This document shows positions 1 to 64,000 of a stretch of DNA of 64,000 nt, piece after piece; position 1 is the stretch's first letter; every line of letters begins with the position of its first letter. The stretch is taken from the NCBI RefSeq assembly GCF_000325665.1, contig NC_019908.1, forward strand, positions 2,108,001 to 2,172,000, written 5' to 3'. The translations under genes were made by a program, and so were the position numbers. The notes beneath the pieces are model-generated. The model did no database searches. It was not told where the DNA came from and worked only from the letters and a program-made list of their open reading frames with translations. The stretch comes from Brachyspira pilosicoli P43/6/78. Its GTDB lineage: Bacteria > Spirochaetota > Brachyspiria > Brachyspirales > Brachyspiraceae.

Positions 1-2
1 TT

Positions 3-821
3 GCTGACCCTAAAAACTTTTTTATAGGTGCTAGTTCTCAGATTGGTATATTTGTTGTGTTTTTTATGATTAGCAATTTAATGGGTTCTGATGTGGCTGC
101 TGCTACTTCTATTATAGGTGCTGCTGACGGTTCTTTAGCTATGTATATGACTACTTTGGTAACTGATGCTAGATATTTTGCTCCTATTGTGATGGCCTCA
201 TATCTTTATATGGAGCTTTTGCCTATATTACAGATTGGTGTTACTAAGTTTTTAACTACAAAAAAAGAAAGAACTATATCTATGTCATATTTAAGACATG
301 TTTCAAGGGGAGAGAAGATTATATTTGCGGTAATTGCTATGAGTCTTTGCGGTATATTTTTAGCTAACTCATTCCCGCTTATAGCTGCACTTCTTTTTGG
401 AAGTATTTTAAGAGAATCTGATATTATTAAGAACTTCTCTGTTACTTTACAGAAATCTTTAACAGGTATTCTTACTATGCTTATTGGTATAGCTATAGGT
501 TCTTCTGCTTCTGCTGATACTTTTATATCTTTAAGCACTATATTAATATTTGTATTTGGTTTTGTATCATTAATATTAAATACTGTAATAGGTGTTATAG
601 TTGCTAAGATTATTAATGTACTTACAGGCGGCAAGGTTAATCCTATAATAGGTTCTGCAGGGCTTAGTGCTTTCCCAGTGCCTGCTTGGGGTGCTCATAT
701 ATATGGACAGGAAAATAGTTCTTCTAACTGTTTACTTCTTCATGCTATGGCAGTTAATATTTCTGGTATCATTTCTGGAGCTATAACTGTTGGTATATTT
801 CTTACTTTTTTCCATAATTGA
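3..821 (+). CDS. Na+-translocating decarboxylase beta subunit, 3' part
   Basis: C-terminal part of the integral-membrane beta subunit of a biotin-dependent Na+-pumping decarboxylase (oxaloacetate, methylmalonyl-CoA or glutaconyl-CoA type). The reading frame is open to the left edge, so the start lies outside; reading from base 3 adds about 18 residues before the first internal Met. Family hallmarks visible are GAADGSLAMY, the loop TTKKER, GSILRES and, near the end, NPIIGSAGLSAFP followed by GQENSSSN and LLLHAMAVN. At least five hydrophobic segments are present. In the family this subunit performs carboxybiotin decarboxylation coupled to Na+ export. The substrate cannot be told because the alpha and gamma subunits are not in the window. 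It is convergent with the binding-protein array, with a hairpin between. Confidence 0.88.
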   Translation, partial: ADPKNFFIGASSQIGIFVVFFMISNLMGSDVAAATSIIGAADGSLAMYMTTLVTDARYFAPIVMASYLYMELLPILQIGVTKFLTTKKERTISMSYLRHVSRGEKIIFAVIAMSLCGIFLANSFPLIAALLFGSILRESDIIKNFSVTLQKSLTGILTMLIGIAIGSSASADTFISLSTILIFVFGFVSLILNTVIGVIVAKIINVLTGGKVNPIIGSAGLSAFPVPAWGAHIYGQENSSSNCLLLHAMAVNISGIISGAITVGIFLTFFHN

Positions 822-847
822 TATATATTGTTTTTTTATATAAATTT

Positions 848-882
848 TTAGAACAGAGTTATTAAACACTCTGTTCTAATTA
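848..882. terminator. Bidirectional hairpin between convergent genes
   Basis: Perfect 12-bp stem: 848-859 (TTAGAACAGAGT) pairs with 868-879 (ACTCTGTTCTAA), with an 8-nt loop. It lies between the stop codons of the convergent decarboxylase and binding-protein genes. The downstream U-tract is weak on both sides, so the terminator role is inferred. Confidence 0.7.
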
Positions 883-890
883 TTATATAA

Positions 891-1706
891 TTATCCTTTT
901 ATAAATACATCTTTACCAAACCATTTAGTAGATATTTCGGCAGCCTTTCCATCGGCTCTCATATCATCTAAAGCTTTATCAATAGCATTTAACAATTCTG
1001 TATCTGTTTTTCTAAGGCCTACACTAAGATATTGAGATGTAATAGGCTTATCTTCTAATAATGTAAAATCAGCATTCTCTTTAGATATATAATAACGAGC
1101 AACAATCTCATCTACTATCACAGCATCTATTCTTTTAGCTTCCAAATCCAAAAAAGCATTAACATAAGAATCATACTGTCTAATCTCTTTAATTTCTTTA
1201 CTTACAGGGTCATTTACTAATGTTTCATAATTACTGCTTCCGCTTTGCACACCTACTATTTTCCCTTTTAACTCTTCTTTGCTATTAATATCATCTCTAT
1301 CAGAATATTTTGCTATCATAAGCCTATTGTAAAGATATGGTTTAGTGAAATTAACTTGCTGTTTTCTGCTTTCATTAACTGCAAATCCATTCCATATAAC
1401 ATCAACATCTCCTTTCTTTAAGCTTAATATAGCACTAGACCAATCTATAGGCTTAGCCTCAAGCTCTACACCTAAACGATTAGCAACTTCCCTAGCTAAA
1501 TCTATATCAAAGCCAACTATCTCTCCATTATCATCTCTAAAACCCATAGGAGCTAAAGTATCATCTAAACCTAATACTAGTTTTCCATTCTCTTTTACTT
1601 TTTGTAGAGAATTATCTGCTGAAGATACTTCAGTATTTTGTGTTTGAGTTTTTGAGCAAGATATAGCAAAAATAAATATAAAGAATAAAGTTATTATACG
1701 TTTCAT
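891..1706 (-). CDS. Amino-acid ABC transporter substrate-binding lipoprotein (copy 1)
   Basis: Periplasmic polar-amino-acid-type solute-binding protein (PBPb / SBP_bac_3 family), 271 aa. It has a lipoprotein signal peptide with lipobox AISC (Cys17), then the typical core: VLGLDDTLAPMGFRD, GFDIDLAREVANRLGV, KKGDVDVIWNG, FTKPYLYNRLMI, VGVQSGSSNYE and DAVIVDEIVARYYI. The start is supported by an AGGAG about 8 nt upstream. It is the last of three tandem paralogues (see 1926-2741 and 3025-3831). Its first ~58 bases, coding the signal peptide, are identical to copy 2. No permease or ATPase gene is adjacent, so the partner proteins must be elsewhere. The ligand is unknown; the His-run ORF just upstream hints at histidine or metal but proves nothing. 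Confidence 0.9.
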   Translation of the reverse strand: MKRIITLFFIFIFAISCSKTQTQNTEVSSADNSLQKVKENGKLVLGLDDTLAPMGFRDDNGEIVGFDIDLAREVANRLGVELEAKPIDWSSAILSLKKGDVDVIWNGFAVNESRKQQVNFTKPYLYNRLMIAKYSDRDDINSKEELKGKIVGVQSGSSNYETLVNDPVSKEIKEIRQYDSYVNAFLDLEAKRIDAVIVDEIVARYYISKENADFTLLEDKPITSQYLSVGLRKTDTELLNAIDKALDDMRADGKAAEISTKWFGKDVFIKG

Positions 1707-1799
1707 TGTTTTTCTCCTATTTTTTTAATAATTTTTTAATTAATATATATAATACGAACCTAATAAAAAATAATCTTAATTAATACTTATAAAAAATTA

Positions 1800-1865
1800 T
1801 TAATGATGATGATGCCTAGGAGAATAGTTTTTTAATAATTGCATTGTATAAAAGTTATTATTCAT
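1800..1865 (-). CDS. His-run leader peptide 1 (21 aa)
   Basis: Short ORF with its own ribosome site (AGGAG, 8 nt before ATG), ending ..NYSPRHHHH and stop. The four His codons are all CAT and lie directly before the stop. It sits 93 nt upstream of binding-protein copy 1 and about 60 nt after the stop of copy 2. The same architecture occurs before copies 2 and 3, with conserved MN at the start, a central Q(L/F), a Y/F-S-P and K/R-His-run at the end. I infer a cis-acting leader peptide like hisL rather than a working protein. It is too short for ordinary gene callers. Confidence 0.65.
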   Translation of the reverse strand: MNNNFYTMQLLKNYSPRHHHH

Positions 1866-1925
1866 TTTTAAACTCCTATTTTATTTAGTTTTAATGCTGC
1901 TATATTAGCCTATATTGAATTATAA

Positions 1926-2741
1926 TTATCCTCTTACAAAAACATCTTTACCAAACCATTTAGTAGATATTTCGGCAGCTTTTCCATCATCTCTCATATC
2001 ATCTAAAGCTTTATCAATAGCATTTAATAATTCTGTATCTGTCTTTCTAACTCCAACTCCAAATGATTTAGCTGTAATTGGGTATTCTTCTAAAAGTTCA
2101 AAATCAGCATTCTCTTTAGATATATAATAACGAGCCACTATTTCATCTACTATCACAGCATCTATTCTCTTAGCCTCTAAATCTAAAAAAGCATTAGCAT
2201 AAATATCATATTGTCTAATTTCTTTAGTTTCTTTGCTTATAGGGTCAGCTTCTAATGATTCATAATTGCTGCTTCCTGTTTGTACTCCTAATATTTTTCC
2301 TTTTAAATCATCTTTAGTTTTAATATCATCTCTGTCAGCATTTTTCACTATCATAAGTCTGTTATTAAGATATGGTTTAGTAAAATTAACTTGCTCTTTT
2401 CTAGTTTCATTAATAGCAAATCCATTCCATACCACATCAACATCTCCTTTCTTTAAGCTCAATACGACGCTAGACCAATCTACAGGTTTAGCAACCAACT
2501 CCACCCCGAGGCGGTTTGCAACTTCTTTGGCTAAGTCTATATCAAAGCCAACTATATTTCCTTCTTCATCTCTAAAACCCATAGGTGCAAAAGTATCATC
2601 TAAACCTAATACAAGTTTTCCGCTTTCTTTCACTTTTTGTAAAGAATTATCTGCGGCAGAAGATGCTTGTGAGGCATTTTGTGTTTTTGAGCAAGATATA
2701 GCAAAAATAAATATAAAGAATAAAGTTATTATACGTTTCAT
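1926..2741 (-). CDS. Amino-acid ABC transporter substrate-binding lipoprotein (copy 2)
   Basis: Second tandem paralogue, 271 aa, same domain (PBPb / SBP_bac_3). Signal peptide and lipobox AISC are identical in DNA to copy 1. The core motifs GFDIDLAKEVANRLGV, KKGDVDVVWNG, TKPYLNNRLMIV, GVQTGSSNYE and VIVDEIVARYYI are intact. The C-terminal block around ALDDMRDDGKAAEISTKWFG is nearly invariant in all three copies. AGGAG precedes the ATG. It lies between leader 2 upstream and leader 1 downstream and has no obvious promoter of its own, so it is probably read from the promoter upstream of leader 3. Copies differ most in residues of the ligand cleft and lobe 2, compatible with different ligand ranges (inference). 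Confidence 0.9.
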   Translation of the reverse strand: MKRIITLFFIFIFAISCSKTQNASQASSAADNSLQKVKESGKLVLGLDDTFAPMGFRDEEGNIVGFDIDLAKEVANRLGVELVAKPVDWSSVVLSLKKGDVDVVWNGFAINETRKEQVNFTKPYLNNRLMIVKNADRDDIKTKDDLKGKILGVQTGSSNYESLEADPISKETKEIRQYDIYANAFLDLEAKRIDAVIVDEIVARYYISKENADFELLEEYPITAKSFGVGVRKTDTELLNAIDKALDDMRDDGKAAEISTKWFGKDVFVRG

Positions 2742-2861
2742 AGTTTTCTCCTGTTTTTTAAATTTTTAAATTCATAAATTATAATTTTTAAATAAATTTT
2801 TTTTCTTAAGTTAATAAATATAATATTGTTTTAAAATTGATGTTTATAAAACAAAAAGAAA

Positions 2862-2936
2862 TTATTGATGATGATGATGTTTAGGAGAATATTGTCTTAA
2901 GAATTGAACTTTGAAAAAGCATTTGCTGTTATTCAT
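2862..2936 (-). CDS. His-run leader peptide 2 (24 aa)
   Basis: Short ORF starting MNN and ending QYSPKHHHHQ before TAA, with AGGAGAT 7 nt upstream of ATG. It lies 120 nt before binding-protein copy 2, downstream of a strong hairpin (2982-3015) that follows copy 3. It shares the terminal SP-K/R-His-run with leaders 1 and 3, while the middle of the peptide differs. This pattern suggests selection on the His codons and ends rather than on the whole peptide. Confidence 0.65.
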   Translation of the reverse strand: MNNSKCFFKVQFLRQYSPKHHHHQ

Positions 2937-2981
2937 TTTTTTATCTCCTATTTTTTTGAATTATTTGTTTTTTTATTATTT

Positions 2982-3015
2982 AATGGAGGCTTTATATTGT
3001 TTTTTAGCCCCCATT
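2982..3015 (-). terminator. Strong hairpin between binding-protein copy 3 and leader 2
   Basis: AATGGAGGC (2982-2990) pairs with GCCCCCATT (3007-3015) with one mismatch. On the minus strand the stem is followed by an A-rich stretch, not a T-run, so it may act as a 3'-end stabiliser or partial terminator that sets relative expression of copy 3 versus copies 2 and 1. On the plus strand the T-run is present. Confidence 0.5.
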
Positions 3016-3024
3016 AATTTTTTG

Positions 3025-3831
3025 TTATTTTACAACGATGTCTTTACCAAACCATTTAGTAGAAATCTCTGCTGCTTTTCCATCAGCTCTCATATCATCT
3101 AAAGCTTTGTCAACAGCATTTAATAATTCTACATCATTTTTTCTAAAACCTATACCATAAAGCTCTTCAGTTAATGGGCTATTTTCTACAACCTCAAAAT
3201 TAACATTTTCTTCAGCTATATAATAACGTGCTGCTACTTCATCTATTACAACAACATCTATTCTCTTAGCTTGTAAATCTAAGAAAGCATTAACATTAAC
3301 ATCATAAGGTCTAACCTCTTTAGCTTCTTTACTTATAGGGTCAGCTTCTAATGCTTCCTGATTGCTTCCAACCTGTACACCTAAAACTTTTCCTTTCAAA
3401 TCTTCTTTGCTGTTAATATCTTTTCTGTCAGAAGATTTTACTATTATAAGTCTGTTATTAAGATATGGCTTAGAGAAATTAATTTGCTGTTTTCTAGTTT
3501 CATTTATTGTAAAACCATTCCATAGCATATCAACATCACCCTTGTTTAAGCTTAATATACCGCTTGCCCAATCTATAGGCTTAACTTCTAATTTTACTCC
3601 CAAACGATTAGCTACTTCCTGAGCTAAATCTATATCAAAACCAACTACATTTCCAGCCTCATCTCTAAAACCCATAGGTGCAAAAGTATCATCTAATCCT
3701 AATACCAATTTGCCTTTTTCTTTTACTTTTTGTAGAGAGTTATCAGCTCCTGTTTGAGTGTTTTGCGTTTCTGTTTTTGAACAAGATATAGCAAAAATAA
3801 TCATAGAAAATAAAATTAATATACGTTTCAT
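3025..3831 (-). CDS. Amino-acid ABC transporter substrate-binding lipoprotein (copy 3)
   Basis: First gene of the tandem array in transcription order, 268 aa, PBPb / SBP_bac_3 family. Lipobox AISC at Cys17. Conserved motifs are GFDIDLAQEVANRLGV, NKGDVDMLWNG, FSKPYLNNRLIIV, GVQVGSNQE and VVVIDEVAARYYI. It is the most diverged copy: it lacks the SSNYE found in the other two (here SNQE) and ends KDIVVK. AGGAGG precedes the ATG at good spacing. Leader 3 lies 110 nt upstream and is preceded by a near-consensus promoter, so this probably starts the transcription unit for all three. Confidence 0.9.
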   Translation of the reverse strand: MKRILILFSMIIFAISCSKTETQNTQTGADNSLQKVKEKGKLVLGLDDTFAPMGFRDEAGNVVGFDIDLAQEVANRLGVKLEVKPIDWASGILSLNKGDVDMLWNGFTINETRKQQINFSKPYLNNRLIIVKSSDRKDINSKEDLKGKVLGVQVGSNQEALEADPISKEAKEVRPYDVNVNAFLDLQAKRIDVVVIDEVAARYYIAEENVNFEVVENSPLTEELYGIGFRKNDVELLNAVDKALDDMRADGKAAEISTKWFGKDIVVK

Positions 3832-3941
3832 AGTTTTTTCCTCCTAAGTTAAATAATTTTTTTTAAAATTAATCTATATAAACGTAATAAAAAAATAATG
3901 TTTTTAAAATTGTTTTTTATATTTGTTTATCAAAGAAATGA

Positions 3942-4016
3942 TTATTGATGATGATGATGATGTTTAGGAGAAGAGAATTGTGATAATTGAAGTGTAGAAA
4001 AATACATCTTATTCAT
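3942..4016 (-). CDS. His-run leader peptide 3 (24 aa)
   Basis: Short ORF starting MNK and ending FSSPKHHHHHQ before TAA, with five consecutive CAT codons. AGGAGAT lies just upstream of ATG. The probable transcription start (from the promoter at 4049-4076) is only about 26 nt upstream, so this is the first thing a ribosome meets on the mRNA, as in classical amino-acid leader peptides. No GC-rich terminator hairpin is visible in the 110 nt before the binding-protein gene, so any attenuation would use another mechanism. Confidence 0.68.
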   Translation of the reverse strand: MNKMYFSTLQLSQFSSPKHHHHHQ

Positions 4017-4048
4017 TTTTATCTCCTAATTTGATTTTCTTACTATTA

Positions 4049-4076
4049 ATTGTAATACTATTTACAAAAATGTCAA
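4049..4076 (-). promoter_or_regulatory. Promoter of the binding-protein / leader array
   Basis: Minus strand reads TTGACA (4071-4076), a 16-nt spacer and TACAAT (4049-4054), placing the start of transcription near 4042, about 26 nt before the first His-run leader ORF. No comparable promoter is seen before leaders 1 and 2. Confidence 0.7.
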
Positions 4077-4124
4077 TAGACATTATATATATTTTTATGT
4101 TTTTTATTAAATTTTTATAAAAAA

Positions 4125-4946
4125 TTATATAGATATTAAGTTTTTGGCATCTATTGCTTCAGTATAATTAGAATCTATCTCTATAGCTTTATTGAAGTTT
4201 TCTAATGCTGATTTTCTATTTCCAAGTTTATCGTATATAGTTCCTATGTTAAAATATATTAATTTATTACTATCATCTAATTCTTTTGCTTTATCTAAAT
4301 ATTTTATAGCCATATTATTGCTGTTTTTCTTTCTGTAACAAGAAGCAATATTGCATAATGCATATATATTTGTTTTATTGCAATTAAAATTAAGCTCATG
4401 AAAATATGAAAGTGCTTTGTCATATTCTCCTTTATAAAAACAAATACAGCCAAGAAGGTTTATAATATCATTAGTTTGCTTTATTGAATAGGCAAGCTCA
4501 GCATAATGCAAAGCAAAATCATACATTCTCCATTTATAGCTTTGATAAGCCATATATGATATTCTTTCATAATCTTTTTTTCTTAATTTGTCTGTATTAT
4601 GCTTTTCTATTGCTTTATTTAAAAATGTTTCTCTGTTGTTTTTATCCATTATAGATAAATATTCATATATAAAAGAATTATCTATGCCAAGTTCTATTAA
4701 TTTAATAAAATTCTCTATTGCTTTTTTATAATTATTTCTTTGCATATTAATAAAACCTATAATATACAAAGCTTCAGTATTATCAGAATTGTTTTCTAAT
4801 ATTTTATTATAATATTTTTCAGCCTCATTTAATTTGTTTTCTTTTATATATATTCTTGCTAAAGAAGTGAGGGCGTTAATATCATTAGGGTTATTATTTA
4901 ATATTTCATTATATTTTTTTATCTGTTCGCTATAATCTTTTGCCAT
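4125..4946 (-). CDS. TPR-repeat protein
   Basis: About 273 aa made of tetratricopeptide repeats, for example LTSLARIYIKENKLNEAEKY, TEALYIIGFINMQRNNYKKA and IYFNIGTIYDKLGNRKSAL. No signal peptide or membrane segment is seen, so it is probably a cytoplasmic protein-interaction scaffold. I chose the ATG (MAKDYSEQ) rather than the TTG 12 nt upstream; neither has a clear ribosome site. It lies upstream of the binding-protein array, separated by that array's promoter. The partner is unknown. Confidence 0.75.
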   Translation of the reverse strand: MAKDYSEQIKKYNEILNNNPNDINALTSLARIYIKENKLNEAEKYYNKILENNSDNTEALYIIGFINMQRNNYKKAIENFIKLIELGIDNSFIYEYLSIMDKNNRETFLNKAIEKHNTDKLRKKDYERISYMAYQSYKWRMYDFALHYAELAYSIKQTNDIINLLGCICFYKGEYDKALSYFHELNFNCNKTNIYALCNIASCYRKKNSNNMAIKYLDKAKELDDSNKLIYFNIGTIYDKLGNRKSALENFNKAIEIDSNYTEAIDAKNLISI

Positions 4947-5022
4947 AATATATAACAATAAAAATTATTATATTAAAATATTACTAATAATTTTTATTTC
5001 CTCCTCCTTTAAAAAATCATTA

Positions 5023-6159
<1,137 letters not shown>

Positions 6160-7075
6160 TTATTTATTTTTTTGTTTTAATGTTTTTGTATTTGGCTTTT
6201 TTGTGTAAATATATATAAGCATTATTAAAGATACTACCATCATTATCATAGAATATATTGCTCCAGATGTGATAGGTCCTATAGTCCATTCTGTAACATC
6301 TCTAAAGAACTGTTCTATTATAGCTCTAAAAAGTCCGTATAAAAATATCCACACGAATAATCTTGTACCTTTTCTTATATTTTTATTTTTTTGACTTAAT
6401 GCTAATATTATATAAGACACCAAAGCAAGCACTATACCTTCAAGAAATGCTTCATATAATTGTGAAGGGTATCTTAATTCTGTATATGGTCTAATTGCAG
6501 GTATCATAGCCTTCCAATTTTCGTATCCTCCAACTGCATCATAATTTGGAAATATCATTCCAAGAGGCGAATCAGTAACTCTTCCGTAAAGCTCTGCATT
6601 CATAAAATTACCTATTCTTCCAAAAAATAAAGCAAAACTTGAAGGAAGTGTGGCATGGTCTGCTATAGTTAAAAATTCGTATTTATATTTTTTGCTGAAT
6701 ATATATCCTCCAATAATCATTCCTATAAGTCCGCCATGAAAAGACATTCCCGCAAAACCTAAGAAAGTTATTCCATTATCAAGATTAAATCCTAATATCT
6801 CCCAAGGTCTTAAAAAAGATGAAGGTGAGTAAAGTAAAAAAATATCCAATTCTTGCTCCAACTATAGCACCAACAGCGGCATAAAAAACCATATCATAAG
6901 CACCGCCTTCTTTTGAGTTGTTAAATTTAATCCAGCCTTTTTTTTCTAAATGATTAAGTATTAAACAAGAAACTGCAATTCCTACTATATACATAAGTCC
7001 ATACCATCTAATAGCACCAAGCAATGGTATGTTTTCTGGAAATACAAACGGAGTAAAAAATTCAGGGTATTTCAT
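6160..7075 (-). CDS. lgt: Prolipoprotein diacylglyceryl transferase, interrupted by +1 frameshift
   Basis: Lgt transfers diacylglycerol to the lipobox Cys of prolipoproteins in the inner membrane. The gene is read in two frames: N-terminal part from 7075 (IRWYGLMYIVG, GARIGYFF) and the rest to 6160 (GMSFHGGLIG, FFGRIGNFMNAELYGR, RYPSQLYEA). The frames join at a run of seven T on the coding strand (6836-6842); six T give a continuous 304-residue protein with GARIGYFLLYSP, as expected for the family. Lgt is normally essential in diderms, and this window is full of lipoproteins, so the break is probably a sequence error or corrected by slippage. ATG 7075 is preferred over TTG 7078 because of AAGGAA spacing. 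Operon with tgt. Confidence 0.9.
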
Positions 7076-7231
7076 CAATATTCCTTATTATTATTTTATA
7101 TTATTTGTAATTTTATATTATATGTTATGCATCAAAAAATCAATAATGCATTAAATCAATTATTTGTATGTTTATTAAATATTTTGATTTAAATATATAA
7201 TTTTTTTAATAGAAATGTATTTTTATTTATT

Positions 7232-7262
7232 AAAAAAGGAAGCCGTTTAAAGACTTCCTTTT
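7232..7262 (-). terminator. Terminator of gpmA
   Basis: AAGGAAG and CTTCCTT arms around a short loop. On the minus strand a T-run follows, just past the gpmA stop; A/T flanks make it roughly symmetrical. Confidence 0.75.
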
Positions 7263-7282
7263 AATTAATTTTTTTATTTTGA

Positions 7283-8029
7283 TTACTTTTTCTTGCCTTG
7301 ATTAGCTACAGCTTCCATAGCTTTTTTAACAGCTTCAGGGTCTCCTAAATATTGTTTATTAACAGCTTTGAAATTATCATCAAGCTCGTAAACCAAAGGC
7401 ATTCCAGTAGGTATATTAAGTTCTGTAATATCCGCATCAGAAATATTATCTAAATATTTAACTAATGCTCTTAAGCTATTACCATGAGCAGCGATGATGA
7501 TTTTTTTACCAGCTTTAATATCTGGAAGTATAACGTTTTCCCAGAAAGGAACAACTCTTGCAACAGTGTCTTTTAAACATTCTGTAAGAGGAAGTTCTTT
7601 TTCAGATAAGTTTTTATAGCGAGGGTCATTTCCAGGATATCTTTCATCAGATTTTTCTAAAGCAGGAGGCGGAGTATCATAACTTCTTCTCCATATTTTT
7701 ACTTGGTCCTCACCATATTTTTCAGCAGTTTGAGATTTATTTAATCCCTGTAAAGCACCATAATGTCTTTCATTTAATTGCCAGCATTTCTCTACAGGTA
7801 TCCATAAAAGTCCCATTTCTTCCAATACTAAGTTTAAAGTTTTGATTGCACGAGTAAGAGTAGAAGTGTAAGCTTTATCAAAAGTAAAACCAGCTTTTTT
7901 AAGTTCTACACCGCCAGATTTAGCTTCTTCAATACCTTTTTCTGATAAAGTAACATCAGCCCAACCAGTAAAAAGGTTTTCTTTATTCCAAACACTCTCA
8001 CCATGTCTTATTAAAACAACTTTAGTCAT
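7283..8029 (-). CDS. gpmA: 2,3-bisphosphoglycerate-dependent phosphoglycerate mutase
   Basis: Glycolytic interconversion of 3- and 2-phosphoglycerate. The chosen start gives 248 aa, the typical dPGM length, with GAGGAG 7 nt upstream; an in-frame ATG 15 nt further up is a poorer choice. The catalytic His9 lies in [10 protein letters not shown] and the second His in [10 protein letters not shown] (about residue 183). Other family blocks are [27 protein letters not shown] and RRSYDTPPP. It is monocistronic, with its own terminator. Confidence 0.97.
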
Positions 8030-8171
8030 TAATAAACTCCTCATAAAAGTGTATTTTTATTTATTATATAGTCAAAAGTATAAAAAATCAAAGAATCTTC
8101 ATTAATTATTTGTTTTTATATTAGTTTATTTTAAATATTTTTAAATTGTTAATAAAAAAGTAATTTTGCAC

Positions 8172-8199
8172 TTGACAAAAAATATAATTGTAGTATAAT
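8172..8199 (+). promoter_or_regulatory. Promoter of tRNA-Asp / rpsT
   Basis: TTGACA at 8172-8177, 16-nt spacer, TATAAT at 8194-8199: full consensus. It is about 23 nt upstream of the tRNA, and no terminator intervenes before rpsT. Confidence 0.85.
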
Positions 8200-8221
8200 G
8201 ATTAAACTTAAAAAGTTTTTT

Positions 8222-8296
8222 GGAGTTGTAGCTCAGTTTGGTTAGAGCGCCTGCCTGTCACGCAGGAGGTCGCGGGTTCGAGCCCCGTTAACTCCG
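8222..8296 (+). tRNA. tRNA-Asp (GTC)
   Basis: Complete cloverleaf: acceptor GGAGTTG/TAACTCC with discriminator G, D-arm GCTC..GAGC, anticodon loop CTGTCAC with anticodon GTC, and T-arm GCGGGTTCGAGCCCCGT. The CCA is not encoded. It is a target of the queuosine enzyme Tgt encoded nearby. Confidence 0.97.
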
Positions 8297-8334
8297 ATTT
8301 TTATTTTAACTAATTTTTCACTGGAGTATAATGA

Positions 8335-8598
8335 ATGCCTAATATAAGATCAGCTTCTAAAAGATTAAGACAGAACTCTACTAGAAATCTTTATAACAGA
8401 AAAATTAAAAGTTTTTTAAATACTCAAAAGAAAAAAGTATTAAAATCTATAGATGCTAATGATAAAAATGCTTCTATAGCTGAATATAATAAATATGCTA
8501 GTGCTTTAGATAAAGCTGCTAGAAAATCTGTTATTCATAGCAATAGAGCTAGTGTGAAAAAATCTGAGATGATGAAAAAAATTAATGCTTTGAAATAA
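8335..8598 (+). CDS. rpsT: 30S ribosomal protein S20
   Basis: 87-aa basic protein binding 16S rRNA, beginning MPNIRSASKRLRQNSTRN, with the S20 core NRKIKSFLNT and C-terminal KAARKSVIHSNRASVKKS. The start is the second of two overlapping ATGs (8335); the first, at 8331, runs into a stop after two codons. GGAG lies upstream. It is only 38 nt after tRNA-Asp without a terminator, so the mRNA 5' end may be made by tRNA processing. Confidence 0.97.
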   Translation: MPNIRSASKRLRQNSTRNLYNRKIKSFLNTQKKKVLKSIDANDKNASIAEYNKYASALDKAARKSVIHSNRASVKKSEMMKKINALK

Positions 8599-8630
8599 TT
8601 TTAAGATAATTCTCAAGTTGTGTGTTCATA

Positions 8631-8668
8631 TTGAGGCTATGGCTTTTTGCTGTAGCCTTAATTTTTTA
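8631..8668 (+). terminator. Terminator of rpsT
   Basis: TTGAGGCTA (8631-8639) pairs with TAGCCTTAA (8653-8661) and is followed by TTTTTT. Confidence 0.85.
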
Positions 8669-8742
8669 TATAATATATGTTAAATTAAAATAAATAAAAT
8701 ACGAATATATAACAAATATATATTGTATTTATTTTTTATCAT

Positions 8743-9180
8743 ATGAAGAAAGTTTTATTATTTTTTATAATTTTGTATTCTTTTCTATACACACAAGATA
8801 TTACAGAGGCTTCTTTACCGCTTCAGGCTAAAAATTTTATTAATCTTAATTTAGAGGGAGATAGTGTAGATACTGTTAGTCTGTATCAAAATGGAGGAGG
8901 GTATGAAGTTAATACTAAATTAGGCTTTAATATTATATTTTATCAAAGTGGACTTTGGAAAAGCATTAAAATAAACAATTTGGAAAATAATCCAAACGGC
9001 ATACCAAGAAGCTGTATACATAGAAGTATGGTTAAGGTAATAGATAATGAATATCCTTCTTCAAAAATAACTTCTATAACTAGAGAAAATAAGTTTTTTA
9101 CTATTGTGCTTAATAATAATGTGGAGTTAGAAATTACAGGGTATGGCATTATAGTATCTAAGAAAAATTTGGAAGAATAG
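8743..9180 (+). CDS. Secreted PepSY-like small protein
   Basis: 145 aa with an N-terminal signal peptide (MKKVLLFFIILYSFLYTQ) and two repeats of the putative-beta-lactamase-inhibitor-like, PepSY-like fold (DUF2874 type). Each repeat has the pattern LP..A..FI......V..V......YEV....G..I.F...G.W, followed by IP. Probably periplasmic; function unknown. Two relatives of similar length occur at 56131-56559 and 57757-58176. No clear ribosome site; the ATG was chosen for the signal peptide. Confidence 0.75.
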   Translation: MKKVLLFFIILYSFLYTQDITEASLPLQAKNFINLNLEGDSVDTVSLYQNGGGYEVNTKLGFNIIFYQSGLWKSIKINNLENNPNGIPRSCIHRSMVKVIDNEYPSSKITSITRENKFFTIVLNNNVELEITGYGIIVSKKNLEE

Positions 9181-9322
9181 TAAAAAGTGTTTATAATTAT
9201 AAATTCATTGCTTTTTTTTAATACGATTGTATAATGTTTTAAGATTTATACTGTAATTAATTATTGTAGATGACGATAATTATTATAAAATTGTTAATTA
9301 GTATATAGAAACAGGAAAGAAA

Positions 9323-12182
9323 ATGTATATAAAGAATCTTAATTTGCATGGATTCAAATCATTTGCCATAGAAACTAATATAGAGTTTAATGAGGGTGTT
9401 ACTGTAGTGCTTGGACCTAATGGTATAGGTAAAAGTAATATAGTAGAGGCCTTTTTATGGGTAATGGGGGAGCAGTCTGCAAGCAGATTAAGAATTGATA
9501 GTTCTAAAGGTCTTGAGAGTGTTATATTTCATGGTACAGACACTAGAAAACCTTCTTCTTTGGCACAAGTAGCTTTAACTTTAGATAATACTTCAAGATG
9601 GATAAAAAAATATGATAAAGATGAGATAATAGTTACAAGGAAGTATTATAGAAAGGGTTTATCAGAATATTATATTAATGATGAGCAGGTAAGGCTTAAA
9701 GATATAATAGATATGTTTCTTGATACTGGTCTTGGTAAAAATGCATATTCTGTAATTAAACAGGGAACAGTTTCAGAGATTGCAAAACAAAAGCCGGAAG
9801 AGAGAAGAACCATAATAGAAAATGCTGCCGGTATTAGTAAATATCTTGAAAGAAGAAGAGAGGCTACAAAAAAACTTGAAGACTCTGAAAGAAACCTTGA
9901 TAATGTTAAGATAGATATAAAGAATGCTGAAAAAAATTATAAATCATTAAAAGACCAAGCGGCACGCACAGAAAAATATTATTCACTTATAGATGATAAA
10001 AAAAAGATAAGCATAAGCATAAATGTTAATCAGATTAAAAAAAGCAAAAATCACTTTAGAGGATTATAATAAAAATCTTGAAGAGCTTAACAATAAAAAG
10101 CAAGAACTTGAGAAGAACCTATTAGATTTAGATAATCAAAAACAGCAGGAGCTATTAAAATTTGAAGAGACAAGAAACTTATCTATAGAGCTTGACAAAC
10201 AGGTGTCATTAATAGTAACAGAACTTACTCATATAGAAAAAATGTCTAGTCAATTAAAGATACAATTAGAAAATAAGTTTAAAGAAAAAGAAGAAACTAT
10301 AAATAGAAAAAACACTTTAGCTAAAAGAATAGAAGAAGATAAAAATCAAATATTAGAATTAGATAAAGACATAAAAAACATATTAGAAAATATTGAGTTA
10401 GCATTAAAAGAACAAGAGATAGAAGAGGGCAATATTGCAAGCGAGCAGAATAAAATAGCCAGCTGCAATGATGAAATAGCAATACTCACTCAAAATAACC
10501 AAAACAATACTTTAAAAATAGCCGATGCTAGAGAAAGACAGCTTGAAGTGATAAATAAAATAATTACCGAGATTGATGAAAAGAAAAAAGATATAATGGG
10601 TAATAGTTTTTATCAGAATATAGGAAAGCATGAGGCTGATATTGATATAGGTTTTAATAACTTGCTTGGTTCTATTAATACCAAAATGAACACTATAAAA
10701 GAGTTTGAAGATGATGGTGTTTTAGATAATCTTAATGAGCTTAGTTTTAATTCTTTATCATCATTTGTAAGAAACTTAAAAGAGATGCTTGATACAGAAA
10801 AAAGAGATGCATTGCTTTTACAAGATATTTTTAAGGAATACACTAAAATAAAAGACCCTTTTGTTGATTTATTATTTGATAAAGAGGGTACTTATATGCA
10901 AAAAGAGGCTATAGATAAAGAGATAGCTTCTTTGGAATCTTCTATTCAAAGCAATCTTGACAGAATAGAAGAGCTTAACAATGAAATAAAAAAAGCAACA
11001 GAAAATATTAATTTATCAAACTCTAATCTTACTACTCTTACAATATCAAAAGCAAAATATGAGACAAATAAAAAGGCTTCTGAAGATAGAAAAGAGATGA
11101 TAATAAAAAGCATAGCTATTGTAGAAGAAGAGTTTGCAACATTAAATGATAAGATACAAAAACAAGAAGAAGATTATAAATTATTAGATAAAGAGCTTAA
11201 AGACAATATAAATAATTTTAAAGAACTCGAAAAGAAAAAAACAAAAATGGAGAGTGAAGCAAGATTAAAGGCTAGTGAAATCAAAAAGGCTGAATCTGCT
11301 TTATCTAACTTTGATGTTAACCATTCTAAACATATAAAAAAGTTAAACGAAACAAATGAGAATATTACAAGAATAAGCGAGAGAATTAATCAAACAAAAG
11401 ATAAGATTAATGATATATATAATAATTTCTATGAAACTAATGCTATTAACTTGAAAGAGTATGAGGCTGTTACTGAAGGCTTAATTGACGAAGAAGTTTT
11501 TAGAAATAAACTTAACACTATTAATGACAAGATTAAGAATTTAGGTCATATTAATGAGATGGCACTCGATGAATATCAAGAAGCAAAAAATAGATTTGAG
11601 TTTTTAAGTAAACAAAAAGAAGATTTGGAAAAATCAAAAGAAGAGATATTAAAAATAATAGCAGATGCCAACAAAAAGGCAGGAGAAGATTTTCTTAAAA
11701 CATTTAACGAAATAAACAAAAAATTCTCTGAGACATTTAAGATATTATTTGGCGGCGGTAATGCTGGTTTAAAAATACAGAACGAAGAAGATTTATTAAA
11801 CAGTCCTATTGATATATTCGCACAGCCGCCGGGCAAGAAAATGGAAAACATAGTGTCATACTCTGGTGGTGAGCTTACCATGACAGGGCTTGCTTTGGTA
11901 TTTGCTATATTTTTGTATAGACCTAGTCCATTTTGTATACTCGATGAGGTGGACGCTGCTTTAGACGGAGCAAACATTATAAGATACAAGAATATGGTTA
12001 AGGGCTTGTCAGATAAAACTCAATTCTTAATTATCACGCACGATGAGGTATCTGCCACTATAGCCGATGCTTATTATGGAATTACAGCGGAAGAGAAGGG
12101 CGTATCTAAGATATTTACAGTTAAGGTTGATAAAGACGGCGCTGTAAACGGCAGCGAAGAGAAGCTAGTTACAAACGAATAA
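9323..12182 (+). CDS. smc: SMC-type chromosome segregation ATPase, interrupted by +1 frameshift
   Basis: Head domain at the N-terminus (MYIKNLNLHGFKSFA, Walker A GPNGIGKSN at residues 31-39, Q-loop region VIKQGTVSEI). A long coiled coil follows, then the C-terminal head with signature SYSGGELTMTG and Walker B FCILDEVDAALD. The first frame ends at 10069 and the second runs to 12182. They join at seven A (10037-10043); with six A the protein is continuous, 952 aa (..NQIKKAKITLEDYNKN..). SMC is normally needed for chromosome condensation, so error or slippage is likelier than loss. At 952 aa it is shorter than the usual ~1150-1200, and I could not recognise a canonical hinge. Ribosome site AGGAAAG upstream of ATG. 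Confidence 0.9.
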
Positions 12183-12317
12183 ATATAGTAAAATTGTAAG
12201 TTTATAATTTTTTATTGTATTTTTATGTTAATATGCTTACTATATTTTTCTATAAACATATAATCTATAACTATATATAAAATATAATATTATTATTTGG
12301 TATTGTTTTTTTATTTG

Positions 12318-12370
12318 CACTTTTTGGTTCTTTTGACGAAGTCCGCACCGCGAGCGGCGGGAAAAAGTTG
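12318..12370 (+). repeat. Fragment of dispersed GC-rich repeat
   Basis: Contains TTTTTGGTTCTTTTG, also the opening of the repeat at 47936, and GCGGGAAAAAGTTG (12357-12370), whose exact reverse complement occurs at 48094-48107. GC content is far above the surroundings. It looks like a rearranged copy of the same repeat family. Confidence 0.55.
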
Positions 12371-12512
12371 AATAAAATAAAAACCTATATGACAAAATAT
12401 AGTTGTTTAGATATATACTAAAATTCTTAAGTTTGTTAAAAGTTATATTTTGTAATTTAAAATATTTGTGTGGGCTAGTCCTAGCAAGTATTCAAAATTA
12501 TAAAAATAATTT

Positions 12513-12541
12513 TTGACAAAATGCAATCACTTTAGTATAAT
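12513..12541 (+). promoter_or_regulatory. Promoter of rnr
   Basis: TTGACA (12513-12518), 17-nt spacer, TATAAT (12536-12541), 27 nt before the ATG. Confidence 0.85.
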
Positions 12542-12567
12542 TTATTATTATTTTTTAGAGAGTATTT

Positions 12568-14298
12568 ATGAAAACCATAGAAGAGCTTATAGCAAAATTG
12601 TCTAAAAATCAAATGGACTATAATGTATTTATAAAGTTTAATGCCAAAACACCGTTAGAAAAAACTTCTCTTACTAATTTAATAAGAAAAGCAATCAGCG
12701 ACGGATATATACAAAAAACTGACAGCAATTTACTTAAGGTAACTAAAGCTGGACATTTATTTATAAACCCCAATAGTGCCAACAAGGAAGCTGTAAAAAC
12801 TCCTGTTCATGCTAAAAAAATAAATATTAATATAGATAATGCGAAATTAGATTCAGAGATAATAGCAGATGCTTATAATATTAAATTAAACTTTTCTGAT
12901 GATTTATTGAAGTTAGCAGAAAATATTAATAACAATGCTAATTTTAATGATACTACTGACAGGGTTGATTTGAGGAGTTTAAAAACTGTTACAATAGACT
13001 CAGAGCATTCAAAAGACTTAGATGATGCATTCAGTATAGAAAGGGTAGATGATAATTATAAAGTGTATGTGCATATTTCTGATGTCAGCCACTTTATAGA
13101 ACCTAACTCTCCTCTTGACATAGAAGCAAAAAAAAGAGGAAACTCAACCTATTTAATAGATAAAGTATATAACATGTTTCCAGAGATTCTTTCAAATGGA
13201 ATAATTTCACTCAATGAAAAAGTTGATAGATTTACTTTGACTTTAATTTGTGTTATAGATAAAGATGGAAATATTTTAGAGAGTGATGTTGTTAAAAGCA
13301 TTATAAACTCAGACAAAAAATTATCCTACAATTACGTAGAAGATATTATAAACAAAAAGGCTAATGATGAAGATTGGCTTATGGAACTAATAAATAATGC
13401 TTTGGAAGTAAAAAACATATTGCATAAAAAAAGAAGCAAGGGTGTAGACTTTGAGAATGATGATATTAATATAGTATTAGATGATAATGGGGTACCTATA
13501 GAGTTTTATGCTGAAGAGAAAAAGGAGTCTATGCTTATAATAGAATCTTTAATGCTTTTGGCTAATAGTGAAATAGCAAAAAAGTTAAAAGATTATGAGG
13601 GTGTAATATACCGTTATCATGGTGCACCTGATAATTATAGATTTAATAATTTTAAGATATTAGCACATAATAAAGGCTATGAATTAAAAAAGTTAGATGA
13701 AGATAATTATGATTTAATTGATTTTTTAGAAAAGATAAAAGGAAAGTCAGAAGAGAAACTTCTTACTGGTGTTTTAATGCGTTCTATGACACCATCATCA
13801 TATAGTGTAATTAATAAAAGTCATTTCGGTTTGGGTTTTGATTATTATACTTATTTTACTTCGCCTATAAGAAGGTATGTTGATTTAACAATACATAGAA
13901 TAGTAAAAGATTATATTATAGACAAAAAAACATATACTAATGATGATAACAAATATAAGAGTGTAGCAGATGAATGTACTTTGCTTGACAGAACATCAAA
14001 AAAAGCAGAGAGAAATTTAAGACAAATAAAAGCGGCAAGGTATATGAAAGATAGGCTTGGAGATGAATATTACGGCTTTATTAGTTTGCTTTCAAGAAAC
14101 GGTATTACAGTTGAGATAGAGGGGCTTGATATAGAAGGTTTTATTGAGGCAACTTATGTTGGTGCGAATTATAGATTTTATGAGGATATGCAAAGTATTT
14201 ATATTGATAAAGTTAAGATGTATGAACTTGGGGACAGGGTTAAGATTTTTGTTGTAAAAGCGAATATAGAAACAGGAAAGATATATTTTTCTCTTTAA
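12568..14298 (+). CDS. rnr: RNase R family 3'-5' exoribonuclease (short form)
   Basis: 576 aa. An N-terminal winged-helix region (about 1-70) is followed by the RNB catalytic domain from about residue 130, with the metal-binding motif DSEHSKDLDDAFSIE near 145-159, HISDVSHFIEPNSPLD, RYHGAPD and the C-terminal FTSPIRRYVDLTIHR. An S1 RNA-binding domain closes the protein. Processive degradation of structured RNA is the family role. Usual RNase R is 700-800 aa; here the cold-shock domains between the winged helix and RNB appear missing or reduced. Consensus promoter just upstream; AGAGAG ribosome site. Confidence 0.9.
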   Translation: MKTIEELIAKLSKNQMDYNVFIKFNAKTPLEKTSLTNLIRKAISDGYIQKTDSNLLKVTKAGHLFINPNSANKEAVKTPVHAKKININIDNAKLDSEIIADAYNIKLNFSDDLLKLAENINNNANFNDTTDRVDLRSLKTVTIDSEHSKDLDDAFSIERVDDNYKVYVHISDVSHFIEPNSPLDIEAKKRGNSTYLIDKVYNMFPEILSNGIISLNEKVDRFTLTLICVIDKDGNILESDVVKSIINSDKKLSYNYVEDIINKKANDEDWLMELINNALEVKNILHKKRSKGVDFENDDINIVLDDNGVPIEFYAEEKKESMLIIESLMLLANSEIAKKLKDYEGVIYRYHGAPDNYRFNNFKILAHNKGYELKKLDEDNYDLIDFLEKIKGKSEEKLLTGVLMRSMTPSSYSVINKSHFGLGFDYYTYFTSPIRRYVDLTIHRIVKDYIIDKKTYTNDDNKYKSVADECTLLDRTSKKAERNLRQIKAARYMKDRLGDEYYGFISLLSRNGITVEIEGLDIEGFIEATYVGANYRFYEDMQSIYIDKVKMYELGDRVKIFVVKANIETGKIYFSL

Positions 14299-14312
14299 AT
14301 AATTATAAAAAA

Positions 14313-14354
14313 TTAATAATGAAAAAAGAATATAATTTCTTTCTTCATTATTAA
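14313..14354. terminator. Bidirectional terminator between rnr and BspA-like gene
   Basis: Long AT-rich inverted repeat: TTAATAATGAA-A-AAAGAA against TTCTTT-C-TTCATTATTAA. It serves both convergent genes. Confidence 0.75.
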
Positions 14355-14367
14355 ATATTTATTAATT

Positions 14368-15384
14368 CTAATATTCTATTATTTTAGCAGCGCCTGGTAT
14401 ACCATTACCTTTTAATTGTTCGTATAATGTTTTACTTCCTTTTGGCACATTAATAGTTTTTAAGTTACTACAATAATTAAAAGCATTTCTAGCAATGATA
14501 GGAGGAGTAGGTGATAAAAATGTAACAGTTGTTAAAGATTGAGCCATATGGAAAGCATACTTTTTTATTTCTTTAACAGAAGCAGGTATAGTTATATTTT
14601 CTAATAAAGGGCAATTTTCAAATACAGTGTCATTTAAAATCTCTAAATTGTTTGGAATATGTATTTTCTTTACCTTTATACAAGAACCAAATGCACTTAC
14701 TCCCATATAAGTTACTGAATCTGGTATATATATTTCTTCAAGTTGTTGAGATGCATAAAAACCTCTGTCATCTATATATGTTAATGTTTCAGGTAATTCT
14801 AATTTTTTCATTTGTATTCCATAAACAGCATTACTTCTAACTGTAACTAAGTTTTTAGGTATATTTAGATTTGTTAATATATGGCAATCAAATGCATCTT
14901 TTCCTATTTCAGTTATAGTATTTGGTATAATTATTTTTGCTATACTTGTATTATAATTTTGTTCTCCTCCAAATAAACAATCTGGAATTTTATTATTTAT
15001 AAACTTTACATTTTCTGAAGATACTATTACATTTTTAATTTTAGTATTTTCTACCATTCCAGCAATGGTATCTCCATTTTTTCTGCCATTGTAAGTTTTT
15101 GTAGAAGTTCCTTTAAGAATTAATTTGTATTCTCCTTTATCTTGATAGTACATATTTAAAGCTTCTTTTACTTTTTCTGTTGTTGCAGAGTCTATATCTA
15201 TGCCGTATTTATCAAGTTCTTCTTGTGTTACAGTAGAGATATTATCATTATTTTCACCATTGTTATTATCACCTGTGTTGCTTGAGTTATTATTATCTGG
15301 TGAAGTGTTTACATCTGTTGGCACTTCTTTACATGATAATATCATTAAAGCTGTAATTAAAATAAATATTATAATTTTTTTCAT
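14368..15384 (-). CDS. BspA-like leucine-rich-repeat lipoprotein (copy B)
   Basis: 338 aa. Lipoprotein signal with lipobox ILSC, then an Asn/Gly/Asp-rich linker (NNNSSNTGDNNNGENND) and a domain of BspA-type LRR_5 repeats such as ITEIGKDAFDC and YMGVSAFGSCIKVKKIHIP. The C-terminal motif GSKTLYEQLKGNGIPG closes it. In this family such proteins are surface-exposed and often bind host or bacterial proteins (family knowledge; not shown here). It is a tandem paralogue of 15430-16428, 45 nt downstream, so probably co-transcribed. Confidence 0.85.
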   Translation of the reverse strand: MKKIIIFILITALMILSCKEVPTDVNTSPDNNNSSNTGDNNNGENNDNISTVTQEELDKYGIDIDSATTEKVKEALNMYYQDKGEYKLILKGTSTKTYNGRKNGDTIAGMVENTKIKNVIVSSENVKFINNKIPDCLFGGEQNYNTSIAKIIIPNTITEIGKDAFDCHILTNLNIPKNLVTVRSNAVYGIQMKKLELPETLTYIDDRGFYASQQLEEIYIPDSVTYMGVSAFGSCIKVKKIHIPNNLEILNDTVFENCPLLENITIPASVKEIKKYAFHMAQSLTTVTFLSPTPPIIARNAFNYCSNLKTINVPKGSKTLYEQLKGNGIPGAAKIIEY

Positions 15385-15429
15385 TTTATATAAACCTCTT
15401 AATTTTATTGTTATTATATTTTTACTATA

Positions 15430-16428
15430 TTATTGTCCTATTATATTAATATTGTCTGGTATACCATATTTACCTTTTAATGCTTCATATAGTGTTTCGC
15501 TTCCTTTTGGCACATAAATAGTTTTTAAAGCTGTACCATAAAAAACATAATCTCCTATAATTGGAGGATTTACTGATAGAAATGTAATATTATCTAAAGA
15601 ATCGCAAGAATAAAATGCAGATTCTTTTATTTCTTCAACAGAAGCCGGTATTGTTATACTTTTTAATTTGTTGCAGTTTGCAAAAACGTCTGGCTCTAAA
15701 GTTGTTAAATTATTAGGCAGCTTTACTTCTATTAAATTTGTACAACTCTCAAATGCTTGCTCTCCAATTGATGTTACAGAATCAGGTATTATTAAAGTTT
15801 TTATATTACATACACTAAAAGCAAAACCTTCTATAGTTTCTAATCCATCAGGAAATATAAGTTTTTCCATTTTCAATTTATCAAAAGCTGCACTTTCTAT
15901 TGTTTTTAAATTCTTAGGCATATTAACATTTGTAAGATTAACACAAGAAAATGCATATCTTCCTATAGTTGTTATATTATCTGGAAGAATTACTTTAACT
16001 ATGTTTGAATTGTCTTGATTTCCTTGTAATATACGTTCATTTAGTTTGTTATTTTGAAAATTAACATGTTCAAAACTTACTATTACATTTATATTTTTTA
16101 ATGTTATGTCATTAAGTAATGAAGCTATTGATGTAAGCCTAATATATTGAATAGTTGAATTTCCTTTGAAAATTACTTTGTATTCTCCTTTATCTTGGTA
16201 ATATTGATTTAAAGCTTTTTCTATGTTTTCTGTTGTTGCAGAGTCTATCTCTATACCGTATTTTTCAAGTTCTTCTGGGGTTACAGTAGAGCCTCCATTG
16301 TTTCCACTATTATTGTTTTCGCCTGTGTTGCTTCCATTATTATTATCAGTATCTATATTTGTTGAATTATTTTTGCATGATAATAGCATTAAAACTGTAA
16401 TTAAAATAAATATTATAATTTTTTTCAT
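15430..16428 (-). CDS. BspA-like leucine-rich-repeat lipoprotein (copy A)
   Basis: 332 aa from the ATG at 16428 (MKKIIIFILITVLMLLSC); an upstream in-frame ATG at 16452 would push the signal peptide inwards and is not favoured. Lipobox LLSC, low-complexity Asn/Ser/Gly linker, and the sequence EELEKYGIEIDSATTE shared with copy B. LRR_5 repeats follow (NITTIGRYAFSC, SVTSIGEQAFESC, VEEIKESAFYSC). It ends with PKGSETLYEALKGKYG. First gene of the pair, with a probable promoter at 16530-16557. Confidence 0.85.
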   Translation of the reverse strand: MKKIIIFILITVLMLLSCKNNSTNIDTDNNNGSNTGENNNSGNNGGSTVTPEELEKYGIEIDSATTENIEKALNQYYQDKGEYKVIFKGNSTIQYIRLTSIASLLNDITLKNINVIVSFEHVNFQNNKLNERILQGNQDNSNIVKVILPDNITTIGRYAFSCVNLTNVNMPKNLKTIESAAFDKLKMEKLIFPDGLETIEGFAFSVCNIKTLIIPDSVTSIGEQAFESCTNLIEVKLPNNLTTLEPDVFANCNKLKSITIPASVEEIKESAFYSCDSLDNITFLSVNPPIIGDYVFYGTALKTIYVPKGSETLYEALKGKYGIPDNINIIGQ

Positions 16429-16529
16429 TTTTCTATAAACCTCTAATTGCATAATATCTTATATTGTTGTATTTTTTATACTTCTATTTTGTTGTATATG
16501 GGCTATTATATTTATAAGCTCTTTTTTTA

Positions 16530-16557
16530 AAGATATCATTTATATATAAAAGGTCAA
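16530..16557 (-). promoter_or_regulatory. Promoter of BspA-like pair
   Basis: Minus strand TTGACC (16552-16557), 16-nt spacer, TATCTT (16530-16535). It leaves a leader of about 100 nt. Confidence 0.5.
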
Positions 16558-16679
16558 ATTTATTATATAATAAATAACAATATTTTTTAAAAATGTTACA
16601 TAAAATTACATAAAAAAATCTTTTATGTATGTAAATATGATATATTATTACATGTAGTAACAATATTTTTTTAATATGC

Positions 16680-16711
16680 AAAAAAAAATGAGAGGCTAGA
16701 ACAGCCTCCCA
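16680..16711 (-). terminator. Terminator of CoA-disulfide reductase gene
   Basis: Minus strand GAGGCT, loop GTTCT, AGCCTC, followed by eight T. Confidence 0.9.
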
Positions 16712-16730
16712 TATACAACAATATAAGAAG

Positions 16731-18425
16731 TTATGCAAAATATTTAGTTAGTATCGGTTTTCTATTATAGAATTTATCATTGTAATATTCATACTGTGAT
16801 AAACCTATGAATCCACCTGAAACATTAACAACATTGGTGAATCCTAAATTAATTAATATTCTACAAGCTGTATAACTAGTTAATCCAGTTTTACATGTAA
16901 TATAAACAGGTCTGTCTTTAGGTACTTCATCGAATCTGCTTCTTAAAGCACCAAGAGGTATATTAACAGCTTTTTCTAAATGACCAGCTTCGAAATCTTC
17001 TTTAAGTCTTACATCTAAGAAATAAGCTTCAGGGTCTTTTTCTAAAATATTTCTTACATCACTATAATGTATTTGTTTGAAATCGCCATTCATAAGGTTA
17101 GAAGCAACATAACCAGCGAAGTTTACAACATCTTTAGCAGTACCGAAAGAAGGAGCATAACATAATTCTAAATCTTTCAAATCATAAATAGTACCGCCGA
17201 ATTTTATTAATGTAGCAATAACATCTATTCTCTTATCAACATTTCCTCTTCCAATAGCCTGAGCACCTAATACTTTACCAGTAGGTACTTCATATATTAA
17301 TTTGAAATGTAAAAGCTTAGCACTAGGCATAATAGAAACACTATCAAAAGGTATAATATCTACAGTATCATAATTGATATTTAGATTCATTGCTTTAATA
17401 TAGCCTTCAGAAAGACCAGTAGAAGCACCATTATATCTAAATACTTTAATTACAGAAGAGCCAATATATCCTCTGTTGTCAACAGTTCTTCCATTAATAT
17501 GGTCAGCTACAGCACGAGCTTGTTTTTGAGCAGGACCAGCTAAAGCAAGTCTGTAATAATCCTGACATAAAGCTCCGTAAATTTCTATAACGTCTCCTAT
17601 AGCATAAATATCTTTATCATTAGTTCTGTAATTAGCATCAACTTTAATAGATTTAGTTTTACCAAGTTCAATACCAGCCTTAACAGCAATATCAGTTTCA
17701 GGAGCAACACCTATAGCAAGTATAACAGCATCAGCCTCTATCTTTTTACCAGAAGCAAGTACAACAGTATTCTCTTCAAAGCTCTCAACTTTATCTTCTA
17801 CTATTAAATTAACGCCATTATCTATAAGTTCTCTATGAAGAATTTGAACCATATCATAATCGAAAGGCTTCATAATTTGAGGCAAAGCTTCTATAATAGT
17901 TACATCATGACCAGCTTCTTTAATATTTTCAGCCATTTCTATACCAATGAAACCGCCTCCAATAACAGCAACTTTAGCATTTTTTTTGCCGCCTAAGAAA
18001 GAATGTATTTTAGCTATATCAACAACATTTCTAACAGTGAAAATGTTAACTTTTTCAATTCCTTTGATCGGAGGAACTATAGGTTTAGCACCCATAGATA
18101 ATATCAGTTTGTCGTAGCTCTCTTTATATTCCTTACCCTCGCTTATCACCGTAACTTCTTTTTTCGCTCTGTCTATTGATACAACCTCACTATTAGTTCT
18201 TGCATCTACATTAAACTGTTTCAAAAACTTTTCGGGAGACATTAAAAGCAAAGTTTCCTCATTTGGTATGAGGCCTCCGACATAATAAGGAAGAGAACAG
18301 TTGGAAAAAGAAACATGCGGGCCTTTTTCAAATAATATAATTTTATCTTCTTCGTTTAATCTTCTAAGTCTTGCAGCTGCAGAAGCTCCGCCAGCTACTC
18401 CGCCAACTATTAGTATTTTTTTCAT
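16731..18425 (-). CDS. CoA-disulfide reductase with C-terminal rhodanese domain
   Basis: 564 aa from the ATG at 18425, which has GGGAG upstream. FAD-binding GGVAGGASAAARLRR; redox-active Cys43 in SFSNCSLPYYVGG, the CoADR/NADH-oxidase pattern; NAD(P)-binding VAVIGGGFIGIEMAENI; second FAD motif YAIGDVIE. A C-terminal rhodanese domain from about residue 465 carries active Cys near 510 (CKTGLTS). Such fusions reduce CoA disulfide or CoA persulfide with NAD(P)H and serve thiol or oxygen defence in anaerobes. The exact substrate (disulfide, polysulfide or O2) is not readable from sequence. A palindrome overlaps its transcription start. Confidence 0.9.
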   Translation of the reverse strand: MKKILIVGGVAGGASAAARLRRLNEEDKIILFEKGPHVSFSNCSLPYYVGGLIPNEETLLLMSPEKFLKQFNVDARTNSEVVSIDRAKKEVTVISEGKEYKESYDKLILSMGAKPIVPPIKGIEKVNIFTVRNVVDIAKIHSFLGGKKNAKVAVIGGGFIGIEMAENIKEAGHDVTIIEALPQIMKPFDYDMVQILHRELIDNGVNLIVEDKVESFEENTVVLASGKKIEADAVILAIGVAPETDIAVKAGIELGKTKSIKVDANYRTNDKDIYAIGDVIEIYGALCQDYYRLALAGPAQKQARAVADHINGRTVDNRGYIGSSVIKVFRYNGASTGLSEGYIKAMNLNINYDTVDIIPFDSVSIMPSAKLLHFKLIYEVPTGKVLGAQAIGRGNVDKRIDVIATLIKFGGTIYDLKDLELCYAPSFGTAKDVVNFAGYVASNLMNGDFKQIHYSDVRNILEKDPEAYFLDVRLKEDFEAGHLEKAVNIPLGALRSRFDEVPKDRPVYITCKTGLTSYTACRILINLGFTNVVNVSGGFIGLSQYEYYNDKFYNRKPILTKYFA

Positions 18426-18451
18426 TAAATAATCTCCCATTTTTATTTTTT

Positions 18452-18489
18452 CTATGTACATAGTATAGGTATATTAAAAATAAAGTCAA
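18452..18489 (-). promoter_or_regulatory. Promoter with overlapping palindrome, CoA-disulfide reductase gene
   Basis: Minus strand TTGACT (18484-18489), 16-nt spacer, TATACT (18462-18467). A perfect 12-bp palindrome CTATGTACATAG (18452-18463) overlaps the end of the -10 and the start site, a natural place for a repressor. Confidence 0.6.
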
Positions 18490-18661
18490 ATTTATTTTGT
18501 ATTTTTTTTTAATTTTTTAAGAAAAAATATTTTATTAAAAGTCTTTATATGTATTTTAATATTTATTAAAAAAGTTTTATTGTACTAACATTATGTTTTA
18601 ATGTGTAAATTATTGTGTTGTAAAAATATATAAAAATATTTTATTATTGTAAGTAGTAATA

Positions 18662-18692
18662 TTGACTTTTTACCAATAAATTATATTATAAT
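18662..18692 (+). promoter_or_regulatory. Promoter of the TAXI-TRAP operon
   Basis: TTGACT (18662-18667) with TATTAT at 18684-18689 (spacer 16) or TATAAT at 18687-18692 (spacer 19). Confidence 0.6.
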
Positions 18693-18720
18693 CAAGTAAC
18701 TTATGTTAAGGGGAATTGTT

Positions 18721-19665
18721 ATGAAAAAAATTATTATTATGTTCAGTTTATTATTATTATTTAGCTGCAGTAAAAGTAATAATAAAAATTACATTTTTGC
18801 TACAGGCGGTACTAGCGGTACTTATTATTCATTTGGAGGAGCTATCGCTAATATATGGAATAGTAATATAGAAGCTATGAATGTTACTGCTCAATCTACT
18901 GGTGCTTCTGCTGAAAACTTAAGATTATTAAATATGCATGAAGCAGATTTAGCATTAGTTCAAAATGATGTTATGTATTATGCTTATAATGGAACTGATA
19001 TTTTTGACGGAGAGGTTTTAACTAATTTTTCTGCAATGCTCACATTATACCCTGAGATTGTTCAAATAGCTGCTACAAAAGCAAGCGGTATTACTAATAT
19101 AGCAAGCATGAAAGGAAAGAGAGTATCTGTTGGAGATGCTGGAAGCGGAACAGAGTTTAATGCTAAACAAATATTAGAAGCTTATGGTTTAACTTTTAAT
19201 GATATACAAAAATCAAGTCTTTCTTTCAAAGAATCTAGCGATGGTTTACAAAATGGCACATTAGATGCTTGTTTTATAGTTGCAGGAATTCCTAATGCTG
19301 CTTTACAGGAATTATCATTATCTACTGATATAGTAATGGTTGGTTTGGACGATGTTGAGATTGCTGATATAATGAAAAAATATAATTATTATACAGAAGT
19401 AGTAATACCTGCTAATACTTATAAGGGTGTTGTTGCTGATACTAAAGCTGTTGCTGTAAAAGCTACAATAGCTGTTAATAACAATATACCTGAAGAAGAT
19501 GTTTATAATATGCTAAAAACTTTATTTGATAAAAAAGCTGATTTAATTACAGCACATGCTAAAGGTGAGGAATTAGATATTAATCAATCTTATGAAGGAA
19601 TATCTATACCTTTCCACCCTGGTGCTTTAAAATATTATCAAGAATTAGGATATCAGGTAAAATAA
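18721..19665 (+). CDS. TAXI-family TRAP transporter substrate-binding lipoprotein
   Basis: 314 aa from the ATG at 18721 (AAGGGG upstream; the TTG-type start 18 nt earlier is unlikely). Lipobox LFSC. TAXI motifs are FATGGTSGTYYSFGGAIANI, the signature STGASAENLRLL, VSVGDAGSGTEFNAKQIL and a C-terminal IPFHPGALKYYQELG. It captures a carboxylate-type ligand in the periplasm for the fused permease downstream. It begins a three-gene operon with the DUF1850 protein and permease; the ligand is unknown. Confidence 0.93.
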   Translation: MKKIIIMFSLLLLFSCSKSNNKNYIFATGGTSGTYYSFGGAIANIWNSNIEAMNVTAQSTGASAENLRLLNMHEADLALVQNDVMYYAYNGTDIFDGEVLTNFSAMLTLYPEIVQIAATKASGITNIASMKGKRVSVGDAGSGTEFNAKQILEAYGLTFNDIQKSSLSFKESSDGLQNGTLDACFIVAGIPNAALQELSLSTDIVMVGLDDVEIADIMKKYNYYTEVVIPANTYKGVVADTKAVAVKATIAVNNNIPEEDVYNMLKTLFDKKADLITAHAKGEELDINQSYEGISIPFHPGALKYYQELGYQVK

Positions 19666-19685
19666 TATAATTAATATTATTTTAT

Positions 19686-20174
19686 ATGAAAAAAATTATT
19701 GTAGTATTATTATCTTTACTGCTTTTTATTACTATTCCTATATTTCCAAGATTAGTACTAAAAAGCGTAAAAGATAATAATAAATATATATATCATTTAG
19801 AAAAAAAAGAATTTATAATTTCATACACGCATTCAGTTAATAAGGGAAGGGTGAGAGATTATTATATTATAGATGAAAATGGTAATATAATATTAGATAA
19901 AACAACTTTCGTTTCTTATGGTGCTGGTATAGCTGAACCTGAAAATAATGAAAATATTATTATTAAAGATGATAATATTGAAATTAATAATATAAATAGA
20001 ATCATTAAAGATTTTTATTTATTTGTAGGCATTATTGCTGAGCATAGCATAACGATAGATGATAATGAAATAATGCTTAAAAGTTTGTTTAAACCTCAGA
20101 CTAATATAAATATAAAATATAGAAATGTATCGTTAATAGAATTAATAAAAAATATGATAAGGGGGCGTAAATGA
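19686..20174 (+). CDS. DUF1850 protein of TAXI-TRAP operon
   Basis: 162 aa with an N-terminal membrane or signal segment and the DUF1850 pattern ISYTHSVNKGRVRDYY..(T)FVSYGAGIAEP. Genes of this family regularly lie between TAXI binding protein and fused TRAP permease, as here, but no biochemical role is established. It overlaps the permease gene by 4 nt (ATGA), implying translational coupling. Confidence 0.85.
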   Translation: MKKIIVVLLSLLLFITIPIFPRLVLKSVKDNNKYIYHLEKKEFIISYTHSVNKGRVRDYYIIDENGNIILDKTTFVSYGAGIAEPENNENIIIKDDNIEINNINRIIKDFYLFVGIIAEHSITIDDNEIMLKSLFKPQTNINIKYRNVSLIELIKNMIRGRK

Positions 20175-22141
20175 AGCATAATAATCATGATATTATACAT
20201 GTAACTGCAGAAGAGTTAGATGATTACATGAGTAAATATGACAGTGAATCGAGATATAGAAGATTTAAAGATTGGAAGAAATATTTAATTATAGTTATAT
20301 CTGTGGCTTTTTGTTTGTTTCAGCTTTATTCTATTTTGTCTGGTAAGATAACTGCTCAGGTGGTGAGGGCTACGCATTTAGCTTTTGTTATGGCACTTGC
20401 ATATTTACTATTTCCTATGAAGAAGGATATGCCTAAAGATAAACTTCCTTGGTATGACGTGATAATTGCGATAGTTGGTGCTTGTTCTTGGCTTTATATT
20501 AGTATTAATTTTGACAGTTTAGTAAGAAGGGCAGGTATATACAATACTACTGATATTATTATAGGTATTGTAGGTATATTAATTTTGTTTGAGGCTTGCA
20601 GAAGAATAGTGGGTACACCTATACTTATAATATCATTAGTTTTTATAGTTTATGCTTTATTTGGGGCATATGCACCTGGATTTTTAAATCACAGAGGATA
20701 TTCTATACAGAGACTTGTTTCACATTTATATTATAACACTGAAGGTATAATGGGTACTCCTATTGGGGCATCTGCTACATTTATATTTTTGTTTATATTT
20801 TTTGGTGCTTTGCTTGATAAGACAGGAATAGGTCAATTTTTTATAGATATATGTAATGCTATAGCTGGAAGTTATGACGGAGGTCCTGCAAAGGTTGCTG
20901 TACTTACTAGTGCTATGTTTGGTACTGTTTCTGGAAGTTCTGTTTCTAATACTGTTGGTACAGGAAGTTTTACTATACCTATGATGAAGTCTTTAGGATA
21001 TAGACCAGAGTTTGCGGGTGCTGTTGAGGCTTCTGCTTCTACTGGAGGACAATTAATGCCTCCTATAATGGGTGCTGCTTCTTTTTTGATGGCTGAAAGT
21101 TTAGGGATTCCTTATAAAGAAGTTGCTAAGGCTGCTATTATACCTGCTATACTTTATTTTACTGGTATATTTATAATGGTGCATTTGGAAGCTAAAAAGA
21201 CTGGGCTTAAAGGTTTATCAAGAGATTCACTTCCGAAGATTGGCGAGCTTTTAATGAAGAAGGGTTATTTGGTTATTCCTCTTGCCACTATAATATATTT
21301 CTTTGTACTTGGTAAAACAGCTATATATGCTGGACTTATGGGAATAATTGCTGCTGGGTTGGTTGCTATTATTAACTCTATAGTTGATATAATTCTTAAG
21401 AGAGAGAGAAGCTTTACTTTTAATGACTTAATAGATGTATTTGTTAATGGGGCAAGAAACATTATAAGTGTTGCTGTTGCTTGTGCTATGGCTGGAATTA
21501 TAATAGGAGTTATTACATTAACAGGTTTAGGTTTAAAAATTGGTGCAGGGCTTATATCTATATCAGGCGGAATATCTATACTTCTCCTTATGCTTACTAT
21601 GATTAGTTCTATTATACTTGGTATGGGAGTTCCTACTACTGCGAATTATTTAATTACTTCTACTATTGCGGCTGGTGCTATAATAGGGCTTGGATTTGAA
21701 CCTTTAGCGGCTCACATGTTTGTATTTTATTTTGGTATAATAGCAGACGTTACTCCTCCTGTTGCTTTGGCTGCTATGGCTGGTGCTGCTATTGCTAAGT
21801 CTGACCCGCTTAAGACTGGTTTTGAGGCTACGAAGCTTTCTATAGGTGCTTTTATTATACCTTATATGTTTATATTTAATCCGCAAATACTTATGATTAA
21901 TACTACTTTTGTTGAGGTGATACCTATACTTATTACTTCGCTTATTGGTATGTTTGGAGTATCTGCTGGTCTTGAGGGATATGTATTTAGAAAATGTAAC
22001 TTTATTGAGAGGATTTTATTTATAGTGGCTGGTCTTTTATCTATATATCCAGAATTCTACACTGATATAATAGGAATAGGTTTAATAGCTGCTCTTATAA
22101 TATTACAGATAATAACAAGAAAGAAAAAGGCTATTGCTTAA
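20171..22141 (+). CDS. TRAP transporter fused 4TM/12TM permease
   Basis: 656 aa. Fusion of the small (DctQ-like, about residues 35-190) and large (DctM-like) membrane subunits typical of TAXI-TRAP systems. The DctM part shows GTVSGSSVSNTVGTGSFTIP, STGGQLMPPIMGAASF, GMGVPTTANYL and DVTPPVALAAMAGAAI, the characteristic re-entrant motifs. It drives Na+- or H+-coupled uptake of the ligand delivered by the binding protein at 18721. Codon use is normal for the window. Confidence 0.94.
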   Translation: MKHNNHDIIHVTAEELDDYMSKYDSESRYRRFKDWKKYLIIVISVAFCLFQLYSILSGKITAQVVRATHLAFVMALAYLLFPMKKDMPKDKLPWYDVIIAIVGACSWLYISINFDSLVRRAGIYNTTDIIIGIVGILILFEACRRIVGTPILIISLVFIVYALFGAYAPGFLNHRGYSIQRLVSHLYYNTEGIMGTPIGASATFIFLFIFFGALLDKTGIGQFFIDICNAIAGSYDGGPAKVAVLTSAMFGTVSGSSVSNTVGTGSFTIPMMKSLGYRPEFAGAVEASASTGGQLMPPIMGAASFLMAESLGIPYKEVAKAAIIPAILYFTGIFIMVHLEAKKTGLKGLSRDSLPKIGELLMKKGYLVIPLATIIYFFVLGKTAIYAGLMGIIAAGLVAIINSIVDIILKRERSFTFNDLIDVFVNGARNIISVAVACAMAGIIIGVITLTGLGLKIGAGLISISGGISILLLMLTMISSIILGMGVPTTANYLITSTIAAGAIIGLGFEPLAAHMFVFYFGIIADVTPPVALAAMAGAAIAKSDPLKTGFEATKLSIGAFIIPYMFIFNPQILMINTTFVEVIPILITSLIGMFGVSAGLEGYVFRKCNFIERILFIVAGLLSIYPEFYTDIIGIGLIAALIILQIITRKKKAIA

Positions 22142-22170
22142 AGAAATAATTATTTTAAGTATTAAATAAA

Positions 22171-22222
22171 ATGAGGGGGTTTCGCGTCTGCGTACGTTTG
22201 GGAAAGCCCCTTTATTTTTTTT
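22171..22222 (+). terminator. Terminator of the TAXI-TRAP operon
   Basis: Stem AGGGGGTTTC / GGAAAGCCCC with one mismatch, then a T-rich run. The loop is unusually long and GC-rich for this genome. Confidence 0.75.
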
Positions 22223-22358
22223 ACAATTTCGTATTTTTTAACTAGTTTGTATTATGTTAATTTATGATTTTTTAAAAAAATATTTTACAAAAATGTGTTT
22301 TTTGTTGTTATTTTATAGACAAATTAAAAGTTTTGTCCTAAATTTATCAAAAATCATA

Positions 22359-22386
22359 TTGACATTTTTCTAAAATTCCATATATT
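22359..22386 (+). promoter_or_regulatory. Promoter of the Vsp-like gene
   Basis: TTGACA (22359-22364), 16-nt spacer, TATATT (22381-22386). Confidence 0.75.
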
Positions 22387-22500
22387 TAAAACTATGAGTA
22401 ATTAGTTCTCTTAAGTGGGAACATTTTCATTTATTTTTTATTTTAGGAGTTAATGCCCTAAAGGGTATAACTATAAAAAAATTTAGGAGAAAAAAAATAG

Positions 22501-23688
22501 AAAAAGGTTTTATTAACCGCTATAGCTTTATTAACTATAGCAAGTACATCAGTGTTTGGTTATTATGGCGCTAACTCTGACTGGATTGATTTCCTTGTAG
22601 ATGCAAATCAATTAAGATTTAGAGTTCGTCAAATGGGATTCGTTTTAGGTAACGATATGATTAGAGGTGTTGTTGGTGTTAGAGATGAGAGTGAAACTCA
22701 GTTTGGTGCTATATTTAATCCTGATACATATACTCCAAATGGTAGTGCTACTAAACAATTCTTAAACTTTATACCTACAGTTTCTGCTGGTATAGGTTAT
22801 ACTTCTGATATATTCAGCATTGGTGTTGGTTATAACTATAGATATCATCACTCTACACTTAGAGGAGTTACTAAAAATGGTTATGGTTTAAGTGAACATA
22901 CTCCTGTATTAACTATGACAGCTATGAATGATAGCTTAAGAATAGCTATACCTATACAAGTAGCTGTTAAAAATGGTGATATTGCTAATTATTCAGATGG
23001 ATATAAATATTTAGGTGTAAGTATGGATCCACAAATCAGATACTACACTGGTATTGAAGCTTTCAATGAAATAAGACTTTATGTTAAATATGGTATAAAT
23101 CAAACAGAAACAACAGAAGTAGCTAATAGTAAACAAAAAGCAGAATCTTTTGGTTTTGACTTCAGAGCATATTTTGGTGCTACAGTAGGCGATGTTGCTC
23201 TTAAGCCTTTCTTAAAAGTTACTTATGATACAGCTTTAGGTGCTAAAGGAAAAGTAGCATATAAAGTTGCTGATATAAATGGTGCGGTTGATGGAAGTTA
23301 TAGTGATACTTATGGTGTTAAATCTTCTTCAGGTGTTATTTTTGTTGATGCTGTTACAGGTGGTTATGAGCATAACCCTTGGGCATTGAATATACTCCCT
23401 ACTTTAGGTATGTCTGCTAACAGCGATATAGTTTCTATATATGTTGGAGCTGGTTTAGGTTATGGTGCTGTAGATACAGGTTATAAATTTAATTCTGCTA
23501 ATGCTGCTAATACTGGTATTCTTCATTCTATGAGATGGAATGCTTATGGTGAGATTTATATCAACCCTGTTAAAGACTTACAATGGTATTTCGAAGCTGA
23601 AATTGGTAACGGTGGCGATGCATTCGCTAAAAATACTCTTCAGTTTAACGGTGCTACTGGTATTACTTGGTATTTACCTACTCTATAA
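22501..23688 (+). CDS. Vsp-like outer-membrane surface protein with damaged start codon
   Basis: The open frame from 22501 encodes KKVLLTAIALLTIASTSVFG, a normal cleaved signal peptide minus its first Met, followed by a ~378-aa beta-barrel-like protein (FGYYGANSDWIDFL.., alternating glycine/aromatic strands, ending in ..GITWYLPTL). This resembles the Brachyspira variable surface protein (Vsp, 39 kDa) family. Where ATG should stand, 7 nt after AGGAG, the sequence is ATAG: one surplus A, which creates a TAG in frame. The first legal in-frame start is GTG at 22552, which would remove the signal peptide. The gene is therefore silent, uses an odd start, or carries a sequence error. It has a good promoter and terminator. 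Confidence 0.65.
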   Translation, partial: KKVLLTAIALLTIASTSVFGYYGANSDWIDFLVDANQLRFRVRQMGFVLGNDMIRGVVGVRDESETQFGAIFNPDTYTPNGSATKQFLNFIPTVSAGIGYTSDIFSIGVGYNYRYHHSTLRGVTKNGYGLSEHTPVLTMTAMNDSLRIAIPIQVAVKNGDIANYSDGYKYLGVSMDPQIRYYTGIEAFNEIRLYVKYGINQTETTEVANSKQKAESFGFDFRAYFGATVGDVALKPFLKVTYDTALGAKGKVAYKVADINGAVDGSYSDTYGVKSSSGVIFVDAVTGGYEHNPWALNILPTLGMSANSDIVSIYVGAGLGYGAVDTGYKFNSANAANTGILHSMRWNAYGEIYINPVKDLQWYFEAEIGNGGDAFAKNTLQFNGATGITWYLPTL

Positions 23689-23710
23689 TAGAGTGTTAAA
23701 AGCTTAAAAA

Positions 23711-23740
23711 ATAAGGGGGGCTTAACTGCCTCCCTTTTTT
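23711..23740 (+). terminator. Terminator of the Vsp-like gene
   Basis: AAGGGGGGC, loop TTAACT, GCCTCCCTT, then T-run. Confidence 0.85.
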
Positions 23741-23954
23741 ATATTTCAAATTTAGTTTTCTTGTATGGGTATTTATTAAATATTATATAAAAGTTTTGCT
23801 AAGAATAAGATAATTGATGTATTTTAATTGTAAAGATTAAAATAAATATACATTACAAAATAATTATTATTTCAAATTAATACAACTATATTAAACTCAT
23901 TATAGCAAATAGAAACTAAAAGTCAGAATACTATAAAATAACTTTAATGTTCAA

Positions 23955-25238
23955 TTAAAAAATATCTTTTATGATGATAGTTTCATCTCTTCCAGCTCCA
24001 ACAGACACTATTGATATTTCTGTGTCTATTACTTCGCTTAATCTTTTTAAGTATTTTTTAGCATTTTCTGGAAGCTTATCATATTCTCTAATGTTTGTAG
24101 TGCTTGTTTTCCAACCGTCAAACTCTTCATATACAGGTTCAACTTTTGAAAGTATATCCAAATCAGCTGGATAGTCTTCTAATATTTCGCCGTTATATTT
24201 GTATGCAACGCATATTTTTAGCTTTTCTAATTCATCTAATATATCGAGTCTAGTAATTGCTACAGAATCAAGCCCATTTATGTATGAAGCATATTTTATA
24301 ACGCAAGCATCAAGCCAACCGCATCTTCTTGCTCTTCCTGTAACAGTACCGTATTCCCCGCCTTTGTCTCTTATAAACTGCCCTACATCATCGAAAAGCT
24401 CTGAAGGGAAAGGTCCTTCTCCAACTCTTGTAGAATAAGCCTTAACAACTCCTATAACATTATCTATCTTTCTAGGTCCAACTCCAGAACCAGTACAAGC
24501 ACCGCCCGCAGCAGGGTATGATGATGTTACAAAAGGATATGTACCATGGTCTAAGTCAAGCATAGTAGCCTGAGCACCTTCAAATAATATGTTTTTCTTT
24601 TCTTTTATTGCTTTATTTAATATTGTAGTAGTGTCAGCAACATAAGGTCTTAATCTCTCAGCATATTCCAAATACTCTTTTAATAACTCTTCGTAATTAA
24701 TTCCTTCATGATTATAAAGCTTTTTAAGAAGTTTGTTTTTAAGTTCAACATTAAACTTTAATTTTTTAGCAAACACTTCTTTATTCATTAAATCAACTAT
24801 TCTTATACCCAAACGGCTTGCTTTATCCATATAACAAGGACCTATTCCGTTTTTAGTAGTGCCGAGTTTATTTTCACCCAAATCCTCTTCTTGAAGTTCA
24901 TCTAATATTTTATGATAAGGCATAAGAACATGAGCTCTGTTAGATATTTTTAAATTAGACATATTAACTTTTTTTTCTATAAGACCGTCAATTTCACTTA
25001 AAAACACCTTAGGCTCTATTACAACACCATTACCTATAATGCATACTTTATCTTTATGAAGTATACCAGAAGGAAGAAGCCTTAATTTATATTTTACATT
25101 ATCAACAACAACGGTGTGTCCTGCATTACTTCCGCCCTGAGAACGAACTACATATTGAGCCTTATTAGCAAGATAATCAACAATTTTTCCTTTGCCTTCA
25201 TCACCCCACTGTGTACCTACAATAATAACTGAAGCCAT
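23955..25238 (-). CDS. purA: Adenylosuccinate synthase
   Basis: 427 aa from the ATG at 25238 (GGAGGAAATATT upstream; an in-frame extension to 25319 lacks support). It converts IMP, GTP and aspartate to adenylosuccinate in AMP synthesis. Visible are the N-terminal GTQWGDEGKGKIVDYL with catalytic Asp/His, GGSNAGHTVV, GTTKNGIGPCYMDKASR, FEGAQATMLDLDHGTYPFVT, STRVGEGPFPSEL and GRARRCGWLDA. Full length. It stands alone between AT-rich gaps. Confidence 0.97.
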   Translation of the reverse strand: MASVIIVGTQWGDEGKGKIVDYLANKAQYVVRSQGGSNAGHTVVVDNVKYKLRLLPSGILHKDKVCIIGNGVVIEPKVFLSEIDGLIEKKVNMSNLKISNRAHVLMPYHKILDELQEEDLGENKLGTTKNGIGPCYMDKASRLGIRIVDLMNKEVFAKKLKFNVELKNKLLKKLYNHEGINYEELLKEYLEYAERLRPYVADTTTILNKAIKEKKNILFEGAQATMLDLDHGTYPFVTSSYPAAGGACTGSGVGPRKIDNVIGVVKAYSTRVGEGPFPSELFDDVGQFIRDKGGEYGTVTGRARRCGWLDACVIKYASYINGLDSVAITRLDILDELEKLKICVAYKYNGEILEDYPADLDILSKVEPVYEEFDGWKTSTTNIREYDKLPENAKKYLKRLSEVIDTEISIVSVGAGRDETIIIKDIF

Positions 25239-25387
25239 AATATTTCCTCCTAGTAAAATGTGTGTGTAAAAACTTTTTAGAAAAAACACACGAAAGATAT
25301 TATATAAAGAAATTATCACAATTTCAAGCTTTAAAAACCAATAAAGTTTTTATTTATTTTTTGTTTTAATTGAAATCTTATATATTA

Positions 25388-26821
25388 TTATTTTCTAAGA
25401 ATTACAATATGTTCATTACACATAGTTTCTGATTTTTTGCCTGCTATATTCGTTGGTGAGTTTAATGATGGCATTACTTTGTTAATTATGTTTCTGTCAA
25501 TTGTATAAACATAATCCATATTATATTTACTTGCAATTTCTGTTATTATCTTATCTGTTTTTAAAAGTTCTCCTTTAACAGTTCTATTAGCAACTACCCA
25601 AAATTGATATCCTCCTTTTTTAGTTTTCTTGGAAATTGAAGATATTGCTTTTTCTAAATCTAAATAAAAACTATATACATCGCCTGCACGCTCTAAATCA
25701 ATATTTTTTATAGTGTTAAGAGATTTATTTAAAGTTTTACTTGGAATTGAAAATTCAAATCCATTTTTAAACTTAACTCCTCCCATCAATCTTTTATCAA
25801 GCATCATTATTTCTTTTTGAGAAAGTTCAAATAAATCTAACCATTGAAGAGATAATCTGCTATATTCTCCATAAGCAACAGTTGTTCTGCTGTCGCCATA
25901 AGGAGGAGATGTAATTACTAAATCAATAGATGAATCAGGAATACAAAATAAGTCTATAACATTATTATTAAATATTTTAACTTTTGAATTACTGTTATTG
26001 TTTTTGCAAGCTTCAACAAAACTATGCATTTTTTTAATATTATTTTCTAAAATATAAGTGAATTCTTTTAATACATCTGGATTAAAACTTTCAACTTTTG
26101 CAGGAAGCATTCTAAACATTTTGAACTCTCCATTTCTTCTATTAGATACAATCCTAACTAATTCACTAAATGCCACAAAGATAAAATTTCTTATATTTTC
26201 TTTTTTGATTGTTAGAATATGGTTTTTAATCATTTGAAGCTTTAATATCACTCTAGGCTTAAACCAATAGCCAATATTTTTAAAATCAGGTACTTCAAAA
26301 TTAATTTTATTTAATTTTATATATTCTCTAAGATATTTTGGAGCATTATCTCCCCAACCATTTTTTGATGTAATATCAAGACTTTTTTTACAATACTCGT
26401 CTGCCCCTTCATAAAAATCTATATTTTTTTTATAATCATTATTAATATTTTCTAATAAAACTGAAACTTCTTTTTTAAGCTCATGTATATCAAGTTTATT
26501 AGTTTTTACCTTTGAAATAAATATAGCAAGAGGATTAATATCGTTTCCATACACTGTTTTAATATTAGCAAGCATACCTTCAACAAGAACTGTACCTGAG
26601 CCAGAAAATGGGTCAAACAAAGAATCAACCTCCATAATTTGCTTAACTATATTAATAATATTTCTGCTTATATGAGGCACCATTACAGCTGGATAGCTAT
26701 GTATAGTATATTCTTTTGTGTTTTCATTTTTGAAATCCCAATAATTGTTAGGAAGCTTTTTAAGTATAGATATTAATTTTTTATCTGTTTCTAACTGATT
26801 AATAATTGTTTTTTGTTTCAT
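25388..26821 (-). CDS. DNA methyltransferase, orphan
   Basis: 477 aa SAM-dependent DNA methyltransferase. The SAM-binding motif FDPFSGSGTVLVEG lies at residues 69-82, followed by YGNDINPLA; the catalytic motif IV TSPPYG lies at about 303-308. SPPY-type motifs are found in N4-cytosine and some N6-adenine enzymes; which base is modified cannot be decided here. No restriction endonuclase gene is adjacent, so it may be a solitary regulatory or phage-derived methylase. Its composition matches its neighbours. It follows lon's terminator on the same strand. Confidence 0.85.
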   Translation of the reverse strand: MKQKTIINQLETDKKLISILKKLPNNYWDFKNENTKEYTIHSYPAVMVPHISRNIINIVKQIMEVDSLFDPFSGSGTVLVEGMLANIKTVYGNDINPLAIFISKVKTNKLDIHELKKEVSVLLENINNDYKKNIDFYEGADEYCKKSLDITSKNGWGDNAPKYLREYIKLNKINFEVPDFKNIGYWFKPRVILKLQMIKNHILTIKKENIRNFIFVAFSELVRIVSNRRNGEFKMFRMLPAKVESFNPDVLKEFTYILENNIKKMHSFVEACKNNNSNSKVKIFNNNVIDLFCIPDSSIDLVITSPPYGDSRTTVAYGEYSRLSLQWLDLFELSQKEIMMLDKRLMGGVKFKNGFEFSIPSKTLNKSLNTIKNIDLERAGDVYSFYLDLEKAISSISKKTKKGGYQFWVVANRTVKGELLKTDKIITEIASKYNMDYVYTIDRNIINKVMPSLNSPTNIAGKKSETMCNEHIVILRK

Positions 26822-26888
26822 AATTAATAGATCTTTTATATAGGTTTTATTTATTCTAAATTAATAATAAATAAAATCAACAATAATA

Positions 26889-26924
26889 AAAAAGACTCAA
26901 ACTTTTAAGTTTAAGCCTTTTATA
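26889..26924 (-). terminator. Terminator of lon
   Basis: Minus strand CTTAAAC..GTTTGAG stem with outer AAGGC/GTCTT partial pairing, then TTTTTT. Confidence 0.7.
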
Positions 26925-26942
26925 TTATAAATATTTTAATAA

Positions 26943-29492
26943 TTATTTTTTTGTTTTTTTAGATTTAGTTGATGCTTTATCAGTTTTTTTGTTTTGCTTA
27001 TTTAATTTAAACATAAAGTCAAATACCTCTTCTACCTGCTTTACAGGGTGGAAAATAAGAGAACTTTTAACTTTATCAGGTATTTCATCTAAATCTCTTT
27101 TATTTTCAAAAGGTATTATAATATGTTTAATAAAACCTAATCTCTTAGCAGCTATAGTTTTTTCTTTAAGCCCTCCAATAGGAAGCACTTTTCCATTGAG
27201 AGAAAGCTCACCTGTCATAGCAGTATCATTTCTAATAACTTTATTCATAGCAAGCGATAATAAAGCAGTAGCTAAAGTAATACCGGCAGAAGGGCCGTCT
27301 TTTGGAGTAGCACCTTCTGGTATGTGTAAGTGTATTATAGCGTCATTAAAATAATTTTCATCAACGCCGTAATTTTTAGCAACACTTTTTACATAGCTAT
27401 AGGCAATCTGCACGCTCTCTGTCATCACCTCTCCAAGCTGTCCTGTTATGTTTATAGTGCCTGCATCTTTTTTCTCTTGTACTTTAATAGATTCTATAGT
27501 TAATGTAGCCCCGCCCATAGAAGTCCAAGCTAAACCTATTGCATTTCCTGGCTTTAAGTCTTTTTCTGTGAAGTCTTCTGTAAAAATTGGCTTTTTTAAG
27601 TACTTTTCTAAATCTTTAGAATCTATAGTTATGTTATAATTTTCCTTGTTGTTTGAAACTACATCGGCTGCAATTTTTCTGCATATTTTCTCTATCATTC
27701 TCTCGAAGTTACGCACCCCAGCCTCTCTTGCATAACCATTAACTATATCTGCTATAGCCTTGTTTGTAAACTTAACATTTTTAGCAATCAAACCATGTGC
27801 TTTTAATTGTCTTGGTATTATATATTTTGTAGCAATTTTTATTTTCTCTTCCATGATGTAGCCAGATAGTCTAATTACTTCCATTCTGTCAAGCAATGGT
27901 CTTGGAATAGTGTCTAATGTGTTTGCTGTTGTAATAAACAAAATATTAGATAAATCAAAAGGCAAATCAAGATAATGGTCTCTAAAAGAAGAGTTTTGCT
28001 CTGGGTCTAATACTTCAAGCAATGCACTAGAAGGGTCTCCCTGAAAGCTTGCTCCTAATTTATCTATTTCATCAAGCATTAAAACTGGATTTTTAGATTT
28101 AACAATTTTTAGAGCCTCAATTATTTTACCAGGCATAGCACCAATATATGTTCTTCTGTGTCCTTTAATTTCTGCCTCATCTCTCATACCGCCTAATGAG
28201 AATCTAAAGAATGGTCTGTCTAATGCTTCTGCAATGCTTTTTCCTATAGATGTTTTACCAACACCAGGAGGGCCTACAAAACATAGTATTGAAGATTTTT
28301 TATCTGGGTTTAGTTTTCTAACTGCCAAAAACTCATATATTCTCTCTTTTACATCTTCAAGTCCATAATGGTCTCTGTCTAATATTTTTTTGCTTTTTGT
28401 TATGTCTTCTCTCTCTTTGTTTTCTTTGTTCCAAGGGAGTGCAAACAATGTATCAAGATAATTTTTTGACACTGTGTACTCTGGAGAATGCGTATCTATT
28501 GTAGAAATTTTTTCTATTTCCTGCTCCATTCTCTCTCTTACTTCATCTACTATTTTTAATTCTTTTAACTCTTTTTTATATTTATCTATATCTTTTTGTT
28601 TAGGGTCTGTGTCGTAGCCTAATTCTTTTTTTATCTCTTTTAGTTGTTCTTTTAGAAAATAATCTCTTTGCTGTTTTTGTATTTTAGAGTTAATGCTTCC
28701 TTGAATTTTTTGCTGAAGTTTTGTTATTTCTCTCTCTTTTTGAAGAAGAAGTAAAACTTTTTCTAATCTTTCCTGTACATCAAAAGTTTCTAATATTTCC
28801 TGCTGACTAGCTCTTTCAACATTTATCATAGAAGTAACAAAATCTGCTAATTTACCAGGGTCATCTACATTTACCATTGTAAGACGCATCTCTTCTGTAA
28901 AAAGAGGGTTGTTTTCGCTTAATGATTTTACCTCAGAAAGTAAAGCTCTTGTATATGCTTTTATTTCTTTTGCCTCTTTATCATTATTTGTTGTTACTAT
29001 GTCTGGTATATATAAAGGCTCTGCTCTAATTACAGGGTCAGTTGAAATGTATCTAATTATTTTATATCTTTTAATTGAATTAATAAGGAGATTAAGTCCT
29101 CCATCTGGAAGATTAAGTTTTTTAAATACTTTTACAACAACGCCCACTTTATATATTTCATCGATAGTTGTTTTTTTTATGTCTTTAGGCTCATCTTGTA
29201 TATACAAATTAAGACCTAAAAAACCATCATTTTCAGCAATGGCTTTGTTTACAGCATTAGCTTGAGAAGCTGGTATTGGAAATGGTGCATAAAGACCTGG
29301 AAATAATGGCTTTCCCATTACAGGTATTATTATTAGTCTTGAGGGAAGTTTATCTTCAACTATTGATACAGCATTATCAGAATCGTTTTCTTGATTTGTT
29401 TCAATAGTTTTATCTTCAGTTTTATTTTCTATATTTTCATTTTTTTCTATATCGTTATTTTTGTTTTCTTTATTTTCATTATTTTCACTCAT
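26943..29492 (-). CDS. lon: ATP-dependent protease Lon
   Basis: 849 aa, full LonA architecture. A Lys/Glu/Asn-rich N-terminal extension (about 1-50) precedes the substrate-binding LON domain (LIIIPVMGKPLFPGLYAPF), a coiled region, and the AAA+ module with Walker A GPPGVGKTS near 405 and Walker B MLDEIDK. The protease domain has catalytic Ser in PKDGPSAG near 733 and Lys in GGLKEKTIAAKR near 776. It ends with a basic tail. It degrades misfolded and regulatory proteins in the cytosol. Preceded by a full consensus promoter; GGAG ribosome site. Confidence 0.97.
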   Translation of the reverse strand: MSENNENKENKNNDIEKNENIENKTEDKTIETNQENDSDNAVSIVEDKLPSRLIIIPVMGKPLFPGLYAPFPIPASQANAVNKAIAENDGFLGLNLYIQDEPKDIKKTTIDEIYKVGVVVKVFKKLNLPDGGLNLLINSIKRYKIIRYISTDPVIRAEPLYIPDIVTTNNDKEAKEIKAYTRALLSEVKSLSENNPLFTEEMRLTMVNVDDPGKLADFVTSMINVERASQQEILETFDVQERLEKVLLLLQKEREITKLQQKIQGSINSKIQKQQRDYFLKEQLKEIKKELGYDTDPKQKDIDKYKKELKELKIVDEVRERMEQEIEKISTIDTHSPEYTVSKNYLDTLFALPWNKENKEREDITKSKKILDRDHYGLEDVKERIYEFLAVRKLNPDKKSSILCFVGPPGVGKTSIGKSIAEALDRPFFRFSLGGMRDEAEIKGHRRTYIGAMPGKIIEALKIVKSKNPVLMLDEIDKLGASFQGDPSSALLEVLDPEQNSSFRDHYLDLPFDLSNILFITTANTLDTIPRPLLDRMEVIRLSGYIMEEKIKIATKYIIPRQLKAHGLIAKNVKFTNKAIADIVNGYAREAGVRNFERMIEKICRKIAADVVSNNKENYNITIDSKDLEKYLKKPIFTEDFTEKDLKPGNAIGLAWTSMGGATLTIESIKVQEKKDAGTINITGQLGEVMTESVQIAYSYVKSVAKNYGVDENYFNDAIIHLHIPEGATPKDGPSAGITLATALLSLAMNKVIRNDTAMTGELSLNGKVLPIGGLKEKTIAAKRLGFIKHIIIPFENKRDLDEIPDKVKSSLIFHPVKQVEEVFDFMFKLNKQNKKTDKASTKSKKTKK

Positions 29493-29519
29493 TGTGTTTT
29501 CTCCAAAATATGTTTTTAC

Positions 29520-29547
29520 ATTATAAACAAACTAATTATTTTGTCAA
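29520..29547 (-). promoter_or_regulatory. Promoter of lon
   Basis: Minus strand TTGACA (29542-29547), 16-nt spacer, TATAAT (29520-29525): perfect boxes. No CIRCE element was seen. Confidence 0.85.
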
Positions 29548-29625
29548 AATTTAATATTAAATAAAAAATAATAAATAATTATTTTTATATATAACCATAT
29601 TTACTAATAAAAAATTAAAACTATC

Positions 29626-29653
29626 TCAAAAAACAAGGGGCTTTTAAAGCCCC
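29626..29653 (-). terminator. Terminator of aminotransferase gene
   Basis: GGGGCTTT-T-AAAGCCCC palindrome (29637-29653). On the minus strand it is followed by TTGTTTTTT. Confidence 0.9.
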
Positions 29654-29692
29654 ATTATATTATTATTTTTTTAATTATTTTATTTATTGTTT

Positions 29693-30826
29693 TTATTTAT
29701 TTAAAAAATCTTTAATTCTCTTAACAGCCTCTTTTAATATAGGTATCTCTTGAGTTAAAGCTATTCTAAAATAATTTTCACTTCCAAAAGCAATACCCGG
29801 TACAACAGCAACACCAGTTTCATCTAATAATCTCATAGAAAAATCAAGTGAAGGCTCTTTAGAAAACTTACTGTATCCTACAAACAAATAAAAAGCTCCC
29901 CTAGGCTCTATTACATCAAAACCTAAATCAGTTAATTCTTTAGACATAGTAAAAGCCCTCTCTTTATAAATATCTCTATAACTTTCTATGATAGGATATT
30001 TTTCTAAAGCATATTCAGCAATAGCACAAGACAAACTAACCATACTTCCCACATTATTAAAACTAGCATTAACTAAATATTTTCTCACATCTTCAGGAGT
30101 TATACTGTATCCTATTCTCCAGCCAGTCATAGAATGCGACTTTGAAAAACCATTTAATATTATCACTTTATCTTTTATAGAAGGGTATGAAGCAAAAGAT
30201 GTAAATGGATAAAATGATATAGCAGAATATATTTCATCGGCTATAACAAATATATCTTTTTTTTCAAAATATTTTACAAGCTCATCAACCTCTTCTTTTT
30301 TTAGCATATATCCAGATGGGTTTCCAGGATTACTAAAAAGAATTGCTTTTGTTTTATTAGTTATAACTTTTTCTATCTTTTCAGGCTTTAATACAAGATT
30401 ATCTTCTCTTGTGTCTAGAAATACAACTTTACCATAAGACAATTTAACTGCTTGTTCATATGGTGAAAAAAATGGAGTAGGTATTATAACTTCATCATCA
30501 ATGTTTAATATAGTTCTAAATACAGATGATATACCTTCCATAGAACCAATATGCATAGTGATATTATTAGCATTAACATTTGAACCATAATATTTATTAT
30601 AATGCTTAGCAACCAAATCTCTTAAATGTTCGCTTCCGCCGGATTGAGTGTATGGCAGAGCATGTGTTTTAGCATATTCACAGCCATAATCAATTAATTC
30701 TTTCGGAGGCTGTAAATCTGGTTCTCCTATTGTGAGCATTATGCTGTCTTGTTTTTTTTGTGCTTTTTCTGTAAGTTCTCTTATTAACGAATATGGTACT
30801 TCTAATATATTTTTATTAAGCTGCAT
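29693..30826 (-). CDS. Class I pyridoxal-phosphate aminotransferase
   Basis: About 377 aa, fold-type I aminotransferase of the aspartate/aromatic group. Motifs are MLTIGEPDLQPP, LPYTQSGGSEHLRD, FSNPGNPSGYML, FVIADEIYSAI and the PLP-lysine motif SKSHSMTGWRIGY. Substrate preference (Asp, Ala or aromatic) is not determined. I chose the ATG at 30826 because GGAG sits 9 nt before it; that GGAG is formed by the first codons after the upstream ATG at 30841. Consensus promoter and clear terminator make it a single-gene unit. Confidence 0.9.
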   Translation of the reverse strand: MQLNKNILEVPYSLIRELTEKAQKKQDSIMLTIGEPDLQPPKELIDYGCEYAKTHALPYTQSGGSEHLRDLVAKHYNKYYGSNVNANNITMHIGSMEGISSVFRTILNIDDEVIIPTPFFSPYEQAVKLSYGKVVFLDTREDNLVLKPEKIEKVITNKTKAILFSNPGNPSGYMLKKEEVDELVKYFEKKDIFVIADEIYSAISFYPFTSFASYPSIKDKVIILNGFSKSHSMTGWRIGYSITPEDVRKYLVNASFNNVGSMVSLSCAIAEYALEKYPIIESYRDIYKERAFTMSKELTDLGFDVIEPRGAFYLFVGYSKFSKEPSLDFSMRLLDETGVAVVPGIAFGSENYFRIALTQEIPILKEAVKRIKDFLNK

Positions 30827-30884
30827 TTTTGTTGTCTCCATAAAAAATAGAAATTGAGTTTAAAATATTATTATATAGAGTAAT

Positions 30885-30913
30885 ATTATATATAAAAACT
30901 ATTTTTTTGTCAA
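30885..30913 (-). promoter_or_regulatory. Promoter of aminotransferase gene
   Basis: Minus strand TTGACA (30908-30913), 17-nt spacer, TATAAT (30885-30890). Confidence 0.85.
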
Positions 30914-30924
30914 TTTTATTATGG

Positions 30925-32255
30925 TTACATTTTCTTATAAAAATCTATATGATTTTGCAACTCTTCAGGCAAAGGATTACCTGTTTTAGTGAATTTGAAA
31001 TATCTATTTTCTAATTCAGTGGCTTTTTTATTTCTTATGTTTTTAAATCTATTAGCCATATCAGCAAACATAGGCTGTTTTTCAAGTTCATCTCTTATGT
31101 TTTTAGCAAAAGGAACTTGTCTGTATAGTATGCCTCTTGCTACTCTGTTTAGACGCATAATACCTTTACTTTCGTATTTAAGCCCATATAACATAATCTG
31201 ATACAAATACTTCTCTTAAATTGTTTCTGCATTTTTTAATTTGTACTTTTAATTTTTCTTTTAGCATCATCAGAGAGATTTCTATTTTTCTTGTAGAACT
31301 GAATATAATCGCTGTATTCTGAAGTGATAGACATTTGAGTAATATCATTCCAAGCAGGACCAAGCATAGTTTTACAAAGCTCCCATCTGAAAGCACCCAT
31401 CATAGGAAGAGTTAAACCTTCCAAATCTTCTGATGTAAATATAGGAAGTAGGAATCTAGCTGTACTATTTTTTTGTCTGCTTGAAAGCTCTTCCCACATT
31501 ATAGCACGAGAACCGTATGTAGGCATTAATATAATGTTTGGAAGTACTTCCTGCATAACTAATTCTTTTTCTATGTTTAGCTCTTTATTTTTATATAAAA
31601 CTTCTCTGTAGAAAGCAGAAAAATCTATTTCTAATATAGAGTTTAAAGTGTTTTCCATTGCTTCTCTTTTAATTAAAGAATCTTTGAAATCTTTAATTAT
31701 CATGTCCTTGTGAAGAATAGGGAAATAAACACTTATTTGACCATAACATAATCTATGAGTAGTTTCAATCATATTATCTATTTCATATTCAAGTCTTTTA
31801 AGAGGGCTTTCCCAATGTTCTTCTAATTCATGGTCGCTAATAATACCTCTTTTTTTCATCTCTCTTAAAGCTTCTCTATAGTCTTGTCCGAAACCATTAA
31901 CTGAAGGAGGCTCTTCTTTATCATAAATTTTTTGAAGCCATTCATCTATATAAAATACATTAATTTTTTTAGTAGATGTTTTATCTTTTACTTCGTATAA
32001 ATCAACAATTTGATTTGGAGTAAGTAATTGGTCGTCCATGTATCCGAAGTTTAAGAACATAGAAAATAATTTATTTTTTTCACTGTTTATAATATATTTT
32101 TTAGCTATTTCTTTATAAACTTCAAAGAATACATTTGTAACACTTCTTCTGATTTTTCTAGCATCATCTTCAGTGCTAAATTTATCTTTTAATTTTTTGA
32201 ATGCATTTAAAGATTTAAAGAATGTTGAAGCTCTATCTTCAGGTATTCCAGCCAT
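30925..32255 (-). CDS. Conserved hypothetical protein, two +1 frameshifts
   Basis: The main frame runs 32255-31236 (339 aa, starts MAGIPEDRASTFFKSL) and a C-terminal block 31206-30925 (..LYGLKYESKGIMRLNRVARG.., ends QNHIDFYKKM) lies in another frame. A third frame bridges them. Removing one T from the forward run 31247-31250 and one base near 31208-31222 gives a single 442-residue protein in which the junction reads KIKVQIKKCRNN. No known domain recognised; soluble, helical, charged. It starts 5 nt after the cyclic-nucleotide-binding-like gene (32261-33418), so the two form an operon and probably act together. No function is proposed. Confidence 0.6.
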
Positions 32256-32260
32256 TTCTA

Positions 32261-33418
32261 TTATTTTTTGCTAGGGTTTCTAATCTCTTCAGGAATAGCT
32301 TCTACACCCATAATTACTTGAACATTATTTTCTTCGCTATTCGATTCATCATTATTATGTGAGTTTATATTTTCTGTAAGTTTTTTTATAGTGCTTTCTA
32401 ATTCATCTATATCTATATTTAAATCATAGTCATATTTATTTTTAATTTTTTCGCATACATCTTTTGTAGTATTTGCTATATATCTAGAATATCTAGCCCA
32501 TACTTCATAATTTTTTCCTTGTTTTTCTAATTCAAAAGCCATTTTAGAATATTCTGTAAATAGAGATTCTTGATTGTTTGAATATAGAAAAGATATATTT
32601 TCCATAGTGCTTATAAATTCGAATTTCAACATATCAGCTATATCTTTTAAAGTTTGATATAATATAGCAGTAGCAGATAGAGTCATATTAACATCATAGC
32701 TAAAGAAAGGAGCTTTAATTTCTTTAGGCATAGTTAAAAATCTTTTTATATATTCAATTTCAAATTCTAATTTTTCATTTTCTTCTACGATTTTATTTTT
32801 ATTATTATTATATATCTCTTCATGGTCTTCTTTTATAAAATCAGTATTGAAATCTGTAGGGAAATTAAAACCATCATTTGTAGCATATTCAAAAACTTCT
32901 TTTGTTTTTAGAAATAATTCAGATTTAATATTTTTATTTTTAGCATTTAAATTAAAATACATAACCCCAAGATTTGTAGTTACTATTTTAAGTTCATCAT
33001 TAATTTTTTTAATTTTAATATATTCGTCATAAGTTTTCATTATCATATAAGCAAGAGAATGATACATATTAGTTAGATATGTTCTATTGCTATTAAAGAA
33101 TGTTTTTATATATTCTATATCAGGAATATTTATTGTATATATTTCATTATCATTTTTAGACTTAAAAGAAAATATATAATTAGAATCATACATAAAAGCT
33201 CCGATTCCAATCATAATATTTCTAGGTATAGAAAAAAGTTTACAACTATATTTCATAATTTCTTCTTCATCTTCTATCCCTATTAATTCTCTAGAAGATA
33301 TATAAACATCAATTTCACCTTTAGTGATAATAGAAATGTTTTTAATTTTTTCGCCTTCATGATATATAGTAGTATTTGGTGTAAGATTTTTTATTCCATT
33401 TTCTTCGGGTATATTCAT
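32261..33418 (-). CDS. Cyclic-nucleotide-binding-domain-like protein
   Basis: 385 aa. Residues about 10-125 look like a Crp/cNMP-binding beta-roll (GIKNLTPNTTIYHEGEKIKNISIITKGEIDVYIS..), the usual start of such domains, though the phosphate-binding cassette is not clear. The rest is helical and Asn/Glu/Lys-rich with no helix-turn-helix, so it is not a Crp-type transcription factor. It is divergent from the rRNA unit and precedes the hypothetical 30925-32255 gene by 5 nt. Possibly a spirochaetal signalling pair (inference). Confidence 0.6.
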   Translation of the reverse strand: MNIPEENGIKNLTPNTTIYHEGEKIKNISIITKGEIDVYISSRELIGIEDEEEIMKYSCKLFSIPRNIMIGIGAFMYDSNYIFSFKSKNDNEIYTINIPDIEYIKTFFNSNRTYLTNMYHSLAYMIMKTYDEYIKIKKINDELKIVTTNLGVMYFNLNAKNKNIKSELFLKTKEVFEYATNDGFNFPTDFNTDFIKEDHEEIYNNNKNKIVEENEKLEFEIEYIKRFLTMPKEIKAPFFSYDVNMTLSATAILYQTLKDIADMLKFEFISTMENISFLYSNNQESLFTEYSKMAFELEKQGKNYEVWARYSRYIANTTKDVCEKIKNKYDYDLNIDIDELESTIKKLTENINSHNNDESNSEENNVQVIMGVEAIPEEIRNPSKK

Positions 33419-33627
33419 ATCAAACTCTCTAAAATTATTTATGATAAATTATAAAAATAATAATACAATTATAAGTTTTTTTGTAAAAAAAAGCGAATTT
33501 TTGGTTAAATATTTTGTTTTAATTTTATTTAGAGAATTTGGCTTTAAAAATATGTATAAAATGTATAATATAAACCTATTTTTAGAAAAAAAATGCAAAA
33601 AATTTGTGTTTAACGGCAAAAATAGTA

Positions 33628-33655
33628 TTGCGTTTTTTTGGCTGCATGCTATACT
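33628..33655 (+). promoter_or_regulatory. Promoter of 23S-5S rRNA unit
   Basis: TTGCGT (33628-33633), 16-nt spacer, TATACT (33650-33655) with an extended -10 TGC just before. It is about 295 nt upstream of mature 23S. Confidence 0.65.
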
Positions 33656-33712
33656 AATAAAACATTGATGATAAATAAAAAACATCAATGAGAAACAAAA
33701 GATGATCTTTGA

Positions 33713-33734
33713 CAGATATATAAGAGCGTAGATT
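33713..33734 (+). promoter_or_regulatory. 23S rRNA processing stem, 5' arm
   Basis: Pairs with 36993-37014 over 22 nt with a single mismatch (key core GAGCGTAGATT against AATCTACGCTC). This brackets 23S and is the expected RNase III cleavage stem. Confidence 0.8.
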
Positions 33735-33950
33735 TTTATAAAGTATTTCCAATTAAGAAACGGAAAGTCAGCAATTATAAAAATCTTCACTTGATAAGAA
33801 AAGAAAACACAATTAGATTGTGTGTCTTAGAGTAGAAACAATTAAGCGGACGTTACTAAAGAATTAGAAGAAACAGCTTTAATTAGCTAATAGTCTCATT
33901 CAAGACGTATTAAACTTAGAAACTTAGCAATAAGAAGAAAAGGATAATAT

Positions 33951-36938
<2,988 letters not shown>

Positions 36939-36992
36939 TATTATCGTTTTCTTCTTACAAACAACAGAAAACATAATCAATCAGAATGAGAC

Positions 36993-37014
36993 AATCTACG
37001 CTCCTATATATCTG
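36993..37014 (+). promoter_or_regulatory. 23S rRNA processing stem, 3' arm
   Basis: Complement of 33713-33734, located between 23S and 5S. See that entry. Confidence 0.8.
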
Positions 37015-37057
37015 GCAATATCATCAATAATTTGTTCTTTAATTTGCTAATATTATT

Positions 37058-37172
37058 TCGGTGACCATAGAGAAAGTGATACACCCGTTCCCATTCCGAA
37101 CACGGCAGTTAAGCCTTTCATCGTCGATGGTACTGTAAGGGTAGCTTTACGGGAGAGTAGAACGTTGCCGGG
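37058..37172 (+). rRNA. rrf: 5S ribosomal RNA
   Basis: About 115 nt. Terminal helix CGGTGAC / GTTGCCG; conserved CCCGTTCCCATTCCGAACAC and GGGAGAGTAG. It lies about 120 nt after 23S in the same transcript. Confidence 0.95.
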
Positions 37173-37190
37173 TATATATTATATATTTTT

Positions 37191-37223
37191 ATCCCAATAG
37201 ATTATTTCTGTTGGGATTTTTTA
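37191..37223 (+). terminator. Terminator of rRNA unit
   Basis: ATCCCAA..TTGGGAT stem followed by TTTTTT. Confidence 0.9.
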
Positions 37224-37262
37224 TATTTAAATTTTTTATAAAAAACTACTTAGATTAATAAA

Positions 37263-37493
37263 ATGAATAATAAACAAAGAATTATAAAAACTATTAGAAT
37301 TATAGCATATTTATTTTCTTATATGATGGTTACAGTTGTATCTTTTAATTATGGTTATATGTTTTATGCTATTAAATTTGATGGTGCTTCTGCTTCAGCA
37401 AATATTTCTTTTATTTTTGCTTTGCCATTTATAATTGCTATATTATTATGTGTTATTTTAATAAAAATTATAAATAAAAAAATGAAAGATTAA
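37263..37493 (+). CDS. Small membrane protein, two TM segments
   Basis: 76 aa, hydrophobic segments at about 12-35 and 48-69, Lys-rich ends. No known family recognised. The ribosome site is poor. It resembles its neighbour at 37545 in topology and in the pattern LPFIIA / LLSFLIA before the second segment, so the two may be diverged duplicates. Confidence 0.5.
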   Translation: MNNKQRIIKTIRIIAYLFSYMMVTVVSFNYGYMFYAIKFDGASASANISFIFALPFIIAILLCVILIKIINKKMKD

Positions 37494-37544
37494 TAATAGA
37501 TAGATATTTTTTAATTCTCATAATTAATAGGGATATTACTAAAA

Positions 37545-37841
37545 ATGAATAGAAAAAATAAAAAAGTAAATAAAAAAATAATGGGTATATCTATATTATC
37601 AGTTACTATATTAACTATTATAATTACTCTGCCTCTCACTTTTCTTATTTATAATCTTAAATTGGAAAATGTTTCTTTTCTTCCAAATACTTTTTTAAAA
37701 TATCTTTTATCTTTTTTAATAGCTTTTACAATAATTCAATTATTGATGCTAATTTTTTATAAGATTGTATTACTTATTTTTACTATGATTTTTTCAGTTA
37801 TTATAAAGAAAATAGCTAAAGAAGATAGTAAATATAATTAA
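37545..37841 (+). CDS. Small membrane protein, two or more TM segments
   Basis: 98 aa, starts MNRKNKKVNKKIMG, with hydrophobic segments at about 12-36 and 48-86 and a charged tail. AGGGAT precedes the ATG. No family recognised. It is 51 nt after the previous small gene and convergent with scrR. Confidence 0.5.
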   Translation: MNRKNKKVNKKIMGISILSVTILTIIITLPLTFLIYNLKLENVSFLPNTFLKYLLSFLIAFTIIQLLMLIFYKIVLLIFTMIFSVIIKKIAKEDSKYN

Positions 37842-37848
37842 TCTGTAT

Positions 37849-38841
37849 TTATTTTACGCTTTTACCTTCTATGAATGTATAATCAATATAAAATACTTTT
37901 TCTACTTTTACATTATTAATTAAATTTATCAAAGTATTAGCAGCGGATACTCCAGCATTAAATGAATCAAATTTTATAGTTGAAAGTTCAGGCTCTATTA
38001 TTTTATCAATCTCATATCCTCCAAACGATATTACAGATATATCATCTGGAATTTTAAGCCCCATTTCCTTTGCAACCATATAAACACTATGAGCTTGCCT
38101 ATCTGTAGAACATATTATTGTATCTAATTTTTTATTTTTTAATAATTTTTTGGCTGCAATTTTTGAACTATCATAAGAAAAATCTGCTATTTCAATATTT
38201 ATTTGTTGTATCTTATATTTTTTTAAGCCGTCTATTATACCATTTCTTCTATTAACACCAATAGCAACATCTTTTTCATCAACGCTAATAAAGCCTATAT
38301 TTTTATGATTTCTCTTAGCAATATATTCTCCTATCTCTACTCCAGCATTATAATCATCATTAATTATACTTATACCATCACTATATTCTTGCCCATAAAT
38401 TACAAAAGGTATATCTAATTTTTTTAATATTTTTTTATGTTCAGCTGTAATATATGTTGCACTTAATACTATTCCATCAACATTTAATCTCTTTAGTTTT
38501 TCTATATATTTAATTTCTAACTCATTTTCATGATTAGTATTCATTATTATTGGCATATAATTTTTTTCTCTAAAAGTCCTCTCTAAACCAGTAAGCACTC
38601 TTGATGTTATTATTGAGTCTAAAGCAGGTACTATAATTCCTATCATATAGCTTCTTCTTGCTTTTAATCTAGCAAAAGTATTAGGCTCATAATTATATTT
38701 TTTTATTATTTTGGCAATTTTTTCTTTAGTTTCTTTTTTTATATATCCGCCGTTAAAGTATCTTGATATTGTAGTTTTTGTAACACCAGCAAGTTCTGCT
38801 ATTTCTTTCATTGTTATTTTTTTGTTTTCAGTTTTCATCAT
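37849..38841 (-). CDS. scrR: LacI-family transcriptional regulator, probable sucrose repressor
   Basis: 330 aa. N-terminal LacI helix-turn-helix (MKEIAELAGVTKTTISRYFNGGYIKKET), hinge region (YEPNTFARLKARRS) and a periplasmic-binding-protein-like effector domain (IGIIVPALDSIITSRVL). Divergent from the sucrose PTS gene, which has a LacI-type palindrome over its start site, so it most likely represses scrA-scrB and is released by a sugar or sugar phosphate. Symbol given by context. Confidence 0.85.
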   Translation of the reverse strand: MMKTENKKITMKEIAELAGVTKTTISRYFNGGYIKKETKEKIAKIIKKYNYEPNTFARLKARRSYMIGIIVPALDSIITSRVLTGLERTFREKNYMPIIMNTNHENELEIKYIEKLKRLNVDGIVLSATYITAEHKKILKKLDIPFVIYGQEYSDGISIINDDYNAGVEIGEYIAKRNHKNIGFISVDEKDVAIGVNRRNGIIDGLKKYKIQQINIEIADFSYDSSKIAAKKLLKNKKLDTIICSTDRQAHSVYMVAKEMGLKIPDDISVISFGGYEIDKIIEPELSTIKFDSFNAGVSAANTLINLINNVKVEKVFYIDYTFIEGKSVK

Positions 38842-38936
38842 TAGAACTCTTATTCTGTATTTTTAGAGAGTATATATCTTTTATATTAAAAATCAAATAT
38901 GCAACTTTATTTTTTGTAAATTTTTTTTAATTATAG

Positions 38937-38964
38937 TTGACAGTATATAAAAATATGATAAAAT
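38937..38964 (+). promoter_or_regulatory. Promoter of scrA-scrB
   Basis: TTGACA (38937-38942), 16-nt spacer, TAAAAT (38959-38964) with extended -10 TGA. Confidence 0.8.
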
Positions 38965-38965
38965 A

Positions 38966-38985
38966 ATATGTAACCGATTACATAT
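38966..38985 (+). promoter_or_regulatory. LacI-type operator
   Basis: 20-bp palindrome ATATGTAA-CCGA-TTACATAT with the central CG typical of LacI-family sites. It starts 2 nt after the -10, so bound repressor would cover the start of transcription. Confidence 0.8.
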
Positions 38986-39002
38986 ATATTAGGATTTTTA
39001 TT

Positions 39003-40424
39003 ATGGCTATAAATTATAAAAAAACCGCTGAAGAAATTATTAGAGTAGTAAATAAAGAAAATATCATATCTGCTGCTTTCTGTGCTACTAGATTAAGATT
39101 AATAGTAAAAGACAGAGAGAGCATAAAAGATTCTGATGTTCAAAAGATAGATGGTGTTAAGGGAGTATTTTTTAATTCTGGACAGTATCAGATAATATTA
39201 GGAACTGGTGTTGTAAATAAAGTTTATGCCGAGGTTATTAATTTAGGAATTGAAGGTTCATCAAATCAGAGTGCAGAAGAGTCAAATAAATCTACAGAAA
39301 AAAACAGTTTTAGAAAGTTTATTCGTATATTTGCTGATGTATTTGTACCTATAATGCCTGCTATGATTGCAACAGGTTTATTTTTAGGGCTTAAGGGTGC
39401 TTTAATTAATGATAGTTTTTTAAGCATGTTTAATTTACAAGTATCAGACATACCAGTTTCTGTTATGACATTTATGAGCGTACTTACAGAGACAACATTT
39501 GCATTTTTGCCTGCTTTGGTATGTTGGTCTACTTTTAGGGTATTTGGAGGCTCTCCTATATTGGGTATATTGTTAGGTTTAATGTTAGTTTCTCCTGCTT
39601 TGCCTAATGCGTATTTGGTTGCCAATCCTGACAGCGGTGTGAAACCTATAATGCTTTTTAATTTTATACCTATAGTGGGCTATCAAGGAAGCATACTTCC
39701 AGCACTTATCGCTGGTATTATAGGCTCTAAAGTGGAATTAAATTTAAGAAAAGTAATACCTAATATAATAGATATACTTGCTACTCCTTTTTTAACTTTA
39801 CTTATAATGCTTATATTATCTTTAGCTGTAATTGGACCAATTTTCCATATAGTTGAACAGTGGATATTGGTAGCTATTAATTTCTCTTTATCATTACCTT
39901 TTGGAATTGGAGGATTTATAATAGGTTTTGGAATAATATTTATAGTTGTTACTGGCGTTCACCATATAATGAATTTAATAGAAATATCTTTTCTTGCTGC
40001 AACTACATTAAATCCAATCAATCCTCTTTTATCTGTTGCAAATTTAGCTGCTGGTGCTGCTTGTTTGGCTGTTACATTAAAGACTAGAAGAAAGAGTGTA
40101 AAAGCTATGGGTTATGGTGCTACATTATCAGCTTGGCTTGGAATAACAGAGCCTGCTATATTTGGTATTAATATAAGATATGGAATAAAGCCTATGGTTT
40201 GCGGTGCTATTGCTGCTGGTATAACAGGGTTGATTGCAAGATTATTAAACTTACAGGCTACTGCTAATGGTGTTACTGGTATACCTGGTGTATTGCTTTA
40301 TATTTATGACAGCAAACAATTAATAGGTTATATTGCCGTTGCTTTAATTACTGTTGTTCTATCTTTTACTATTACTTGGTTTTTTGGTGTGCCTGATGAA
40401 TATATGCAAGAAGATGAAGAGTAA
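39003..40424 (+). CDS. scrA: PTS sucrose-family transporter EIIBC
   Basis: 473 aa. EIIB domain (about 1-80) with phosphorylated Cys27 in SAAFCATRLRL, then an EIIC membrane domain from about 105 with FVPIMPAMIATGLFLG and GITEPAIFGINIRYGIKPM. It transports and phosphorylates a disaccharide of the sucrose/trehalose group; the adjoining sucrose-6-phosphate hydrolase makes sucrose likely. No EIIA domain is fused, so EIIA must come from another gene. It ends 26 nt before scrB. Confidence 0.92.
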   Translation: MAINYKKTAEEIIRVVNKENIISAAFCATRLRLIVKDRESIKDSDVQKIDGVKGVFFNSGQYQIILGTGVVNKVYAEVINLGIEGSSNQSAEESNKSTEKNSFRKFIRIFADVFVPIMPAMIATGLFLGLKGALINDSFLSMFNLQVSDIPVSVMTFMSVLTETTFAFLPALVCWSTFRVFGGSPILGILLGLMLVSPALPNAYLVANPDSGVKPIMLFNFIPIVGYQGSILPALIAGIIGSKVELNLRKVIPNIIDILATPFLTLLIMLILSLAVIGPIFHIVEQWILVAINFSLSLPFGIGGFIIGFGIIFIVVTGVHHIMNLIEISFLAATTLNPINPLLSVANLAAGAACLAVTLKTRRKSVKAMGYGATLSAWLGITEPAIFGINIRYGIKPMVCGAIAAGITGLIARLLNLQATANGVTGIPGVLLYIYDSKQLIGYIAVALITVVLSFTITWFFGVPDEYMQEDEE

Positions 40425-40450
40425 AAAATAGTTATATTAAGGATAATCAA

Positions 40451-41926
40451 ATGAATTTGGTTGCTAAAGTATTTGAAGAGGCAATAAAACAAAAAGAGAT
40501 TGAATATATTAAGAATAATAGGGAAAATAAAAAATGGAGATTAAATTTTCATTTAATGCCTCCTGTAGGTTGGCTTAATGACCCTAATGCTTTATCTTAT
40601 TTTAAAGGTGAGTATCATATATTTTTTCAATATTCCCCTTTTGATGTTGATGGAGGATTAAAGTTTTGGGGTCATTACACAACTAAAGACTTAATCAATT
40701 ATAAATATATAGGAGTTTCATTATATCCAGACCAAAAGTATGATTGTCATGGGGTATATTCTGGTTCTGCTTTTATAGAAGATAATAAGATGTATGTATA
40801 TTATACAGGCAATGTAAAGCTTTTAGGCAAGCATGATTATATTGAAAGCGGAAGAGAGGCTAATACTATGCTTATTGTTTCTGATGACGGTATTAATTTC
40901 TCTGAAAAAGAATGTTTAATGGAGATGAAAGATTATCCTAATGGCATAACAAATCATATAAGAGACCCTAAAGTGTGGAAAGAAAAAGATTGTTATTATA
41001 TGGTTCAAGGTGCAAGGAAATATGGAACTGATAGAGATAATGATATTGGTGAGGTATTAGTATTTTCTTCAAAAGACAAAAGAAATTGGAAACATATAAG
41101 CACTATAAACACTAAAGAGAGATTTGGTTATATGTGGGAATGCCCCGACTTGTTTAATTTAGATGGTCAGAATATTTTAATTACTTGTCCGCAGGGTGTG
41201 AAGCAAATTGAGAGTGTATACGAAAATATTTATCTCTCTGGATATTTTTTAATTAATGATGATTACAGGCATAAAGATTCTCTTGAGGCAGCTAATTTTA
41301 CTGTATTAGATAGAGGTTTTGATTTTTATGCTCCGCAGACATTTTTAGATGAAAATGGAAATAGAGTTCTTATAGGTTGGATGGGTGTTCCTGATACTGA
41401 AGAGACTCATAAAAACTTAAGCATTCAATATGGCTGGCAGCATTGTTTAACTGTGGCAAGAGAATTAAGTTTCAAAAATGGCAAACTATATCAAAAGCCT
41501 CATAGAAGTTTAGAAAAATTAAGAGAGAAAAAAATATTTGAAAATAAATGTTCTTATTCTTCATTATCTGATAATTTAATTTCTGATATTAACTCTTACG
41601 AAGTCTTAATTGACAATATAAAAAGTTCTAATGATTTTGAGTTATTAATTTCTGAAGGTTGTTCTATTAAATATAAAGAGAATAAATTTATATTAGAGTT
41701 TCTAAATGATAGAGGAAAACAAATAGGCGGCGGCAGAATAAAAAGAAGTGCATATTTAGAAAAGTTAGAAAACATAAGAATATTAATAGATACTTCATCT
41801 ATAGAGATATTTATAAATGAAGGCGAGATGGTATTTACTACTAGGTATTATCCAGATGAATATTCTTTTAGAGTTTCAGGGGATATGAGTTTAACAATAT
41901 ATAAATTAAAATCATTTAACTATTAA
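40451..41926 (+). CDS. scrB: Sucrose-6-phosphate hydrolase (GH32)
   Basis: 491 aa. GH32 five-bladed propeller with nucleophile Asp44 in WLNDPN, transition-state residue in RDPKVW (about 171) and acid/base Glu in WECPDLF (about 226). A C-terminal beta-sandwich follows. It cleaves sucrose-6-phosphate to glucose-6-phosphate and fructose. No signal peptide, so it acts in the cytosol on the product of ScrA. Second gene of the scrAB operon. Confidence 0.94.
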   Translation: MNLVAKVFEEAIKQKEIEYIKNNRENKKWRLNFHLMPPVGWLNDPNALSYFKGEYHIFFQYSPFDVDGGLKFWGHYTTKDLINYKYIGVSLYPDQKYDCHGVYSGSAFIEDNKMYVYYTGNVKLLGKHDYIESGREANTMLIVSDDGINFSEKECLMEMKDYPNGITNHIRDPKVWKEKDCYYMVQGARKYGTDRDNDIGEVLVFSSKDKRNWKHISTINTKERFGYMWECPDLFNLDGQNILITCPQGVKQIESVYENIYLSGYFLINDDYRHKDSLEAANFTVLDRGFDFYAPQTFLDENGNRVLIGWMGVPDTEETHKNLSIQYGWQHCLTVARELSFKNGKLYQKPHRSLEKLREKKIFENKCSYSSLSDNLISDINSYEVLIDNIKSSNDFELLISEGCSIKYKENKFILEFLNDRGKQIGGGRIKRSAYLEKLENIRILIDTSSIEIFINEGEMVFTTRYYPDEYSFRVSGDMSLTIYKLKSFNY

Positions 41927-42000
41927 ATTTGTTTTTAATGGTTTTATTATAATAGTTAAAACACTATATAGTAAAATCTCAAAAAAATTAAAACACATTT

Positions 42001-42029
42001 TTGACAAATTATGCTTGTTTCGGTATAAT
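42001..42029 (+). promoter_or_regulatory. Promoter of fliS
   Basis: TTGACA (42001-42006), 17-nt spacer, TATAAT (42024-42029): sigma-70-type consensus rather than a flagellar sigma-28 site. It leaves a leader of about 100 nt. Confidence 0.85.
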
Positions 42030-42137
42030 ATAGTATATGTATGCATCTTTTATTAGAAATAGTAAAAAATATTTTATGCTTTTTTCTATTTTCCGATAAT
42101 AATTTTATAATAAATATTAATTTATGGGGGGATTTAA

Positions 42138-42665
42138 TTGTCTACTAATAACGGTTATCAAAAATATAAAAAAATTGATGTTAGTACAGCATCTCAAAAT
42201 AGACTAGTTATTATGCTTTATGACGGTGCTATCAAGTTTCTTGAGAATGCTTGTAATGCTATTGACAAAAAACATGGTACAGAAGAAGCTCATAATAATA
42301 TAATGAAGGCTCAAGAGATTATATATGAACTTCTCTCTTCTCTAAACTATGATGCTAAAGAAATAGCTGAAAGATTAGCTTCTATTTATACTTATATGAA
42401 TCAGAGATTAACAGAAGCAAATATATCTAAAACTAAACCGCCTATATTAGAGGTTATAAAATATCTTAAAGAATTAAAAGGTGCTTGGGAGGGTGTTGAG
42501 CAAAAATTATCTTCTAATAATGCTGATAATAATAATACTACAAAAGAAGATAGTAATCCTGCTCCTCAAACTAATTCTACTCCTGCTGATAATAAAAGTT
42601 ATGATAAAAAATTTATGAAAAAAGATGATAAAGCTGTTACATCAAAATTAAATATTACGGGTTGA
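42138..42665 (+). CDS. fliS: Flagellar export chaperone FliS
   Basis: 175 aa, TTG start (GGGGGGAT upstream; no nearby in-frame ATG fits). Residues 1-125 show the FliS pattern YQKYKKIDVSTASQNRLVIMLYDGAIKFLENA and the four-helix core; FliS binds flagellin in the cytosol before export. The last ~50 residues are an Asn/Asp/Lys/Pro-rich tail beyond the usual FliS length. It overlaps the next gene by one base, so the pair is translationally coupled; no fliD or flagellin gene adjoins. Confidence 0.9.
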   Translation: MSTNNGYQKYKKIDVSTASQNRLVIMLYDGAIKFLENACNAIDKKHGTEEAHNNIMKAQEIIYELLSSLNYDAKEIAERLASIYTYMNQRLTEANISKTKPPILEVIKYLKELKGAWEGVEQKLSSNNADNNNTTKEDSNPAPQTNSTPADNKSYDKKFMKKDDKAVTSKLNITG

Positions 42666-43408
42666 TGATGAAAAAGATTTGTTTTTATATTTTTATATTT
42701 ATAGTTTTTATAATTGCTGTATCTTGCGGTGATAGAACTAAAGAGACTCTTGAACAGTATCAAGCTAGAATGCAAAATGCTCAGATACTAAAATATTACA
42801 ATATACAAGAAGTAACTCCGCCAAGAGTTGTAGATGACGGTATATTATTTACTTTTGCAGAAAATTATGATTCTGTGGAAGTGTCTGGAGATTTTAATAA
42901 TTGGGAAGATAGCATACCTCTTATAAAAAACTCTTACGGTATATTTTATTATTTATGGCAAACTCCTTTAAAGGCTGGTAAATATTTATACAGATACAGA
43001 GTTAATGGTGTTTGGATTAATGACCCTATAAACCAAAATGTAGAATATGACAATAATAATCAAGAAGTTAGTTATTTTGTATTAGGAAATGATATTGGTT
43101 TTTATGAACAAAATCCTATATATAATGCAGACGGCACAGTAACATTCTTCTACAGCAATGATACTGCATCAGAAGTTATGTTTACATCAGATAAATTAGG
43201 TTTTGACAGCTTAAGATATCCTATGACTTATTCTAATAATTTATGGACAATTACTTTAAGAGCAGAGCAAGGTCCTTATTACTATAACTTTGTAGTTGAT
43301 AGAGTATGGGAAATAGACCCTCTTAATTTGAATGTTTATAAAGGTAATGATGGAAGACTTCACTCATTTACTACTATAAATTATAATAATACAAATCTAA
43401 TAAAATAA
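42665..43408 (+). CDS. Lipoprotein with two glycogen-binding (CBM48/AMPK-like) domains
   Basis: About 247 aa. Lipobox VSCG after a long hydrophobic signal. The first early-set/CBM48 domain (VEVSGDFNNWED..PLKAGKYLYRYRVNGVWINDP) and a second weaker repeat (EVMFTSDKLGF..GPYYYNFVVDRVWEIDP) are visible. Such domains bind alpha-glucans, or serve as structural folds. Start ATG (or the next ATG) overlaps the fliS stop as TGATG; the TTG 3 nt earlier is less likely. Function near flagellar gene unclear. Confidence 0.8.
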   Translation: MMKKICFYIFIFIVFIIAVSCGDRTKETLEQYQARMQNAQILKYYNIQEVTPPRVVDDGILFTFAENYDSVEVSGDFNNWEDSIPLIKNSYGIFYYLWQTPLKAGKYLYRYRVNGVWINDPINQNVEYDNNNQEVSYFVLGNDIGFYEQNPIYNADGTVTFFYSNDTASEVMFTSDKLGFDSLRYPMTYSNNLWTITLRAEQGPYYYNFVVDRVWEIDPLNLNVYKGNDGRLHSFTTINYNNTNLIK

Positions 43409-43414
43409 GATATT

Positions 43415-43452
43415 AAAGGCTCATATTATATATAATAATACGAGCCTTTTTA
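43415..43452. terminator. Bidirectional terminator between CBM48 and thioredoxin-like genes
   Basis: AAAGGCTC (43415-43422) pairs with GAGCCTTT (43442-43449), followed by T-rich sequence on the plus strand. Confidence 0.8.
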
Positions 43453-43465
43453 TTATTTTTTATTA

Positions 43466-44281
43466 TTATTGATAATATTCTATCGCTTCTATATATTGAT
43501 TTCTTAATTCATCATTTGTTATGCTGTTAGTAAAGCTTTTTAGATAGTTTATTCCTTCTTCTTTGTTTCCCATAATTATTTTATAAATGCCGTTAAAATA
43601 TATAGCCTCATATAGCTTTTGAGAATTACTATAATTGTTTAATACTTCATTAAAATATTTAATACCTTCATCAAACTGTTCATTGTAAAACAAAAGTGTT
43701 CCTATATCTATTAAATATGTTGGTATGTCTTCTTTTTCTATTTTGTTTTCTTTTATTAAAATATCATACATTTCCATTGCTTCTTTATAATACTCAGAGT
43801 CTATATATATTTTTAATTTTTCTATAGTAGGATTATTATTAGAAAACTCTCTGTTAATATTTGCTGATTTTTCTTCTATTTTTTTTATCTCTTCAAGTAA
43901 ATCATTTGTATCAATATAGCCTAATATCTTTTTTATAATAAAGCCATTTGTATTTATAAAAACTGTAGTAGGGAAGGCACTAATATTATATTGGTTTGTA
44001 AGAAGTTTTTTATCATTATCTTCAGCATTAATTTTTAAAGGCACAAAGTTGTAATTAATATTAGAAGCAATTTCTCTATCTAAATAAACATTAGTCTCCA
44101 TTATCTTACAAATTGTACACCAATCCGTATAAAAATCTATCATTATACTTTTATTTTCTTTTATAGCTTTTTCTAATGCTGTATTATAATTAGTTTCCCA
44201 GTTTATTAATTGTGTATTTTGATTATTATTACAAGACAATAATAATAATATACTAAATGCTATAATAAAAATATTTTTCAT
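43466..44281 (-). CDS. Thioredoxin-like lipoprotein with TPR tail
   Basis: 271 aa. Lipobox LLSC; thioredoxin fold about 25-135 with active site WCTIC (Cys55, Cys58) and cis-Pro motif SAFPTTVF, of the type seen in DsbD-gamma/thiol reductases. The C-terminal half holds TPR-like repeats (EQFDEGIKYFNEVLNNY). Probably a periplasmic membrane-anchored disulfide reductase; partner unknown. Confidence 0.85.
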   Translation of the reverse strand: MKNIFIIAFSILLLLSCNNNQNTQLINWETNYNTALEKAIKENKSIMIDFYTDWCTICKIMETNVYLDREIASNINYNFVPLKINAEDNDKKLLTNQYNISAFPTTVFINTNGFIIKKILGYIDTNDLLEEIKKIEEKSANINREFSNNNPTIEKLKIYIDSEYYKEAMEMYDILIKENKIEKEDIPTYLIDIGTLLFYNEQFDEGIKYFNEVLNNYSNSQKLYEAIYFNGIYKIIMGNKEEGINYLKSFTNSITNDELRNQYIEAIEYYQ

Positions 44282-44314
44282 TTTATATATCCTAATTTAT
44301 TTTTTATTCAGTAT

Positions 44315-44354
44315 AAAAAAACAGCCATCATATATAAAATATAATGACTGTTAT
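44315..44354 (-). terminator. Terminator of rpsF-ssb-rpsR
   Basis: Minus strand AACAGTCATTATATTTT..ATGATGGCTGTT hairpin followed by TTTTTT. Confidence 0.8.
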
Positions 44355-44386
44355 TTTATTATCAAGTGTTTATATAAAACTAATTA

Positions 44387-44728
44387 TTAATATTTAGTTT
44401 CATAAGGAAGAAGAGCAATATTTCTAGCTCTTTTTATAGCTTTAGTAACTAATCTTTGATGTTTAGAGCAAGTACCATTTAAGCGTTTAGGTATAATTTT
44501 TCCGCTTTCTTTAACATATTTTTTTAATAATTTTATGTCTTTATAATCTAATACATCAATATTGTTTTTGCAGAAATAGCATATTTTTTTCTTAAAGAAT
44601 TTTTTTCTGCTAGCTGCATCTTTTTCATTTACTTCTTTGTTAAAATGCTGTTTTTTATCAGCTTTAACTTTATTTTCTTCTTCATTATTAGAAGTATTTT
44701 CTATATTTTCTGTGTTTTCTAATTCCAT
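44387..44728 (-). CDS. rpsR: 30S ribosomal protein S18
   Basis: 113 aa. The S18 core is the last ~75 residues (KKICYFCKNNID..LLKKYVKESGKIIPKRLNG..RLVTKAIKRARNIALLPY). CxxC plus a Cys-x2-His pair (CSKH) give the zinc-binding C+ form. The first ~35 residues are an acidic/Asn-rich extension (MELENTENIENTSNNEE) not found in most S18 proteins. Last gene of the rpsF-ssb-rpsR operon; no rplI follows. Confidence 0.95.
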   Translation of the reverse strand: MELENTENIENTSNNEEENKVKADKKQHFNKEVNEKDAASRKKFFKKKICYFCKNNIDVLDYKDIKLLKKYVKESGKIIPKRLNGTCSKHQRLVTKAIKRARNIALLPYETKY

Positions 44729-44752
44729 TGTTTTATCTCCTCAAATATTTAA

Positions 44753-45190
44753 TTAAAATGGCACTTCATCATCGTCAGAAAAATTACCTATATCAATACC
44801 ATCAGACATTCCTCCGCCAACAGAAGCAGAAGGAGTATATGTTGTATCCATTGAGCCAGATTGACCATTAGCACCTAGCATTTGCATACTATTAACTATG
44901 ATTCTAATTCTTGATTTTGTGGTATTTGTATCTTTATCTTGCCATCTATCCTGTCTTAAAGATCCATTAATAGCTATTTGTTTGCCTTTAGTTAAATATT
45001 TGCTTATAGTTTCTGCAGTTTTACCAAAAGCAACTACATCAAAATAGTTAACCTCATTAGCATTTTTAGTGCTTACATAATAGTTATTTGCTATAGAAAA
45101 TTCTACAACAGCACTTCCGCTTGGCAAATATTTTAGCATTGGGTCAGCAGTAAGTCTGCCTATTAAAGTTACATTATTTACATCTGACAT
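44753..45190 (-). CDS. ssb: Single-stranded DNA-binding protein
   Basis: 145 aa. OB-fold (NNVTLIGRLTADPMLKYLPSGSAVVEFSIAN.., NYFDVVAFGKTAETISKYLTKG) then a Gly/Ser linker and the acidic tip SDDDEVPF that binds partner proteins such as RecG and others. Middle gene of rpsF-ssb-rpsR. Confidence 0.96.
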   Translation of the reverse strand: MSDVNNVTLIGRLTADPMLKYLPSGSAVVEFSIANNYYVSTKNANEVNYFDVVAFGKTAETISKYLTKGKQIAINGSLRQDRWQDKDTNTTKSRIRIIVNSMQMLGANGQSGSMDTTYTPSASVGGGMSDGIDIGNFSDDDEVPF

Positions 45191-45221
45191 AATAATTTAA
45201 GCCTCTTAGATTAATGAATAA

Positions 45222-45554
45222 TTATGCTTCTTGACTATTAGATTCTTCTTTTTTAACTTCTTTTTTTTGCATAATTTCATCTAAACGAACTATTATAAAT
45301 CTTAATATACTAAGCTCATATCTCAATTCTTTTTCAATTGTTTGTAAGCTTTTACCATCACATTTGAAATGATAGAAATAGAATTTACCCTCATTTACTT
45401 TACGAATAGGGTAGCTTAGTTTGTGAATGCCATAATCTGATTCATTGAAGATTTCACAATGATAGTTTTGTAGGATTGATTTGACATGTTCTTTTGCTTT
45501 TTGATGTACAGAGTCATTTATCTCTGTAACGAAAAGAATTTCATATTCTCTCAT
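45222..45554 (-). CDS. rpsF: 30S ribosomal protein S6
   Basis: 110 aa from the ATG at 45554 (AAGGAGT upstream); a TTG 21 nt upstream lies inside that ribosome-site region. Core MREYEILFVTEI..YGIHKLSYPIRKVNEGKFYFYHFKCDG and ..LRFIIVRLDE. It pairs with S18 on the platform of the 30S subunit. First gene of the operon. Confidence 0.95.
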   Translation of the reverse strand: MREYEILFVTEINDSVHQKAKEHVKSILQNYHCEIFNESDYGIHKLSYPIRKVNEGKFYFYHFKCDGKSLQTIEKELRYELSILRFIIVRLDEIMQKKEVKKEESNSQEA

Positions 45555-45727
45555 TTTTGTAAACTCCTTGGACAAGGCTTCATATTTATAGAAGCGAAGT
45601 ATTTAATATTATTTTTATTCTAGCGATTATATATTTTTTTGCTAAAAAGTCAATGAATTTTATTATATAAATTTGGGTATAGAATTTTATGATGAAATAA
45701 TATATATTAATATAAAATGGTTGTTAT

Positions 45728-47800
45728 ATGAAAGACTATAATAAAGAGATTTTTACAACAGATATAAAATATTTAAAAGGCGTAGGACCAAAATACGCAG
45801 AAACACTCGCTAAAAAAAATATATTTACACTTTATGATTTAATAACATTTTTCCCAAGAACATATGATGACAGAAGAAATACATTAAAGATAAATGAAGC
45901 ATTAAAAAATCCGGATAAAAACTCTGTGGTGTATGTTGAAGTTATAGATGTGGGTAGTTTTACCTTTCAGTTTAGAAAGAAGCCATTAATAATAGTTACA
46001 GACGGCATCACATTATGCGAAGTTCCTATATACGGCGGACGTGTTCCTGCTGGAGCAACTAAAGGAGCAAAATTGTACCTCACAGGGAAGTTTGTACGCA
46101 ATATGAGGGGTAAGGTGCAATGTAGGTTTGTGGAGTTTGAAAAGCCTTCTTCAAATTCTTTATCCTATGGAAAAATAGTGCCTATATATCCTCTTACAGA
46201 AGGACTTTCACAAAAAAAATTAAGAACTTTAATTGTAAGTGAATTAGAAAGATTTGAAAAGAACATGCAATATGATATACCTAAAGTAATTAAAAAAAAG
46301 TATAGATTAAAAAGTTTTGTAAGCTCTATAATGGAGATGCATTTTCCTACATCTTTTGAGGCATTGGAAGAGGCAAGAGAGAGTTTAGTTTTTGAAGAGT
46401 TTTTAACTTTTCAGTATATACATTTAAGTGAGAGAAGACCAAATATACTTATAAAAGAAGAAAGGTATAATAGCAGTAATTTATTAGAGAGGGTAAAATT
46501 AAGTTTAGGTTTTAGCCTCACAGATGACCAGAATAACGCCATAGAAGAGATAAAAAAAGATATGTTTTCTAATAGGCAATTATTTAGGCTTCTTCAGGGA
46601 GATGTTGGGGCTGGAAAAACAATTGTTGCATTTCTAACGGCATTAATACCAACAGAATCTAATTTTCAAACAGCTTTTTTAGCTCCCACAGAAATATTAG
46701 CACTTCAGCATTATTATACTTTTAAAAAAATAATAAAAAATGCCAACTTAGAAGATGTTATAAAAATAGATATACTTACTTCATCTGTGAGTCAAAATGA
46801 AAGAGCATATACATTAAAAAGACTTAGAGAAGGTAAAACGCATATATTAGTAGGAACGCATTCTATATTATATGACGAAGTTGTATTTAAAAATCTTGCT
46901 TATGCTATAGTAGATGAACAGCAGAGATTTGGAGTTAATCAAAGAAATAAATTATTGTCAAAAGGAAATAATGTTGATTATCTATTAATGACAGCAACAC
47001 CAATACCTCAGTCTTTAGCTTTAACTTTGTTTGGAGAGTTGGATTTATCTATTATTAAGAGCATGCCAAAAGGAAGAAAGGGAGTGCTTACCAAATATAA
47101 AGAGTTATACGAAAGAGACCATTGTTATAAGTTTTTAAAAAGCAGAATAGCAAAAGGCGAGCAGGGTTATGTGGTTTTTCCTTTTATAGAGAATGATGAC
47201 AGCAGTATAATAACTTTATCAAGCGAGTTTGAGAGGGCTAAGCAAACCTATTTTGAAAATATAAACATAGAAATAATACATGGCAAGATGAAAGATGAAG
47301 AGAAAGAGTATATTATGAATAGGTTTTCAAACGGTGAGATAAAGGTGCTTTTTTCAACAACTGTAATTGAGGTAGGTATAGACAACCCCAACGCCACGAC
47401 AATATTAATAGAAGGAGCAGAGCGTTTTGGATTATCGCAGCTTCATCAGCTTAGAGGAAGAGTTGGCCGTGGCGATAAGCTTGGCTATTGTTACTTAATA
47501 CTTCATAGTGAGCTTAATGATATAATAAAAGAGAGAATTAATGTAATATGCGAAACTACTGATGGTTTTAAGATAGCTGAAAAAGATTTAGAGCTTAGGG
47601 GTGCTGGAGAGTTTTTGGGAGATAAGCAAAGCGGCATAGCAGATTTTAAGCTTGGCAATATTGTAAAAGATGCTGAGATTATGCGTAAGGCAAAAGATGA
47701 GATGCGAGAATTATTGAAGCTTGATAGAGAAGAGTTTTTTAGAGAGAATGAGGATTTTGTTATTAAAGCGAATTATTTAAAGAAAGAAATGAATATTTAG
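45728..47800 (+). CDS. recG: ATP-dependent DNA helicase RecG
   Basis: 690 aa, standard length. Wedge OB domain at the N-terminus (LKGVGPKYAETLAKKNI), helicase Walker A GDVGAGKT near 293, DEQQRFG (motif II) near 396, TATPIPQSLALTLFG, and the C-terminal helicase motifs VGIDNPNAT and RFGLSQLHQLRGRVGRG. It remodels stalled replication forks and Holliday junctions. Divergent from rpsF. Confidence 0.97.
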   Translation: MKDYNKEIFTTDIKYLKGVGPKYAETLAKKNIFTLYDLITFFPRTYDDRRNTLKINEALKNPDKNSVVYVEVIDVGSFTFQFRKKPLIIVTDGITLCEVPIYGGRVPAGATKGAKLYLTGKFVRNMRGKVQCRFVEFEKPSSNSLSYGKIVPIYPLTEGLSQKKLRTLIVSELERFEKNMQYDIPKVIKKKYRLKSFVSSIMEMHFPTSFEALEEARESLVFEEFLTFQYIHLSERRPNILIKEERYNSSNLLERVKLSLGFSLTDDQNNAIEEIKKDMFSNRQLFRLLQGDVGAGKTIVAFLTALIPTESNFQTAFLAPTEILALQHYYTFKKIIKNANLEDVIKIDILTSSVSQNERAYTLKRLREGKTHILVGTHSILYDEVVFKNLAYAIVDEQQRFGVNQRNKLLSKGNNVDYLLMTATPIPQSLALTLFGELDLSIIKSMPKGRKGVLTKYKELYERDHCYKFLKSRIAKGEQGYVVFPFIENDDSSIITLSSEFERAKQTYFENINIEIIHGKMKDEEKEYIMNRFSNGEIKVLFSTTVIEVGIDNPNATTILIEGAERFGLSQLHQLRGRVGRGDKLGYCYLILHSELNDIIKERINVICETTDGFKIAEKDLELRGAGEFLGDKQSGIADFKLGNIVKDAEIMRKAKDEMRELLKLDREEFFRENEDFVIKANYLKKEMNI

Positions 47801-47935
47801 TTTTTTATTACAACTGTTTCAAAACTATTGATATAGAATATTAATTATAATTTTTTTATGAAATAAAATGTTGTTGTATATTAATAAAAAATATTTTAGT
47901 TTTAAGATAAACTATTGTTTTGACTTAAAAATGCA

Positions 47936-48018
47936 GCCTTTTTGGTTCTTTGCGGCAGCAAAAGAAGTTGGGTGCTACCCTATGGGCACGCTTCGCAGGG
48001 GGCAAAGCCCTGCAAATA
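47936..48018 (+). repeat. Structured dispersed repeat, module A
   Basis: Opens GCCTTTTTGGTTCTTTGC and forms hairpin TTCTTTGC-GGCA-GCAAAAGAA. Then GTTGGGTGC, GGGCACGCTTCGC and a terminal hairpin GCAGGG..CCCTGC followed by AAAT. Strong GC contrast with the flanks. Shares AAAAGAAGT, GGGTGC and GCAAAGCCCTGCAAAT with module B. Confidence 0.7.
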
Positions 48019-48093
48019 TTAAAAAATAAAAAAATTCATTATATACTTTAGCAAATATATATTGCTATCCTTTGTAAATTATAGGAATGTTAT

Positions 48094-48150
48094 CAACTTT
48101 TTCCCGCAGCAAAAAGTTTTTGCCCTTCGGGCACGCTTCGCGAAAGTGCA
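48094..48150 (+). repeat. Structured dispersed repeat, middle segment
   Basis: CAACTTTTTCCCGC (reverse complement of 12357-12370), then GCAAAAAGTTTTTGC (inverted), then CCCTTCGGGCACGCTTCGCG. The segment GGGCACGCTTCGC is a direct repeat of part of module A. Confidence 0.6.
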
Positions 48151-48221
48151 AGTGCTTTAGCTTTGTATGTTTGGAGTATGTATAAACTATATTGTAATAC
48201 CAATATTTTAAGCTAAAAAAT

Positions 48222-48290
48222 TGCAGTCCTTTTGCTTCTTTGGGCCACCAAAAGAAGTGGGGTGCGGGGCAAAGCCCTGCAAATAATAAA
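48222..48290 (+). repeat. Structured dispersed repeat, module B
   Basis: GCAGTCCTTTTGCTTCTTTGGGCCACCAAAAGAAG, written in parts: CCTTTTGCTTCTTT, hairpin with AAAAGAAG, then GTGGGGTGCGGGGC and AAAGCCCTGCAAAT. It is module A with the central CTACCCTATGGGCACGCTTCGC part missing. Confidence 0.7.
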
Positions 48291-48336
48291 AATAAAAAAG
48301 TTAAAAATTTTTAGTATATATTAAAACAATAATTTT

Positions 48337-49069
48337 TTATCTAGCTGACGCTACCGTAAGTACGCCTATCCTTTCTATAAAATCCAATTTTCTTAATTCT
48401 AATGACATCTCATTTAAAGTTGAACCTGTTGTAAATACATCATCTATTATTAAAATATTTATTTTTTTATTGTCATTAAACTTATACTTTTGGTTTATTT
48501 TAAAAGCGTTTTTTATTGCTTTCTCTCTAAGCTCTTTTCCTTTTATCATGCTAAGAGGTTTACTTTCTTTTTTTCTAATTATTATATTTTCTATTAATGG
48601 TATATTTACTATTTTTGTATATGTGTCTTGCTATAAGTTCGCTTTGATTATAGCCTCTTTCAAGCAGTCTGTTTTTTCCAAGAGGCACAAACGAAACAGC
48701 ATCGAATTTATTAATATAGTCTTTATAATAAAAAGAAAGCATAACAGCAAAATCTTTACAAATTAAATATCTATGGCTAAACTTCATCTTATGAATTAAA
48801 TTACTTGTTTTATCATCATAATAAAGCATTGATTTACATTCATCAAAATAAATGTTTTCGTATGAGCATATGCAAGTTGAATCTTTTGTGTCTATTATTC
48901 TTCCGCAGCGATTGCATCTTATATAATCATCTCTATGAATATAGCTTAATTTATTAATACAATCTAAGCATATATAATTTATTTTATCGCTTTGAATAAT
49001 ATTTTTGCATATGATGCAATGATTTGGAAACAGTATATTAAAAACAACAGCAAAAAATTTTTTAAGCAT
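48337..49069 (-). CDS. comF: ComF-family phosphoribosyltransferase-like protein, +1 frameshift
   Basis: N-terminal zinc-ribbon-like Cys pairs (HCIICKN, ICLDC, CNRCG, CIC) and a phosphoribosyltransferase-like domain with FVPLGKNRLLERGYNQSE and the PRPP motif IIDDVFTTGSTLNE. The first frame stops at 48575 and the second runs to 48337. Reading four instead of five T at 48612-48616 (forward) joins them through IPLIENIIIRKKESKPLS into 243 aa, the family's usual length. Family role: DNA uptake/competence-related helicase partner, mechanism uncertain. It overlaps the kdsB end. Confidence 0.85.
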
Positions 49070-49823
49070 TATTTCCTAATTTTATTAATGCTTCTTTTTT
49101 TAAATACTCTTGAACAATCTCTAAATCTTCTTTTGTATCAATTCCATGTATAAAATGATTAGTTTCTAATACTTTTATTTTCATTCCATGATAAAGCCAT
49201 CTCAACTGCTCAAGCTTTTCTATTTTTTCGTATTCACATTCTTGTAAGTTTTCTATTTTTAAAAGAGCCTCTCTTCTAAAAGCATAAACTCCAATATGTT
49301 TATAATATTTAACTAATATATCTTGGTCAAATCTTTTATATGGTATAGTAGCCCTTGAAAAATACATTGCATAATCTTTATAATCGCATACAACTTTAAC
49401 AGCATTTTCATCTTTAATCAAAGGGCTGTAATCATCAATTTTTGTTTTTAAAGTAGCTATATCAACATTCTCATCATCAAAAGCATCTATAACAGGTTTA
49501 AGTATATCTTCATTAATTAATGGCTCATCACCCTGAACATTAATAATAATGTCAGAGTCTATATTTTTAGCAACTTCTGTTATTCTTGAAGTGCCGGAAG
49601 TATGATGCTTTGAAGTCATAACTGCTTTAGCATTGTTTTTTTCGCATATGTCCATTATCTCTTTAGAATCTGTTGCCACTATAACATCATTTATATTTCT
49701 AGTAGCTTTAACATTGTCATATACAGCAATGATTATAGGCTTGCCTAATAATTCATAAGTGAGCTTTTTTGGAAATCTTGTGGAATCATATCTTGCAGGT
49801 ATTATAGCTGTTACTTTTCTCAT
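49062..49823 (-). CDS. kdsB: 3-deoxy-manno-octulosonate cytidylyltransferase
   Basis: 253 aa from the ATG at 49823 (AGGTGG upstream; a GTG at 49835 is less likely). Motifs are IIPARYDSTRFPKKLT, NVQGDEPLI and YYKHIGVYAFRREAL. It makes CMP-Kdo for lipooligosaccharide core synthesis, implying a Kdo-containing outer membrane glycolipid, or use of a related sugar. It starts 1 nt after the EIIA gene stop and overlaps comF by 8 nt: a compact operon. Confidence 0.93.
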   Translation of the reverse strand: MRKVTAIIPARYDSTRFPKKLTYELLGKPIIIAVYDNVKATRNINDVIVATDSKEIMDICEKNNAKAVMTSKHHTSGTSRITEVAKNIDSDIIINVQGDEPLINEDILKPVIDAFDDENVDIATLKTKIDDYSPLIKDENAVKVVCDYKDYAMYFSRATIPYKRFDQDILVKYYKHIGVYAFRREALLKIENLQECEYEKIEKLEQLRWLYHGMKIKVLETNHFIHGIDTKEDLEIVQEYLKKEALIKLGNNA

Positions 49824-49824
49824 T

Positions 49825-50310
49825 TTATTTACCACCTATAATGTCTTTTACCATATCTGATAATTTATTTTTAAACTCTTCTTGAGTTTTTGATTCTAAT
49901 AATAATACAGTATACATGCTTAATTTTGATATCTTTGTCATAAGTGATAATAATTGCAAATACTTATCGCTTTTATCTATAGGAGTTAAAAACATAGTAA
50001 GCAGATGAACAGGTTTTTGATCTAGAGCATAATAGTTAATACCTGGCTTTGATATTGCAAATATTAATTCATTTTCCTGAACTTCTTTAGTTCTTAAATG
50101 CGGAAAAGCTACGCCATAACCTAAACCGCTTGATATAATATTTTCTTTTTTAAACATACACTCTATAGTTTTAGAAATATTTATTCTAAGTCCATTAGAT
50201 TCTGCATATATCAGCATTTCACTTATAGCTTCTTGTTTATTATTTGCTTTTAAGTCGAGTATGATATACGATTTTTTAATATCATCTAATATTTCATTCA
50301 AACTCATCAT
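49825..50310 (-). CDS. PTS EIIA domain protein (fructose/nitrogen class)
   Basis: 161 aa, single PTS_EIIA type-2 domain with phosphorylated His71 in YGVAFPHLRT. No EIIB or EIIC is fused. It could be a regulatory PtsN-like protein; the scr PTS in this window lacks an EIIA, but the sucrose-family EIIA is of a different fold (Crr type), so direct service is doubtful. First or second gene of the run into kdsB and comF. Confidence 0.85.
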   Translation of the reverse strand: MMSLNEILDDIKKSYIILDLKANNKQEAISEMLIYAESNGLRINISKTIECMFKKENIISSGLGYGVAFPHLRTKEVQENELIFAISKPGINYYALDQKPVHLLTMFLTPIDKSDKYLQLLSLMTKISKLSMYTVLLLESKTQEEFKNKLSDMVKDIIGGK

Positions 50311-50326
50311 AAGAGTAAGTCCTTTT

Positions 50327-50728
50327 TTAAATATCTGTATTAAAATTTTCTTTTATATATTGCTCTAATGTATATTGTTTTTGAATAAGCTCTAATGTTA
50401 TATTAAGCGGATATATAGTGCTATGATTTTTAAAATCTATTCCTATAGCTTCATCGTCTAAATCAACTTCTCTAGAAATTACCCATTTGCCGTCAAAATG
50501 CATTTTAATAATTTCTCCAATATATGTAGCTATAGCAAATATAAAGTTTCTGCTATTATCATCATTTTCTAATATTTTGTTTATTTTTTCTTTGAAGAAC
50601 TTATCAATTTCTTTTAGGCTTTGAAGAGTATAATCAATATGATATCCTTCTCTTATTAAGAAATTACTTATCCAATTTGCCGTTCTTATGATATCGTTTT
50701 CTGGAAGTATATATTTAGACATAATCAT
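50327..50728 (-). CDS. Hypothetical protein
   Basis: 133 aa from ATG 50728 (AAGG 5 nt before it; ATG 50722 is an alternative). The open frame extends to 50824 but the extra N-terminus overlaps the tRNA promoter. No family recognised; soluble alpha/beta appearance (IRTANWISNFLIREGYHIDY.., ATYIGEIIKMHFDGKWVIS). It precedes the EIIA gene by 16 nt, so likely in the same operon. Confidence 0.6.
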   Translation of the reverse strand: MIMSKYILPENDIIRTANWISNFLIREGYHIDYTLQSLKEIDKFFKEKINKILENDDNSRNFIFAIATYIGEIIKMHFDGKWVISREVDLDDEAIGIDFKNHSTIYPLNITLELIQKQYTLEQYIKENFNTDI

Positions 50729-50817
50729 TATAACCTTATAAAGACTTATGATATATTTTTTTTTTAATAAGTCAAGTTTTTGATAATTTATCAAATAAAA
50801 ATAATACAATAAATTAG

Positions 50818-50845
50818 TTGACAAAAAAAGAAATTAATATATAAT
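50818..50845 (+). promoter_or_regulatory. Promoter of tRNA-Pro / tRNA-Arg
   Basis: TTGACA (50818-50823), 16-nt spacer, TATAAT (50840-50845), 16 nt before tRNA-Pro. Confidence 0.85.
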
Positions 50846-50861
50846 TGAGGAACATATTTAA

Positions 50862-50935
50862 CGGGATGTAGCGCAATTGGTTAGCGTACCTGCTTTGGGA
50901 GCAGGGGGTTGTGAGTTCGAGTCTCACCATCCCGA
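50862..50935 (+). tRNA. tRNA-Pro (TGG)
   Basis: Acceptor CGGGATG/CATCCCG with discriminator A; anticodon loop TTTGGGA (TGG); T-arm GTGAGTTCGAGTCTCAC. CCA not encoded. Confidence 0.96.
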
Positions 50936-50937
50936 AT

Positions 50938-51011
50938 GCGCTAGTAGCTCAATTGGATAGAGCAACTGCCTTCTAAGCAGTAGGTTACAGGTTCGATTCC
51001 TGTCTGGCGCG
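50938..51011 (+). tRNA. tRNA-Arg (TCT)
   Basis: Acceptor GCGCTAG/CTGGCGC; anticodon loop CTTCTAA (TCT); T-arm ACAGGTTCGATTCCTGT. Only 2 nt after tRNA-Pro; followed by CA but not full CCA. Confidence 0.96.
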
Positions 51012-51013
51012 CA

Positions 51014-51045
51014 TAGGGTCTTAAATAAAAAGACTCTTTTTTTTC
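51014..51045 (+). terminator. Terminator after tRNA-Arg
   Basis: AGGGTCTT..AAGACTCT stem (one wobble) followed by eight T; tRNA-His follows, so read-through is possible. Confidence 0.75.
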
Positions 51046-51053
51046 TTTATTAT

Positions 51054-51128
51054 GGCGAATGTAGCTCAGTTGGTTAGAGCGCCAGATTGTGGATCTGGAT
51101 GTCGCGGGTTCAAGTCCCGTCTTTCGCC
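51054..51128 (+). tRNA. tRNA-His (GTG)
   Basis: Eight-bp-type acceptor with extra G-1 paired to C73 (GGCGAATG/CTTTCGCC, one mismatch); anticodon loop TTGTGGA (GTG); T-arm GCGGGTTCAAGTCCCGT. No CCA encoded. It is the tRNA whose charging would be read by the His-run leaders, if those work as attenuators. Confidence 0.96.
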
Positions 51129-51220
51129 CTTCCTAAATAAAAAAGCAATAATAAATAAAAAACAATCATACTTGATATTTTTCCTCTTTAATATAACATT
51201 TCTATTATGGAGGCTACAAA

Positions 51221-51925
51221 ATGGAAAAAATTAAAAAATTACTATTAATATTTACTCTTTTGGCTATAAGCAATATATCAGTATTTGCTGCTAGCGGTTT
51301 TGAAGCTATAATTAATGTGCCTTTAGGTTTATCTATTGGTGTTCCTACTGGTACTTATGAGGCTTTATCTGATAAAGGTAAAGTTGGCTTTGATTCTGGA
51401 GTTACTGCTCAAATTGGATATATGATAGGTATTGGTAAATTGGGGATTAGCATATTGGGTGAGTTTGGTTATAGTTATGACAGCTATAAAATGTATTTGC
51501 TTCAGTCTGAAATTTTAGGTCAAAAAACTGAAATGAATTTAAACATGTATACTCATAGCTTTCAAGTTGGCTTGCTTCCAAAAATCAATATAGGTCAATT
51601 TGCTATAGGTGTTGGTGCTGGTGTTAAGATACCTATTGCTGCTACTTATGAGACAGATGCTACTGTTTTTGGAGTGAATGAAAAATTTAAATATGATTTG
51701 AAAAGAAAAGATATAGAACAGTTTAGCAGAAATGTTATTCCGTATATTAAACTTACTTTTGATTATTCTATATATTTTGGCTCTAAAATGGCTTTGAATG
51801 TTGGGGCTTATTTAGGTTATGATTTTGGTCTTGCTGAAAAAAATACTATAGACAATGAATATACAAGTGTTGATAGTTTTGATTTGGGTTTGCAATTGGG
51901 TTTAAGATTTGCTCCTAAACTATAA
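51221..51925 (+). CDS. Outer-membrane beta-barrel protein
   Basis: 234 aa. Signal peptide (MEKIKKLLLIFTLLAISNISVFA) followed by alternating hydrophobic/polar strands rich in Gly and aromatic residues (FSYDSYKMYL.., YIKLTFDYSIYFGS.., LGLQLGLRFAPKL) and a barrel-like ending. The GGAGG ribosome site fixes the start. Small 8-strand-type barrel; function unknown. Confidence 0.75.
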   Translation: MEKIKKLLLIFTLLAISNISVFAASGFEAIINVPLGLSIGVPTGTYEALSDKGKVGFDSGVTAQIGYMIGIGKLGISILGEFGYSYDSYKMYLLQSEILGQKTEMNLNMYTHSFQVGLLPKINIGQFAIGVGAGVKIPIAATYETDATVFGVNEKFKYDLKRKDIEQFSRNVIPYIKLTFDYSIYFGSKMALNVGAYLGYDFGLAEKNTIDNEYTSVDSFDLGLQLGLRFAPKL

Positions 51926-51991
51926 TATTGTATAATAATAAAAATATTTACCGATAATTAATTACTATTAATTAATATAAAGATTAAAAAA

Positions 51992-52065
51992 GCGTCTGTG
52001 GCTCAATTGGATAGAGCAGCGGATTTCGGTTCCGTCGGTTGGGGGTTCGAATCCTCTCAGACGCG
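51992..52065 (+). tRNA. tRNA-Arg (TCG)
   Basis: Acceptor GCGTCTG/CAGACGC; D-arm GCTC..GAGC; anticodon stem GCGGA/TCCGT with loop TTTCGGT (TCG); T-arm GGGGGTTCGAATCCTCT. CCA not encoded. Confidence 0.94.
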
Positions 52066-52096
52066 TAATTTTTTATTCTTCGTTTTCTTTAGATGT

Positions 52097-52540
52097 TTAT
52101 TCTTCTTTATATGTTTCATCATCATCTGTGTAATCATAAATGCCATATTTCCACTCTCTATACTTCTCTATTTCATCATTAAAAGATTTTATACATAAAC
52201 CTATAATAAAAGCATCGTCTAATAATCCTATTAATGGAAAAAAATCTGCTATAGCATCAAATGGAAGAAGCAAATAAAGTAATGATGCCGCTATTGCAGA
52301 TATTACTTTCCAAGGAACATTTTTATAATTGCCAGATATATAGTCTTTTATCATACTAATAAATATTTCTATTTTGTCTTTAAATAAATAAAGTCTATCT
52401 GATGATTGCATTGTATTAAATATTTCTTTAGTTTTTAAAAGTAAAGATTCTAATTTATCATGATTGATATTAGATGTTATAGATAACCATATTTTTTTTG
52501 CTTTGTTTTTTAAATACATTTTTATATATCCTATAAACAA
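52097..52540 (-). CDS. DUF1232 (YkvA-like) membrane protein
   Basis: 147 aa. C-terminal half has the DUF1232 signature VPWKVISAIAASLLYLLLPFDAIADFFPLIGLLDDAFIIGLCI. The N-terminal half is Lys-rich and helical. Function of the family is unknown. 39 nt after the upstream membrane-anchored gene, probably co-transcribed. Confidence 0.85.
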   Translation of the reverse strand: MFIGYIKMYLKNKAKKIWLSITSNINHDKLESLLLKTKEIFNTMQSSDRLYLFKDKIEIFISMIKDYISGNYKNVPWKVISAIAASLLYLLLPFDAIADFFPLIGLLDDAFIIGLCIKSFNDEIEKYREWKYGIYDYTDDDETYKEE

Positions 52541-52579
52541 AATAATATTATTAATTATAATTTATAATTTTAAATAGTG

Positions 52580-54193
52580 CTATTGATTATTTTTTAATTT
52601 TCTGAAATTTGCATCAAAGCTTATATTTATATGCGTATAATTTGAGTTTACACTGCTTCCTATTACTAAATTATTAGGATAGCTCCAGTTTCTAAGAGGC
52701 ACATTAAAATATTTTAATATTCTATTTGCTTTTTCTAATTGTATTGTAAATATATAATTTGGATTATAGTCATCTATTTTCTTTGTCATTTCATTTAAGG
52801 TGTTTTTAGTATTTATGTTATTTATTGCTGTTTCTATTGCTTTTACGTTTTCACTAAAAAAGTATATTTTATCTACAAATGTGTAATATAATGATGAACC
52901 ATTAGGAAAAGTATAAGAATATATATAACCATTATTATATTTTTTTTCTAACTTTGTGATGTTAATATATTTTTTTAATAACTCATTTTCTAATTTCGGT
53001 AAAATATTATCATAGTTTTCTATATTAAATATCATAATAGGATAAATTATCTTACTTGATTCTATATAAGCTAATGCCATCTCTCCGTATAAATCACTAA
53101 TAATACTTAAAAAAGAATATTTGTTATTCATCTTATTAAATAAGTTTAACAATTCTCTTTTTATTTTTGTATTATTATCATTTTTTAAATCATTATATAT
53201 AATAGGGTATAGCCCAGAAATATAAGATTTTAATGATAAATAAACAACAGTATTTTGATAAGGCAAATAATTTTGTATATTATTTTGTTTATTTAAATTA
53301 TAAAGCTCAAACTTATCAGAGCCTCCATATTTATAATCAACAAAAATATCCATTTTGCCATTATCATCATATAGTTTTATATTTCCATATATATTATAAA
53401 CATCTCTAAAATATTTTATTGGATTAAACAGCATAGAGCCTTCGCATTTATTATCATCAAACAACTTTTTATTTATATAAAAAGAAATATCAGGATTATA
53501 ATTTAATGATGAGTTTTGTAATATGCTTATATTTTCAAAACTTCCAGCTCTAGCATCAAAGAAGTCTATAATTTTTTTTATGCTTGAATAATTTTTGCTT
53601 ATTATAACAATACCATTATAAAAAGAAAAATAAATTAAAGGCTTATCATTTATTAGTCCAAATACTTTATAATTGTTATATACTTCTTTTTTTATTTCAT
53701 ATTTTACAGTTCCTATATTTACTGTTTTCAAATTAAAAAAAACATTTGCTAAAAAAGTATTAATTTTACCCACATCAAAAAAATACAATAATTCTGAATT
53801 TGAAAGACTATTATTATATTTCCATAGGAGTATGGAGGCATTTCTGGAGGTTAAAATTTTAGAAAACTGTTTTATAAAGAAATTTGAATTATTTTTTAAA
53901 TTATAAAAGAAAGCATCAATAGTTTTTATCATTATAGAAAAATCATACATCGATTCATCATGAGAAATTCTATAAGCATATACAGAGCTAGTAAATTTTG
54001 ATATACTTTCATTTATACTTTTAGCACTTATATATATAATACTATCTTTTGGCATATTAATATTTTTCATATTCTTTTGATGCAGTCCAAAAGGATAGTA
54101 TCCTATTACCAACCCTACAGCTAAAATTATTATTAATATAGATGATATTATAATAGTTGCTTTTATTTGACGTCTTCTTTTAATGCTTATCAT
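52580..54193 (-). CDS. Membrane-anchored periplasmic protein of unknown function
   Basis: 537 aa. Basic N-terminus (MISIKRRRQIK) and a single TM segment at about 11-31, then a large exported domain with repeated pattern (MPKDSIIYISAKSINESI.., YLPYQNTVVYLSLKS.., MALAYIESSKIIYPIMIF), reminiscent of DUF3352-type proteins, though I am not certain. Asn/Ile/Lys-rich as expected from base composition. No catalytic motif seen. Confidence 0.65.
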   Translation of the reverse strand: MISIKRRRQIKATIIISSILIIILAVGLVIGYYPFGLHQKNMKNINMPKDSIIYISAKSINESISKFTSSVYAYRISHDESMYDFSIMIKTIDAFFYNLKNNSNFFIKQFSKILTSRNASILLWKYNNSLSNSELLYFFDVGKINTFLANVFFNLKTVNIGTVKYEIKKEVYNNYKVFGLINDKPLIYFSFYNGIVIISKNYSSIKKIIDFFDARAGSFENISILQNSSLNYNPDISFYINKKLFDDNKCEGSMLFNPIKYFRDVYNIYGNIKLYDDNGKMDIFVDYKYGGSDKFELYNLNKQNNIQNYLPYQNTVVYLSLKSYISGLYPIIYNDLKNDNNTKIKRELLNLFNKMNNKYSFLSIISDLYGEMALAYIESSKIIYPIMIFNIENYDNILPKLENELLKKYINITKLEKKYNNGYIYSYTFPNGSSLYYTFVDKIYFFSENVKAIETAINNINTKNTLNEMTKKIDDYNPNYIFTIQLEKANRILKYFNVPLRNWSYPNNLVIGSSVNSNYTHINISFDANFRKLKNNQ

Positions 54194-54411
54194 ATTTTAT
54201 ATACCCTATACACAATTAATTATTTTCGTCATTTTAGTTATATAATTAAATTATGAAAATATATTGTTTACTTTAATATAATTTATTAATTATTAAATAC
54301 AAAATTCCGTATTATTATTTTAATTAATTTTATAATTGATAATTGAATAAAAGTATTATTTATGTTATTATAAATAGTAATATATTTGCGTTTTTTCGGA
54401 GGATATAAATT

Positions 54412-55767
54412 ATGAAAGTGGCAAAATTTGGAGGTTCTTCACTTGCTAATGCTTCACAGATAAAAAAAGTTGTAGATATAGTTTTATCTGATAAAGATAG
54501 AAGAATAGTTGTGGTTTCTGCACCTGGTAAGAGAGTAAAAGAAGATACTAAAGTTACCGATTTGCTCATAGCACTTGCTGATGCAATACTTGCTGGAAAA
54601 GACGGCAATCATGAATTAAAGATAATATTAGAAAGATTTAAAAGTATAATAGATGATTTAGGATTATCTAATTCGCTTTTAGAAGAGATTGACAGAGACA
54701 TAAAAAAGAGGATATCAGAAGATAAAAGTATTGCTACAAAGTTTACAGATGGAGTTAAGGCATTAGGAGAGGATATTAATGCTAAGGTAGTAGCTTCATA
54801 TATTAACAGTTTAGGAGTAGAGGCAAAATATGTTAATCCTAAAGATGCTGGGCTATTATTGTCAGAAGAGTTTGGAAATGCTGCTGTACTTGATGTTTCT
54901 TATAAGAATTTAGCTAAATTAAAAGATGAAAGTGCTATAGTAGTTTTCCCTGGATTTTTTGGATATACACAGAAGGGAGATGTTGTAACTTTCCCAAGGG
55001 GCGGAAGCGATATTACTGGTTCTATACTTGCTAAGGCAGTGAATGCTGAAGTATACGAAAACTTTACTGATGTAGATGGAGTTTTGGCTGCTTCTCCTAG
55101 TATAGTAGATAATCCTAAACTTATAGATGAGTTTACATATAGAGAGATGAGAGAGCTTAGTTATGGCGGTTTTAATGTACTTCATGCAGAGGCACTTCAG
55201 CCTGTTTATGAAGCTAATATACCTGTTCATATACTTAATACTAATAACACTGCTTCAAAAGGTACTAAAATAGTTGCAAAGAGAGATAAATTAAAAAATC
55301 CGGTTGTTGGTGTTTCTGGAGAATCTGACTTTTCTTGTCTTTATGTTAGTAAATATCTTATGAATAGGGAAGTTGGTTTTGGAAGAAAATTGTTGGCTAT
55401 AATAGAAGATGAAGGAATACCATATCAGCACGCTCCTTCTGGTATAGATAATATATCTGTAATAGTTAGAGGTTCTACTTTAACAAAAGAGAAAGAGAAA
55501 CGCATTTATGAGAGGGTACGTGATGAACTTAATGTTGATAATGTTTTCTTTGATAATGAATTGGCTTTAGTAATGCTTGTGGGAGAAGGTATGCAGGAGG
55601 TTGTTGGAATTTCTGCTAGGGCTATGAATGCTATTGAGAAGGCTAATGTTAATATTGAAATGCTTAACCAGAGTATCAGTGAAGCTAGTATTATGATAGG
55701 GGTTAAGGAAAAAGATTTAAACAAGGCTATTAATGCTGTTTATAAGGCTTTTTTTACTGAACAATAA
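54412..55767 (+). CDS. lysC: Aspartate kinase
   Basis: 451 aa. Kinase motif KFGGSSLANA at the N-terminus, FTDGVKALGEDINAKV, VVFPGFFGYTQKGDVVTFPRGGSDITGS and ENFTDVDGVLAASP, followed by two ACT domains from about 300 (DFSCLYVSKYL.., LALVMLVGEGMQEVVGISARAMNA) for feedback control. First step to lysine, threonine and methionine. GGAGG ribosome site. I looked for a lysine riboswitch in the 218 nt upstream and saw none. Confidence 0.95.
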   Translation: MKVAKFGGSSLANASQIKKVVDIVLSDKDRRIVVVSAPGKRVKEDTKVTDLLIALADAILAGKDGNHELKIILERFKSIIDDLGLSNSLLEEIDRDIKKRISEDKSIATKFTDGVKALGEDINAKVVASYINSLGVEAKYVNPKDAGLLLSEEFGNAAVLDVSYKNLAKLKDESAIVVFPGFFGYTQKGDVVTFPRGGSDITGSILAKAVNAEVYENFTDVDGVLAASPSIVDNPKLIDEFTYREMRELSYGGFNVLHAEALQPVYEANIPVHILNTNNTASKGTKIVAKRDKLKNPVVGVSGESDFSCLYVSKYLMNREVGFGRKLLAIIEDEGIPYQHAPSGIDNISVIVRGSTLTKEKEKRIYERVRDELNVDNVFFDNELALVMLVGEGMQEVVGISARAMNAIEKANVNIEMLNQSISEASIMIGVKEKDLNKAINAVYKAFFTEQ

Positions 55768-56130
55768 TTAGTAATAAGTTGGAGAAAATTTGTTTATAAA
55801 AAAGGAGTAATACTTCCAATTCATTTACTTCTTTTGCTTAATATACTTACCTGTGGATTATTTTTTTGTATATATAAAACTATAATATAAATAAAATATT
55901 TCACAGGTAAAAATATATTAATATGTTGATTGAAGTATTATTAAGTTTCTTTACTTGCGGGCTTTCTTTTAAGTATTTTTATTATAAATATGGTAGTATA
56001 TAGTAAATGCATCTTATTTTGCAATATAAACTTAATAATATTTGTAAAAAAGCAGATACAATATAATAAATATTTTATTATATTATAATTAGTTGTACAT
56101 AATTAATTATATTATATAGAGAAAATAATA
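55768..56130 (+). other. Intergenic region with inverted repeat and TCGL mini-ORFs
   Basis: 363 nt after lysC. It holds a 9-bp inverted repeat TTACCTGTG (55847-55855) / CACAGGTAA (55902-55910) and two short frames encoding similar hydrophobic peptides with NILTCGLFFCIYK and SFFTCGLSFKYFYYKYG (see findings). No larger gene is visible. Confidence 0.5.
55924..56004 (+). CDS. Possible 26-aa hydrophobic peptide (TCGL motif)
   Basis: ATG-initiated frame MLIEVLLSFFTCGL.. ending YYKYGSI, preceded by a weak AGGT. The L-L-S-x-x-T-C-G pattern is like the opening of DUF4234-type membrane proteins; the rest of such a protein is missing. Could be a remnant. Confidence 0.3.
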
Positions 56131-56559
56131 ATGAAAAAGCTTTATTTATTTTTATTGTTTTTAAGTTTTTTTAGCTCTGGTTATTTATATTTTTATGATG
56201 ATAGTAATTTTACTATGATACCTTATGAAAGGCTTCCTGATATTTCAAAAGAATTTATAGAAAATAATTTTAATGATTATACAATACATAATACTATGAT
56301 GAGCCATCATTATATAGTAGTATTTAAAGGCGGAAGTTCTATTCAATTTAATTTTAAAGGAGAATGGATTAATATTATAGGCAATAGAAATATTATACCA
56401 TTTGAAAAAGCAGGCAGATTTATACCTTCAAATATTATAAATACTCTAAAATCAAAATATACTAAAATAAACTCAATATATAAAAAATCTAAAGGCTATC
56501 AATTTAAAGTTGATGATGGCAAAATAGTTTCTTTTGATAAAGAAGGAAATATTATTTAA
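56131..56559 (+). CDS. Secreted PepSY-like small protein
   Basis: 142 aa. Signal peptide (MKKLYLFLLFLSFFSSGYLYF), then the two-repeat PepSY-like pattern (LPDISKEFIENNF..YIVVFKGGSSIQFNFKGEWINI..IPSNIINTLKSKY..GYQFKVDDGKIVSFDKEGNI). Same family as 8743-9180 and 57757-58176. Function unknown; probably periplasmic. Confidence 0.75.
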   Translation: MKKLYLFLLFLSFFSSGYLYFYDDSNFTMIPYERLPDISKEFIENNFNDYTIHNTMMSHHYIVVFKGGSSIQFNFKGEWINIIGNRNIIPFEKAGRFIPSNIINTLKSKYTKINSIYKKSKGYQFKVDDGKIVSFDKEGNII

Positions 56560-56576
56560 AACAATTAATGATTAGA

Positions 56577-56621
56577 TTGACAAAAGATATCAATTTATTA
56601 TAATATTATTAATGATATCTT
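56577..56621 (+). promoter_or_regulatory. Promoter with flanking inverted repeat, glycosyltransferase gene
   Basis: TTGACA (56577-56582), 16-nt spacer, TATAAT (56599-56604). Inverted repeat AAGATATCA (56584-56592) / TGATATCTT (56613-56621) brackets the -10, with arms about 29 bp apart centre to centre: a candidate operator. Confidence 0.65.
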
Positions 56622-56647
56622 AATAGTTATAGTAAAAAGGTAAAAAA

Positions 56648-57760
56648 ATGAAAAAAATACTTATAATATCTTCAGAATATACAGGTCATGGGCATAAAAG
56701 TGTACATACTGCTCTTATTCAAGGTTTTGAAAAATTATATAAAGATAGTGTTGAGATAAAAGTAGTAAATGGCTTTACTTTGGGAGGTCCTGATTTATTA
56801 GCAGCTGAGAGACTTTATAATCAATGTGTAAAATATTTTCCTAAACTTTGGGAGAAGATTTTTAAGTTTTCATTTAAAAACAAAGACTTTATTAATAAAA
56901 ATAATTCTATAACAATTAAGAGAAGTTTTTTAAAGATTTATAAACAGTATAAGCCAGATTTAATTTTGAATGTGCATCCTCTATTTAGCGGAAGTTTATT
57001 AAATATAATAGAGAAGAAGAAATTAGATGTGAAGTTTTTTATACTTATTACAGATTTAATTACAATAACAAAGATTTGGTTTGATAATAGAGCAGATAAA
57101 ATAATAAGCCCTTCAAAAGAAGCTACAGAGTATATGATAAAAAATGGAATAGACAGAGAAAAGCTTATAACATTCGGTCTTCCTGTAAGAAATGGTTTTG
57201 ATGCTCCTTTTGCAAGCAAAGAAGATATTATTAAAAATACAAATATAAATGGAAAGTTAAAAATATTAATACTCAATAATTCTGAAAAGACAAAAAGACT
57301 TTTATATATAATAAAAAATCTTTATAGCAGATATAATTGCGAAGTTACAATAATATGCGGAAGAAATAAGCATACATATAATAAGCTAAATAAATTTTAT
57401 GCTTCAAGAAGTTATAGTCCTCAGATAATAGGCTACACTCAAAATATAGCAAAACTTTTTCATGATAATGATATATTAATAACAAGGTCAGGTCCTACAG
57501 CCATAATAGAGGCAGTTAATTGCATTATTCCAATAGTATCTATGGGGGCTTTACCAGGTCAGGAAGAGGAGAATCCTATTTATATACAGCAAAATGGTTT
57601 AGGTTTAGATTCAAAATCTACAGATGATATATTTAATAAAATAGACTTACTCATTGCTAATAATAGAGAAAACCTTGTAAAAATGCGAGAGGCACAATTT
57701 GATTATTATGGCAGAAATGTTAGAGATGATATTGTTAAATATTTAGCAGATAATATTTAA
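56648..57760 (+). CDS. MGDG-synthase/UgtP-like diacylglycerol glycosyltransferase
   Basis: 370 aa GT28-family enzyme. N-terminal MGDG_synth domain (ILIISSEYTGHGHKSVHTALIQGF, DLILNVHPLFSGSLL, FILITDLITITKIWFD) and C-terminal nucleotide-sugar-binding domain (VTIICGRNKHTYNKL, DILITRSGPTAIIEAV, IVSMGALPGQEEENP). It is expected to add a hexose to diacylglycerol at the membrane; glucose versus galactose is not readable. It stands between two PepSY-like genes and has its own promoter. Confidence 0.88.
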   Translation: MKKILIISSEYTGHGHKSVHTALIQGFEKLYKDSVEIKVVNGFTLGGPDLLAAERLYNQCVKYFPKLWEKIFKFSFKNKDFINKNNSITIKRSFLKIYKQYKPDLILNVHPLFSGSLLNIIEKKKLDVKFFILITDLITITKIWFDNRADKIISPSKEATEYMIKNGIDREKLITFGLPVRNGFDAPFASKEDIIKNTNINGKLKILILNNSEKTKRLLYIIKNLYSRYNCEVTIICGRNKHTYNKLNKFYASRSYSPQIIGYTQNIAKLFHDNDILITRSGPTAIIEAVNCIIPIVSMGALPGQEEENPIYIQQNGLGLDSKSTDDIFNKIDLLIANNRENLVKMREAQFDYYGRNVRDDIVKYLADNI

Positions 57761-58176
57761 TCTCTTTTGCCTTTTGTAATATTACCGTCAAAGTCTACCG
57801 TGATTTTTCTTCTGCTTTTGAATTGTATTTTGTATTCTTTGCTTTTTTTCTGTATATATATTACTTTTTCATCTGGGAATTCTTTTTTTACGATATTTTG
57901 TATTTTTTCTTCTATATAATCTATAGATATTTCATCGCCGCCGCCGCTTATAGTATGCCAATCTCCATTAAAGTTTACATATATTTTTAATCCGCCTTTA
58001 AATATTAAAACATATCCTCCAGATGATTTAGCAGCTCTATATAGATAATAATCTGAGAAATATTTATCAGCAAACATTATAGAGCTTTTAGGTACTTCAC
58101 TTAATCCAATAGACTGTGAGTATAAATAGATATTCATTATTGATAATATAAAAATGATATACAATGTTTTTTTCAT
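57757..58176 (-). CDS. Secreted PepSY-like small protein
   Basis: 139 aa. Signal peptide (MKKTLYIIFILSIMNIYLYS), two PepSY-like repeats (VPKSSIMFADKYF..YVLIFKGGLKIYVNFNGDWHTISGGG..DYIEEKIQNIVKKEF..YKIQFKSRRKITVDFDGNI). Convergent with and overlapping the glycosyltransferase gene by 4 nt. Confidence 0.75.
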   Translation of the reverse strand: MKKTLYIIFILSIMNIYLYSQSIGLSEVPKSSIMFADKYFSDYYLYRAAKSSGGYVLIFKGGLKIYVNFNGDWHTISGGGDEISIDYIEEKIQNIVKKEFPDEKVIYIQKKSKEYKIQFKSRRKITVDFDGNITKGKRD

Positions 58177-58251
58177 TATTTTCTCCAGAATTATTATTTA
58201 TATACAAAGGATTATATATATAATATTTTTTAATGTCAATTTTTTAGTAAA

Positions 58252-60093
58252 TTAATTCATTTTAAAGAATTTCATTAATTCTTGTAAATTTTGTGCTTGT
58301 TCTAAAATTTCTTTTGATGATAATGCTGTCTCATCTACTAAAGAAACATTTTTATTAGTAATGGCATCTATTTTTGATATAGATATATTTACATGTTCTA
58401 TAGATGTTTCTTGTTCTAATGCAGTTGTGCTTATCTCATTCATTATTTTAGCAGTGTTTTCCACTTTTGATTGTATATCATCAAATATTAATTTAGATTC
58501 TCTGGCAGTTTCTGCAGATTTATTAATTTTTTCATATATGTTATCTATTAATAATGTTATGTCTTTAGCTGAAGTTTGTGAGTTTTGAGCCAAGTTTCTA
58601 ACTTCTGATGCCACAACAGCAAAACCCTTTCCATGTTCTCCTGCACGTGCAGCTTCCACAGAGGCATTGAGAGCAAGTATATTAGTTTGAAAAGCAATAT
58701 CTTCTATTGTTTTTGTGATAGTTTTAATTTTTTCGCTATCCTCATAAACTTCTTCTATATTTCTTGTAGTTTCTGATATACTCTTAGCACCATTTTCTAC
58801 GGCTTCTTTAGATGATGCCATCATATTATTTCCATCTACAGAGTTTGCAGTTGAACTTTTTATTGTAGAAGCCATTTGCTGTATTGCAGATGATGTTTCT
58901 TCTAGGCTGCTTGCCTGTTCTTCAGTTCTTTGCTCTAAATCATTGCTTCCTCTAGATAATATTAAGGCAGACTCATTAATTTTTTCTGAAGTATTATTAA
59001 CCTCATTGATTATGTTAGATAATGCATCTCTCATCTCTCTAAAAGAATCTGCTATTTCTCCTATTTCATTATTTTGAAACTTATGCTCTTCTAATACAAA
59101 ATTTCCTTTTGACATATCTTTTGCTTCTTTTGCTACAACTTTTAAAGGAGAGATTTTTATTTTTGTGTAAAAATATCCTATTATATATCCAAGAATAATT
59201 CCTATTATTCCTATAATAATTCCTGTAGTTATTAATTTATTTTTATTTTGATTTAATAGTTTATTTGGTATAGCAATAGCCAATTTCCAAGGAAGATTAT
59301 TAGCAGAATAGAAGAAGCATGATTTTTCAACAGATGATTCTGTAAATGATAAATAACCTTCTTTTTCATTAATTATATTATTGAACTCTTTTGGAAACTC
59401 TTTACCAATATTCTCTAATAAATTATGCATTATAATATTTTTTTGATTTATAATAAAAATTCTTCTATCATTATCAAAATTATCTCCTATATTAATTAGC
59501 ATCTCATCAACAACTTTAGACCAATCTAATATTACAAGCATAGCTCCCAAATAGCTTTTATCAGTCCTTGAAAGCACAGGAGATATACAGCCTATAATCC
59601 ATCTTCCGTCATTATTTTTATATATATAGTCTGATAATGTAGGTTTTTTTACATTGTTAAATTTTTGCCACAGTTCTGGAAATAATTCAGATATTTTTTT
59701 ACCAGTGATATTATCTCCTTTTGAAGAGCTGTTTATAATAGTGCTGTCTTTTTCTACTAATGATAAGCTAATTACATATTGGTTTTTTGCTCCCATTAAC
59801 CCTAGTACAGTAAGCATATTAGCTTCTGCTTCAACATTTCTTTGTATCATATAATTAATAACAAATGATAATGAAGAGTAAGTATCCGCTAATACAAGCT
59901 GATTTTCAGACCATGAGTTTATAAAAGTAGTATATCCTTTTACAGTAGTTTGAAAACCGTCATATGTAGCTTTATCTATAGCTTTTGAAGACATACTTAC
60001 TAATGTAAAAATCGATATAAACATCAATGAAGTAATAAATATATTAATTGCCATAGGTATTTGTATTGTTAGACTATTAAATTTATTTTTCAT
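58252..60093 (-). CDS. Methyl-accepting chemotaxis protein
   Basis: 613 aa. TM1 at about 12-34, a periplasmic dCache-like sensor domain (about 35-280, with [17 protein letters not shown] and [22 protein letters not shown]), TM2 near 285-307, HAMP, then the cytoplasmic signalling domain with hairpin tip [23 protein letters not shown] (in parts: [29 protein letters not shown]). Methylation-site regions with paired Glu/Gln are present. Ligand unknown. Couples to CheA/CheW and flagellar rotation. Confidence 0.95.
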
Positions 60094-60252
60094 TTTATTA
60101 AACTCTCTATATATATATTTCTATTATTTTTACCTGTATAGGGTATATAGTATTATAGTTTTTTAGGTATGTCAAACATATTTTTATGTTTTTTGTTTTA
60201 AAAGTTTTTAAAATTCATTAAAATATTTATATGTATAATAATAATATTTAAT

Positions 60253-60280
60253 TTGACTTTTATGTATTTTGTAGTAGAAT
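60253..60280 (+). promoter_or_regulatory. Promoter of 2-oxoacid:ferredoxin oxidoreductase operon
   Basis: TTGACT (60253-60258), 16-nt spacer, TAGAAT (60275-60280). Confidence 0.65.
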
Positions 60281-60349
60281 ATATAGGTTGATATATAAGA
60301 GTATTAACCCAAAAATCACATATTTTAATAATAAAAGGAGAATAAAACT

Positions 60350-61381
60350 GTGAAACTCCCAAAAGTCAATGATTTAGGATTTTTCGAGATCCGTCTCGAA
60401 AGTATCGGTGGAATGGGTGCTAATAGTGCTGGTAAAATGCTTGCAGAAGTAGGCGTTTTAACACAAGGTTTCTATGGTGCTGCATTCTCAAGTTATGGTT
60501 CAGAAAAGAAAGGTTCTCCAGTAAAATCTTTTGTAAGGTTTTCAGAAACTGAAGTTAGAGTAAACTCTACTGTAGAAGAACCACATGTAGTGGCAGTGTT
60601 CCACATGAATCTTCTAAAAAACCCTCTTACATTAGCTGGTGTTAAAGAAGATGCTATTGTTATTTTTAACACTAATAAAACACCTGATGAGGCAAGAGAT
60701 TTTGCTAAATTACATGGCGGTAAAGTAGTTTGTATTGATGCAATAAAAATCGCTAATGATTTAAAACTTCCTTCACAAGCTGCTAATACTATCATAATGG
60801 GTGCTATGGTTAATCAGCTTGATTTCATAGATTCTGCTAAGTTTGAAGAGCAAATCAGAAAACAATTCGGCGGAAGAAAAGCTGAATTAGTTGAGCCAAA
60901 TATTGAAGCTTTCAGAAAAGGCGGAAGTGAATCTGTTGTTAAAGAATTCAAAGCTGACGGAAAATATCCTTATATTCCTTATAAAAAACCAGAACCTGTA
61001 TATGGTAAAAATAACCAATTAACAGGCGGTTATATCAATGCTGCTGGTAACTCTACTTTAAAAGATTTACAAGTTACTCGTACTGGTAATATACCTGTAT
61101 TCAATCCTGCTAACTGTATTGATTGTGCTAACTGTGAAGTTGTTTGTCCTGACCTTTGTATCGTTTGGGAAAAAGGACCAGACAGGAAAGACCCTAATAA
61201 AACTGCTATGAATATGATGGGTATAGATTATCAATACTGTAAAGGTTGTTTAAAATGTGTTAGAGCTTGCCCTAAAGGACCTTATTCTGGTAAATTTGAA
61301 AAAGATCAGCAGGCTTTAAGAATAGAAGTAGAAGCTAATTGTGATGTTGATAAACTTACATACAGACGTTATAAAAAATAA
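60350..61381 (+). CDS. 2-oxoacid:ferredoxin oxidoreductase gamma-delta fusion subunit
   Basis: 343 aa, GTG start with AGGAG 9 nt upstream. Gamma domain about 1-190 (FEIRLESIGGMGANSAGKMLAEVG in parts: GGMGANSAGKMLA; YGSEKKGSPVKSF). A delta domain follows from about 245 with two [4Fe-4S] ferredoxin motifs: C-x2-C-x2-C-x3-C (CIDCANCEVVCPDLC region) and CKGCLKCVRACPKG. It carries electrons from the thiamine-diphosphate centre of the alpha-beta subunit to ferredoxin. Codons are more C-ending than elsewhere, suggesting high expression. Confidence 0.92.
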   Translation: MKLPKVNDLGFFEIRLESIGGMGANSAGKMLAEVGVLTQGFYGAAFSSYGSEKKGSPVKSFVRFSETEVRVNSTVEEPHVVAVFHMNLLKNPLTLAGVKEDAIVIFNTNKTPDEARDFAKLHGGKVVCIDAIKIANDLKLPSQAANTIIMGAMVNQLDFIDSAKFEEQIRKQFGGRKAELVEPNIEAFRKGGSESVVKEFKADGKYPYIPYKKPEPVYGKNNQLTGGYINAAGNSTLKDLQVTRTGNIPVFNPANCIDCANCEVVCPDLCIVWEKGPDRKDPNKTAMNMMGIDYQYCKGCLKCVRACPKGPYSGKFEKDQQALRIEVEANCDVDKLTYRRYKK

Positions 61382-61395
61382 TAAGGAGCGTATAA

Positions 61396-63660
61396 ATGGC
61401 ACAAAAATATAATCTTGCTGAGCAAGAAAACATACTTGAAAGTGGTAATGAATTAGCAGCCATTGCAGCCGCTCAAATCAATTATCACGTTATGGGTTAC
61501 TACCCAATCACTCCATCTACTCAAATTGCTGAGTACTTAGATGAAATGAAAGCTAATGGCAGACATACTGTTTGCATGATTCCTGGTGACGGTGAACATG
61601 GTGCAGCTGGTATCTGTTATGGTGCTACTACTGCAGGAGGAAGAGTATTCAATGCTACTTCTGCTAACGGTTTACTTTTTGCTATGGAACAATTACCTGT
61701 TCAAGCTGGTACTAGATTCCCTATGGTATTAAACGTTGTAAACAGAACTGTTTCTGGTCCATTAGATATTAAATGTGACCAATCTGACATAATGATGGCT
61801 CTTAACACTGGTTGGATTATCATTATGGCTCATACTACTCAGATGGTTTATGACTTCAATATATTTGCATTAAAAATTGCTGAGAAAGCTAAACTTCCTA
61901 TCATTGTTTCTTCTGACGGATTCTTTACTTCTCACCAAAAGAAAAAAATCCACCTTTTCAAAAATGATAAAGATGTTCAAGATTTCTTAGGTAAATATAC
62001 TCCTGAAGTTACTTCTGTTGAGCCTACTAAGAACCCTGTTACTATTGGGCCTTACATGAATGAAGACGAATTAACAGGTAGTAAATTACAACTTTCTCAA
62101 GCTTTAGAAGATTCTAGAGCTATTATTGCTGAAGTATTTGAAGAGTTTGCTTCTCTTTCTGGAAGAAAATACTCTCCTATAGAAACTCATAACATGGAAG
62201 GAGCTGAAGTTGCTTTAATGCTTTGCGGTTCTGCTTATGAAACTGGTACTTTGGCTGTTGATGAAATGAGAAAAGCTAATCCTAATCTTAAAATTGGTGC
62301 TTTCGCTATTACTCAGATTCGTCCTTTCCCTGAAAAAGAATTACAAAAATTACTTGCTAATGTTAAAGTAGTTGTTGTAGGTGATAGACAAGATACTTAT
62401 TCTGGTATGGGCGGTAATATGTCTACTGAGATTAGAGCTGCTCTTAAAAATGACCCTAACAACAAATCTTCTATTGTTAGCAGAGTTTATGGTCTTGGCG
62501 GTACTGAGTTTACTCTTGACAAAGCTAAAGAATTATTTGAATTAGGTTTAAAAGAATTAGCTAAAGCTGGTTCTGTTGAAAAACACTCTTATTTAGAACA
62601 ATATATGGGTGACCCTAATGTTAAAATGAAACCTATACATGAACCTTTAACTTTAGAGAGCCAAAAATCAGGCATTACTGTTACTATGAACGAACAAACT
62701 CATAAACTTGATGTTAAAGTTCCACCTCTTAGAGAATTAACTGGTAAAGCTTATCGTTATGCTCAAGGTCATGGTGCTTGTAACGGTTGTGGTATATTCT
62801 CTGGTATCAATACTTTCATGAAAGGTATAGAAGGTTCTGTTGTACTTTTGGTACATACTGGTTGTTCTATGGTTGTTACTACTGGTTATCCTTACAGCTC
62901 TTATAGAACTACTTATGTTCACAACTTGTTCCAAAACGGTGCTGCTACTCTTTCTGGTATTGTAGAAATGTATCATGAGAGAAAAAGAAGAGGAGAAATT
63001 GACGGACCAGAAGATCCTACATTCATAATGGTTACTGGTGACGGTGGTCATGATATAGGTATGGGACCTTCTATTGGTGCTGCTATTAGAAATCACAAAA
63101 TGATTATCTTAGAATATGATAATGAAGGATACATGAACACTGGTAACCAATTATCATTCTCTACTCCATTAGGACATAGAACTTCTACTTCTAACGTTGG
63201 TAAAGCTGAAGTTGGTAAACAATTCGGTCACAAAGACGTAGCTCAAATATTTAATGGTTGTCATATACCTTATATTGCTACTGGCTGTGAAGCTTATCCT
63301 TTAGATTTAGTTAAAAAAGCTGCTAAAGCTCAATGGTATGCTAATAACGTTGGTACTGCTTTCGTTAAACTTCTTATCACTTGTCCATTAAACTGGAAAA
63401 CTCCAGATGATATGGGTAAAGATATTATTAAAGCTGCTGTTGATTGTTGTTTCTTCCCATTATATGAGGTTGAACAAGGTATCACTACTATCACTAATAT
63501 GGTAGCTGATGACAAAAAACAACCTGTTACTGAATGGTTAAAATTAATGGGTAAAACTAAGCACCTTCTTAAACATCAAGACATACTTGATAAATTCCAA
63601 GCAGATGTTGATAACAGATGGGCTCGCTTAAAAGCTATGCATGAAAGTCCTGTTCTATAA
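61396..63660 (+). CDS. 2-oxoacid (probably pyruvate):ferredoxin oxidoreductase alpha-beta fusion subunit
   Basis: 754 aa. Alpha part about 1-400 (MGYYPITPSTQIAEYLDEM, FNATSANGLLFAMEQLP, SSDGFFTSHQKKK). Beta part from about 440 with cluster Cys in HGACNGCGI, HTGCSMVVTTGYPYSSYRT and the thiamine-diphosphate motif VTGDGGHDIGMGP..NEGYMNTG near 545-580. It oxidatively decarboxylates a 2-oxoacid to acyl-CoA. Pyruvate is favoured by resemblance to PorA blocks, not proven. Starts 14 nt after the gamma-delta gene with AAGGAG. Highly biased codons. Confidence 0.93.
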   Translation: MAQKYNLAEQENILESGNELAAIAAAQINYHVMGYYPITPSTQIAEYLDEMKANGRHTVCMIPGDGEHGAAGICYGATTAGGRVFNATSANGLLFAMEQLPVQAGTRFPMVLNVVNRTVSGPLDIKCDQSDIMMALNTGWIIIMAHTTQMVYDFNIFALKIAEKAKLPIIVSSDGFFTSHQKKKIHLFKNDKDVQDFLGKYTPEVTSVEPTKNPVTIGPYMNEDELTGSKLQLSQALEDSRAIIAEVFEEFASLSGRKYSPIETHNMEGAEVALMLCGSAYETGTLAVDEMRKANPNLKIGAFAITQIRPFPEKELQKLLANVKVVVVGDRQDTYSGMGGNMSTEIRAALKNDPNNKSSIVSRVYGLGGTEFTLDKAKELFELGLKELAKAGSVEKHSYLEQYMGDPNVKMKPIHEPLTLESQKSGITVTMNEQTHKLDVKVPPLRELTGKAYRYAQGHGACNGCGIFSGINTFMKGIEGSVVLLVHTGCSMVVTTGYPYSSYRTTYVHNLFQNGAATLSGIVEMYHERKRRGEIDGPEDPTFIMVTGDGGHDIGMGPSIGAAIRNHKMIILEYDNEGYMNTGNQLSFSTPLGHRTSTSNVGKAEVGKQFGHKDVAQIFNGCHIPYIATGCEAYPLDLVKKAAKAQWYANNVGTAFVKLLITCPLNWKTPDDMGKDIIKAAVDCCFFPLYEVEQGITTITNMVADDKKQPVTEWLKLMGKTKHLLKHQDILDKFQADVDNRWARLKAMHESPVL

Positions 63661-63685
63661 TAAATTATTAGAACATAAATAAATA

Positions 63686-63725
63686 TAACGGTTGTTAATG
63701 AAATATTAGCAGCCGTTATTTTTTG
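63686..63725 (+). terminator. Terminator of oxidoreductase operon
   Basis: AACGGTTG..CAGCCGTT stem followed by ATTTTTT. Confidence 0.85.
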
Positions 63726-63821
63726 CTTTTTTCTAAATCCCGCCCATTATTCTTTTTTATTTAAAATGAAAAATGAAAACTTATTTTTTTAATTGCTTTC
63801 ACGGAAAATATAGTTCCCGCC

Positions 63822-63972
63822 CTAAATTTTTTTAAAATTATTGAATTATTCACCGCACGCAGAGTAAAGCTTTAAATATAAACTAATTAAGAATATAATT
63901 TAAACTATAAAAAACAATCAACTAAACGTGCGTTAAATAGGTTTTTAATTTAAATAAAACTTGGGTGGGTGT
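63822..63972. repeat. Nested imperfect inverted repeat at right edge
   Basis: Outer arms CCCGCCC (near 63822) and GGGTGGG (near 63963); inner arms CGCACG (near 63853) and CGTGCG (near 63927); AT-rich filler. A second CCCGCCC occurs near 63739. GC-rich islets in 20% GC surroundings suggest a mobile or structured element that may continue beyond the window. Confidence 0.45.
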
Positions 63973-64000
63973 TAACATTTCTTATAAAGCAATAAACATA

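What the first reader, a model, noticed from the sequence alone, without database searches (positions are those of the whole stretch)
1800..4016. Three His-run leader peptides, one before each tandem amino-acid-binding lipoprotein
Seen directly: short ORFs at 1800-1865, 2862-2936 and 3942-4016 (-), each with an AGGAG site, each starting MN and ending in (Y/F)SxP-type SP(K/R) followed by 4, 4 and 5 CAT codons right before the stop (one with no trailing residue, two with one Gln). Each lies 93-120 nt upstream of a paralogous solute-binding lipoprotein gene. The middles of the peptides differ while the ends are kept, which argues for selection on the His codons. Known: hisL-type leaders use His runs to sense charged tRNA-His. 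Inference: a histidine- (or metal-) sensing leader device, duplicated together with its target gene, giving per-gene control within one transcript. Unlike hisL there is no GC-rich terminator after the run, so the mechanism would be different (translation coupling, Rho, or RNA decay).
Basis: partly seen in the sequence, partly recalled or inferred. Interest (0 to 1): 0.85.

Follow-up and report, generated by a model that had tools for sequence, protein, structure and literature searches.

The report
Histidine-codon switches on tandem transporter genes
In a gut spirochete that appears to have lost histidine synthesis, each of three copied amino-acid-binding protein genes carries its own tiny leader gene whose histidine codons probably act as a starvation switch: a ribosome that stalls on them should uncover the start site of the next gene.

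Summary
Three short ORFs (1800-1865, 2862-2936, 3942-4016, minus strand) end in SP(K/R) plus 4-5 His; the pattern CATx4-N0-3-TAA occurs nowhere else in the genome. In 9 of 9 intact leaders from four genomes the computed fold buries that SD; a ribosome on His codons 1-3 covers the anti-SD and partly frees it. Of 23 SD-bearing ORFs in the window these three have the most buried SDs. Best explanation: terminator-free translational attenuation, one switch per gene, raising uptake when His-tRNA is uncharged. HisD is absent; the B. pilosicoli genome paper reports incomplete histidine genes and three such binding proteins; the nearest solved structure holds histidine. Seventeen HisD-bearing Brachyspira have a His-bearing leader without this anti-SD; an Ile/Leu leader with similar layout precedes ilvB in 24 of 24 readable genomes. 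The principle is known (rtpA, LEU element); this form, repeated before each gene, appears new. All evidence is computational.

The parts
3942..4016 (-). Leader ORF 3, MNKMYFSTLQLSQFSSPKHHHHHQ
   Evidence: orthologues in G011, G013, G016
4022..4027 (-). SD (AGGAGA) of leader 3
3964..3972 (-). Anti-SD TTCTCCTAA of leader 3 (Ser-Pro-Lys codons), pairs with the SD of the 3025-3831 gene (9 pairs incl. one G-U)
3948..3962 (-). Five His codons (CAT)
3839..3847 (-). SD region (TTAGGAGGA) of binding-protein gene 3
3025..3831 (-). Binding-protein lipoprotein 3 (SBP_bac_3, 268 aa)
2862..2936 (-). Leader ORF 2, MNNSKCFFKVQFLRQYSPKHHHHQ
2944..2949 (-). SD (AGGAGA) of leader 2, alternative partner of the anti-SD
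2883..2889 (-). Anti-SD TTCTCCT of leader 2
2868..2879 (-). Four His codons (CAT)
2746..2752 (-). SD region (AGGAGAA) of binding-protein gene 2
1926..2741 (-). Binding-protein lipoprotein 2 (SBP_bac_3, 271 aa)
1800..1865 (-). Leader ORF 1, MNNNFYTMQLLKNYSPRHHHH
1872..1877 (-). SD (AGGAGT) of leader 1
1817..1824 (-). Anti-SD TTCTCCTA of leader 1
1803..1814 (-). Four His codons (CAT)
1712..1719 (-). SD region (TAGGAGAA) of binding-protein gene 1
891..1706 (-). Binding-protein lipoprotein 1 (SBP_bac_3, 271 aa)
4049..4076 (-). Promoter-like TTGACA-16-TACAAT before the first leader (consensus match only); a similar block stands before the leader in the 17 HisD-bearing genomes, read by eye
848..879 (-). 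Terminator-like hairpin at the end of the three-gene array (also fits the + strand)

Best explanation
Each leader-gene pair is a histidine-starvation switch acting on translation. The leader's Ser-Pro codons (TTCTCCT plus A in leaders 1 and 3) are an anti-SD that pairs across the 93-120 nt spacer with the SD of the following binding-protein gene and keeps it closed. Ribosomes translate the leader. With enough charged His-tRNA they run through the His codons and leave; with five His codons, or four plus Gln, the anti-SD has already emerged behind a ribosome at the stop codon, so the helix can re-form and the gene is off. When charged His-tRNA is scarce the ribosome waits on the first His codons, which lie directly 3' of the anti-SD; its footprint covers the anti-SD, the gene's SD opens and the binding protein is made. 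Because the switch acts on translation, one transcript needs one switch per gene, which accounts for the repetition. Shown: the ORFs, the complementarity, computed folds, conservation in the clade, absence of HisD. Inferred: leader translation, stalling, response to histidine, a single transcript, histidine as ligand.
For: State model: in 9 of 9 intact leaders (G000 x3, G011 x2, G013 x2, G016 x2) the gene's SD is unpaired with probability 0.08 or less in the free RNA; with a ribosome at His codons 1-3 it is 0.26-0.68 (footprint -14..+15; 0.21-0.66 with -12..+13). Window control: of 23 mechanically listed SD-bearing ORFs the three are the most buried (0.01 each; median 0.41). Null: with leader body and spacer dinucleotide-shuffled and the leader start masked, pairing of the gene SD with the leader ORF reached the observed value in 2, 3 and 0 of 300 shuffles for leaders 3, 2 and 1. 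Natural contrasts: G016 copy 1, lacking anti-SD and two His codons, SD unpaired 0.76 (0.73); copies 1 of G011 and G013, without a leader, 0.90 and 0.70. Screen: AGGAG-N4-10-ATG-N25-55-TCTCCT occurs at 6 places in the genome: these 3, an Ile/Leu-rich leader before ilvB, and 2 overlapping longer ORFs. Context: HisD (PF00815) absent here and in G011, G012, G013, G016, present in 19 of 26 Brachyspira; PMC2897892 reports an incomplete histidine gene set, plus three PAAT binding-protein genes, in B. pilosicoli and not in the two other species it compared; nearest solved structure is a histidine-bound binding protein, 4ohn, Z 34.5, rmsd 1.2, 240 aligned. No terminator-like site near the leaders, no Rfam match there.
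Against: No experiment. Whole-region folding energies are not exceptional (z -0.90, 0.08, -0.71). A buried SD alone is not rare: shuffles fell to 0.05 or less in 36, 17 and 25 of 300, and at or below the observed value in 2, 11 and 2 (leaders 3, 2, 1). Leader 2's free RNA divides the anti-SD between its own SD (0.53) and the gene's SD (0.45), favouring the gene only with a ribosome on the leader start (0.96); its upstream region also holds a longer G-U-bearing complement to the gene SD. For the 4 leaders with four His and no Gln, re-pairing at the stop depends on the assumed footprint (0.02-0.08 with -14, 0.80-0.98 with -12). Stalling frees the SD only partly. The helix shows little covariation. 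TCT-CCT in all three paralogues has chance 0.02 from codon usage, and they share ancestry. pN/pS is 1.06 for leader 2 and 0.31 for leader 3. Two of four clade genomes have no leader before copy 1. HisD is also absent in G019, whose related gene has no such leader found, and in G023 (85% complete), where no close orthologue was found. Arginine- and ornithine-type structures score close behind 4ohn (6det Z 33.0, TTC0807 32.8).
Confidence: 0.75

Rival explanations
1. The leaders act by a nascent-peptide effect: SP(K/R)HHHH arrests or slows the ribosome itself, perhaps with free histidine or a metal as effector, and that arrest opens the SD.
For: The peptide end is kept while the middle differs. 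That arrest peptides often carry Pro and basic residues near their ends is recalled, not from a call.
Against: The kept SP codons are explained by the anti-SD; what stands between Pro and the His run varies (K, R, Y, KF) and the number of His varies 4-6, unusual for a specific arrest motif. The anti-SD half of the mechanism would be shared with the best explanation.
Confidence: 0.08
2. The anti-SD mainly pairs with the leader's own SD, so the device regulates leader translation (or RNA decay), and the binding-protein genes are affected only indirectly.
For: Leader 2's minimum-energy fold pairs the anti-SD with its own SD (0.53). In the HisD-bearing Brachyspira the leader SD is mostly paired, with its main partner in the leader ORF (unpaired 0.00-0.19 in 14 of the 16 leaders where it was scored).
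Against: In 8 of 9 intact leaders the gene's SD is the preferred partner in the free RNA (0.72-1.00), and in all 9 when a ribosome occupies the leader start (0.96 or more).
Confidence: 0.08
3. The run is a slippage-prone CAT microsatellite in a non-functional ORF inherited with the duplicated gene.
For: His number varies 4-6 between genomes; substitution counts are uninformative.
Against: A CAC codon inside the run in two genomes, insertions and deletions in the ORF in multiples of three (by eye), SD and ATG kept and anti-SD exact in all 9 intact copies, three of three SDs most buried of 23. HisD-bearing relatives have differently composed but His-enriched leaders in the same place.
Confidence: 0.05
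4. Classical transcription attenuation as in hisL, with an unrecognised terminator or Rho.
For: Leader with a His run close to the stop, the hallmark of hisL (PMC9413887 passages).
Against: No terminator-like site on the minus strand near the leaders (consensus scan); no Rfam match at the locus, RF00514 included; one such attenuator would suffice for a co-transcribed array. Rho cannot be excluded.
Confidence: 0.04

Closest known systems
LEU element before leuA in Actinobacteria (PMC1262725; passages read)
   Same: Leader ORF with a run of one amino acid's codons; [quoted passage not shown]
   Different: There the Leu codon run itself pairs with the SD, with a proposed pseudoknot, before a biosynthetic gene, and the authors leave the mechanism open. 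Here codons just 5' of a His run pair, the target is an uptake gene, and the unit is repeated before each gene of a tandem array.
rtpA (anti-TRAP) leader of B. subtilis (PMC11255114 passages; Chen and Yanofsky 2003 and 2004 known from its text and reference list and from recall)
   Same: tRNA-dependent ribosome stalling in a leader controls translation of the next gene.
   Different: Tryptophan, with a T-box upstream as well, and a regulator gene; its RNA layout was not compared here.
Polycysteine leaderless short ORFs of mycobacteria (passage in the review PMC9031893; original paper not held)
   Same: Contiguous codons of one amino acid in a short ORF sense its supply and control translation downstream.
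   Different: Leaderless, cysteine, actinobacteria.
hisL-type attenuators and His-leader attenuators of Firmicutes (PMC9413887 passages)
   Same: Three to five His codons in a row in a short leader; the paper also mentions attenuators in which a structure hides the RBS instead of a terminator.
   Different: Those it reports precede his biosynthetic operons and use terminator/antiterminator hairpins; the stem 'spirochaet' has 0 occurrences in its text.
erm translational attenuators (recalled; titles and abstract starts listed)
   Same: A stalled leader ribosome breaks a helix that hides the next gene's SD.
   Different: Drug-induced stalling rather than uncharged tRNA.

Membership tests
Translational attenuator with leader peptide (amino-acid sensing) | Short ORF with its own SD upstream of the regulated gene | tested here: met
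Translational attenuator with leader peptide (amino-acid sensing) | Run of codons for the sensed amino acid at the stall position | tested here: met
   4-6 His codons in all 9 intact copies
Translational attenuator with leader peptide (amino-acid sensing) | RNA structure that hides the SD of the regulated gene | tested here: met
   computed only; leader 2's free RNA is ambiguous as to the anti-SD's partner
Translational attenuator with leader peptide (amino-acid sensing) | A ribosome stalled on the run disrupts that structure | tested here: met
   in silico footprint model only; the SD opens partly
Translational attenuator with leader peptide (amino-acid sensing) | Expression rises when the amino acid is scarce | not testable with these tools
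   needs experiment
hisL-type transcription attenuator (RF00514) | Terminator/antiterminator after the leader | tested here: not met
   no terminator-like site near the leaders on the minus strand (consensus scan)
hisL-type transcription attenuator (RF00514) | Match to the Rfam model | tested here: not met
   7 loci scanned, L028 spans all three leaders; the only row was SNORA48 in L033, below its cut-off
T-box riboswitch | T-box RNA fold | tested here: not met
   no Rfam match in the 7 loci, nor in 18 more distant loci at gathering threshold
Nascent-chain arrest peptide | Stalling depends on peptide sequence, not tRNA charging | not testable with these tools
   needs toeprinting
Histidine ABC-transporter binding protein | Binding-protein family 3 | tested here: met
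Histidine ABC-transporter binding protein | Binds histidine | tested here: inconclusive
   nearest structure 4ohn holds histidine, but arginine- and ornithine-bound structures score almost as high; NCBIfam matches of the three proteins, HisJ included, are all below cut-off

The most novel reading that the evidence does not exclude
Brachyspira uses a terminator-free, anti-SD-in-leader system as a general sensor of tRNA charging: an Ile/Leu version before ilvB across the genus, and a His version that was built in the pilosicoli clade from an older His-bearing leader when histidine synthesis was lost and the binding-protein gene tripled, so that a whole self-contained switch was copied with each gene.
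Probability: 0.38. Interest if true: 0.72.

Novelty: new variant of a known kind. Interest (0 to 1): 0.63.

Why it matters
It would be a compact, terminator-free histidine sensor in a spirochete. In the listings I saw no leader-peptide attenuator described in Brachyspira; the 6 papers that hold both 'Brachyspira' and 'leader peptide' concern other topics by their titles. It offers a case where loss of a biosynthetic pathway, tripling of an uptake gene and remodelling of its leader can be followed across sister species, with natural copies that lack parts of the device. It suggests why a translational switch must be repeated for each gene while a transcriptional one need not. The mechanism is directly testable with a small reporter set.

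Tried and rejected
Terminator-based attenuation: none found by consensus scan. Riboswitch or T-box: no Rfam match at the locus, none in 18 distant loci. His leader before hisG in HisD-bearing genomes: no SD-bearing short ORF in the up to 330 nt upstream in the 19 loci looked at. Spread outside the clade: the exact 18-mer in 392 phylum genomes only in G000, G011, G013; with 2 mismatches in the genus (15 of 26 genomes) the extra hits, compared by coordinates, do not lie before a close binding-protein match except G016's leader 2; what they lie in was not examined. CAT-run hits in the genus were looked at only where a locus was returned (30 loci, 28 distinct places); apart from the pilosicoli-clade leaders I saw no SD-plus-short-ORF leader there. 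The relaxed own-genome screen GGAG..ATG..CTCCT gave 51 rows; loci of the first 30 were examined, five distinct short ORFs came up and only the ilvB one looked like a leader; the rows without loci were read only as printed. Substitution counts in leaders: too few, and leader 3 orthologues were compared without realigning an inserted codon. The buried SD of 57757-58176 was set aside because its sequence partner lies upstream of a likely promoter, judged by eye. One search read minus-strand loci in the wrong orientation and is superseded.

The 17 leaders of HisD-bearing genomes used were picked by me from the candidates by position and promoter, after the peptides had been seen; other small ORFs listed there (for example in L035 and L038) were dropped. 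Of the 26 genus genomes: 4 have run-type leaders, 17 the other leader, G001 and G003 (HisD present) and G019 have a related gene with no such leader found (one search lists other small ORFs in L051), G023 has no close orthologue, and in G012 only a 19-residue piece of the gene was found. In one search the G013 ilvB case failed on a text match and was left out (4 of 5 modelled).
Full report
What is there. The window lies in a Brachyspira genome of 2,555,556 bases. I take it to be B. pilosicoli or a very close relative: G011, whose contig has the same length as a record named B. pilosicoli that also matched, has a 91% identical protein, and the published B. pilosicoli genome has three PAAT binding-protein genes with consecutive locus tags; that these are the same three genes is inferred. 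On the minus strand three family-3 binding lipoproteins (891-1706, 1926-2741, 3025-3831; PF00497) are each preceded by an ORF of 21 or 24 codons ending in SP(K/R) and 4-5 CAT codons. CATx4-N0-3-TAA occurs nowhere else in the genome.

The missed element. Read as RNA, the Ser-Pro codons are TTCTCCT (plus A), an anti-SD. Minimum-energy folds pair it with the SD of the binding-protein gene for leaders 1 and 3 and with the leader's own SD for leader 2. In the partition function the gene SD is unpaired at 0.00, 0.03 and 0.01 for leaders 1, 2 and 3. In leader 2 the anti-SD divides 0.45/0.53 between gene SD and own SD; if a ribosome occupies the leader start the gene SD wins with 0.96. Among 23 mechanically listed SD-bearing ORFs of the window these three have the most buried SDs (0.01; median 0.41); the fourth (0.08) was set aside because its partner lies upstream of a likely promoter; gene 2 has a second, G-U-bearing complement upstream. 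With leader body and spacer shuffled, pairing of the gene SD with the leader ORF equalled the observed value in 2, 3 and 0 of 300 shuffles for leaders 3, 2 and 1, although an SD unpaired at 0.05 or less, by any partner, appeared in 36, 17 and 25. The whole-region folding energies are not unusual (z -0.90, 0.08, -0.71), so the signal lies in one helix.

How a ribosome would work it. Masking 14 nt upstream to 15 nt downstream of the first P-site base, a ribosome with His 1, 2 or 3 in the A site removes the anti-SD helix in all 9 intact leaders and raises gene-SD openness to 0.26-0.68. At the stop codon the helix is back (0.89-1.00) in the five leaders with four or five His plus Gln, or six His, and not (0.02-0.08) in the four with four His only; with a footprint two nucleotides shorter it is back in all nine (0.80-1.00), and one leader re-pairs in part (0.22) already at His 3. 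So the run may both place the stall over the anti-SD and set the distance to the stop. The opening is partial, as other weak pairs form.

Comparison inside the clade. G011, G013 and G016 carry the same gene array. Leaders 3 and 2 are intact in all three (SPKFHHHHQ with a CAC codon in G011 and G016; six His in G013; SPYHHHH in G016). Before copy 1, G011 and G013 have no leader, and G016 has MNNNFYMVELLKEYHH, lacking the anti-SD and two His codons. In those three copies the gene SD is open: 0.90, 0.70 and 0.73-0.76. The anti-SD core TCTCCT is exact in all 9 intact leaders. Spacers run from 93 to 133 nt. Substitution counts are too small to show coding constraint, and the helix has almost no covariation.

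Comparison across the genus. Of 26 genomes, 19 have histidinol dehydrogenase; it is missing in G000, G011, G012, G013 and G016, and also in G019 and G023 (the control search rings in 13 of 14 reference genomes). Seventeen HisD-bearing genomes have before the orthologous gene a similar promoter-like block (by eye) and a 16-27 codon leader; 17 of 17 have a His in the last 8 residues and 12 of 17 have two or more, against 0.093 and 0.004 expected per leader from codon usage. These leaders were chosen by me, are related to one another, and the enrichment was noticed before it was counted. None of the 17 has TCTCC or CTCCT in the upstream region scanned, though two have TCCTT, and their gene SD is not specially buried (0.21-0.92, median 0.58). 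In G010 and G021 the order is permease, ATPase, leader, binding protein (by sequence likeness read by eye). In the window's genome a similar permease-ATPase pair stands at C1:1620k, over the family cut-off for the permease, with no binding protein seen in the 3.3-kb locus; I infer that it may serve the three proteins.

Substrate. A model of protein 2 (mean pLDDT 88.6) matches best 4ohn, a pneumococcal binding protein with bound histidine (Foldseek E 9.1e-30; Z 34.5, rmsd 1.2, 240 aligned). Arginine- and ornithine-bound proteins follow closely (6det Z 33.0; TTC0807 32.8 with an analogue and 32.4 with ornithine), so the ligand is not settled. PMC2897892 (passages only) says B. pilosicoli lacks a complete histidine gene set while B. 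hyodysenteriae and B. murdochii have it, and names three PAAT binding-protein genes found in B. pilosicoli and not in those two; the authors connect these with histidine supply. The passages seen do not mention leaders.

A second device. A search for AGGAG-N4-10-ATG-N25-55-TCTCCT found six places: the three leaders, MKSFFKHFNQTNISIILLSLIIIL 122 nt before ilvB, and two overlapping longer ORFs. An Ile/Leu-tailed leader precedes ilvB in 24 of 24 genomes with a readable start, with CTCCT or TCTCC in it in 21. In the pilosicoli clade, 4 of 5 cases modelled, the anti-SD pairs with the ilvB SD at 0.72-0.92 when a ribosome is on the leader start, but at only 0.01-0.07 in three of the four free RNAs (0.73 in the fourth); outside the clade predicted pairing of the SD with the leader ranges from 0.00 to 0.81. 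This supports a shared design but is weaker than the His case.

Verdict. It works like the rtpA leader and the actinobacterial LEU element; as a poly-His, uptake-gene, tandemly repeated version in a spirochete I rate it a new variant of a known kind.

Noticed in passing
G000:C1:450287-450500 (outside the window), L129, L135: Ile/Leu-rich leader with anti-SD before ilvB; an Ile/Leu-tailed leader stands there in 24 of 24 Brachyspira genomes with a readable ilvB start; a possible branched-chain translational attenuator.
   Followed up: partly
L056 about 3430-3625 (G016): Leader before copy 1 lacks the anti-SD and two His codons; the gene SD is predicted open: a natural copy without the switch.
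   Followed up: yes
L195 reverse complement 1426-2863 (G000:C1 near 1620k): Permease-ATPase pair of the amino-acid ABC type with no binding protein seen in the 3.3-kb locus; in G010 and G021 similar genes sit directly before the leader and binding protein.
   Followed up: partly
window 2981-3018: Hairpin (-15.9 kcal/mol) between the stop of gene 3 and leader 2, also seen in G011 and G013 and in part in G016, followed by A-rich rather than U-rich sequence on the gene strand; perhaps an mRNA stabiliser or processing site.
   Followed up: no
L032, L035-L041, L043-L045, L047-L049: In the HisD-bearing Brachyspira the leader's own SD is mostly paired with its leader ORF (unpaired 0.19 or less in 14 of 16 scored): a different, unresolved mechanism for the older His-bearing leaders.
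   Followed up: partly
L065, L067, L072: In these distant relatives the translated match runs over the end of one binding-protein-like domain into another, suggesting adjoining or fused tandem domains.
   Followed up: no
L004 (G000:C1:1324113), L011, L013, L019, L025: The same 18-mer TCTCCATAGCATCATCAT (2 mismatches to the leader pattern) occurs once in each of the five pilosicoli-clade genomes; its setting was not examined.
   Followed up: no
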